From NCBI GenBank assembly GCA_003142475.1, contig PLMK01000035.1, positions 1 to 37,281 on the forward strand: a stretch of DNA of 37,281 nucleotides, in the 5' to 3' direction. A program made the position numbers and the translations under genes. The stretch's first letter is position 1, and each line of letters begins with the position of its first letter. The notes beneath the pieces are model-generated. The model had not been told where the DNA came from. It did not search any database and saw nothing but the letters and a program-made list of their open reading frames with translations. This DNA comes from Ignavibacteriota bacterium (GTDB taxonomy: Bacteria > Bacteroidota > Ignavibacteria > UBA10030). Below, piece by piece: positions 1-37,281 of this stretch.

Positions 1-524
1 GACTGGATTACCTGACCCCGCCCCTGACAGGTTCGGCAGGTTTCCGGAGTTGTTCCCGGTGTCGCGCCTGTACCGCGACAATTATGACAGGTTCCCAGTT
101 TCTCCAGATCAATTGTGGTGGTCAGTCCGAAAGCGGCGTCAAGAAAGGAAATTCTTAAATCGTAACGTAAATCGGCGCCGGCAAGGGCCGAAGAGCGTGA
201 TCGTCCGCGAGCGCCGCCAAATCCAAAGGAGTCTTCGAAAATGTCGCTGAAATGGGAAAAAACATCTTCAAAACCGTTGAAACCCCTGAAGCCCGTGTTG
301 CTCAGGCCTTCATGACCATAATGGTCATAGATTTCTCTTTTCTGCTTATCGCTTAATACTTCGTAAGCCTCCGCCGCTTCCTTGAACCGGTCTTCCGCTT
401 TTTTATCTCCAGGATTTTTGTCCGGGTGGCATTGCATTGCTATTTTACGGTAATGTTTTTTTAATTCTTCATCTGGGGCTGTCCGCCCGACGCCCAGAAT
501 TTCATAGTAATCCTTTTTCGTCAT
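1..524 (-). CDS. dnaJ: Chaperone DnaJ, N-terminal part (cut by window edge)
   Basis: Partial gene read leftwards off the window; 174 codons are visible with no stop. DnaJ (Hsp40) delivers unfolded clients to DnaK and stimulates its ATPase. The J domain occupies about residues 4-70 and has the HPD motif at 33-35. A Gly/Phe-rich linker follows (about 78-110), then the start of the zinc-binding domain with two CxxCxGxG repeats (Cys146/149 and Cys163/166). The ATG at 522-524 overlaps the stop of the upstream small gene (ATGA), so the two are probably translationally coupled. No grpE or dnaK is visible. The linker sequence, rich in GF and FED motifs, resembles deltaproteobacterial (Desulfo-type) DnaJ, and the first 240 bases are more GC-rich than the rest of the window; transfer or a misjoin is possible. 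Confidence 0.93.
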
Positions 525-919
525 GCGTTTTTTTCTTGTTCCTCCGCTTCTATGATTTTCTTGAGAGAATTGAGTAAATCTTCATTATTTGCTTTCTCCA
601 GAGCATGCCGGGCGAAAAAATATTTTTTTAAATCTATTGCCTTTTGCCCGATATTTTCCCAGTCCGCGGACGTAAGTTCCAGATTTAACATTTTGGCTGC
701 CCGCAGAAAAAGCATGACATCACCGCTGTTCAGGGCGTCATTTTTTATTTTCTGCAAGCCGTCGGTGAATTGGGCTTTTTGATAAAAATCCAGGGCATCG
801 GAAAAATTGCCCTCGGCAAAAAAAAGATCTCCGTAATTCTGAAGGATTTCAGGATCGGGTTGATCGATATATAAAATTTTTTGTTTAAGACGGTAATCCG
901 GTAACTTTCTAATACTCAA
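521..919 (-). CDS. Small TPR-like protein coupled to dnaJ
   Basis: A 132-residue, mostly helical soluble protein with no signal peptide or membrane segment. Residues about 23-50 match a tetratricopeptide-type helical hairpin (alternating small and aromatic positions, with YGDLFF and ALDFYQKA), and the pattern continues as weaker helical repeats with alanine-rich segments. The start is a TTG at 917-919, chosen because AAGGAG lies 6 bases upstream. Its stop overlaps the dnaJ ATG, so expression is tied to DnaJ, and a co-chaperone or client-adaptor role is conceivable. That role is inference from position only; I do not recognise a named family. Confidence 0.75.
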
Positions 920-995
920 TTATAACTCCTTAAGGAAATATGATGGTAAGATAAAAACATATAATATTTTATTTAAGACAATAGGTTCCGAATAA

Positions 996-1892
996 TCATT
1001 CCACCAGACGATTTAAGGCTTCTTCGTATTTTTTCCTTGTGTTCTCGATGATATCCGGCGGCAACTCTGGAGCCGGCGGCTTTTGATTCCAGTTAATAGA
1101 AAGCAAGTAATCACGGAGGAATTGCTTATCATAACTTTTTTGCGGACGGCCTTCCTCATAATTTTCACTGGGCCAGAAGCGCGATGAGTCCGGCGTGAGT
1201 AATTCGTCAATCAGGATTAATTCCTGTTCCAGCATCCCAAATTCCATTTTTGTGTCGGCAATAATTATCCCCTTTTTCTCTGCTATCTCTGCTCCATGTC
1301 GATAGACTTTTAGCGAGATATCTCTGACTTTCTCAGCAAGTTCTTTGCCGATAATATTTATCATCTGATCGAATGAAATATTTTCGTCATGTTTACCGAC
1401 TTCTTCCTTCGTCGTCGGTGTGAAAATTGGCTCTGGAAGCTTGGACGATTCAACGAGTCCGTCCGGCAATTGAACTCCGCAAACACTTTTCCTTTTCTGA
1501 TATTCATTCCAACCAGAACCAGAGAGATACCCACGCACAATGCATTCGACTGGCAATGGCTTCGTCTTCTTCACAAACATCGAACGATCTCCAAGAGAAT
1601 CCCAATATGGTTTGCATACAGAAGGAAAATCGTATACAATGGAAGAAATAAGATGATTCGAGATTATATCCTTTGTCTGTTCAAACCAGAAATCGGAGAT
1701 TTGCGTTAACACTTTTCCTTTATATGGAATGCCTTCGTTCATCACAACATCAAACGCTGAAAGGCGGTCAGTTGCGACAATAAGCAATGCTTCACCAAAA
1801 TCATATATGTCGCGTACTTTCCCGCGATTTTTCAATTTCAATGCGGGGAAATTTGTTTGTGTTATAACCGGTTCCATGATATTGCTTATCAT
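996..1892 (-). CDS. purC: Phosphoribosylaminoimidazole-succinocarboxamide synthase (SAICAR synthetase)
   Basis: Catalyses ATP-dependent condensation of CAIR with aspartate to SAICAR in de novo purine synthesis. At 298 residues this is the long form (about 300) rather than the roughly 240-residue E. coli type. Visible signatures are RGKVRDIYD near residues 23-31 (ATP-binding loop), the ATDRLSAFD segment, [20 protein letters not shown] and the DSSRFW motif. The ATG at 1890-1892 overlaps the aat stop as ATGA, with GAGGAA just upstream, so it is probably co-translated with aat. A second in-frame ATG five codons later is an alternative start. No terminator hairpin is visible in the spacer before the next gene. 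Confidence 0.96.
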
Positions 1893-2500
1893 AATTCCTC
1901 GTCGGCGAATGAACAGGTGATGTTAAGTGATTTTTCTAATCGTTTCATATACTCAGCACGCGAAATTTCGCGTGCTCCAAATCTTTCCAGGTGCGGCGTC
2001 AGATACTGCGTATCGAGCAATGTGTACCCGCGTTCTATCATTCTTGTGACAAGATACACAAGTGCAATCTTAGAAGCGTCCCGCATGCGGCTGAACATCG
2101 ACTCGCCGAAAAACGCTCCGCGAATTGCAACACCGTAGAGACCACCGACAAGATTGCCATCTTTCCATATTTCGACACTATGAGCAAGTCCTAGCTGATG
2201 AAGTTGTAAATAGCTTTGAATGATTGTCTCCGAAATCCATGTTTCCTCTCGTTCCGCACACGCACGCATCACTTCTTCAAATAGCCTATTAATACGAACT
2301 TCAAACTCTTCCTTTTTAAGTGTTAGTTTGAGACTACGAGGGATATGAAATTCATTCAAATCAAATATCGTGCGTGGATCCGGTGAGTACCAACTTATTT
2401 CCCCTGTCTTCGAATCTGCCATCGGGAAATAGCCATTGCAGTATGCCGTGCATAAAAATTGCGGATCGATGGTCTTAATTTGTGATGAATGCGGCTGCAT
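1889..2500 (-). CDS. aat: Leucyl/phenylalanyl-tRNA--protein transferase
   Basis: Transfers Leu or Phe from aminoacyl-tRNA to N-terminal Lys/Arg of proteins, making N-degrons for the ClpS/ClpAP pathway; acts in the cytoplasm. The 203-residue protein is slightly shorter than E. coli Aat (about 234). Family blocks are clear: YFPMAD and WYSPDPR near the N-terminus, [24 protein letters not shown] in the centre, and [16 protein letters not shown] near the end. It lies 53 bases downstream of pfkA and overlaps purC by four bases. No clpS or clpA is present in the window. Confidence 0.96.
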
Positions 2501-2553
2501 TGGTTGTCGGCGATTCCGGATTAAGCTCTTACAATAACAATGGCTTTTAGGTC

Positions 2554-3648
2554 TTAGTCTCCAAATGAAGTCCCAACCATTTTGGCAGCATGAATATATT
2601 GCGAATCAAGCGGTACGGTTCGGAGTTTCAAAATCGCATCTTTGACAGACACAGCAACAACTTCAGTTCCGCGCAGGCTGACCATGTATCCGAATTTACC
2701 TTGCGCTGCCAATTCAAGCGCCATCGCGCCATATCTTGTTGCGAGAATACGATCGTACGGAGTTGGACTGCCGCCGCGTAAGACATGTCCCAATACTACT
2801 ACGCGCGTTTCAAGTCCAGTCGCCTCTTCAATCTTTCGTCCGACAAGATCACCAATTCCACCTAAACGTATCGGATCGGTGCGCTTTTTATCCATTTCTT
2901 TTATGACAACATCACCTTCGGCAGGCTTTGCTCCTTCTGCTACACAAATAATACTGAACCTATTGCCGCGTTTGCTGCGAAGAAGAACATGCTCATACAC
3001 TTTATCCCACTTAAATGGGATTTCTGGAATGAGTATAGCATCCGCACCACCGGCAATGCCAGCACCAAGTGCAATCCACCCGGCATACCGCCCCATCACT
3101 TCTACTACCATAACGCGATGGTGCGAGGAAGCAGTGGTATGAAGGCGATCTATCGCTTCCGTTGCTACCCAAACTGCGGAATCATATCCGAATGTTACAT
3201 CAGTTGCAGAAAGATCGTTGTCGATGGTTTTGGGAACGCCAATAAAATTGAGGCCGAGTTCTGTAAAGCGGTCCACGATGTGCATCGTGCCATCGCCACC
3301 GATTGCTATTAGCGCATCTAAATTCCAATCGCGGTAATTCTGAATTGCATGACTCGAATAATCAAGCACTTCGATGCCCTGAGGTGTCTCCACGGGAAAT
3401 TGAAAAGGATTTCCTTTATTGGAAGTGCCAAGAATTGTTCCACCCATATTGACGATGCCGCCAACATCTTTCGGTGTCAATTCACGCATTCGTCCTTCTA
3501 CCAGCCCTTCAAAGCCATCCAAAATTCCAATAACTGTTGAATTAAATTGTGTCATTGCTGGTTTAGCGATACTGCGAATAACCGCATTCAAACCGGGGCA
3601 ATCGCCGCCACCGGTAAGGATTCCGATTCTTTTTAAATTGTTTTGCAT
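2554..3648 (-). CDS. pfkA: 6-phosphofructokinase, group III type (probably ATP-using)
   Basis: Phosphorylates fructose 6-phosphate in glycolysis. The 364-residue protein contains the nucleotide loop GILTGGGDCPGLNA (about 9-22), GGDGT (117-121), PKTIDND (139-145, with the catalytic Asp) and MGRYAGW (185-191). The residue after the GGD aspartate is Gly, as in ATP enzymes, while Lys140 precedes TIDND, as in pyrophosphate-linked and mixed group III enzymes. Established family work links Gly at the first position to ATP use even when the Lys is present, so ATP dependence is inferred. I chose ATG 3646-3648; the frame extends 11 codons upstream to a TTG at 3681. It heads the pfkA-aat-purC run. Confidence 0.95.
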   Translation of the reverse strand: MQNNLKRIGILTGGGDCPGLNAVIRSIAKPAMTQFNSTVIGILDGFEGLVEGRMRELTPKDVGGIVNMGGTILGTSNKGNPFQFPVETPQGIEVLDYSSHAIQNYRDWNLDALIAIGGDGTMHIVDRFTELGLNFIGVPKTIDNDLSATDVTFGYDSAVWVATEAIDRLHTTASSHHRVMVVEVMGRYAGWIALGAGIAGGADAILIPEIPFKWDKVYEHVLLRSKRGNRFSIICVAEGAKPAEGDVVIKEMDKKRTDPIRLGGIGDLVGRKIEEATGLETRVVVLGHVLRGGSPTPYDRILATRYGAMALELAAQGKFGYMVSLRGTEVVAVSVKDAILKLRTVPLDSQYIHAAKMVGTSFGD

Positions 3649-3730
3649 TTCTATCGTTTCATATGTGAATAGTTCTTTCAATTTGAAGATACAAAAAAGT
3701 ATGCTTTATTTCTACAGGCCTGCCCAAACG

Positions 3731-3767
3731 AAAGAAGCCCCTCCAATTGTATTGAAGAGGCTTCTTT
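3731..3767 (-). terminator. Hairpin terminator after the duplicated membrane protein
   Basis: A 16-17 bp stem with a 3-base loop (arms 3732-3747 and 3751-3766). On the minus-strand transcript the two imperfect positions become G-U pairs, whereas the plus-strand transcript would have mismatches, so it fits the minus-strand gene ending at 3786. The run of T after it is short and interrupted. Confidence 0.7.
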
Positions 3768-3785
3768 TAAAGGTATTATCATCAA

Positions 3786-4562
3786 TTATAATCCTTTTTT
3801 CTTCCCCTCTGTACTCTGCTGGTATTTCTCCCCAAGCCAAGCACCAAAAAATGAAATTAAGAATCCCATTATCAATCCCCAAATTATATATTTTCCCGGA
3901 ACACGAAGTAAAATAATAAATCTCAAAAAGATCCAATCAAGAATAACCGCCAACAATCCGGCAATAGCAGGTTCACTTAACGTCACACCTGGAGATTTAA
4001 CTCCGACAATAAATCCTGTCACCATAAAGCTTACAATGAAACCGGCAGAAGCAATCTTAAAAAGATGAGGAGGAAAAAGAGTTGAAAGAAGAAAAACGAA
4101 TAATACATTAAGGGCAAAACCGATAATTGCACCAACCAGCACCCACTTCCAAAGAAACCTTTTTATATGTTTTTCTTCAGCTGAAGATTCGTCGCCCTGT
4201 AATTTTTCGCCCGCCCAACCGCCAACCCAAGAAAAGCCGACACCGAGAATCAAAAGAAGTAAATTGATTGCTTTTGAAAAATGAATTTCTGTGTTTGTAA
4301 TTGCAAGAAGAATCAGCATTATGATCATTACCAGCGCTCCACCCACGGATGCTTCATTAATTGTTATGCCTGGCGAGAAGTACCCAATAATAGCACCTGT
4401 TACAATAAATCCGCACAACATCATCACCACTTGAATTTCACCGCTATGAAACATCGGCGCTACAACTAAATACGACGCCCCAACAATGAAAAGTCCTATA
4501 ATTACCGATAAGATGACCCATTTCCAATGCAGCTTGGGCTCTTGGTGTGCATTGTGTGTCAT
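3786..4562 (-). CDS. Polytopic membrane protein made of two tandem copies of one unit
   Basis: A 258-residue integral membrane protein with about eight hydrophobic segments. It is an internal duplication. Each half starts with a WKWV-x-hydrophobic helix (about residues 13 and 137), has a FIVTG or FMVTG helix leading into an SPG-[IV]-T-[IL]-[NS]-E motif, and ends with a G[GA]W-x-GEK-x-Q motif (about 114-122 and 243-250). A charged linker (about 122-136) separates the halves. No transporter or enzyme signature is recognised; it may belong to an uncharacterised membrane DUF family. It stands alone between its own likely promoter (4617-4645) and the terminator at 3731-3767. Confidence 0.85.
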   Translation of the reverse strand: MTHNAHQEPKLHWKWVILSVIIGLFIVGASYLVVAPMFHSGEIQVVMMLCGFIVTGAIIGYFSPGITINEASVGGALVMIIMLILLAITNTEIHFSKAINLLLLILGVGFSWVGGWAGEKLQGDESSAEEKHIKRFLWKWVLVGAIIGFALNVLFVFLLSTLFPPHLFKIASAGFIVSFMVTGFIVGVKSPGVTLSEPAIAGLLAVILDWIFLRFIILLRVPGKYIIWGLIMGFLISFFGAWLGEKYQQSTEGKKKGL

Positions 4563-4616
4563 AAAATTTTCCCTTTTAAAGGTTGATGAGCTGGTGGAAT
4601 ATTTATACTGATTGTG

Positions 4617-4645
4617 AATATCTCAAAACAATAAAGGAAAAGCAA
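4617..4645 (-). promoter_or_regulatory. Possible sigma-70 type promoter for the membrane protein at 3786-4562
   Basis: Reading leftwards, TTGCTT (4640-4645), a 17-base spacer and GATATT (4617-4622). The boxes are only moderate matches, but the spacing is exact and the gene is preceded by AAAGGG close to its ATG. Confidence 0.35.
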
Positions 4646-4725
4646 GAAATATGTTTCGACAATATACTTTCTGAATAGTTTCTATTCTGCAATACAAATA
4701 AATCTTTATAAGATTATGGAGAAGA

Positions 4726-5868
4726 TCATTTTGAGAACGCATCCAATTGCTTCTTATCTTTGACATCAGGAATTGATTGCACCGTTTTGAATTTCTCTGT
4801 GAGGCCGGCCAATTGTTTGTCGGCTTTGTCGTAGTTATTTTTCGCATTGTTTAATTGCATGCCGAGCGTTTCGAATACATCGTTGAATTTTCGCAATTCT
4901 GTCGCAAGCAGTTCAAGATTTTGGAATATTTCTTTTGCGCTTTTTTCAATCTGAAGACCTTTTAATCCAAGTGCAATCACCCTCAGATAGGCATAGAAAC
5001 TATTAGGAGAGACAGGAATCACATGGAGATTGCCTGCATACATTTGCAAACTATCTTCATCCGGAAAGGCCTCATCTTTTATAATAGTCTCATAAAAAAT
5101 ATTTTCAGCAGGAATATACATTAAGGCGAAATCAAAAGTGCCTTCATCTGGAAGAATATATTTTCCGGCAATCGCATCTATATGTTTTTTAACATCTGCC
5201 CGAAATAGCCGCGTAGCAGTCTTTTTTTCTTGTTCGGATTTGGCTTCCAGCATCTTTTGGAAATTTTCTAGCGGAAATTTTGAATCCACAGGCACGATGC
5301 CGTTAGCAATTCGAATAATAGCATCTACGGCTTGTCCGCTCTTAAATCGATATTGAATATCGTAGGCGTTGGCAGGAAGCACTTGTTTAAGCAGATCTTC
5401 CAGCAATAATTCACCGAGCCCGCCGCGCAGCTTAGGAGCTTTTAACATTTCTTCCAATTTGGAAACGCTTTGACCTAACTCTTTAATTTCTTGTGTCGCT
5501 TTCCCAAGTTCGCCAAGTTTGTTTTGCACATCCTGAATAACTTTTGCAGCGTTATCCAAACGTGAACCCATTTGACCGGTGTTATTCTGCAGCTGGGATG
5601 TCACACTGCCTAAATGCTGGTTCATACTTTCGGTCGTGGACTGTAGACTCTTCAAAACCAGATCCGTTGTGTTCTTCAGAGACATAACAAATGTATCGGT
5701 CGTGTTCTTTAGATTTTGATTGACTTCCCCGCGCAAAGAATCTACTTGCTGTTGGAAAATCAATGATGCCTGCGTGGAATCATCTCCTTTTCGCTGAAAA
5801 ATTCTCTGGAGAACTATCAACACAAGAACCGCAACAATAATTGAAATTATTAGTGATATAATGTCCAT
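4726..5868 (-). CDS. rmuC: DNA recombination protein RmuC homologue
   Basis: RmuC proteins limit recombination-driven inversions at short inverted repeats and are predicted to be nuclease-like; the exact reaction is not settled. The 380-residue protein has an N-terminal membrane segment (about 4-22), then a long heptad-rich coiled coil (about 35-145) with serial LKNTTD-type repeats, then the RmuC domain (about 148-350). That domain shows RGGLGELLLEDLL, VDSKFPLENF, TFDFALMYIPAENI and VSPNSFYAYLRVIALG. AAGGA lies just upstream of the ATG. It sits 64 bases after the acyltransferase-like gene. Confidence 0.93.
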   Translation of the reverse strand: MDIISLIISIIVAVLVLIVLQRIFQRKGDDSTQASLIFQQQVDSLRGEVNQNLKNTTDTFVMSLKNTTDLVLKSLQSTTESMNQHLGSVTSQLQNNTGQMGSRLDNAAKVIQDVQNKLGELGKATQEIKELGQSVSKLEEMLKAPKLRGGLGELLLEDLLKQVLPANAYDIQYRFKSGQAVDAIIRIANGIVPVDSKFPLENFQKMLEAKSEQEKKTATRLFRADVKKHIDAIAGKYILPDEGTFDFALMYIPAENIFYETIIKDEAFPDEDSLQMYAGNLHVIPVSPNSFYAYLRVIALGLKGLQIEKSAKEIFQNLELLATELRKFNDVFETLGMQLNNAKNNYDKADKQLAGLTEKFKTVQSIPDVKDKKQLDAFSK

Positions 5869-5932
5869 TCTCTTTTTCCTTCTACATTCTTTTTTAAGTT
5901 ATTGCTTTTTACTTGTCTTATTTCTCTCAGAA

Positions 5933-7069
5933 TCAGCTCATGAAATATAATGCTGTGATCGTTCCGGAAAACATCCAGAAGGACACTCGTGCAAGCGGTA
6001 GATGGTTTCGTTTGAGCCACCCCCACATCATTGCCGCACCAATCATGATGATAGTGAGAACAATTGTGCCTGCAATGCATTCCCATACTCCGAAGGTTTT
6101 GTCATAATAAAACCATAAGCTATGTTCATTCCAAAATCGTCCATAGATGATAAGCAAATGGGCTGCATAAACCATCAACGACTCTCGGCTAACATCCAAG
6201 ACAAACGACTTTTGAGTCTTGCGGTAATCTGCATAGAACCAGCACGCCGTAAGAAGCAATATCACAATACCTAGACGAAGGACGAAAAAGAAAGGATTCG
6301 CACTTATATTATCCGATCCGATGTGAAAATGCACAGGCAATTCCCCCTCGATCAAACATATCGTAAACAGAATCGCCCCAATAAGTGCAAAACGTAAGAT
6401 GAAATCCTTTTCTTTCTGCTTTTCACGTGCTTGAATATATCCAGAAGCAAAATAACCTCCGAAGAGCATAAAAGCCATCCAGGGGAAAAGTGGAAAAAGC
6501 GAATAATGCTTGCCGTTAAGATATGCGGCAAGAGGTGCAGGAATCCAAGCGTTGAAATCAATATCCCAGAGAAACATTGTCGCTATTACAACGAGTAATC
6601 CGCTTGAGAATAAAAATGTTCGATACGTCCGATCATTCCGTATAAGCAACCTTGAGAAAAATAGTATAAGCAAACCAAATGCTATACAATGCAGAACGTC
6701 TGATTGATAGAAACTCAGCCATTGAGCTTCCGTCGCTTCTGTGATTGCACGCTGGAATGAAAAGAATGGAAGATGAAGGCTATACCCTACGATCCAGATT
6801 AATCCAATTCTTCCTAACTGTTTCCAAAATGCCAGGCCGAACGCACGGAATGACTCTATTTTTTTTTGACTCGCAAGAAGGAAAACAAATCCAGAGATGA
6901 AAATGAAGCTTGGCGCTACGAGACCGTTGATAAAGTTGAGCACATGGAACCATGAAGTTGCTCTGAAACGCGGTAAGAGGAAGCCGTTAAAAACATGCAC
7001 TTCAATCATCACCAATAGCGCCCATCCACGAAGAAGATCAATAAAGGTGAGTCTTGAATGTGATGCCAT
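5933..7069 (-). CDS. DUF1624/HGSNAT-type membrane acyltransferase
   Basis: A 378-residue polytopic membrane protein with about ten hydrophobic segments. The N-terminal block R-x-TFIDLLRGWALLVMIEVH, followed by a second helix ending in SFIFISGF, is typical of the heparan-alpha-glucosaminide N-acetyltransferase catalytic family (DUF1624), related to acyltransferase family 3. Such proteins move acyl groups across the membrane onto sugars. The substrate cannot be read from the sequence; an envelope glycan is plausible. A histidine in the first helix (VH at about residue 25) is a candidate catalytic or acyl-carrying residue. Confidence 0.8.
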   Translation of the reverse strand: MASHSRLTFIDLLRGWALLVMIEVHVFNGFLLPRFRATSWFHVLNFINGLVAPSFIFISGFVFLLASQKKIESFRAFGLAFWKQLGRIGLIWIVGYSLHLPFFSFQRAITEATEAQWLSFYQSDVLHCIAFGLLILFFSRLLIRNDRTYRTFLFSSGLLVVIATMFLWDIDFNAWIPAPLAAYLNGKHYSLFPLFPWMAFMLFGGYFASGYIQAREKQKEKDFILRFALIGAILFTICLIEGELPVHFHIGSDNISANPFFFVLRLGIVILLLTACWFYADYRKTQKSFVLDVSRESLMVYAAHLLIIYGRFWNEHSLWFYYDKTFGVWECIAGTIVLTIIMIGAAMMWGWLKRNHLPLARVSFWMFSGTITALYFMS

Positions 7070-7180
7070 AGGGAATTTTGGTTCTTAGTTTTTATTGCTT
7101 CGTGGATTGTAATTAAATTGTAATGTCCAGTTACGAGTAGCGAGTTTTTCTTTCTTTTACTTTCTCTTTTTTTGTTATCT

Positions 7181-8395
7181 TCAAATCACTTTCATTTTCT
7201 TTCCGACTTTTTCAAATGCCTCAAGCGCGCGATCAATATTCTTTTTTGTAAGCGCGGCTGAAATTTGAGCACGCAATCGCGCTTCACCTTTCGGAACGAC
7301 CGGATACCATAATCCTTTTATATACACTCCAGATTTAAGCAATTTTCTGCTCATCTCCTGCGCGATGGATGCTTCGCCAACCATTATCGGAACAATCGGA
7401 TGCATGCCTTCGATAATTCTAAAACCAATATTCTTAATTTCTTTTCTAAAATAATCCGTATTCTCCTGAAGCCGGTTGACGATTGATTTATCTTTCATCA
7501 ATAAATCGAATGCCGCCATCGAACCGCAAACAACAGCAGGGGGAAGCGAATTTGAAAAGATATACGGCCGTCCTTTTTGGCGCATATATCCGATCATTTC
7601 TTTTGAACCGCTGATGAAACCACCAGCCGCACCACCAATTGCCTTGCCGAGAGTTCCAACTGTTACATCAATTTCACCAAGCAAATTAAATTGTTCCGCC
7701 GTTCCTCTGCCTGTCTTTCCGCAAACACCAATACCATGCGCATCATCTATAAAAACGATTGCGCCATACTTTTGGGCAAGTTTAAGAATAATGGGTAGGG
7801 ATGCTAAGTCACCTTCCATACTGAAAACACCATCAGTAGCGATCATTCGTATGCGATAACCTTTGTTTTTGTCTTCTTCCAATTGCCGTTCGAGATCAAC
7901 TACATCTCCATGGTTATAAATTTTACGATCTGTAGTTTCCGCGCGGCATAGCCGTTGTCCATCAATAATACTGGCATGATTCAGCCGATCACTGTAGATA
8001 ACATCTTTGTAGTTTTCGTATCCAAGCTTCTCGTTTGTCAGTGCAGAGAAGAATGCAACGTTTGCAGAAAACGATGAAGAAAAAAGAATTGTGTCTTCTG
8101 ATTTCAGAAACTTCGATATTTTATTTTCTAGTTCAAGATGAATTGTTTGTGTGCCTGTGAGAAAGCGCACTGAGGCAAGTCCATATCCATATTTCTTGAT
8201 ACCTTCGATCGCGGCTTTGCATACAGCAGGGTGATTCGACATTCCTAAATAATTATTCGATGCAAGCATTACTACTTCTTTGCCTTGCACCTTCACTACA
8301 CCGCCTTGTGCAGATTGGAGCGCAGTTTCATATTTAATAGTTTGAGATTCTTCGAGCCGTTTCAGCTCGGCGGCAAGCAATTCGTTGAGATTCAT
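7181..8395 (-). CDS. kbl: Glycine C-acetyltransferase (2-amino-3-ketobutyrate CoA ligase)
   Basis: A PLP-dependent alpha-oxoamine synthase that interconverts 2-amino-3-oxobutyrate plus CoA with glycine plus acetyl-CoA in threonine breakdown. It has 404 residues, close to E. coli Kbl (398). Seen are ASNNYLG (45-51), SVRFLTGTQ (75-83, the pattern of Kbl rather than BioF), the DDAHG motif (217-221) and the PLP lysine Lys251 in GTLGKAIGG. No threonine dehydrogenase is nearby. The closely related BioF is the main alternative, but there are no biotin genes around. The 71-base spacer before it holds low-complexity CAGTTTT-type repeats. Confidence 0.92.
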   Translation of the reverse strand: MNLNELLAAELKRLEESQTIKYETALQSAQGGVVKVQGKEVVMLASNNYLGMSNHPAVCKAAIEGIKKYGYGLASVRFLTGTQTIHLELENKISKFLKSEDTILFSSSFSANVAFFSALTNEKLGYENYKDVIYSDRLNHASIIDGQRLCRAETTDRKIYNHGDVVDLERQLEEDKNKGYRIRMIATDGVFSMEGDLASLPIILKLAQKYGAIVFIDDAHGIGVCGKTGRGTAEQFNLLGEIDVTVGTLGKAIGGAAGGFISGSKEMIGYMRQKGRPYIFSNSLPPAVVCGSMAAFDLLMKDKSIVNRLQENTDYFRKEIKNIGFRIIEGMHPIVPIMVGEASIAQEMSRKLLKSGVYIKGLWYPVVPKGEARLRAQISAALTKKNIDRALEAFEKVGKKMKVI

Positions 8396-8466
8396 AATCG
8401 TTTGGCTTTTGCTGTTTGTCAGTTTTCAGTTTTAGTTTACAAATGAATTGTTGAGAAGGTTTTTCG

Positions 8467-9840
8467 TTACTTTTTTCTTAGTCGAACAGAGAACGATCCA
8501 TCCATTCCATGCCTGTGCCGGAAGGTTGCAACCTGTCCTTGATTTCCAAGAAGATCCTGATGAATAATATTATTTCCAGATTCGATGGAGAATTCAAGAT
8601 GGTGTTCAAGAAATTCTTTTATAAGGTCCAAATTTTCTTCTGGTTCAATTGTGCAGGTACTGTAGACAAGAATGCCGCCAGATTTAACAAGTTTCGCTGC
8701 ATTCTCTATAAGTGATTTTTGTAATTGTACGAGTTTTGGAATATCATCGGCATCTCGCTGCCACTTTGCATCCGGTTTCTTCGAAAGCACGCCAAGACCC
8801 GAACATGGAGCATCCACCAGCACTTTATCTGCCGGAGGAATTTCAATTGTTGCGCCATCATCGGCTATTAAGTGTACATTTGTGATACCAAGCCGTTGGC
8901 ATGCACTTTTCACAAGATGAAGACGGGTCTCATAACGATCGACAGCTATAATTTCACCAGAGTTTTTCATCAATTCTCCGATGAAAGTCGTTTTGCCGCC
9001 CGGCGCTGAACAAAGATCGATTACCCGTTCTCCTGGTTTTGGATCAAGCAAAAGTACCGGCATGCCTGCGCTTTCATCCTGCACAGAAAAATATCCCTGT
9101 TGGAAGAGTTCCGAGCCGCCGATGCCTGCCATGTGCTGAACTCTGACAAAAAAATCGAGATATTGTGAACGTGTATATTGAAGTTGATGTTTTTCTAACA
9201 ACGAAAGGAAATAATCGAAATCAACTTTTAAGCGATTAACGCGTAGGGCCAAATCAGGAATAGCATTATTTGCTTCCATCATCCGCTTCGCATCGTCATA
9301 ACCATAGCGTTCCATCCAGCGTTTAGTCATCCAAACGGGGTGTGATTCGATTACTGCAAGATTTCGAATTTTATCTTCTTCCGGATCTGGGTAACGAATG
9401 TTTTCAATGTTACGAATGATGTTGCGTAAAATAGCGTTGACTAGATCAGCCGCTTTTTGACCGCGTAATCGTTTGGTGAATTCTACCGCTTCGTTCACCG
9501 CGGCAGAATGGGGCACCCTGTCAAGAAATTGAATTTGATACAGTGCTACGCGAAGTGCATTCTTGATATTTGTCTCTGCTTTAGTGAAATTACCATGGAA
9601 AAAACCAGTTAACACCCAATCGAGTTTCATTTTCCAGCGAACTACACCCGTAACGATCTCATTCATCAATCCTTTGTCTAACTCGTTCATATCGTCCGAG
9701 CGTAATTCGGCATCTAATAATTTATCAAGATACGAATCTGAACGCTCAATACGATTGAGAATTTTAACTGCTGTTCCACGAGGGCCGCTATATACATTGG
9801 GTGGTTGAGGTGGATCTTGTTGATCTGTATTTTCCAACAT
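8467..9840 (-). CDS. rsmB: 16S rRNA (cytosine-C5-967) methyltransferase RsmB
   Basis: SAM-dependent m5C methyltransferase acting on small-subunit rRNA. The 457-residue protein has an N-terminal NusB-like RNA-binding domain (about 20-145, including VPHSAAVNEAVEF) and a C-terminal Rossmann methyltransferase domain. The SAM loop is DLCSAPGGKT (275-284). The two catalytic cysteines are Cys346 in DAPCSGLG and Cys396 in YSTCTIEPEEN, as in the dual-Cys m5C family. It follows the GlmU-like gene by 14 bases, so the two are probably co-transcribed. Confidence 0.95.
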   Translation of the reverse strand: MLENTDQQDPPQPPNVYSGPRGTAVKILNRIERSDSYLDKLLDAELRSDDMNELDKGLMNEIVTGVVRWKMKLDWVLTGFFHGNFTKAETNIKNALRVALYQIQFLDRVPHSAAVNEAVEFTKRLRGQKAADLVNAILRNIIRNIENIRYPDPEEDKIRNLAVIESHPVWMTKRWMERYGYDDAKRMMEANNAIPDLALRVNRLKVDFDYFLSLLEKHQLQYTRSQYLDFFVRVQHMAGIGGSELFQQGYFSVQDESAGMPVLLLDPKPGERVIDLCSAPGGKTTFIGELMKNSGEIIAVDRYETRLHLVKSACQRLGITNVHLIADDGATIEIPPADKVLVDAPCSGLGVLSKKPDAKWQRDADDIPKLVQLQKSLIENAAKLVKSGGILVYSTCTIEPEENLDLIKEFLEHHLEFSIESGNNIIHQDLLGNQGQVATFRHRHGMDGSFSVRLRKK

Positions 9841-9854
9841 TCAATTTTCTTTCA

Positions 9855-11132
9855 TCAATCTTTCATTCCGTTTCGGCGGCGTTCCTCCACAGTTGAATTA
9901 AAAACTTCTCGGAAGAGGTCCGCTTCAATATCTATCAATCCAATATTCCGCCGTGCCATTACAAGCCGCGCTAAATTAATAGCTTTTTCAATATTATAAA
10001 CAATAAAAGGTTCGCGCGCACCACACCAAGAAAATGATGGTATATATTTCGGTGGGAATCCAACTCCAAAAATATTACAACACACACCAACCACCGTTCC
10101 AGTATTAAATGTTGTACTAATCGCGCTTTTGGAGTGATCACCCATTATCAGACCGACGAACGACAATCCCGTATCAATCTGTTCGGTTCCAACTTGTACT
10201 TTAACTTTGCTGTAGTTATTCTTCAAATCACTGTTATTAGTGCCAGCACCTAAATTCACCCACGAGCCAAGATAGGAATGTCCAAGAAATCCGGCATGCT
10301 GTTTGTTGGAATAGCTGTGAATAATTGATCCTTCTATTTCACCACCGACCTTACACACAGGCCCGATTGTCGTATTCTCGTAAATCTGTGCACCGACTTT
10401 GACCGATGATCCATCTAAAATACATGCAGGACCAATAATAGTGGATTGAGGAAATACTTTTACATTTTTGCCGATATAGACCGGACCAGCTTTCGCATCA
10501 ATCACTGAACCCGGTCCGATGACGGCGCCATTTTCAATGATAATATTTTTCTTCCCCAACAAGTGCACGCCAGAGTGTACTTTACCTCGGATGTGCGATT
10601 GCTTCTTTCCTGCTTTCTTGATAATGGATTCAAAATCTTTCACGATCTGTGTACCATTCTTTTGAATCAAATCCCATGGATAGGAAACAGTCTCTATATC
10701 TATTTCAATTCTAGGCAATCCATCAAAGGTTGAGAGCGAGAATGGAGATAAAAGATTTTTCCTTACTCGTTCCAGATTTGTTCCGCTGACGCGCGCGGCA
10801 ATCACTTGATCGTGAAAAACATATACAATATCTTGCTTTGCCATCAAGGAAATTTTCTTAGCAAGGTTTTGATCGGCGAGTACGCGACCATTGATGAATA
10901 GACATTCTGTGGCGGGAATTTCATTTACCGCGAATTGTGGTTTTCGGAACTTGATGCACAAGGCGAGAGATTTTCTGCATTGGATAGTAATATTCGCACT
11001 CGGATATGCTCGCAAAATTTTCTCTTTCAAGGAGAATATACCACAGCGCAAAGCATAGACAGGTCGGAAATGAACTAACGGAAGGAATTGTGTAAAATGA
11101 TCGTCTTCGAAAATACAGATTTGTGGTGCCAT
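9855..11132 (-). CDS. GlmU-like sugar nucleotidyltransferase/acetyltransferase, Bacteroidota type
   Basis: A 425-residue protein with a divergent N-terminal half and a C-terminal left-handed beta-helix (about 185-375) of hexapeptide repeats such as IGPGSV, VYIGKNV and TIIGPACI, plus the conserved blocks HSYSNKQHAGFLGHSYLG and NLGAGTNNSDLKNNY. This architecture matches the alternative bacterial GlmU family common in Bacteroidota, proposed to make UDP-GlcNAc from glucosamine 1-phosphate. The N-terminal half lacks the canonical LAAGxGTRM loop, opening instead with an FEDD motif. glmM, the preceding pathway step, is at 21013-22395, which supports the role. Confidence 0.85.
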   Translation of the reverse strand: MAPQICIFEDDHFTQFLPLVHFRPVYALRCGIFSLKEKILRAYPSANITIQCRKSLALCIKFRKPQFAVNEIPATECLFINGRVLADQNLAKKISLMAKQDIVYVFHDQVIAARVSGTNLERVRKNLLSPFSLSTFDGLPRIEIDIETVSYPWDLIQKNGTQIVKDFESIIKKAGKKQSHIRGKVHSGVHLLGKKNIIIENGAVIGPGSVIDAKAGPVYIGKNVKVFPQSTIIGPACILDGSSVKVGAQIYENTTIGPVCKVGGEIEGSIIHSYSNKQHAGFLGHSYLGSWVNLGAGTNNSDLKNNYSKVKVQVGTEQIDTGLSFVGLIMGDHSKSAISTTFNTGTVVGVCCNIFGVGFPPKYIPSFSWCGAREPFIVYNIEKAINLARLVMARRNIGLIDIEADLFREVFNSTVEERRRNGMKD

Positions 11133-11203
11133 CGGTCAGGTCCTTTTTTTGAACGGTTGGTAACGTGAAGGTTCAGTATTTTAAACCTCTCCACTGCCGA
11201 CAA

Positions 11204-11241
11204 CAAAAAAAGCGGAATGCATTTTTCACAACACATTCCGC
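11204..11241 (-). terminator. Rho-independent terminator after rpmE
   Basis: The minus-strand transcript forms an 8 bp perfect stem (arms 11212-11219 and 11234-11241), extendable to 12 bp with two G-U pairs and a 6-base loop, followed by a run of seven T. It lies 23 bases past the rpmE stop. Confidence 0.88.
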
Positions 11242-11264
11242 CTTTCGGAATTTAAACGCCGTAA

Positions 11265-11498
11265 TTATACTCCCGCAGTTGCTGCCGTCGGCTCTTCTTT
11301 CTTCGCAGCATACTTCTTCTTGAACTTTTCTATTCGGCCGGCAGAATCAAGCAGTTTCTGTTTGCCTGTATAGAACGGGTGGCAACTGGCACAAATTTCG
11401 ATGTGTAGGTTGCCCGCTGTGGAACGGGTTTCAAAGACATTTCCGCATACGCAGGTGACTACCGCTTTTTTATATGTTGGGTGAATTCCTTCTTTCAT
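11265..11498 (-). CDS. rpmE: 50S ribosomal protein L31
   Basis: Zinc-binding type L31 of the large ribosomal subunit, 77 residues from the chosen start. It shows the MKEGIHPTY opening, a CxC (VTCVCGN) and a CxxC (CASCHPF) that together form the zinc site, and the YTGKQK segment, followed by a basic tail ending in an Ala/Thr-rich extension. The ATG at 11496-11498 is preferred because GAGG sits six bases upstream; the frame is open four more codons to a TTG. The gene is monocistronic, between promoter 11535-11563 and terminator 11204-11241. Confidence 0.96.
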
Positions 11499-11534
11499 CA
11501 CTATCCTCAAGACTTTAATATTGTGAACTGTTAC

Positions 11535-11563
11535 AAAGTACGGAAAACCGAATTGATTTGCAA
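11535..11563 (-). promoter_or_regulatory. Likely promoter of rpmE
   Basis: Reading leftwards, TTGCAA (11558-11563), a 17-base spacer and TACTTT (11535-11540), predicting a transcript start near 11528, about 30 bases before the rpmE ATG. Confidence 0.5.
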
Positions 11564-11633
11564 AGAAAATTTTCCCAAATCACAGCACACCGACTGCTTT
11601 GAACGATTATTCAGAGCAAGGATATACTTTTTA

Positions 11634-12497
11634 TTAATCAAATACGACAGTTTTTCGTCCGTCAACAAGGATACGATCTTGCAAGTGGAGACGGATTCCA
11701 CGTGCCAGCACCAAGCGCTCCAAATCTCTCCCCTTTCGGATTAAATCATCCAACGAATCTTTGTGCGATATCCGGATGATATCTTGTTCGATGATCGGGC
11801 CTTCATCAAGCACCTCTGTAACATAATGACAAGTTGCTCCAACAATCTTAACGCCTCTATCGTACGCCTGTTTATATGGATTGGCACCTGCAAAAGCTGG
11901 CAAAAATGAATGATGGATATTAAGAATACGATGTACGTATTTTTCAACCATCGTTGATGAAAGCACTTGCATATAACGCGCTAGAATGATTGTGTCAATC
12001 CGCTCGCGTTGTATTAATTCTAATTCTTTTTGCTCCTGCAATGCTCTATTTTCTTTGGTAATCGGGAAGATATGAAATGGAATGTGATACCGTTCAGCTA
12101 AGAAACCAAGATCAGGATGGTTGGAAATGATAAGTGCAATTTCCGTATCGAATTCTCCCAGCTCATGCCGCCATAATATTTCTTGAAGACAATGAGCATA
12201 TTTCGAAACGAAGATTGCTATTTTCCGCTTATTCTGATTTAACCTGATAAACCATTTTGCCTGGTATTCATTTGCTATCGGCTGGAATACCTCTTCTAAT
12301 CTTTCTGGAGGAACAGTAAATGTTTTCAAATCCCATGTTACTCTTAGGAAAAAAATATGATCATCCTCATCTACGTGTTCATCCAAATCAACAATATTGC
12401 CATCACGTTCAAAAATGAATTGAGCAATTTTGGAAACTATACCCCTTCGATCGGGACACGACAATAATAATGTTGCCGTAAGATTCTTATCTTTCAT
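11634..12497 (-). CDS. purU: Formyltetrahydrofolate deformylase
   Basis: Hydrolyses 10-formyl-THF to THF and formate, balancing one-carbon pools and supplying formate for PurT. The 287-residue length is usual for the family. An N-terminal ACT domain (about 8-80, with CPDRRGIVSKIA) is followed by a formyltransferase-fold domain (about 90-285). The catalytic triad is visible as Asn193 and His195 in NIHHSFLPAF and Asp231 in VLDEGPIIEQD. AAAGGAG lies six bases before the ATG, and a good promoter is at 12520-12548. Confidence 0.95.
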   Translation of the reverse strand: MKDKNLTATLLLSCPDRRGIVSKIAQFIFERDGNIVDLDEHVDEDDHIFFLRVTWDLKTFTVPPERLEEVFQPIANEYQAKWFIRLNQNKRKIAIFVSKYAHCLQEILWRHELGEFDTEIALIISNHPDLGFLAERYHIPFHIFPITKENRALQEQKELELIQRERIDTIILARYMQVLSSTMVEKYVHRILNIHHSFLPAFAGANPYKQAYDRGVKIVGATCHYVTEVLDEGPIIEQDIIRISHKDSLDDLIRKGRDLERLVLARGIRLHLQDRILVDGRKTVVFD

Positions 12498-12519
12498 ATT
12501 ACACTCCTTTTACTTTATT

Positions 12520-12548
12520 AAAATAGTTTAGTCTCAGGTCAGTTGCAA
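12520..12548 (-). promoter_or_regulatory. Likely promoter of purU
   Basis: Reading leftwards, TTGCAA (12543-12548), exactly 17 bases, then TATTTT (12520-12525). It predicts a short leader carrying AAAGGAG at 12504-12510. The rest of the 243-base divergent gap to the PorQ-like gene shows no RNA gene or further clear motif. Confidence 0.6.
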
Positions 12549-12740
12549 GATGTTAGCTATAATTCCTTCGTTTGTGGGTTTTGCAAAATGACAAGCGGCT
12601 ATTCTCTGTTATCATTTTCCCATATAATTCTTAAAAATTGCAATAATCCAACCCATACACAAATTTATGCACTCCGAATAATTATTTACTTCTTCAATGA
12701 GATGTTGAATCTCAATCTCTTATTCGGTAGATTCTAATTA

Positions 12741-13676
12741 ATGAAACGAATTTTTTATATACTGACTTTTGTGGGATACACCTCGGTGAAACTCTTCGCT
12801 CAGCAAGGCACATATGATTTCCTTCGGATAGATGTAAGCGCACGCGCCGCCGCATTGAATGGCAGTTTCGTCTCGATGAAGGATGATCCGAATGTCCTGT
12901 TCTATAATCCGGCGTCGATCGGTACATTGATTACACCAAAAGTTTCTGTTTGTTATGTGAACCATGTAATGGATGTCAATGCTGGAACATTAAGCTACGG
13001 ACAAAACATCGAAGGTATAGGAAGTATCGGTGCAGGCGTTATATATATGAATTATGGGTCATTCTCCAGGACCGACGAATTATTGAATGTGCTGGGAACA
13101 TTTAACGCTGCCGAATTAGCCTTTGTAGCTGGAATAGCAGCACATTATGATGACGATATTCTTATTGGTATCAATGCAAAATATATCTATTCTTCTATTG
13201 CTGAATACAATTCCACTGCGCTTGCAGTCGACCTCGGGTTTCTGTACGATATTCCTTCGCAGAATCTTACTATAGGCGGTAGTGCTTTGAATATTGGCAA
13301 ACAATTGAAAACATACGCCGGCGTAAATGAACCACTTCCTTTTGATATAAAACTCGGAATCACGAAACGGCCGGAACATCTTCCTGTTTACTTAAACATT
13401 GACTTTCATCGATTGAATGAAAGCGGCGATAATTTTTTAGATCGCTTCAGTAACTTTACCATCGGCGCAGAATTTTTAATGAGCAAATCGCTGCGGCTGC
13501 GTGTTGGTTACTATAACAAACAACGCAAAGAACTCAAAACTGGAACAAGTGCGGGACTCGGAGGATTTTCTTTTGGTATCGGACTTGTCTTGAAAGATTA
13601 TCAAATCGATTACGCCTATAATTCATACGGCGATTTTGGCGGGATACAACGATTTTCCCTTTGCATCAATCTATAG
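12741..13676 (+). CDS. PorV/PorQ-family outer-membrane protein (PorQ-like)
   Basis: A 311-residue exported beta-barrel protein. It has a signal peptide (about 1-20, ending LFA), then a TYDFLRIDVSARAAALNGSF block and a DDPNVLFYNPASIG block, which are the hallmark opening of the PorQ branch of the PorV/PorQ family tied to type IX secretion. The remainder is alternating hydrophobic strands ending in an aromatic residue-containing strand (QRFSLCINL). PorQ participates in T9SS cargo handling in Bacteroidota. No other por gene is in the window, so a role in secretion here is family-based inference. There is no Shine-Dalgarno before the ATG, and a TTGAAT-17-TAGATT pair ends only seven bases before it. 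Confidence 0.85.
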   Translation: MKRIFYILTFVGYTSVKLFAQQGTYDFLRIDVSARAAALNGSFVSMKDDPNVLFYNPASIGTLITPKVSVCYVNHVMDVNAGTLSYGQNIEGIGSIGAGVIYMNYGSFSRTDELLNVLGTFNAAELAFVAGIAAHYDDDILIGINAKYIYSSIAEYNSTALAVDLGFLYDIPSQNLTIGGSALNIGKQLKTYAGVNEPLPFDIKLGITKRPEHLPVYLNIDFHRLNESGDNFLDRFSNFTIGAEFLMSKSLRLRVGYYNKQRKELKTGTSAGLGGFSFGIGLVLKDYQIDYAYNSYGDFGGIQRFSLCINL

Positions 13677-13719
13677 AAGCTCGAATCAGATTAATAATTC
13701 TTTCTTTTACCAATCTGAA

Positions 13720-14466
13720 CTACCGTAAAATCAAATCCAATATTTTTTCACTCAAATAAAAAAGCATCATTCCACCGAACACCAACAACGGTGGCATGCG
13801 GCTTTTAGTTTTATTCACTTCAGGAATCAAATCGCTTGCTCCAACATACGTAACAGTTCCGGCGGAAAACGCAAATGCCATTCCTGCAAATTGTGCATTG
13901 ACATGTTCCAACAGGAACACTGAGCACGCTCCTAAAAATGTTGCAATCCCAATACCAATTGCGGAATAAAGTACGATGGTGCGCGAGAAGCCGGCAGTCA
14001 TCATGATCGAACCGATGGTAAGTCCTTCAGGAAACTTATGTAAAAGAATTGCAAAGAAAATTAATAGTCCGAGAAGAAAATCAAATTGTAATCCAACCGA
14101 TATAGATAACCCATCGAAGAAGGCATGAATGAACAATCCAGTGAAGGCGGAATATCCTGTAGTTCTCGACACCATCACATCATGGTGAGTCTCTTCACCA
14201 AAATGCAAATGCCCTACAATTGTGTGCTCAAAAAAGTGTATCGTAGCAAAACCGATGAGAATCCAGATAGCGGCCGACTCACCATAAAATTGAAAACTCG
14301 CCGGCACCAATTTTAAAAAAACAAGAGCTAAAATAAATCCAGCACTAAGTGCAAGGAGCGTTTCCTGAAAAAGTGTCGGCCAGCTTTTGCGCGAAACTAT
14401 GAGTGATCCGCCAAGAACGACAGCAAGTGAAGCGATAAGAGCAAGAAAGAGTATTTGAATTTTCAT
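13720..14466 (-). CDS. ZIP-family divalent metal transporter
   Basis: A 248-residue inner-membrane protein with about eight membrane segments. Metal-site helices are obvious: His114 and Asp118 in HAFFDGLSI, and His143 and Glu147 in HKFPEGLTIG. A histidine-rich cytoplasmic loop (about 86-96, with HLH and HH) is typical of ZIP metal-sensing loops. It probably imports zinc, iron or manganese; the metal cannot be assigned. Its ATG overlaps the TPR gene's stop by one base (TAATG), so the two are co-translated. Confidence 0.92.
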   Translation of the reverse strand: MKIQILFLALIASLAVVLGGSLIVSRKSWPTLFQETLLALSAGFILALVFLKLVPASFQFYGESAAIWILIGFATIHFFEHTIVGHLHFGEETHHDVMVSRTTGYSAFTGLFIHAFFDGLSISVGLQFDFLLGLLIFFAILLHKFPEGLTIGSIMMTAGFSRTIVLYSAIGIGIATFLGACSVFLLEHVNAQFAGMAFAFSAGTVTYVGASDLIPEVNKTKSRMPPLLVFGGMMLFYLSEKILDLILR

Positions 14467-15704
14467 TAGTTGCGCTTGTATGGTTGTTGAAGGTATTTGT
14501 TTGCATCCCTATAAGAATTTTCATATTCTTTCATCGTCAGTACTTTATTATACTGCTGAATTGCATATTGCCGTTTTTCCTGTGCATCATAAATCATGCC
14601 AATGATAAGATTCGCAAGGGACATAAAACCGGATGATTCTTCTTTATCTAATTTTCTAGAAATCTCATCACAAGTATATAAGTTTTTAAGAGCGTTATCA
14701 AACCTTCCAGCTAAGAATTCAAATTTACCAATATAGTAATGTGCTTCCCGCGCATCATACATATCGTACCCAAGCTGCTGCTGCCTGTATCGGTTTATAA
14801 TATCAATGAAAATATCGTTTGCCTCTCCAAGATATCCGGTGCTGACAAGACAGCGCCCGAGATAGCGATAGAACATAGAATTGTTCGGATACTTTTCATG
14901 CAGCCTTCTGGCAAGTTCGAGAGCTTTAGCAAAATCTTTCTCGTACGTGAAATAGTTCTGCATAAGAAAGTACGTCGCCTCTACTTGTGCATACTTTGCA
15001 TGGAGCGATGCCTGCCGGAGCTGCTCCAACCCTTTATTTCGATCTCCGCTTGGGAAAAAAATCATAGCAGGTTTCACGAAAGGATATTTACCCGGAATAA
15101 CGGCCGCATAATAATTATAGATACCAATACCGAGCAGTACATCGTAATTATCAGGCTCAAGTTCATACGCTTTTCGAACTAGCGGCAACGCGACAATTCC
15201 ATCATTTGCAGCGCCAAGCCATTTACCCCTGTTTGCGCGCAACCGTCCGCGAAATCCCACGGCACCGCCTTTAAAAAACATCGCCGCCACATCTTCTGGA
15301 TTTTCATCAAGCCGTTTTTCACATATGTCCACAACTACTTCCAGCAGTTCGTACAGTTTCTCATCCTGCGATTCATCTTCAAATTTACTAATAATGCGTT
15401 CCCATTGGATCATTGCCCGAAAAAAATATCCGACCGGATGATCAGGTCGCAATCTGATAACCTCTGATAAATCGGATTCCGCTTTATCAAATTCAAAATT
15501 GTAGATCTCGTTGATGCCGCGTTGGACATGCTGGTCAACAACGTGGTCTTCAATCCATTGTGAATAAGCGAGGGAACTTGCGAAAAGAATAATAAGCGCT
15601 GAATGAATAAAATATTTCTTAATTCTTATTATCGCAGATTGAAATTTAATACGATTGCTGTTTGATAATTCAAATGTTTCCGTAGCAAAAACCTTCCAGA
15701 TCAT
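14466..15704 (-). CDS. Exported TPR-repeat protein upstream of the ZIP transporter
   Basis: A 412-residue protein with a hydrophobic export segment at about 32-47 followed by AYSQ, a plausible signal peptidase site. The roughly 30 residues before it are long for a signal, but no good internal start is visible, so it could be a membrane anchor. The rest is tetratricopeptide helices (for example EFDKAESDLSEVIRLRPDH, the DFAKALELARRLHEKYPNN repeat, and AGRFDNALKNLY). It is probably a periplasmic scaffold. The one-base overlap with the ZIP gene suggests joint expression. Specific function is not recognised. Confidence 0.85.
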   Translation of the reverse strand: MIWKVFATETFELSNSNRIKFQSAIIRIKKYFIHSALIILFASSLAYSQWIEDHVVDQHVQRGINEIYNFEFDKAESDLSEVIRLRPDHPVGYFFRAMIQWERIISKFEDESQDEKLYELLEVVVDICEKRLDENPEDVAAMFFKGGAVGFRGRLRANRGKWLGAANDGIVALPLVRKAYELEPDNYDVLLGIGIYNYYAAVIPGKYPFVKPAMIFFPSGDRNKGLEQLRQASLHAKYAQVEATYFLMQNYFTYEKDFAKALELARRLHEKYPNNSMFYRYLGRCLVSTGYLGEANDIFIDIINRYRQQQLGYDMYDAREAHYYIGKFEFLAGRFDNALKNLYTCDEISRKLDKEESSGFMSLANLIIGMIYDAQEKRQYAIQQYNKVLTMKEYENSYRDANKYLQQPYKRN

Positions 15705-15864
15705 TAATTGATATTACATAGAAATACCCATCGAATTGGTTCGATACAGACAAAAACAAAACTTCAGATCAGTCCTCTTTTCCTTTTAATTATAAGGGCA
15801 ATGAAAGAAGATAGATTATTTTCAATTGACGCCTCAAATAACTGAAGAAGCGTAATGCGAACGA

Positions 15865-17352
15865 TCAAATTAACTTCTTGGCAAAATAATCCTTCAGATT
15901 TGTACTTGCTACTCGCTCTTGCACCATTGTGTCACGATCACGCACTGTCACAGTTTGATCTTGCAGCGTTTGCGAATCAATGGTAACACAGTATGGAGTA
16001 CCTACTTCATCCTGCCGGCGGTAGCGTCTTCCCACAGCGCCGCTATCATCATAAAACACGCGGAACGATGACCGTAGATCAGTTTCGATCTTCCGCGTAA
16101 ACTCCGGCATTCCATCGCGATTGACTAACGGGAAAAGAGCAACTTTAATCGGTGCAAGTTTCGGATGGAGTTTCATTACAACCCGTAATTCCATTCCACC
16201 TTCTGAATTCGGAGCTTCCTCTTCGCGGTATGCATCCACAAGGAACGCCATAAACGAACGACTAGCTCCAGCAGACGTTTCGATGACAAATGGTGTAAAT
16301 TTCTCTTTCGTCTCTTCATCGAAATATTTCATACTCTTGCCGGAATATTGTTCATGCCGTGATAAATCGAAATCAGTCCGATTGTGCACGCCTTCAATTT
16401 CTCCCCATCCAAACGGGAAAAGATATTCAATATCGTATGCATCCTTGGCATAGTGCGCTAATTTGTCTTTCGGATGCTGATGCCATTGTAGTTTTTCTTT
16501 TGTCATTCCGAGATTGATGAACCATTGCAGCCTCTCACCGCGCCAGTATTCAAATTGCTGGTCATCGGTGCCGGGTTTCACGAAAAACTGCATTTCCATT
16601 TGTTCAAATTCTCTTGTGCGGAAAAGGAAATTCTTCGTGTTGATTTCGTTTCGGAACGCCTTACCGATTTGTGCAATGCCAAATGGTAATTTCTGCCGTG
16701 ATGCAGATTGCACATTCAGAAAGTTGACAAAGATACCTTGTGCTGTCTCTGGTCGTAAGAAAACAATCGACGATGAATCTTCCACAGGACCAACGAATGT
16801 CTTAAACATTAAATTGAATTTCCGGGCTTCAGTGAATGTGCCTTTATTTCCGCAGCTTGGGCACGATAGCCTTGGCACGATACGCGCGGCATCTTGATCA
16901 GTTGCAACGAGTTTGGCAAATTCTTCTAATATGGTCTCATCCTTCTGTTGACCACCGAATTTCTGCGCATCAATTTCACGGAGAACATCTTTTTTCTTCT
17001 TGACCGAAAGTTCATCGCAAAGAACATCAATTCTATATCGTGCTTTGCACTGTTTGCAATCCACCATTGGATCGGTAAAATTCTCAACATGTCCCGATGC
17101 TTCCCACACACGAGGGTGCATCAGAATCGATGCATCGATTCCTTCCACATTTTCGCGGTAGGTCATGCTCTTCCACCATTGCTGTTTCAGATTATTAAGC
17201 ATCTCTACTCCAAGCGGACCATAATCCCAGCAACCGTTCAACCCGCCGTAAATTTCACTTGATTGAAAAACAAAGCCGCGCCGCTTTGCTAACGACACGA
17301 TCTTGTCCATTACCTTTGCCTGTTCGCCTGCGTTCGATTTATTCTGACTCAT
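15865..17352 (-). CDS. glyQS: Glycine--tRNA ligase, dimeric class II type
   Basis: Charges tRNA-Gly. This is the single-chain alpha2 type shared with eukaryotes, archaea and many bacteria, not the alpha2-beta2 E. coli type; 495 residues is normal. Seen are the GGLNGCWDYGPLG block (36-48), a zinc-ribbon-like pair of CxxC (Cys99/102 and Cys164/167), LRPETAQG (199-206), class II motif 2 with RNEI (234-237) and RTREFEQMEMQFF (245-257), and a C-terminal anticodon-binding domain. It is preceded by an AT-rich repetitive spacer separating it from the nucleotidyltransferase gene. Confidence 0.96.
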   Translation of the reverse strand: MSQNKSNAGEQAKVMDKIVSLAKRRGFVFQSSEIYGGLNGCWDYGPLGVEMLNNLKQQWWKSMTYRENVEGIDASILMHPRVWEASGHVENFTDPMVDCKQCKARYRIDVLCDELSVKKKKDVLREIDAQKFGGQQKDETILEEFAKLVATDQDAARIVPRLSCPSCGNKGTFTEARKFNLMFKTFVGPVEDSSSIVFLRPETAQGIFVNFLNVQSASRQKLPFGIAQIGKAFRNEINTKNFLFRTREFEQMEMQFFVKPGTDDQQFEYWRGERLQWFINLGMTKEKLQWHQHPKDKLAHYAKDAYDIEYLFPFGWGEIEGVHNRTDFDLSRHEQYSGKSMKYFDEETKEKFTPFVIETSAGASRSFMAFLVDAYREEEAPNSEGGMELRVVMKLHPKLAPIKVALFPLVNRDGMPEFTRKIETDLRSSFRVFYDDSGAVGRRYRRQDEVGTPYCVTIDSQTLQDQTVTVRDRDTMVQERVASTNLKDYFAKKLI

Positions 17353-17416
17353 ATTGTTTGATACTCGTTATTATTTATTAGTAATTTGTTATTATTCATT
17401 TATCACTGTTCATTAT
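17353..17416 (-). repeat. AT-rich degenerate short repeats before glyQS
   Basis: The 64-base spacer is made of degenerate copies of units such as TGAATAAT, TGAACAGTGA and TTACTAATAA. No hairpin terminator or clear promoter is seen in it. Similar low-complexity spacers lie at 8396-8466 and 36875-36924. Confidence 0.35.
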
Positions 17417-18481
17417 TCACACTACTTCAATTCTGCTTTGGTCACCTATCATAAAACGATGGACGCGCGGCTTACCGGCTGCTTCCACGATTTCCACATC
17501 GTTGCCAAGTATGCTGCCCTCGATGCGAATGCCGACGTTAATTACTTTGCAATCCCGAAGAACAATACTGTATTCTATTTCACTGTCTTTTATTTCCGTT
17601 CGGTCGCCGATAGAAGTAAACGGACCAATGTAACTGTCTTTGATAATGCAATTCTTTCCGATGATAACCGGTCCACGAATTTTACTTTTAATAATGCGTG
17701 CACCCTTCTCAATCACTACACGCCCCGCAACATCAGACTGTTCATCAACCTCGCCAGCGATGTACGGCTTGATATTATCAAGAATCAACCGGTTCGCTTC
17801 CAGCAAGTCCGTCGGCTTTCCCGTGTCTTTCCACCAGCCGGTGATTTCTGTATATCCGACCTTGAAGCCGCGTTTGATCAATAATGAATGTGCATCAGAG
17901 ATTTCTAATTCACCGCGAGCACTCGGCTTTAAACTTTTCACTGCATCAAAAATGTTATGATCGTATAAATAAATTCCTGCTACAGCATAATTGCTCTTCG
18001 GTTTCTTTGGTTTTTCTTCCACACGAATAATTTTTCCATTGCGAATTTCCGGCACACCGAAACGTTCTGGGTCTTTAACTTTCGACAATGTCAGATAACA
18101 ATTGCATTTGCTTTTCTCAAACTCTTCAACGAATTTTTTTACACCGCCAACAAGCATATTATCACCGAGATAAAAAATAAATTTGTCGCCTGCAATAAAC
18201 TTTTCAGCTAACTGCACTACTTGCGCAAGTCCTCCCGGAACTGTTTGCGGGATGTACGTGATTTTCACTCCCCACTTCGATCCATTGCCGATATAGTTCG
18301 GTACTTCCTGGCTATCCGCATTATGTACAATACCAATTTCTTTGATGCCTGCCTCCGCCGCTGCTTCGATGGCATAATAGAGAATTGGTTTATTCGCAAT
18401 CGGAATGAGATGCTTATTTTGCGTGTGTGTAATAGGACGCAGTCGAGTTCCGCGTCCGCCGCTGGCAATGAGTGCTTTCAA
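17417..18481 (-). CDS. rmlA: Glucose-1-phosphate thymidylyltransferase, long form
   Basis: Makes dTDP-glucose from glucose 1-phosphate and dTTP, the entry to dTDP-sugars such as dTDP-rhamnose. The N-terminal nucleotidyltransferase domain has GGRGTRLRP (8-16), NKHLIPIANKP and the LGDN metal motif (105-108). A C-terminal left-handed beta-helix (about 245-345) makes it the long RmlA type (StrD-like, about 355 residues). No rmlBCD are adjacent, so another NDP-sugar product is possible. The start is TTG at 18479-18481 with AAAGGA six bases upstream. Confidence 0.9.
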   Translation of the reverse strand: MKALIASGGRGTRLRPITHTQNKHLIPIANKPILYYAIEAAAEAGIKEIGIVHNADSQEVPNYIGNGSKWGVKITYIPQTVPGGLAQVVQLAEKFIAGDKFIFYLGDNMLVGGVKKFVEEFEKSKCNCYLTLSKVKDPERFGVPEIRNGKIIRVEEKPKKPKSNYAVAGIYLYDHNIFDAVKSLKPSARGELEISDAHSLLIKRGFKVGYTEITGWWKDTGKPTDLLEANRLILDNIKPYIAGEVDEQSDVAGRVVIEKGARIIKSKIRGPVIIGKNCIIKDSYIGPFTSIGDRTEIKDSEIEYSIVLRDCKVINVGIRIEGSILGNDVEIVEAAGKPRVHRFMIGDQSRIEVV

Positions 18482-18571
18482 TGATTTTCCTTTACTTTGT
18501 TACTCAAAGATATTCTGTCACTAGTCAGCTTGTTCTTCTGAAGCGTTTATTATTCATAAAACACAGAGTAG

Positions 18572-19462
18572 TTACGATTTAAGGATTTGCCGAATCTGTT
18601 TTGCATCTTTTGTCTTTATCGACTTTCGCATCACTGCTATCTTTAGTGCCTGCAATCCGATTTGCTGATATAATAAAGATAGCGATTTATCGACCTTCCG
18701 AAGTTTATACAAATGCTTTTTAATTATAGAAAAACTTCCGCGTGCAATGGGTCCAGTGAGTGCTATTTTGGGCGTCAACTGGAAAGCGTTTTCTATACTC
18801 GTTTTTACCAATGGTTTAAAATGTGAAAGCTTTATGCCTCCGCCAATGCGTTTTGTTAATTCTTCGACTACTCCAAATAACGCTATTGAATAGTTGGAAG
18901 CAAATACACACGCTATATGATACAAAATTTTTTCTTCTTTTGGAATCCGAACTAATTTTCCGCATAAATCTTTTACAAGTTGACGCGCTAATGGGAGTGA
19001 TGTCTTGTTCCCTTCAAACCCATAAACAGCATTTTTCATCTGCGCTATCTGATAGTCAAGAGTTGATGCTTTCGAAAAAGATTGTATGGGATGAAGAGAA
19101 AATGTCATTGCCCCTTTCATGTACAACGGTATTAAAGCATTGCTCGTGAGTGAACCGGAGGTATGGAAGACGGCAAGCTTTGAGAAGTTGAGAGATGGGT
19201 GTTTTATTATCTCTTCCGCAATTCCTAGAACTTCTTCCTCCGGTACTGCAATAAGAATAATTTGAGTGGCAGGATGAATGTCGGAAAGAGAGTCTGAATA
19301 CTTTTTGCATCCAACAACACGCGCAAGCTTCCTCGCAGAATTTTTCTTTTGACTAATAACGGAAACGATACGATAACCTGCACGATAAAACAGCATTGCA
19401 AGTGTCGATCCAACCTTGCCTGCACCAACAATACTGATTGTGTACCGGTTCTTATATCGCAT
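18572..19462 (-). CDS. Rossmann-like and DUF2520 domain protein
   Basis: A 296-residue predicted NAD(P)-dependent dehydrogenase-like protein. The N-terminal dinucleotide loop is VGAGKVGSTLA (about 13-23), followed by LIAVPEEEV and FHTSGSL. A helical C-terminal DUF2520 domain holds SLHPIQSF and the FASNYSIAL segment. The fold resembles ketopantoate reductase and 6-phosphogluconate dehydrogenase relatives, but no substrate is established. It is the last gene of a tight three-gene set, 8 bases after the MEMO-like gene. Confidence 0.88.
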   Translation of the reverse strand: MRYKNRYTISIVGAGKVGSTLAMLFYRAGYRIVSVISQKKNSARKLARVVGCKKYSDSLSDIHPATQIILIAVPEEEVLGIAEEIIKHPSLNFSKLAVFHTSGSLTSNALIPLYMKGAMTFSLHPIQSFSKASTLDYQIAQMKNAVYGFEGNKTSLPLARQLVKDLCGKLVRIPKEEKILYHIACVFASNYSIALFGVVEELTKRIGGGIKLSHFKPLVKTSIENAFQLTPKIALTGPIARGSFSIIKKHLYKLRKVDKSLSLLYQQIGLQALKIAVMRKSIKTKDAKQIRQILKS

Positions 19463-19470
19463 TCAATTCT

Positions 19471-20298
19471 CTAAACAAATGCAGCGGCAAGATATCCGAC
19501 AACGCCGCTTTTGTCACCGGTGATATCACCGGAATTGCAGTAATAGAGAATCTCTGCTTTGTTTGCCCCAAGTTGTCGCGCTGCATTCATGACTGCGGCA
19601 ATCGGTCCGCCGCCGCAAGCTTCAAATGAACGTTCTTCTATTTTATTGGTAAACGTTTCCGAATTGAATTTCTCAAGTTCGCTTATTACCTGGTTATCGA
19701 GTATCACCGCTTCATCGTACGGATGATAATGCGAAAGATCGCTGCTCGCAACAAGCAGGATATTGCGATTCGCTGCAACCCGCACAATCGCTTCGGCAAG
19801 CTCATTACATAACTGTCGTCGTTGATCTCCAATAATTATCGGCACAAAAGAAAAATCACCAAGCACGGTTTGCAAAAACGGCAATTGAACTTCAATCGAA
19901 TGTTCTGAACGATGTCCTCTATCTGACAATATGATTGCAGTTTGTTCTTTTAATAATTCTTCTCTTATTTCCTTGTTAATTGGAATTTCGCCCAGTGGTG
20001 TCTCATATGCATCTCCAGGATAAATTGAAACGCCATCAAAATATTCACGATGACTCGGCCCCACAACAATAACACAATCGTAATTGCTTCCTTGAATCAT
20101 TTTATAAGCGTGCGCCGCTGCTAATCCAGAATAGACATATCCCGCATGAGGCGATACCAGTGCCCGTACTGTGCCTTTGAGTTTTGGAACTCGAGCAATT
20201 TTTAAGTATTGATCAATATTCTCTCGTAGAATATCCGGCGAGATTTCATAAAATAGTCCGGCAGCCGTTGGCGGACGAACTGTAAATTTCTTACCCAT
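19471..20298 (-). CDS. amrB: AmmeMemoRadiSam system protein B (MEMO1 homologue)
   Basis: A MEMO1-family protein of 275 residues with a fold like extradiol dioxygenases. Candidate iron ligands are conserved: His51 (SPHAGYVYSG), His83 (GPSHREY) and Cys228 (ACGGGPI), equivalent to His49, His81 and Cys244 of human MEMO1. EHSIEVQLPFL (132-142) and SSDLSHYH (184-191) are also present. It is separated by 5 bases from the AMMECR1 gene and 8 from DUF2520. The radical SAM partner that gives the system its name is not in the window. Confidence 0.95.
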   Translation of the reverse strand: MGKKFTVRPPTAAGLFYEISPDILRENIDQYLKIARVPKLKGTVRALVSPHAGYVYSGLAAAHAYKMIQGSNYDCVIVVGPSHREYFDGVSIYPGDAYETPLGEIPINKEIREELLKEQTAIILSDRGHRSEHSIEVQLPFLQTVLGDFSFVPIIIGDQRRQLCNELAEAIVRVAANRNILLVASSDLSHYHPYDEAVILDNQVISELEKFNSETFTNKIEERSFEACGGGPIAAVMNAARQLGANKAEILYYCNSGDITGDKSGVVGYLAAAFV

Positions 20299-20303
20299 CA
20301 GTA

Positions 20304-20885
20304 TTATTTCTCCTCTGTTGCAAACTCAGATTCTTCAAATTTTTCAACTGTAAATGTGAAGAGTTTTATTTCTTCTTGTTTCCATGCATCGGACGGCAAA
20401 CCAGCTTTTAATGCGACTTGCTTCAGAAATTGTTTGCTATCCCAATTATATTCCGTTGCCACTTGCGGCAGCAGCAATCCGCGCCGATATCCCGCATCGA
20501 TTACAAGGCCATGCTTACCGATTTCAATTTTTTCAACATCATGCAATTCCGAAAGCGGCGAAAGAACTGATATCTCAATTGTAATTTTCTCTAATTCAGT
20601 CAGTGTAATCGGCATAAACCGCGGATCTTCCATCGCAGCTTTCACTGCTACATCCTGTGTCGCGCGAGCAAGCGGAAATAGCGGTTCAACATAACCGATG
20701 CAGCCGCGCAAATCTTCGCCAATTCGCAGCGTTACGAAAACGCCAGAGCGGCGATTCAACGCTTCGCTTTGAAACTTGAGCGATGGTTGTGCTTTGCTTT
20801 CAAGCGTGGAAACAATTGCGGAACGGGCTATCTTTAACAGCGTACATTTTTCTTCGTTTGTCAAGTCCATCGAAATTGCCTTCAT
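20304..20885 (-). CDS. amrA: AmmeMemoRadiSam system protein A (AMMECR1 homologue)
   Basis: An AMMECR1-domain protein. Diagnostic blocks are SGVFVTLRIGEDLRGCIGYVEP-type sequence in the middle, AAMEDPRFMPIT, and the IEISVLSPL strand, followed by GLVIDAGYRRGLLLPQVA. The biochemical role of the family is unknown. The frame opens at 20924, but the promoter boxes at 20904-20932 overlap that, so I start at ATG 20883-20885, just after AAGGAG; ATG 20868-20870 is an equally plausible alternative with better ribosome-site spacing. Confidence 0.93.
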   Translation of the reverse strand: MKAISMDLTNEEKCTLLKIARSAIVSTLESKAQPSLKFQSEALNRRSGVFVTLRIGEDLRGCIGYVEPLFPLARATQDVAVKAAMEDPRFMPITLTELEKITIEISVLSPLSELHDVEKIEIGKHGLVIDAGYRRGLLLPQVATEYNWDSKQFLKQVALKAGLPSDAWKQEEIKLFTFTVEKFEESEFATEEK

Positions 20886-20903
20886 CTCTCCTTTTACAAT
20901 ACA

Positions 20904-20932
20904 AAGGTATGAAGGCGGAGGCAAACATTCAA
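20904..20932 (-). promoter_or_regulatory. Possible promoter of the amrA-amrB-DUF2520 operon
   Basis: Reading leftwards, TTGAAT (20927-20932), 17 bases, TACCTT (20904-20909). It sits back to back with the candidate glmM promoter in the 127-base divergent gap. Confidence 0.4.
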
Positions 20933-20956
20933 GCTATTCCGAACTTCTTCCCCATC

Positions 20957-20985
20957 TTGCTTCTCCCTACCTTTCTGTGTAGATT
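20957..20985 (+). promoter_or_regulatory. Possible promoter of glmM
   Basis: TTGCTT (20957-20962), 17 bases, TAGATT (20980-20985). It predicts a start near 20992 and a leader of about 20 bases with AAAGGG before the ATG. Confidence 0.45.
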
Positions 20986-21012
20986 ATCGCTGAAAAATAA
21001 AGGGATTTACGC

Positions 21013-22395
21013 ATGGCATTGATGGTAAGTATTTCTGGAATTCGCGGTGTAGTTGGCGAGACTTTGACTCCCGAAACAATTGTTAAATACGCATCGGCAT
21101 ATGCTGAGTTCTGCAATCGCGGTCATATCGTAATTGGCAGAGATGGCCGCAATACAGGTAAAAATGTTTTAGATATTGTCGTTTCCACACTGCGTCAAAT
21201 GGGCTGTAATGTTACCGATTTAGGAATCTGTCCGACACCGACAGTCGCACTTGCTGTCGAGAAGCTAAAAGCCGCAGGTGGCATTTCAATTACTGCAAGT
21301 CATAATCCTATGATGTGGAATGGATTGAAATTCTTTGCGTCCACCGGATTGTTTTTAGATGCAGATGAAAATCGGACGTTCTGGCGTCTTACCGAACATC
21401 CCGCAAAATATGTTCCGTGGAATAAGCAAGGCAAATACGAACTTGATGAAGCTTTTTTAGATGAACATATACGTCAAGTACTTTCGCTTTCCTATATCGA
21501 TACTGGAAAGATTCGCGCTCGCAAATTTAAAGTTGTGCTGGATTGTGTTAATTCGGCGGGTGGAATTATTGTTCCGCGTTTGCTGGAAAAACTTGGCTGT
21601 GAAGTGACACCACTTCATTGTGAAGTGACTGGTATTTTTGGTCACACGCCCGAACCAATCCCGGAAAACCTTACCGCACTTTGTGCAAAGGTTCGTGAAG
21701 TAAAAGCAGATATCGGAATTGCAGTCGATCCGGACGTTGACCGTCTTGTTCTCATCAACGAGAAAGGCGAACCATTTGTTGAAGAATATACAATTGCAAC
21801 GTGCGTAAAGTTCGTTCTAGCAAAAGTTCAAAAAGAATCTCACATGTCACCGCTAATTACCCAAGATTCCCTCAAAGTCGTCGTCAACCTTTCCACTACA
21901 CGAGCGGTAGAAGATATTGCTAAACAATACAAGGCAATAACACTTCGCACTCCAGTCGGCGAAATTAATGTTGCAAAAAAGATGAAGGAAGTCGGAGCGA
22001 TTATTGGCGGTGAAGGAAGCGGCGGTGTCATTCTCCCGAAAGTTCACCTTGGCCGCGATGCCATTGTCGGTATCGGACTTGTTCTCCAGTATCTGATGGA
22101 GTTCGGCGGGACTATGTCTGAACTAAAAGCTACGCTTCCTCAATATTTAATTACAAAAGGAAAAATAGAACTCGGTAACTTGAACGCTGATGCAATTCTG
22201 AAGCGCCTTCAAGAGAAATTCTCTTCGACTGGTATCATTAACACCGATGATGGATTGAAAATTGATTTTCCGGAAGCATGGGTGCATCTTCGGAAATCAA
22301 ATACCGAACCAATTATTCGCATCATCGCAGAAGCGCACACAAAAACTGAAGCGGACGAACTCGTGAAAAAGTTTACTGCGGAGATTCTAGCATAA
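21013..22395 (+). CDS. glmM: Phosphoglucosamine mutase (alpha-D-phosphohexomutase family)
   Basis: Converts glucosamine 6-phosphate to glucosamine 1-phosphate for UDP-GlcNAc and peptidoglycan. The 460-residue phosphohexomutase shows all four active-site loops: the phosphoserine loop TASHNP (94-99, Ser96), the metal loop DPDVDRL (239-245), the sugar loop GEGSGG (333-338) and the phosphate loop RKSNTEPIIR near residue 425. Specificity for glucosamine is inferred from the Bacteroidota/archaeal GlmM-like sequence and the GlmU-like gene at 9855-11132; phosphomannomutase or phosphoglucomutase activity is the alternative. Confidence 0.88.
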   Translation: MALMVSISGIRGVVGETLTPETIVKYASAYAEFCNRGHIVIGRDGRNTGKNVLDIVVSTLRQMGCNVTDLGICPTPTVALAVEKLKAAGGISITASHNPMMWNGLKFFASTGLFLDADENRTFWRLTEHPAKYVPWNKQGKYELDEAFLDEHIRQVLSLSYIDTGKIRARKFKVVLDCVNSAGGIIVPRLLEKLGCEVTPLHCEVTGIFGHTPEPIPENLTALCAKVREVKADIGIAVDPDVDRLVLINEKGEPFVEEYTIATCVKFVLAKVQKESHMSPLITQDSLKVVVNLSTTRAVEDIAKQYKAITLRTPVGEINVAKKMKEVGAIIGGEGSGGVILPKVHLGRDAIVGIGLVLQYLMEFGGTMSELKATLPQYLITKGKIELGNLNADAILKRLQEKFSSTGIINTDDGLKIDFPEAWVHLRKSNTEPIIRIIAEAHTKTEADELVKKFTAEILA

Positions 22396-22492
22396 TCAGG
22401 TATAGTATTCTTCTTGGGATTCATACTAAATTAGGGTTGTATATTCCACTATCAAAAAGACATATTAGATAGTTACAAATCTTTTTTTGAAT

Positions 22493-23587
22493 ATGATAAA
22501 TGTTCACGAACTTCTCCGGCTTTCTTCCGTGCCGCGCATCGGTCCACAGAAAATTCGCGCCCTCATCGCACACTTCAAAACACCTGATGATGTTTTCCAC
22601 GCTTCTGCACGTGAGTTGATGACCGTTCCCGGAATAGATAAAAAACTTGCTTCCAACATTCTTCATCATACCACCGAAGAAAAGTTTGCCGATGAGCAAT
22701 TGAAGAGATTGAACAAACTCGGTGGTAGAATCATAACGTTGTGGGATAAAGAATATCCTGATCTCCTTCGTAAAATTTATGATCCACCTGCGTTCCTTTT
22801 TATTCTTGGAAAATTTAGGGAAGCTGATGCACGTTCTCTCGCACTTGTCGGCACTCGTCATCCAACTCCATATGGTCATTCGGTTGCAGAAAGTCTAACC
22901 CGTGACCTTGCTCAACATTCTATTACTATCATCAGCGGATTAGCGCGTGGAGTTGATACAATCGTGCATTCAACGGCACTGAAATGCGGAACCCGAACCA
23001 TTGCCGTCATTGGCTCCGGTTTAGACGTTCCATATCCTCCTGAAAATAAAAAATTGATGGAACATATTGCCGAAGAAGGCGCGGTCATTTCAGAATTTCC
23101 GATGGGCACAAAACCCGATGCACCAAACTTTCCGCGGCGCAATCGTATTATCAGCGGACTTTCACTCGGCACCATCGTTGTTGAGTCTGCTGAAGATGGT
23201 GGTGCATTGATTACTGCATCAACAGCGCTTGATCAAGACCGCGAAGTCTTTGCGGTACCGGGCAATATCACAGAGAAACGTAGCAACGGACCGAACAAAC
23301 TAATCCGCGAAGGACGTGCCAAACTTATTACAAACGCTCAAGATATTTTCGATGAGCTGGCATCCCAGCTCCATCTTTCATTTGATCAGAACGATATTAA
23401 TTTAAATATCGATTTAACACCAACCGAACAATTACTATTTCAATTTCTTTCCGACGATCCAATTCATATTGACACACTTTCTGAAAAAACCGAAATATCC
23501 ACATCCGACGCATTGGTCACGTTGCTCTCATTAGAATTCAAAGGTATTGTTCGCCAACTTCCGGGCAAGTCGTTCGTCCGGGCATAA
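22493..23587 (+). CDS. dprA: DNA-processing protein DprA
   Basis: DprA binds incoming single-stranded DNA during transformation and loads RecA; it is also present in many non-competent bacteria. The 364-residue protein has an N-terminal helix-hairpin-helix/SAM-like region (VPRIGPQKIRAL and VPGIDKKLA), the Rossmann-like DprA core with LVGTRHPTPYG, SGLARGVDT, GSGLDVPYPPEN and FPRRNRIISGLS, and a C-terminal winged-helix domain (about 305-360). I chose ATG 22493; a TTG lies two codons upstream. No convincing ribosome-binding site is visible. Confidence 0.95.
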   Translation: MINVHELLRLSSVPRIGPQKIRALIAHFKTPDDVFHASARELMTVPGIDKKLASNILHHTTEEKFADEQLKRLNKLGGRIITLWDKEYPDLLRKIYDPPAFLFILGKFREADARSLALVGTRHPTPYGHSVAESLTRDLAQHSITIISGLARGVDTIVHSTALKCGTRTIAVIGSGLDVPYPPENKKLMEHIAEEGAVISEFPMGTKPDAPNFPRRNRIISGLSLGTIVVESAEDGGALITASTALDQDREVFAVPGNITEKRSNGPNKLIREGRAKLITNAQDIFDELASQLHLSFDQNDINLNIDLTPTEQLLFQFLSDDPIHIDTLSEKTEISTSDALVTLLSLEFKGIVRQLPGKSFVRA

Positions 23588-23606
23588 GGTGCATTCCTTT
23601 TCTCTC

Positions 23607-23636
23607 TTGTGATTTTTCACTATACTACATTATATT
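23607..23636 (+). promoter_or_regulatory. Possible promoter of the DUF3109-rpoN-hslVU operon
   Basis: TTGTGA (23607-23612), 18 bases, TATATT (23631-23636). The predicted start near 23643 supports the ATG at 23650 over the upstream TTG at 23635. Confidence 0.4.
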
Positions 23637-23649
23637 GAATGAGAGAAAA

Positions 23650-24228
23650 ATGCTAGAGATTAAACAACCAATCATAGACGATGCTATCCCGCGAATTAAG
23701 TTTGCATGCGACCTTTCCGCGTGTAAAGGGGCTTGCTGCACACTTGCCGGCGGCACAGGCGCACCTCTGTTAGATAATGAAATTGAACAAATAGAACATG
23801 CATTCCCAATCATCAAGTCTTCACTTTCGAAAGAACATCTTGAATCCATTGCGCAATTCGGACTTTATGAGGGTAGACCCGGCTCTTACACGACGATGTG
23901 CTACAACAATCAGGCATGCGTTTTTGTATTGTTCGAAAATGGAATGGCGCGATGTGCATTCGAGAAAGCATTTGGAGAAGGTAAATTGAAATGGAAGAAA
24001 CCAATTTCCTGCCATCTCTTTCCTATTCGAATAAGTCGTGGTGTACCAGAACGATTGCGTTACGAGCGAATTACTGAATGCAATTCTGCATTAAATCGCG
24101 GAGAGAATGAAAAGATATTTTTAAGTTACTTCCTGAAGGAACCGCTCATACGTGCTTTTGGTTTAATATGGTATGCGGAATTTCAACTCACGTGCGATCG
24201 GGAACGTAAAGACCATGAGCATGTATAA
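23650..24228 (+). CDS. DUF3109 family cysteine-rich protein
   Basis: A 192-residue soluble protein with ten cysteines. The N-terminal motif CDLSACKGACC (Cys20, 25, 29, 30) followed by GAPL, and the later KPISCHLFPIR (Cys121), are typical of DUF3109, a relative of the YkgJ-type zinc/iron-chelate family. A bound metal or iron-sulfur cluster is likely but not established. It lies 21 bases before rpoN and probably heads that operon. Biological role unknown. Confidence 0.88.
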   Translation: MLEIKQPIIDDAIPRIKFACDLSACKGACCTLAGGTGAPLLDNEIEQIEHAFPIIKSSLSKEHLESIAQFGLYEGRPGSYTTMCYNNQACVFVLFENGMARCAFEKAFGEGKLKWKKPISCHLFPIRISRGVPERLRYERITECNSALNRGENEKIFLSYFLKEPLIRAFGLIWYAEFQLTCDRERKDHEHV

Positions 24229-24249
24229 GCTTCTATCAAGAACGAAACG

Positions 24250-25695
24250 ATGATCAATCTTTCACAACAACTTCGGCTTGGATTAAAACTCACACCGCAA
24301 CAGGTGCAGTATTTAAAACTTCTCCAGTTACCGACTCTTTCGCTTGAACAACGAATCAAAATGGAACTCGAATTGAATCCTATGCTTGAGTTGAATGAAG
24401 AACAAGAATTATCTCAAGAGCAAGAAGAACGGACCGATGAAGTCGATGATAAATCTGAAGAAGCAGCTGAAGAAATTCAGCCTAAAGACGACTACACGAT
24501 TGAAGACTACATGAACGACGACCTCTCGGGTTTTAAAAGTCCCGAGGCATACAAATCAAATGATGAAGATGATTCTTATGAGTCTCCCCAACAATCGACT
24601 ATTCCACTCTCCGAACGACTTCTCAGCCAGCTTAAGATGTTCTTGAGTGATGACGAAGAGATTTTGATCGGAGAAGAAATTCTTGGCAATGTAGATGAAG
24701 ATGGTTATCTCCGCCGTGATTTGACTTTTATCGTTCAAGACCTCAACTTAAGTTTTGGACTGACCATTACCATTGAAAAAGCAGAAAGTGTTCTTCAGAA
24801 AATACTTTTATTGGATCCCCCAGGCATTGCAGCAAGGAATCTGCAGGAATGTCTTATCGCCCAAATCCATGCTGGAAAGCATGCATCCTCGCTCAAAGAA
24901 TTGGCAATCAGAATCATAAAAGATTATTTTGAAGATTTTAGACTTAAACGTTTTGATAATCTTGAACATAATCTCAACATCAGCCGGGAAACACTAAAGA
25001 AAGTCATAGAGCTGGTTCAACATCTCAACCCGAAACCGGGCGAAGGCGAGTTCTCTGCGCAAGAAAACTACATCACACCTGATTTCATCGTTGAAAAAGA
25101 TAATGGTGATTTCATTATCACACTAAACGATCGAAACATTCCGACATTGCGAATTAACAGCGCCTATAAACAATTAGTAACACCAAAAGGGAAAAAGGTT
25201 TCAGCAGAGACAAAAGATTTCGTGAAGAAGAAATTTGAAGCGGCAAAATGGTTTATCGCCTCTATTCACCAACGACGTGAAACGTTAATGAAAGTGATGA
25301 AAATTATTGTCGAAAGACAGCGGACGTGGTTCGAAGAAGGTGAATCGCTTAAACCTATGATCTACAAAGATATTTCTGAAGTTGTAGGCGTGGACATCTC
25401 TACGATTAGCCGTGTTGTTAATAGTAAATATGTGCAAACAGAATTCGGAGTTCATTCCCTTCGTTTCTTCTTTACTTCCGGACTCGAATCCGAAAACGGC
25501 GAAGACGTTTCCAACCAAGTCGTCAAACAGCGAGTTAAGGATATTATTGAGACAGAGCCACAGCAGGATCCGTTGAACGATGATAAGATTGCCGACATCC
25601 TGAAACAAGAAGGCATTCATATTGCCCGACGCACTGTCGCAAAATACCGTGAACAACTTGGACTTCCCATCGCGCGAATGCGCAGAAAGGTTTGA
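24250..25695 (+). CDS. rpoN: RNA polymerase sigma-54 factor
   Basis: Sigma-54 directs RNA polymerase to -24/-12 promoters and needs AAA+ enhancer-binding activators. The 481-residue protein has the Gln/Leu-rich region I (about 1-50, with LTPQQVQYLKLLQLP), an acidic region II (about 52-115), the core-binding region with DPPGIAARNLQECL, the helix-turn-helix (ISEVVGVDISTISRVVNSKY) and the RpoN box ARRTVAKYRE (459-468). No activator gene is in the window. It is 6 bases from hslV. Confidence 0.98.
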   Translation: MINLSQQLRLGLKLTPQQVQYLKLLQLPTLSLEQRIKMELELNPMLELNEEQELSQEQEERTDEVDDKSEEAAEEIQPKDDYTIEDYMNDDLSGFKSPEAYKSNDEDDSYESPQQSTIPLSERLLSQLKMFLSDDEEILIGEEILGNVDEDGYLRRDLTFIVQDLNLSFGLTITIEKAESVLQKILLLDPPGIAARNLQECLIAQIHAGKHASSLKELAIRIIKDYFEDFRLKRFDNLEHNLNISRETLKKVIELVQHLNPKPGEGEFSAQENYITPDFIVEKDNGDFIITLNDRNIPTLRINSAYKQLVTPKGKKVSAETKDFVKKKFEAAKWFIASIHQRRETLMKVMKIIVERQRTWFEEGESLKPMIYKDISEVVGVDISTISRVVNSKYVQTEFGVHSLRFFFTSGLESENGEDVSNQVVKQRVKDIIETEPQQDPLNDDKIADILKQEGIHIARRTVAKYREQLGLPIARMRRKV

Positions 25696-25701
25696 TTCAA
25701 T

Positions 25702-26256
25702 ATGGGAAAATCATTCATGGAAGATAAAAATATTCACGCAACCACTATCATCGGACTTCGGCATAATGGACAGGTTGCCATCGGTGGTGATGGTCAGGTA
25801 ACGCTTGGCACTACTGTGATGAAACAAAAAACAAATAAGATACGCAGACTCTATAACGACTCTGTACTTGTGGGATTCGCCGGTTCGGCAGCAGATGCAT
25901 TTAGTTTGTTGGAACGATTTGAAGAAAAACTGGAACAATACCAAGGTCAACTTGCGCGAGCAGCTGTGGAACTTGCCAAGCTATGGCGAACAGATAAATA
26001 TCTCCGTCAACTTGAAGCGTTACTTGCCGTACTCGATAAGGAACACGCGCTTATCATTTCCGGAACTGGAGACGTAATAGAACCTGACGATGGTATAGTT
26101 GCCGTTGGTTCTGGCGGAAGTTATGCGCTGTCAGCGGCGCGAATACTTGTCAAACACACAAAACTAAGCGCGCGAGATATTGTGCAGGAATCTCTCAACG
26201 CCGCATCAGATATTTGCATCTATACAAATAAAAATTTCACTATCGAAGAATTGTAG
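25702..26256 (+). CDS. hslV: ATP-dependent protease subunit HslV
   Basis: Threonine peptidase that forms the proteolytic double ring of HslUV. Alignment to E. coli HslV places the catalytic N-terminal threonine at Thr14 ([11 protein letters not shown]), so a 13-residue propeptide (8 if translation starts at the second ATG, 25717) must be removed. [46 protein letters not shown] and SDICIYTN match the family. It is placed between rpoN and hslU with 6- and 5-base gaps, indicating one operon. Confidence 0.97.
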
Positions 26257-26261
26257 GCACT

Positions 26262-27662
26262 GTGGCAAAAAAACAGATTGTAATTCCGCAAAAAGAATTG
26301 ACTCCACGACAAATCGTCCGCGAGTTAGATAAATATATTATCGGTCAGCACGCTGCAAAAAAAGCAGTTGCCATTGCATTGCGCAATCGTTGGCGGCGTC
26401 TCCAAGTCACTGGAACATTACGTGAAGATATTATGCCGAACAACATCATTCTCATTGGCCCTACTGGTGTCGGTAAAACAGAAATCGCGCGACGTCTTGC
26501 AAAACTTTCCGGTGCGCCATTTCTCAAAGTAGAAGCATCTAAGTTCACAGAAGTCGGTTACGTCGGCCGTGATGTTGAATCGATGGTGCGCGATCTCACA
26601 GAAATTGCTGTTAATATGGTGAAGGCAGAAAAAGCAGCAGAAGTTGAAAACAAAGCACGTGAGTTGGCAGAGGAACGACTGCTCGATATTCTCGTCCCTT
26701 CTAATCGTCGTCATAAGACAACAGAAGCACAGGAACCAACAGTAGTGAATCCGCCGGTCAACGTTGAACAAGAGAATGAAACTACGAGGCAGAAATTTCG
26801 AGAGAAATTGCGTTCAGGCAGTCTTGATGAACGTATGATCGAACTTGAATTATCAGCATCGCAAATGCCGATGATGCAGGTAATGGGTCCTTTTAATATG
26901 GAAGAGATGGGCATCAATTTACAAGAAGTGTTCGGTAATGTTCTACCCAAAAAAGAAAAACGACGCAAAGTAACAGTAGCTGAAGCCCACCGGCTTCTCA
27001 TTTTGGAAGAATCACAAAAGTTAATTGATATGGAAAAAGTGATTAAAGAAGCGCTTGAGCGGGTTGAAAATTCTGGCATCATCTTCATCGATGAGATTGA
27101 TAAAATTGCAAGTTCGCGAGGGCAGAGTTCAGGGCCGGATGTCTCACGTGAAGGAGTCCAGCGCGATCTACTCCCTATTGTAGAGGGTTCCAGTGTTCTC
27201 ACTAAACACGGAATGGTGAAAACCGATCACGTTCTCTTCATTGCGTCCGGCGCCTTCCATGTTGCAAAACCATCAGACTTGATTCCGGAATTACAGGGCA
27301 GATTTCCGATTCGCGTAGAATTAAAAAGTTTAATTGAAGAGGACTTCGTTAAAATCCTCACCTTGCCGCAAAATGCACTTATCAAACAATATGCTGCTTT
27401 GTTGAAAACGGAAGGAATCGAGATCACATTTAATGACGAAGCAGTGCGAGAAATTGCGAAGATCGCTTTTGAAGTGAATGATCAAGTTGAGAACATCGGC
27501 GCGCGCCGACTGCACACTATTATTACAACGCTATTGGAAGAAATTCTATTTGATGCTCCTGATGGAATTAAAGAAACATCAATTGTGATAACGCAGAAAG
27601 TTGTTCAGGATAAATTGAATTCCATCGTGAAGAATCGCGACCTCAGCAGGTATATCTTATAG
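26262..27662 (+). CDS. hslU: ATP-dependent protease ATPase subunit HslU
   Basis: AAA+ unfoldase that feeds substrates into HslV. The 466-residue protein carries Walker A GPTGVGKT (66-73), the pore motif GYVG (99-102), a variable I domain (about 115-240) with methionine-rich [16 protein letters not shown], Walker B IIFIDEID (273-280), and the C-terminal sensor-2 region with GARRLHT. The start is a GTG at 26262-26264, five bases after the hslV stop, with TAGG upstream. The gene converges on the barrel gene with only 18 bases between stops. Confidence 0.98.
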
Positions 27663-27680
27663 AACTCGGATGTTTTTCTC

Positions 27681-29084
27681 TTACACTCGGATCTTCATCC
27701 CAAAAGAAAACGAAACAGTTTGAAAGCTTTTCGGTATAAATACCATGCCGAAGTTATCTGTTGCAAAATCTAGACTAAAGTTGTGAAGATCGAGTCCAAA
27801 CCCGAACGCCCACCGTACTTTATCCCCACCACCGAATGCTAATCCGGTTCTCAGCGGTAAAACAGGAAATACACGATACTCAGTTCCGAGTGAAAATCGC
27901 GGTTTGGTTGTATTACCAAGAGACTCGTTGAACCCCTGAAGATAATCGAAAGCCAGAATTAACTTACCTGGTAGAAATTTTAGGACAGGGATATCCGATG
28001 CTTCCGTTGCAAATCCCAGCCTCAATGCTGTTGGCAGATATGTATCAAATGCCTCACCTGGACGTGTCTTCCCTTTAAATATGCTTTTCAAAGTATCTTC
28101 GAGATTGTTGGTAATACTTGTGATATTAATCGCTCCACTACCATAGCTTTCTATAACGTTTTTATCCCAAGTGATTTTGCCAATATCAGTAACACTCAAA
28201 GCAACTCGCACTCCATTAATCAATTCTCCCGAAAGTCCAATATCAAAGCCTGTCCCCTTACCTACTGGATCTGGAAATAGAGCAAACGATGTTTCTGAGT
28301 TCTCGTTCATAAAATCTACACCGGTATGAGTAGTCAGAAAATCGATATTGCCCTTTAAGATATATTGCGTCGGATTAGCAGGATCAGGATAATTTCCAAA
28401 AGAAGATTTCTGACTTATAGGTTGCGATATTCCGTACCCTCGAAAAAATTTTAATCCGATTCCAGCATAGAGGTCTTTGAAAAACTTTATTTCGACCGGT
28501 AACTTCCGTCCATATGATAAATTGTATTCACAATACCACCATGCAGAAGCTTTTGTGCCGTCGAACATGTACACTGATCCGGCTGAATCCAATCCAAAAG
28601 CAGCCATTCGGAAAAAATCTTTTGAGAGTGTTATTGTAGCTCCGACGTGTTCTATAATTGCAAATCCAATTCCCCCAAATAGGGGATGCTGGAAGGATGC
28701 TCCGAGCATCGCTTCCGCTTTAACTCGAGTCTTTGGCAACTCAGGCATCTGAGAAAGGATTTTATCCATATCAGCGGACTCAAGACGCTTCGCCCAACGT
28801 TTACCAACTGAATCAACGCCGGTGAAATATTCTTTGTAAAGTCCATAATCTAATAATTCTGTACTCACGCGTATGCCGGTTGGTGCAAGATTTAAGTTAA
28901 AATTTCCCTGGTCCGGTATAGCGATGTTAGCCGGATTGATACCAAGAGCATCCACACCCCGTGAAACTGCATTCATCGTTCTTCCCATTCCTACACCGCG
29001 AATATTTGAAAGATCCCCTGCTATAACCTTATGAAGAACGACTGAAAAAAGAACGATAGAGAGAAGAGTGAGATTCGATTTCAT
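27681..29084 (-). CDS. Predicted outer-membrane beta-barrel protein (DUF5723/PorV-like)
   Basis: A 467-residue exported protein with a signal peptide (about 1-22, ending VIA). The N-terminal RGVGMGRTMNAVSRGVDALG and INPANIA blocks resemble openings of Bacteroidota barrel families (DUF5723 and PorV-like). Many amphipathic strands follow, and the C-terminal strand SFSFGMKIRV suits insertion by the Bam machinery. Function unknown. The ATG overlaps the upstream lipoprotein's stop (ATGA), preceded by a strong GGGAGG, so the two are translationally coupled and probably work together. Confidence 0.82.
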   Translation of the reverse strand: MKSNLTLLSIVLFSVVLHKVIAGDLSNIRGVGMGRTMNAVSRGVDALGINPANIAIPDQGNFNLNLAPTGIRVSTELLDYGLYKEYFTGVDSVGKRWAKRLESADMDKILSQMPELPKTRVKAEAMLGASFQHPLFGGIGFAIIEHVGATITLSKDFFRMAAFGLDSAGSVYMFDGTKASAWWYCEYNLSYGRKLPVEIKFFKDLYAGIGLKFFRGYGISQPISQKSSFGNYPDPANPTQYILKGNIDFLTTHTGVDFMNENSETSFALFPDPVGKGTGFDIGLSGELINGVRVALSVTDIGKITWDKNVIESYGSGAINITSITNNLEDTLKSIFKGKTRPGEAFDTYLPTALRLGFATEASDIPVLKFLPGKLILAFDYLQGFNESLGNTTKPRFSLGTEYRVFPVLPLRTGLAFGGGDKVRWAFGFGLDLHNFSLDFATDNFGMVFIPKSFQTVSFSFGMKIRV

Positions 29085-29803
29085 TTACTGTCCTCCCTTT
29101 GCGGTTTGTTTATTGTATAACGTGCTTTTAGGGAAGTACGGTTTCGGATGTAATCATCTCCCTTAAATTTTACTGATTTTAGCTCATTCCCTAGATTAAA
29201 AAAAAGTTTAACAAATATTGAATCAGCTTGAGGTATTATATCAATTTGTTCACCTGTAAAAATCATTGCAACATTCGAAATCCTCGGATTGATTGCAAAA
29301 CCATTAATATCAACTGCCGGAGCTTTGATAACAGAATCCTTGGAGATTTCAAGCAATGTATCGCTATGTGTCCCTGCCGAATCCCATTTGAGAAAACGTA
29401 ATTGCAATGACATTGTAATAGGAATTCGATTTGTGAATTCAAAGTTCATAGTCCCATCTATTGCAGAAATATTTTTAAGCGTCTTAGAAAATCCTTTTAC
29501 TCCAGATTCTCCCAAAGCTACCTGTCGTGGCAGGTTTGAAATAGTGTCTATTGGATTCGGTCCTTTAGTGAATATAATACTATAGGTACTATCTGCGGGG
29601 TCAAACTGGAACACGGAGGTTTTCTTAGCAAATTCGCTAAAGTACTGTGTTGTGTCTAAAACTGGGATATTTACTTGAGTGTCAAATGTTGGTGCAACAG
29701 GTTCGGACGGTAATTCAATACAATTAATCGATATAACTAACATACCCATGAGTAACATGCAAACAGCAGCATTTATTCCTTTGTGTAAAAGTGTTTGTTT
29801 CAT
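29081..29803 (-). CDS. Probable lipoprotein coupled to the outer-membrane barrel
   Basis: A 240-residue exported protein. The hydrophobic signal (about 10-27) ends in SINC with Cys28, an atypical lipobox because Asn sits at -1, so lipidation is likely but not certain. The mature part is beta-rich, with repeated FEFTNRIPIT-like strands, and resembles no family I can name. I chose ATG 29801-29803: the longer frame to 29866 would start inside the promoter at 29851-29879. Partner of the barrel gene that follows. Confidence 0.8.
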   Translation of the reverse strand: MKQTLLHKGINAAVCMLLMGMLVISINCIELPSEPVAPTFDTQVNIPVLDTTQYFSEFAKKTSVFQFDPADSTYSIIFTKGPNPIDTISNLPRQVALGESGVKGFSKTLKNISAIDGTMNFEFTNRIPITMSLQLRFLKWDSAGTHSDTLLEISKDSVIKAPAVDINGFAINPRISNVAMIFTGEQIDIIPQADSIFVKLFFNLGNELKSVKFKGDDYIRNRTSLKARYTINKPQREDSK

Positions 29804-29828
29804 ATTTGTCCTTAACTTTTCATGTTGT

Positions 29829-29852
29829 TTCTTATAAAGAAACCTATAAGAA
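29829..29852. promoter_or_regulatory. Perfect palindrome at the transcript start of the lipoprotein/barrel operon
   Basis: TTCTTATA (29829-29836), 8-base spacer, TATAAGAA (29845-29852). It overlaps the downstream edge of the -10 box and the predicted start site, where a repressor operator would sit; in RNA it could form a 5' hairpin instead. Confidence 0.5.
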
Positions 29853-29879
29853 TATACCGACCCCATGAAGCATTGTCAA
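29851..29879 (-). promoter_or_regulatory. Near-consensus sigma-70 promoter of the lipoprotein/barrel operon
   Basis: Reading leftwards, a perfect TTGACA (29874-29879), exactly 17 bases, then TATATT (29851-29856, five of six consensus). Transcription would begin near 29844, about 40 bases before the ATG at 29803. Confidence 0.78.
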
Positions 29880-29931
29880 GAAAATGCATAGTCGTATTCA
29901 TCTAATAGCCATGTTTTGTGCCTCTAATCAC

Positions 29932-29971
29932 AAAATAAAAAAGCTGATGCCGTTAAAATCGACATCAGCTT
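29932..29971 (-). terminator. Rho-independent terminator after the DUF3467 gene
   Basis: A 12 bp stem (arms 29941-29952 and 29960-29971, one G-U on the minus transcript), a 7-base loop, then TTTTATTTT. It ends 26 bases past the DUF3467 stop. Confidence 0.87.
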
Positions 29972-29996
29972 CTATAATTAAAATTCCAGAATAAAA

Positions 29997-30323
29997 TCAG
30001 TGAAATTTTTCCTCTTTGGTAGGTGGTTGGAAACCGAATGTCGGTCCGCCAGATGATTCGCCTATAAGTTTTATTTCACCGAATTTTTTCTCAAATTTAT
30101 CAATATTGTCATGAAGTGCATTTAAAAGCATTTTTGCATGCTGCGGAGTCATAACAATGCGGGCATGAACCCTTGCCTTTGGAATTCCTGGAAGCACCCG
30201 CGTAAAATCAATAACAAATTCCGCCGGTGAGTGTGTGATAATTGCAAGATTGGAGTAGATACCCTCCGCTTCTTTCTCTCCAAGCTCGATATTAATTTGC
30301 TGCTGAACTGGTTGATCAGTCAT
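29997..30323 (-). CDS. DUF3467 family protein
   Basis: A 108-residue soluble protein of the DUF3467 family. Diagnostic features are the INIELGEKEAEGIYSNLA opening, the HSPAEFVIDF segment, the RIVMTPQHAKMLLNAL block and the Gly/Pro-rich tail. The family's function is not known to me; members are widespread as small single-domain proteins. It lies 36 bases after the TPR lipoprotein and is followed by its own terminator, suggesting a two-gene transcript. Confidence 0.9.
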   Translation of the reverse strand: MTDQPVQQQINIELGEKEAEGIYSNLAIITHSPAEFVIDFTRVLPGIPKARVHARIVMTPQHAKMLLNALHDNIDKFEKKFGEIKLIGESSGGPTFGFQPPTKEEKFH

Positions 30324-30359
30324 ACCAGAATCCGTTTCTGACTAATTATGAAAAATTGT

Positions 30360-31745
30360 TCACTTGCCGGCCTTGCGTATTTTATCAGCCTCATCAAGTG
30401 CTTTCGTTGCCTTATCTGTTTGACCAAGAAGTGCATAGATGGTGCCAAGTGTTTCCCAAATTCTTGCGTCATCTTTCTTAATCTCTGTCACCTTTAGCAT
30501 CCATGGCAATGCTGCCTGGAATTTTGTCTTATACTCTTCACTCTCATCTCCTTTTTCCTGTGAAGCTTTCTTCATTTTTACGCCCCAATTATAATAGGTT
30601 GCACCAATATCATAAATTGCATCGCTAAAATTTGGGTCTATTTTTAATGCTTCGTTAAATTCTGCAATCGCGCCATCGTAGTCATTGACAGATCTATAGA
30701 GAAAACCAAGAATGTAATGATTCGTCTTGTTGCCAGGTTCGTTGTCAACCGCAAGTTTGAAAGCTTTGGTCGCCTCAACAGTGCGGTTGGCTTCATAATA
30801 TGCCTGTAAAAGTAAATTTAAATTTTCATTGTCTTTTGGATCTATTCCTTTAATTATCTCAAACACACCTACGGCTTTATTAAAATCGTCAATTGCTTCA
30901 AAATATTTTGTAGAATCAATTTTCAAATCGTATAATTTTTCGATCTTCCTATTGACAACTCGTTCACCGTCAATGGTAAAAGTCATCGTATATTTATTAT
31001 AGATCCAGTCTTCCTTCTTTGGATTCTTTTTGTCTTTCTTTTGACTGTCCGGATTTCCGAACGCCTGTATTACATCACTTTTATAGCTTCCTTTATCGAT
31101 TTCTTTAAGATTTTTCTGAAGTTTGAGATTATCTACATTAGCCGTTTTGAACTGTTCTTTTTTCTCTAAACCCTGTTGAACATATATTCTTCCAACAGAT
31201 TTATAAATATCTTTATTATGATCCATTTCCCATACTTTAGTTAGACTCAAAACCTCATTTGCAATATCACCTTTTACTTTATATGCATCAGCGAGATAGA
31301 TGTACGTGGTAGAGGTGTCCGGCCATATAATACATGCAGTTTTATAATCTGCAATTGCTTTATCGTAGAATTCGAGAGAGTCACTGCTTGCACGATTTTT
31401 ATTAATAACCCCGCTGTTAATATATTGTACCCAAAAATGTCCACGAAGTGCACGGATATCATTCGAATATACATTGGAGATCTTTTCTGATTCCTTAAAA
31501 GCTTGATTCATCCCTGCAAAGTCATTTAACTGCAATCCTCGGAGACGACCAAGACGAAACCATGCTTCATAATTTGCTGGATTATTTTGAACTTCTTTTT
31601 CATATAATTTTGCTGCTTCAGGGAAATTATTATTCTGTTCTTGCACTTTTGCGCCTGTGAAATCTGGAGAACCGCATTGAAATCCTTGAGTCATAAATCC
31701 AGCAAGGATCAATGCAAAAAACAAAGAGAATAAATTGCTTTTCAT
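30360..31745 (-). CDS. TPR lipoprotein with a BamE/SmpA-like insertion
   Basis: A 461-residue predicted lipoprotein: signal to Cys24 (lipobox GFQC), then TPR units in two blocks (about 30-190 and 280-455). Between them, at about 214-268, is a segment with the BamE/SmpA pattern: IDKGSYKSDVIQAFGNPD, a charged loop, DWIYNKY, then FTIDGERV. The combination suggests an envelope-assembly scaffold; that is inference. I chose ATG 31743-31745 because AAAGGA lies nine bases upstream, whereas the ATG at 31754 directly abuts it. Confidence 0.85.
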   Translation of the reverse strand: MKSNLFSLFFALILAGFMTQGFQCGSPDFTGAKVQEQNNNFPEAAKLYEKEVQNNPANYEAWFRLGRLRGLQLNDFAGMNQAFKESEKISNVYSNDIRALRGHFWVQYINSGVINKNRASSDSLEFYDKAIADYKTACIIWPDTSTTYIYLADAYKVKGDIANEVLSLTKVWEMDHNKDIYKSVGRIYVQQGLEKKEQFKTANVDNLKLQKNLKEIDKGSYKSDVIQAFGNPDSQKKDKKNPKKEDWIYNKYTMTFTIDGERVVNRKIEKLYDLKIDSTKYFEAIDDFNKAVGVFEIIKGIDPKDNENLNLLLQAYYEANRTVEATKAFKLAVDNEPGNKTNHYILGFLYRSVNDYDGAIAEFNEALKIDPNFSDAIYDIGATYYNWGVKMKKASQEKGDESEEYKTKFQAALPWMLKVTEIKKDDARIWETLGTIYALLGQTDKATKALDEADKIRKAGK

Positions 31746-31793
31746 GGATAGCATCCTTTATATTGATCTTTTAGTTAAATATTGTGCGAAAAA

Positions 31794-31822
31794 AATATAC
31801 CAAAAGGTGCTGGCAGAAGCAA
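31794..31822 (-). promoter_or_regulatory. Likely promoter of the TPR lipoprotein
   Basis: Reading leftwards, TTGCTT (31817-31822), 17 bases, TATATT (31794-31799). The -10 sits in GGTATATT, identical to the context at the 29851-29879 promoter. Confidence 0.5.
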
Positions 31823-31867
31823 GATTAAATTCTTGATCCAATAGCCGCTTCGTGTCAGCCCAAATAT

Positions 31868-31896
31868 AAAAAAAGCCCAACAGAATACGTCGGGCT
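31868..31896 (-). terminator. Rho-independent terminator after the anti-sigma gene
   Basis: An 8 bp stem (arms 31874-31881 and 31889-31896, one G-U), 7-base loop, followed by seven T on the minus transcript. It closes the sigma/anti-sigma operon 28 bases past the stop. Confidence 0.85.
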
Positions 31897-31924
31897 CTAC
31901 AGCTACAGCAAGGCAACTTGGCTA

Positions 31925-33211
31925 TTACGGGGTGATATCACTGGAAGCTGTATCTTTCCAAATGCGCATTTGCGTGGAATGGTTCGGCATACCAGGTGTA
32001 AAAATTTGCTTCCGGAAGCGCGGCTGAACAACGACACGCATCTGTTGTTGATTATCCTCCTCACCGGGAGCATTAATTTCCACACTAAAGAATTCTTCTC
32101 CACCAAAAATCTGATTCGTCATCGGGAAATGCATATTTTTAGGTACGCGTTGGAATTCCCTCGCAATAATTTTTTTCAACATCGCTGCTCTGCGAACTCC
32201 GACAACAGCAAAATTCTCTTCCATTTGCCGTTTAAGACTATCAAAATCGATGTGAATCTGTGAATACATCATTGTGTCTGGAGTGATAATAACAAAACGA
32301 TCGCCCTGTGGAAACTTGGGAATGTTCTGGACATAATTGCCAGCTTTTCCAGTCTGCACACTTTTCACTGTAACTTTGTAAGGTGCATTGTTGGCTTCAA
32401 GCAAGCGCTCAAAACTCACCCGCTGAAGCGGTTCCAAACACGAGGCAATATTTGTCACCATCAATCGATTCAATTTCGGCAAATCAGGCGCTATCGCCAG
32501 TGTGTTGTTCTCACCAATTAAAACAGACGATTCGATACGCCTTCCGGTTAGTTCCAATAGAGAATCAATTATTTTCTTTTGCTTAACAGATGGTTTTACT
32601 TCGGCAACGAAGCGGTCAAATGTAACTGACTTAGTATTACTCTTCAAATTATTCCCAACTTCTATACGGTACCCTTTCTCTGATTGTTCATCTACGCGAA
32701 ACGCAGTTTCTGATTTGTCATCAAGCGGAAGTGTGCCAAAAAGTGAAAACTGCAGTGCATGTTCTTTATCCACCTTGGAAAAGAGCGGCAAAAGAGAACC
32801 CTGCAGAATATTCTTCTCGTACACTTCTCGAACTGCTTGTGATTTAGTTGATAAGAATTGTTTGAGCTGTATCCGATTCTGAATGACCAATGTTCCTATA
32901 ATCACAACAATAGCAGTAGCCATAACAGTAATAGCAGGAATAAATTTACGAGGGAACGGAAGAAGGTTGTGTTCTTCTTCTTTTTGTTCCTCCATTGCTA
33001 CCGAAAAACGAGTCCAGAAGCCAATATCCGGATTCAACTTCGGCTGTAACGCTAATAGTCGTTTTAGATTTTTTAGTTCTACAACTTTTTGTTTTGCAGA
33101 TGTATCCACCGCCAGCAACGATTCTACTTGTTGTGCCTCTTGCTCAGAGAGCACTCCATCGACATATTGCGAAAGCAGAGCATCCAATTTTTGTTCATTC
33201 ATTTTTTTCAT
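31925..33211 (-). CDS. Probable membrane anti-sigma factor with a large periplasmic domain
   Basis: A 428-residue protein whose start is two bases after the ECF sigma gene. The N-terminal helical part (about 5-75) resembles anti-sigma domains (LLSQYVDGVLSEQEAQQVESLL) but lacks the HxxxCxxC zinc motif. One membrane segment (about 90-110) is followed by some 315 residues outside the membrane with no enzyme or sensor motif I recognise. The position and topology fit an anti-sigma factor that holds the sigma at the membrane; the sensed signal is unknown. GGAGG lies ten bases upstream of the ATG. Confidence 0.8.
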   Translation of the reverse strand: MKKMNEQKLDALLSQYVDGVLSEQEAQQVESLLAVDTSAKQKVVELKNLKRLLALQPKLNPDIGFWTRFSVAMEEQKEEEHNLLPFPRKFIPAITVMATAIVVIIGTLVIQNRIQLKQFLSTKSQAVREVYEKNILQGSLLPLFSKVDKEHALQFSLFGTLPLDDKSETAFRVDEQSEKGYRIEVGNNLKSNTKSVTFDRFVAEVKPSVKQKKIIDSLLELTGRRIESSVLIGENNTLAIAPDLPKLNRLMVTNIASCLEPLQRVSFERLLEANNAPYKVTVKSVQTGKAGNYVQNIPKFPQGDRFVIITPDTMMYSQIHIDFDSLKRQMEENFAVVGVRRAAMLKKIIAREFQRVPKNMHFPMTNQIFGGEEFFSVEINAPGEEDNQQQMRVVVQPRFRKQIFTPGMPNHSTQMRIWKDTASSDITP

Positions 33212-33213
33212 GG

Positions 33214-33966
33214 TTACACTTCCTCCATTAACGGCTTTAATGCTTTCCTCAGCATTGCCCGTGCTCGGGAGATTCTTGATTTTACAGTACCGAGTTCACA
33301 CTGCATCACCTCGGCTATTTCTTCGTACGAAAGTCCCTCGATATCTTTTAACACAACTGCTGTTCTAAATTTTTCTGGCAAAGTTTTCAATCCCATCGCT
33401 ACCAATTCCTGTGTATCCCTATTTTCTGGTTGAACTGAAAGACGGACATTTAATTCTTTTTCAATTCCTTCATCAAGCGTTTGAAATGAAAAAAAACGGC
33501 GCGTTTTTTTCTTCCGAAGTTCATCCCTGCTTTTATTTACAGCGATCCGGTAAAGCCATGTGTAGAACGATGCTTCAAATCGAAAATGCGGAAGTGCTTG
33601 ATATGCTTTGATGAACACTTCCTGTGCCAGATCATCGATGAAGTCCCGATCGCGGAAAATTGAAAACAGCAAATTGCGTATCCGTTCTTGATAGCGCTCA
33701 ACTAAATAGCGATAGACATCGAGATCGCCGCTCTGAAATGTAGTAATCAGCGCCTCGTCGTCCATCTTGCGGAGAACTTCAGCATTGGGTTTGGGGAGAG
33801 CTTGATGGTTAGTCATGGAGTCCGCATCATTTGTTCTTGGAAATGAAGGTACAAAACTTCTTGCACGAACTCCAATTCGAAAACGTTCGTTCTCTGATTG
33901 CCAATCAGCTCTCGGTATCGGAATCGCCACGCTCCCTCCTCTTTCGTCTATTTCGATTGATTTCAT
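33214..33966 (-). CDS. ECF-type RNA polymerase sigma factor (RpoE-like)
   Basis: A sigma-70 family ECF factor. Region 2 (about 83-150) includes the DDLAQEVFIKAYQAL and FYTWLYRIAVNKSRDELRK segments; region 4 (about 195-245) includes LPEKFRTAVVLKDIEGLSYEEIAEVM and VKSRISRARAMLRKAL-like sequence. From the first ATG it is 250 residues, about 50 more than usual. An ATG at 33814-33816 would give a normal 200-residue protein; neither start has a good ribosome site. A TATAAT at 34004-34009 would suit the longer form. Controlled by the adjacent anti-sigma gene, by analogy with known pairs. Confidence 0.93.
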   Translation of the reverse strand: MKSIEIDERGGSVAIPIPRADWQSENERFRIGVRARSFVPSFPRTNDADSMTNHQALPKPNAEVLRKMDDEALITTFQSGDLDVYRYLVERYQERIRNLLFSIFRDRDFIDDLAQEVFIKAYQALPHFRFEASFYTWLYRIAVNKSRDELRKKKTRRFFSFQTLDEGIEKELNVRLSVQPENRDTQELVAMGLKTLPEKFRTAVVLKDIEGLSYEEIAEVMQCELGTVKSRISRARAMLRKALKPLMEEV

Positions 33967-34064
33967 GCTTAGTTCTCTATCTCGCTGAATATTTCAGCAC
34001 TGAATTATATTACAGTTATTCGATTAATTAGACGGCGAAAGGGAATCGATGGTTCCCTGTGGGG

Positions 34065-34099
34065 AAAAGAAAAACCCGCTCCGAGTGTTTCGGAGCGGG
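34065..34099 (-). terminator. Rho-independent terminator after the MBL-fold gene
   Basis: A perfect 10 bp GC-rich stem (arms 34075-34084 and 34090-34099), 5-base loop, then TTTTTCTTTT on the minus transcript. It lies 78 bases past the stop and separates this gene from the sigma operon. Confidence 0.92.
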
Positions 34100-34177
34100 C
34101 AGCGTGATTAAAATCCAAGTATTGTTTAGCAATTACTTGATGATGCAGCAATGGGACGTGTTTTTTAATTCATTCCT

Positions 34178-35020
34178 TCATTTATTCGTTTCGTACATTT
34201 TAATATATTTTATAGTTTTTTCTGGTGAAGACATGTTTAGTACTTTCATCCAATCTTTATATTTTTCCTTTATCTGATCTTCCTTAGTAGGATATTGAGC
34301 AGCAGTTGTCATATCAACAAAATACTTTCGCATCGATTGAGCCATTTCTATACCGCCGACCTTTCCATGTCCTGGAACAATTGTACAATTTCCCCATCGA
34401 TTGATGATGATATCCAATACTTTTATCCATTGAGTAACGCGTGCTCCACTTTCATCTTTTAAAACAGGATTGACATGATTAAAAATTAAATCTCCAGTAA
34501 AGAGTACTTTGTGATTCTCTAAGTATACAACAAGATCGTTTAATGTATGTGCTTGTCCAAGATTATAAAGATGTATAACCTCACCTCCAATATTTATTGA
34601 CAGACTATCATTCACGAAGTCTGTTGGTTGGTTCTCTGCTTCAATGTTCTTTTGGAGGAATTCTCTATTATAATTTCCGATATAAATCTTGTCACCTTTG
34701 AAGTATTTATTCCCATTTACATGGTCAGAATGGTAATGCGTATTTACCACAATGATAGGTTTTAAACCTGCGTTCGCCTTGGCAAGTTTGTACAGATCTT
34801 TAGAACTACCCATCATTTTTGTGTCAATTACAACCACAGCACTATCTCCGATAATAATCCCGCTATTGCCACCACCTCCAAGCATCAAAGTTAAGGTGTG
34901 GTCGACCTGAACCGTCTCTTTCTCTGTAAAAAATCGAATACTTGGATAAAATAATAAGGCTGCCACTATAATGACAGCAATTAGTATTATGCCACTACCA
35001 ATAAATATTTTTTTCTTCAT
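34178..35020 (-). CDS. Membrane-anchored metallo-beta-lactamase-fold hydrolase
   Basis: A 280-residue protein with an N-terminal hydrophobic anchor or signal (about 5-25) and an MBL domain exposed outside the cytoplasm. Metal ligands are visible: THYHSDH (94-100), His158 in GQAHTLND, Asp177 in FTGDLIF and His218 in VPGHGK. The GQAHT-x-D spacing resembles B1/B2-like and glyoxalase-like periplasmic MBL proteins; the substrate is not predictable, so lactamase activity should not be assumed. It forms a single-gene unit closed by the terminator at 34065-34099. Confidence 0.9.
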   Translation of the reverse strand: MKKKIFIGSGIILIAVIIVAALLFYPSIRFFTEKETVQVDHTLTLMLGGGGNSGIIIGDSAVVVIDTKMMGSSKDLYKLAKANAGLKPIIVVNTHYHSDHVNGNKYFKGDKIYIGNYNREFLQKNIEAENQPTDFVNDSLSINIGGEVIHLYNLGQAHTLNDLVVYLENHKVLFTGDLIFNHVNPVLKDESGARVTQWIKVLDIIINRWGNCTIVPGHGKVGGIEMAQSMRKYFVDMTTAAQYPTKEDQIKEKYKDWMKVLNMSSPEKTIKYIKMYETNK

Positions 35021-35111
35021 TGCCTTTTCCTCTATTATCTTGTTAATTAAATACGACTTTATGTTTTGACTCGATTAATCTAGTATGGGCATAGATGCAG
35101 AAATTTCGGGA

Positions 35112-36413
35112 TCAAACCACCATTGTTTGAAAATGCGATACTTGTGCTCGCTTCTCAAATTCATCTCTAAACCGGCGAATCATTGATTGCACCGGCCAAG
35201 CGGCAGCATCGCCGAGCGCACAAATTGTATTCCCTTCAATGTTATTAGCAACATCCATAAGCAAATCAATGTCTTCCATCTTTGCTTGATAACTCTCAAA
35301 CCGTTTAAGGATTTTAAACATCCATCCTGTTCCTTCACGGCATGGCGTGCACTGTCCGCATGATTCGCGATAGTAGAACTCTGTAATACGCCTGATAACT
35401 TTAATAAGATCAGTATCTGAGTCCATTACAATAATTCCCGCTGTACCTACGGAAGAACCGGCAGCTTTTAGCGAATCTACATCCATGCGAATTCCTTCGA
35501 GCTGATCGCCGCGTAAAATCATTGTCGATGAACCACCGGGAATAACAGCTTTGATGCCCTTATTACCGGGAACACCACCCGCCCATCTGTGGATAATTTC
35601 GAGCAGCGGTTCGCCAGTCGGCATTTCGAAGATACCGGGATTGTTCACATGCCCGCTGACACCAACAAGCAATGGACCCGGATGTTTAACAGAACCAATT
35701 TGTGAATACCATTTCCATCCATTATTTATGATGATGGGAATATTTGAAATCGTCTCTACGTTATTGATTGTCGTTGGACAACCCCATAAACCGAACTGAG
35801 CGGGGAATGGTGGCCTCACTCGTGGATATCCACGTTCACCTTCGATCGAATTCATTAAAGCCGATTCTTCACCGCAAATGTATGCCCCAGCTCCGCGATG
35901 AATGGTTATGTTTGTAGAGAAATTTGTTCTAAGAATTTTTTCACCGATTAATCCATTTGCATATGCGTCGTCTATTGCTTTCTGCAGTATTTTGATCCAT
36001 TTGCCATACTCACCTCGGATGTAAATGTAAGCCGCAGTCATTCCCATAGCATAGCAAGCGATAAGCGTTCCTTCAATAAGTAAATGAGGATTGAATTCAA
36101 AAATCTGCCGGTCTTTAAATGTGCCAGGTTCTGATTCGTCCCCATTAACACAGAGATATTTTGGCTTGTCGGAATTCTTCGGCATAAATGACCACTTCAA
36201 TCCTGTCGGAAAGCATGCGCCGCCGCGCCCGCGCAAATTCGATTTCTTCACCTCATCAATCACTTCGTCCGGTTTCATGTCCAGCGCTTTCTTTAGCGCT
36301 TTATAACCATCGTTCGCAAGATAGAAGTCAATCTTGTACAAATTGGGCACATCGGGAAGTATAACACGCTTCCATGTTGTCAACTTTTCAGTATTAGCAG
36401 GTTGAAGGTTCAT
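35112..36413 (-). CDS. nuoF: NADH-quinone oxidoreductase subunit F
   Basis: The NADH- and FMN-binding subunit of respiratory complex I. The 433-residue protein has the FMN/NADH loop at 62-71, which reads RGGACFPTG rather than the usual RGGAGFPTG (Cys67), the GDESEPGTFKDR block, RGAGAYICGEESALM and the N3 [4Fe-4S] ligands Cys352, Cys355, Cys358 (SCGQCTPCREG) and Cys398 (TICALGDAAAW). Its ATG overlaps the nuoE stop by four bases. nuoG is not seen downstream; the next gene is the unrelated MBL protein. Confidence 0.97.
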   Translation of the reverse strand: MNLQPANTEKLTTWKRVILPDVPNLYKIDFYLANDGYKALKKALDMKPDEVIDEVKKSNLRGRGGACFPTGLKWSFMPKNSDKPKYLCVNGDESEPGTFKDRQIFEFNPHLLIEGTLIACYAMGMTAAYIYIRGEYGKWIKILQKAIDDAYANGLIGEKILRTNFSTNITIHRGAGAYICGEESALMNSIEGERGYPRVRPPFPAQFGLWGCPTTINNVETISNIPIIINNGWKWYSQIGSVKHPGPLLVGVSGHVNNPGIFEMPTGEPLLEIIHRWAGGVPGNKGIKAVIPGGSSTMILRGDQLEGIRMDVDSLKAAGSSVGTAGIIVMDSDTDLIKVIRRITEFYYRESCGQCTPCREGTGWMFKILKRFESYQAKMEDIDLLMDVANNIEGNTICALGDAAAWPVQSMIRRFRDEFEKRAQVSHFQTMVV

Positions 36414-36874
36414 TGCAGACTATCTATAAGCTTATCTACTTTTTCTAAAGTTAGGTTTTCATAATACTCATCCCCTATGACGAGCATAGGTGCAGTACCA
36501 CAGGAACCCAAACACTCCGTTTCCGAAAGTGTCCATTTTTGATCCTGTGATATTTCGCCAATCTTGATGCCCAGACGTTTTTCGATATGTTCGAGAATTT
36601 TTCCTGATCCGCGCAGCATGCATGAAACGTTTGTGCAGACTTCTATATGATGTTTGCCAACGGCTTTTTTCTGCAACATAGAATAGAATGTAACAACACC
36701 AAGAATGTGACCGTAAGGGATATTCAAAAGTGCACCGGTATACTTCATCGATTCTTCTGAGATACAACCTTCTTGCTCCTGTATCATCCACAACACGGGG
36801 AGTAACAACGCTTGCGTCGTTGGATAACGCTTTCTTAGTTCCTCAACTTTATTTAGATTCGATTCACTTAACAT
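36410..36874 (-). CDS. nuoE: NADH-quinone oxidoreductase subunit E
   Basis: The 24-kDa-type subunit of complex I with the N1a [2Fe-2S] cluster. In 154 residues the ligands are Cys80 and Cys85 (VCTNVSCMLRG) and Cys121 and Cys125 (ECLGSCGTAP), in a thioredoxin-like fold preceded by a helical bundle (about 1-70). It lies between nuoD and nuoF in the canonical order, overlapping nuoF by four bases and following nuoD after a 50-base AT-rich spacer. Confidence 0.97.
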   Translation of the reverse strand: MLSESNLNKVEELRKRYPTTQALLLPVLWMIQEQEGCISEESMKYTGALLNIPYGHILGVVTFYSMLQKKAVGKHHIEVCTNVSCMLRGSGKILEHIEKRLGIKIGEISQDQKWTLSETECLGSCGTAPMLVIGDEYYENLTLEKVDKLIDSLQ

Positions 36875-36924
36875 TTTTTCAATTTTTAATTTTTAATTGC
36901 AAATCTATGATCCGAAATCCGTAA

Positions 36925-37281
36925 TTATTTATCTGCTTCTCCCATAATTGGATCCAGACTGGCAACAATTGCTACAACATCGGAAATCATTGCACCTTTC
37001 ATCATAGTAGAAATTGATTGCAGGTTAACGAATGACGGCGACCGAATCTTCATCCGCCATGGCTGGCCTTCGCCATTGCTGTAAATGTAAAAACCCAATT
37101 CACCTTTCGGTGATTCGACTGCGTGATAAATTTCGCCAATAGGTGGATTCACTCCAAAATTGATGAGCATGAAGTCGTGTATTAGTTCTTCCATTTTCTT
37201 ATAGACACGCTCTTTGTTTGGAATTACTTGTTTCGGTTGACCTGCTTTCACTTCTCCTGCTGGAATATTATCCAATACTTC
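36925..37281 (-). CDS. nuoD: NADH-quinone oxidoreductase subunit D, C-terminal part (cut by window edge)
   Basis: The frame is open to the right edge, so only about the last 118 residues of the 49-kDa-type subunit are seen; a TTG at 37275 in this frame is an internal codon, not the start. NuoD lines the quinone-binding site of complex I. Signatures are YHAVESPKGELGFY, the RMKIRSPSFVNLQ block and DVVAIVASLDPIMGEADK at the C-terminus. It is first of the visible nuoD-nuoE-nuoF string. Confidence 0.96.
   Translation of the reverse strand, partial: EVLDNIPAGEVKAGQPKQVIPNKERVYKKMEELIHDFMLINFGVNPPIGEIYHAVESPKGELGFYIYSNGEGQPWRMKIRSPSFVNLQSISTMMKGAMISDVVAIVASLDPIMGEADK

Follow-up and report, generated by a model that had tools for sequence, protein, structure and literature searches.

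The window, a stretch of 37,281 nucleotides from an Ignavibacteriota bacterium, encodes on its complementary strand a TPR protein of 461 aa with an embedded BamE-like domain (30360..31745, -), and we consider it probable, at roughly 0.58, that this protein is an envelope adaptor in which a TPR scaffold carries a BamE/BLIP-superfamily domain as a second docking site. We infer that the protein would be exported and perhaps tethered via a conserved N-terminal Cys, that its two TPR stacks would form the scaffold with the domain set in a scaffold loop, and that the TPR surface would hold one partner or client while a second envelope protein would be bound by the BamE-like domain, the outer membrane on its periplasmic side being the most plausible site. 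Computation shows the TPRs, the conserved insert with its predicted fold, a family link from it to stand-alone BamE-like putative lipoproteins, and related domains elsewhere on this scaffold.

The longer ORF of the gene (30360-31754, -) gives 464 aa. The second ATG (31745), which had also been taken as the gene end in the original prediction, is the better start because most orthologues align from it and AAAGGA lies 8 nt 5′ of it. The N-terminus is signal-peptide-like and ends in a conserved GFQC (Cys27; 31674..31745, -), a possible atypical lipobox. Two TPR blocks follow, recognised for the N-terminal one (residues 30-205; 31140..31667, -) by TPR models and AlphaFold2, and entered for the C-terminal one (residues 282-463; 30366..30911, -) via a conserved IDST; the non-TPR unit between them spans residues 207-281. 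Several TPR models exceed their curated cut-offs (for example TPR_2 with 63.3 against 27 bits) and match both flanks of the insert, as had been proposed, with the best stretches at 35-71, 346-389 and 412-456. By our own pairing of the predicted helices, H181-205 and H282-304 make up the fifth pair, and the insert separates them. The motifs first read in the insert are found in the translation (GSYKSDVIQAFGNPD, WIY and FTIDGERV), and its LGxP-type motif DVIQAFGNPD occupies residues 227-236 (31047..31076, -). Searches found the TPR protein family in 39 of 41 genomes and, with a limit of E<=1e-50, in 105 of the 197 genomes of the class.

AlphaFold2 prediction of the whole window protein with 37 orthologues gave a mean pLDDT of 91.5 and a pTM of 0.79, with the insert elements H207-218, H225-232, E237-240, E247-252, E257-262 and E265-271, which were unchanged when the insert was predicted alone (pLDDT 76.2). 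Two helices followed by a small antiparallel sheet is the arrangement of the BamE-like (BLIP-type) superfamily. Foldseek of the insert against the PDB gave no match at E < 0.001 (best 0.075), the top ranks being OsmE, a B. anthracis SCP-domain protein, gonococcal BamE, a BLIP-like protein and a DUF4309 protein. The top row of VIA-align was the S. mutans BLIP-like structure 3d4e (Z 8.0, rmsd 3.5, 78 aligned); also aligned were OsmE 4dm5_A (Z 7.2, rmsd 3.4, 66 aligned), chain E of the E. coli BAM complex 9mgg (Z 6.8, rmsd 4.5, 69 aligned), DUF4309 4ygt (Z 6.6, rmsd 5.4, 77 aligned) and BLIP 3e2l_D (Z 6.1, rmsd 2.4, 64 aligned), where a Z below 8 may reflect merely a common arrangement. A Z of about 7 by itself proves little, and it is the coherence of the list that carries the weight: 25 of the best 30 rows are titled BAM/BamE, BLIP or BLIP-like, OsmE or DUF4309, and the remaining five are 4ifa, 4h0a, 9uu1, 9vnj and 5ayw, of which 5ayw_E is a BAM entry. 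Residues 207-271 (30942..31136, -), two helices and four short strands, are predicted from these models to form a BamE/BLIP/OsmE-type domain, and the original prediction thereby passes its own refuting condition, which was that the insert would show no BamE-like fold. A fold search with the whole model returned TPR and similar helical-repeat proteins, BamE not being among the 50 matches listed.

The same list bears on the reading that the domain is an inhibitor or immunity module which blocks an envelope enzyme or toxin, like BLIP or the BamE-like immunity proteins. The best structural row is BLIP-like and BLIP itself aligns, the domain has been gained and lost often, and BamE-like immunity proteins are described in PMC12419801. 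Yet type A, the form of the insert seen in the window, is kept across whole families, unlike fast-evolving immunity genes, its constant neighbour is a DUF3467 protein, and a toxin-like protein was found in none of the seven window proteins scanned, so that we regard this role as very unlikely.

The insert goes beyond a chance resemblance. Of the 37 full-length orthologues in the first alignment, 26 have it as a conserved unit (81-92 aa as excised) and 11 are without it, the contig-end fragments L044 and L045 having been excluded from this count. Across these 26 sequences of two families the G of LGxP and the D-S of IDST are invariant, and seven further columns are conserved at >=90%. Against PF04355 the window insert reaches 13.6 bits, below the gathering score of 23.2, and 12.8 bits in the genome search, where two other places of the source genome, each with an in-frame stop, outscore it (15 and 14 bits). 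When all 26 inserts were compared with Pfam at E<=10, BamE matched 8 (best 0.0063), DUF4309 5, DUF3862 4 (best 0.0013) and DUF3192 1, and six unrelated families also matched one or two members each. No BamE model of NCBIfam matched the insert at E<=0.1, the only hit being ETEC_3214_dom (E 0.0022, 17.4 bits; cut-off 35), and the insert profile found no convincing match among PDB sequences (best E 1.2). At E<=0.01 the profile of the 26 inserts (A3) matched 54 of the 197 class genomes; 41 of these matches fall in TPR-family ORFs and 13 lie elsewhere. Five of these 13 were fetched, and each contains a 136-141-aa putative lipoprotein that matches PF04355 (E<=5.5e-4; two above the cut-off) as well as the NCBIfam BamE model (all five below its cut-off); with an HMM built from 51 type-A inserts they reach 22-29 bits. 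On searching 395 phylum genomes with the insert family, 26 matched at E<=0.001, 4 of them outside the class. The proposed profile check therefore came out in two parts, in that the insert stays below the PF04355 cut-off but the profile of its family reaches stand-alone proteins which match PF04355, and at the level of sequence we take the link as real but indirect.

Other BamE-like stretches were seen along the way. L188-L192 and L206 (families f11, f18, f19 and f21) are stand-alone BamE-like putative lipoproteins with a motif like RGMSGAEVAEALGSPN. The 605-aa ORF L204 (G432) has two BamE-like units before a C-terminal domain, scores 26.5 bits with the insert HMM and looks like a membrane M56-type peptidase, these domain names having been given by eye.

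Downstream of the TPR gene and on the same strand lies a DUF3467 protein (29997..30323, -), and every one of the 26 context loci has a member of the same family there; since L035 and L052 are apparently one contig, at most 25 of these loci are independent. DUF3467, named by Pfam as a family of unknown function, has no PDB relative at E<=1, and among the literature matches listed the term occurs once, in a single paper. The following 261-aa putative lipoprotein (29081..29866, -) resembles a ~700-aa protein that lies near DUF3467 in many relatives, but solely at the two ends of the latter: it corresponds to residues 5-137 and 600-736 of the 736-aa orthologue at L051, the middle ~460 residues being missing. 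Next is a DUF5723 protein, a probable outer-membrane barrel (27681..29084, -), a neighbour in many relatives, with all 13 aligned homologues matching DUF5723. The ~700-aa protein and the barrel come next in many of the 21 loci examined, and a sigma/anti-sigma pair is present upstream in five (L034, L035, L036, L051 and L052).

Of 85 orthologues, 83 have the N-terminal Cys at the same alignment position, preceded by Q in 71 cases, E in 7, G in 4 (L010, L133, L137 and L138) and S in 1. The usual lipobox has a small residue before the Cys. Because Q or E at this position (78 of 85) misfits it, lipidation of the TPR protein appears doubtful from its sequence, and we call the window protein, a lipoprotein in the original prediction, a possible lipoprotein only. 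L139 (G160), a carrier of the insert at another place, is without this otherwise conserved Cys. In the alignment of the ~700-aa neighbour (A5; rows L035, L036, L039-L043, L046-L049, L051 and L054) the residue before the conserved Cys is Q, N, H or S, much as it is mostly Q in the TPR protein, which perhaps points to a relaxed lipobox in this lineage.

The window protein had also been suggested to contain a BamD-like part. Like BamD (YfiO, TIGR03302), which has an N-terminal cysteine, it combines TPRs with an N-terminal Cys, but TIGR03302 does not match it at E<=1. A separate BamD is above the cut-off in all 41 genomes searched, in the source genome at G000:C41:2628-3308 (122.6 bits), and the BamD-like assignment was rejected on both grounds. 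A BamA-like ORF of 803 aa with four POTRA lies at G000:C26. BamE proper binds POTRA5 of BamA and BamD. As a Bam accessory, the window protein would dock with its BamE-like domain on BamA/BamD, hold unfolded barrels or BamD with its TPRs and so replace BamE. The predicted BamE-type fold of the insert fits this proposal, and PF04355 is above the cut-off in only 1 of the 41 genomes, which agrees with the absence of BamE from Bacteroidota reported in PMC12578637, where pulldown and bioinformatics suggest that these bacteria lack BamC and BamE. In PMC13067283, BamE is reported to have arisen within proteobacteria. A DUF5723 barrel gene also lies close by, and PMC12611786 describes F. johnsoniae BamG as a barrel of the FadL family. 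Nevertheless, the DUF5723 barrel and the ~700-aa protein gave no BamG or BamH chain among PDB sequences, either as single sequences or as profiles, although they may still be such subunits; the locus is on C18 while the BamA-like gene and BamD are on C26 and C41; many relatives are without the domain; and the term TPR is absent from the main text of both Bacteroidota BAM papers. Proteins with no Bam role have this fold too, which is found in OsmE, BLIP, DUF4309 proteins and described immunity proteins, and therefore the alternative Bam accessory of the original prediction is one of several possible roles, and in our judgement an unlikely one.

The envelope adaptor reading draws on the occurrence of related domains at four places of one scaffold: within the fifth helix pair (type A), within the third (type B), between the fourth and fifth (type C) and at the C-terminus. 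Type A, as in the window, covers residues 206-281 and is found in families f1, f5, f12, f13 and f20 (51 rows of the first tree). The type-B insert of L139 (G160) lies between the helices of the third pair, and in its family of 31 genomes none of the 30 others, the congener G234 included, matches across the insert. The type-C insert of L132 (G210) lies between the fourth and fifth pairs; of 11 congeners searched, 10 match only both flanks of the insert and 1 gave no match. Relative to G216 it is an in-frame 201-bp insertion, the DNA identity being 88% over 1161 aligned columns. On searching for a donor, G210 was found to hold only the insert itself and no match was seen in G216, G168 or G122. 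L216 (G134) has an insert at the type-C place and is the single further carrier among 49 additional loci; the other 48 are without the domain, a figure that is not a rate, since two-block matches were the main source of these loci and some are repeats. The C-terminal case is L239 (G691), which carries the domain at its very end, unlike its congener L232 (G151).

These domains are related to each other. Those of L216 and L139 align with a Smith-Waterman score of 102, reached by 0 of 2000 shuffles, and an HMM built from this pair gives L132 26.9 bits, a score that 0 of 2000 shuffles reached (the best gave 8.1). It is only because of this HMM that the L132 domain is accepted, since alone 5 of 1000 shuffles reach its real score, with an HHalign E of 0.14 and 5.0 bits at full length. 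HHalign of the B/C domains (L139, L216, L132) against type A gave E 4.7e-8 at a probability of 94.9%. The B/C profile matches L239 at 2.9e-15 and the type-A inserts of G002 at 1.5e-4, G016 at 0.004 and G022 at 0.043, the last two sitting among unrelated-looking hits. The Pfam family DUF7738 weakly matches L139 (0.057), L216 (0.0024) and L239 (0.0043), with L132 matching no family, and it also matches two type-A inserts, L122 and L089. None of the B, C and C-terminal domains matches PF04355 (E<=10 for L139 and L132, E<=0.1 for L216 and L239), and because of the missing direct match we hold the adaptor explanation slightly less firmly. Deep relatives have a different insert near the same place (type D; L133-L138, families f11, f15 and f19), which on visual inspection resembles BamE and may contain an LGxP motif. 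HHalign gave E 0.0021 for them but a probability of 5%, the real score was reached by 149 of 1000 shuffles for L133, 6 of 1000 for L137 and 0 of 1000 for L134, and at full length an insert-free control, L040, equalled L137 and outscored L134 with its 4.8 bits. As these tests gave no clear answer, type D was left out of the recurrence claim.

On a scaffold tree built without the type-A columns (134 rows, with some genes present twice as they were fetched twice), the presence and absence of the domain needs at least 8 changes. With the type-D rows as root, a single clade of 59 rows (support 92), of which 55 are insert-free, takes in every carrier of the B, C and C-terminal forms; these forms occur in four genomes (C in two). 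Within it L139 groups with the insert-free L195 (support 99), L239 with L232 (support 100) and L132 with insert-free G216 rows (support 72) in a six-row group of support 100, and L216 branches singly at the base of a 53-row group (support 84). Type A on the first tree requires 5 changes, 1 of them forced by starred branches. The L132 insert sits on an 848-kb contig of G210, and assembly error is an unlikely source of the four cases. These frequent changes and the many insert-free orthologues would also be expected if the insert were inert in its TPR loop, or did no more than stabilise it, and were gained and lost neutrally. We consider that improbable, given that G, D and S are invariant and seven columns are conserved at >=90% across 26 sequences of two families, and that the domains at the testable placements are related to each other and not random. 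The recurrence suggests instead that the task of the scaffold is compatible with a BamE-like docking site and periodically favours it; it does not imply BamA as the partner. A bolder form of the adaptor explanation, in which a portable BamE-like docking module was captured repeatedly at four positions because the TPR protein needs one for its task, perhaps at the outer-membrane assembly machine of bacteria without BamE, and in which the protein would stand in for BamE as a subunit or belong to a new class of factors for envelope assembly, is one to which we attach a decidedly low likelihood.

Compared with known systems, the insert resembles BamE (SmpA/OmlA, PF04355) in its helix pair followed by an antiparallel sheet and in its LGxP-type and W-x-Y motifs, which are motifs of BamE. 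Unlike BamE, a stand-alone outer-membrane lipoprotein of ~12 kDa, it is embedded in a TPR protein of 461 aa, and it stays below the gathering score (13.6 against 23.2 bits). BLIP, DUF4309, DUF3862, DUF7738 and OsmE belong to the BamE-like superfamily; the predicted fold is the same for BLIP, DUF4309 and OsmE, where structures exist, and the DUF4309, DUF3862 and DUF7738 models weakly match individual inserts, whereas the matched structures of BLIP, OsmE and DUF4309 are separate proteins and not inserts of a TPR scaffold. In contrast to a BepA-type M48 + TPR protease, the window protein is without a protease domain. An M48-TPR protein with a 607-aa open frame (L245, G527) shows by eye a BamE-like stretch near its C-terminus (local HMM 17.2 bits; in Pfam only DUF7738, 0.0053), with a corresponding match at L246 (G172), and we take L245 to resemble BepA with a BamE part.

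Among the matches listed from the open-licence PMC literature, no description of a TPR protein with a BamE-like insert was found. Each component is known by itself; the architecture, like the fact that it has been assembled repeatedly, is new with respect to the literature searched. Related domains at different positions of the scaffold, together with relatives that are without them, form a natural experiment much like repeated gene fusions, and the recurrent pairing suggests that the TPR and BamE-like functions belong together. The near-identical proteins of G210 and G216, with and without the domain, are suited to direct comparison, and the TPR protein is a concrete candidate for an envelope factor in a Bacteroidota-line group from which BamE has been reported missing.
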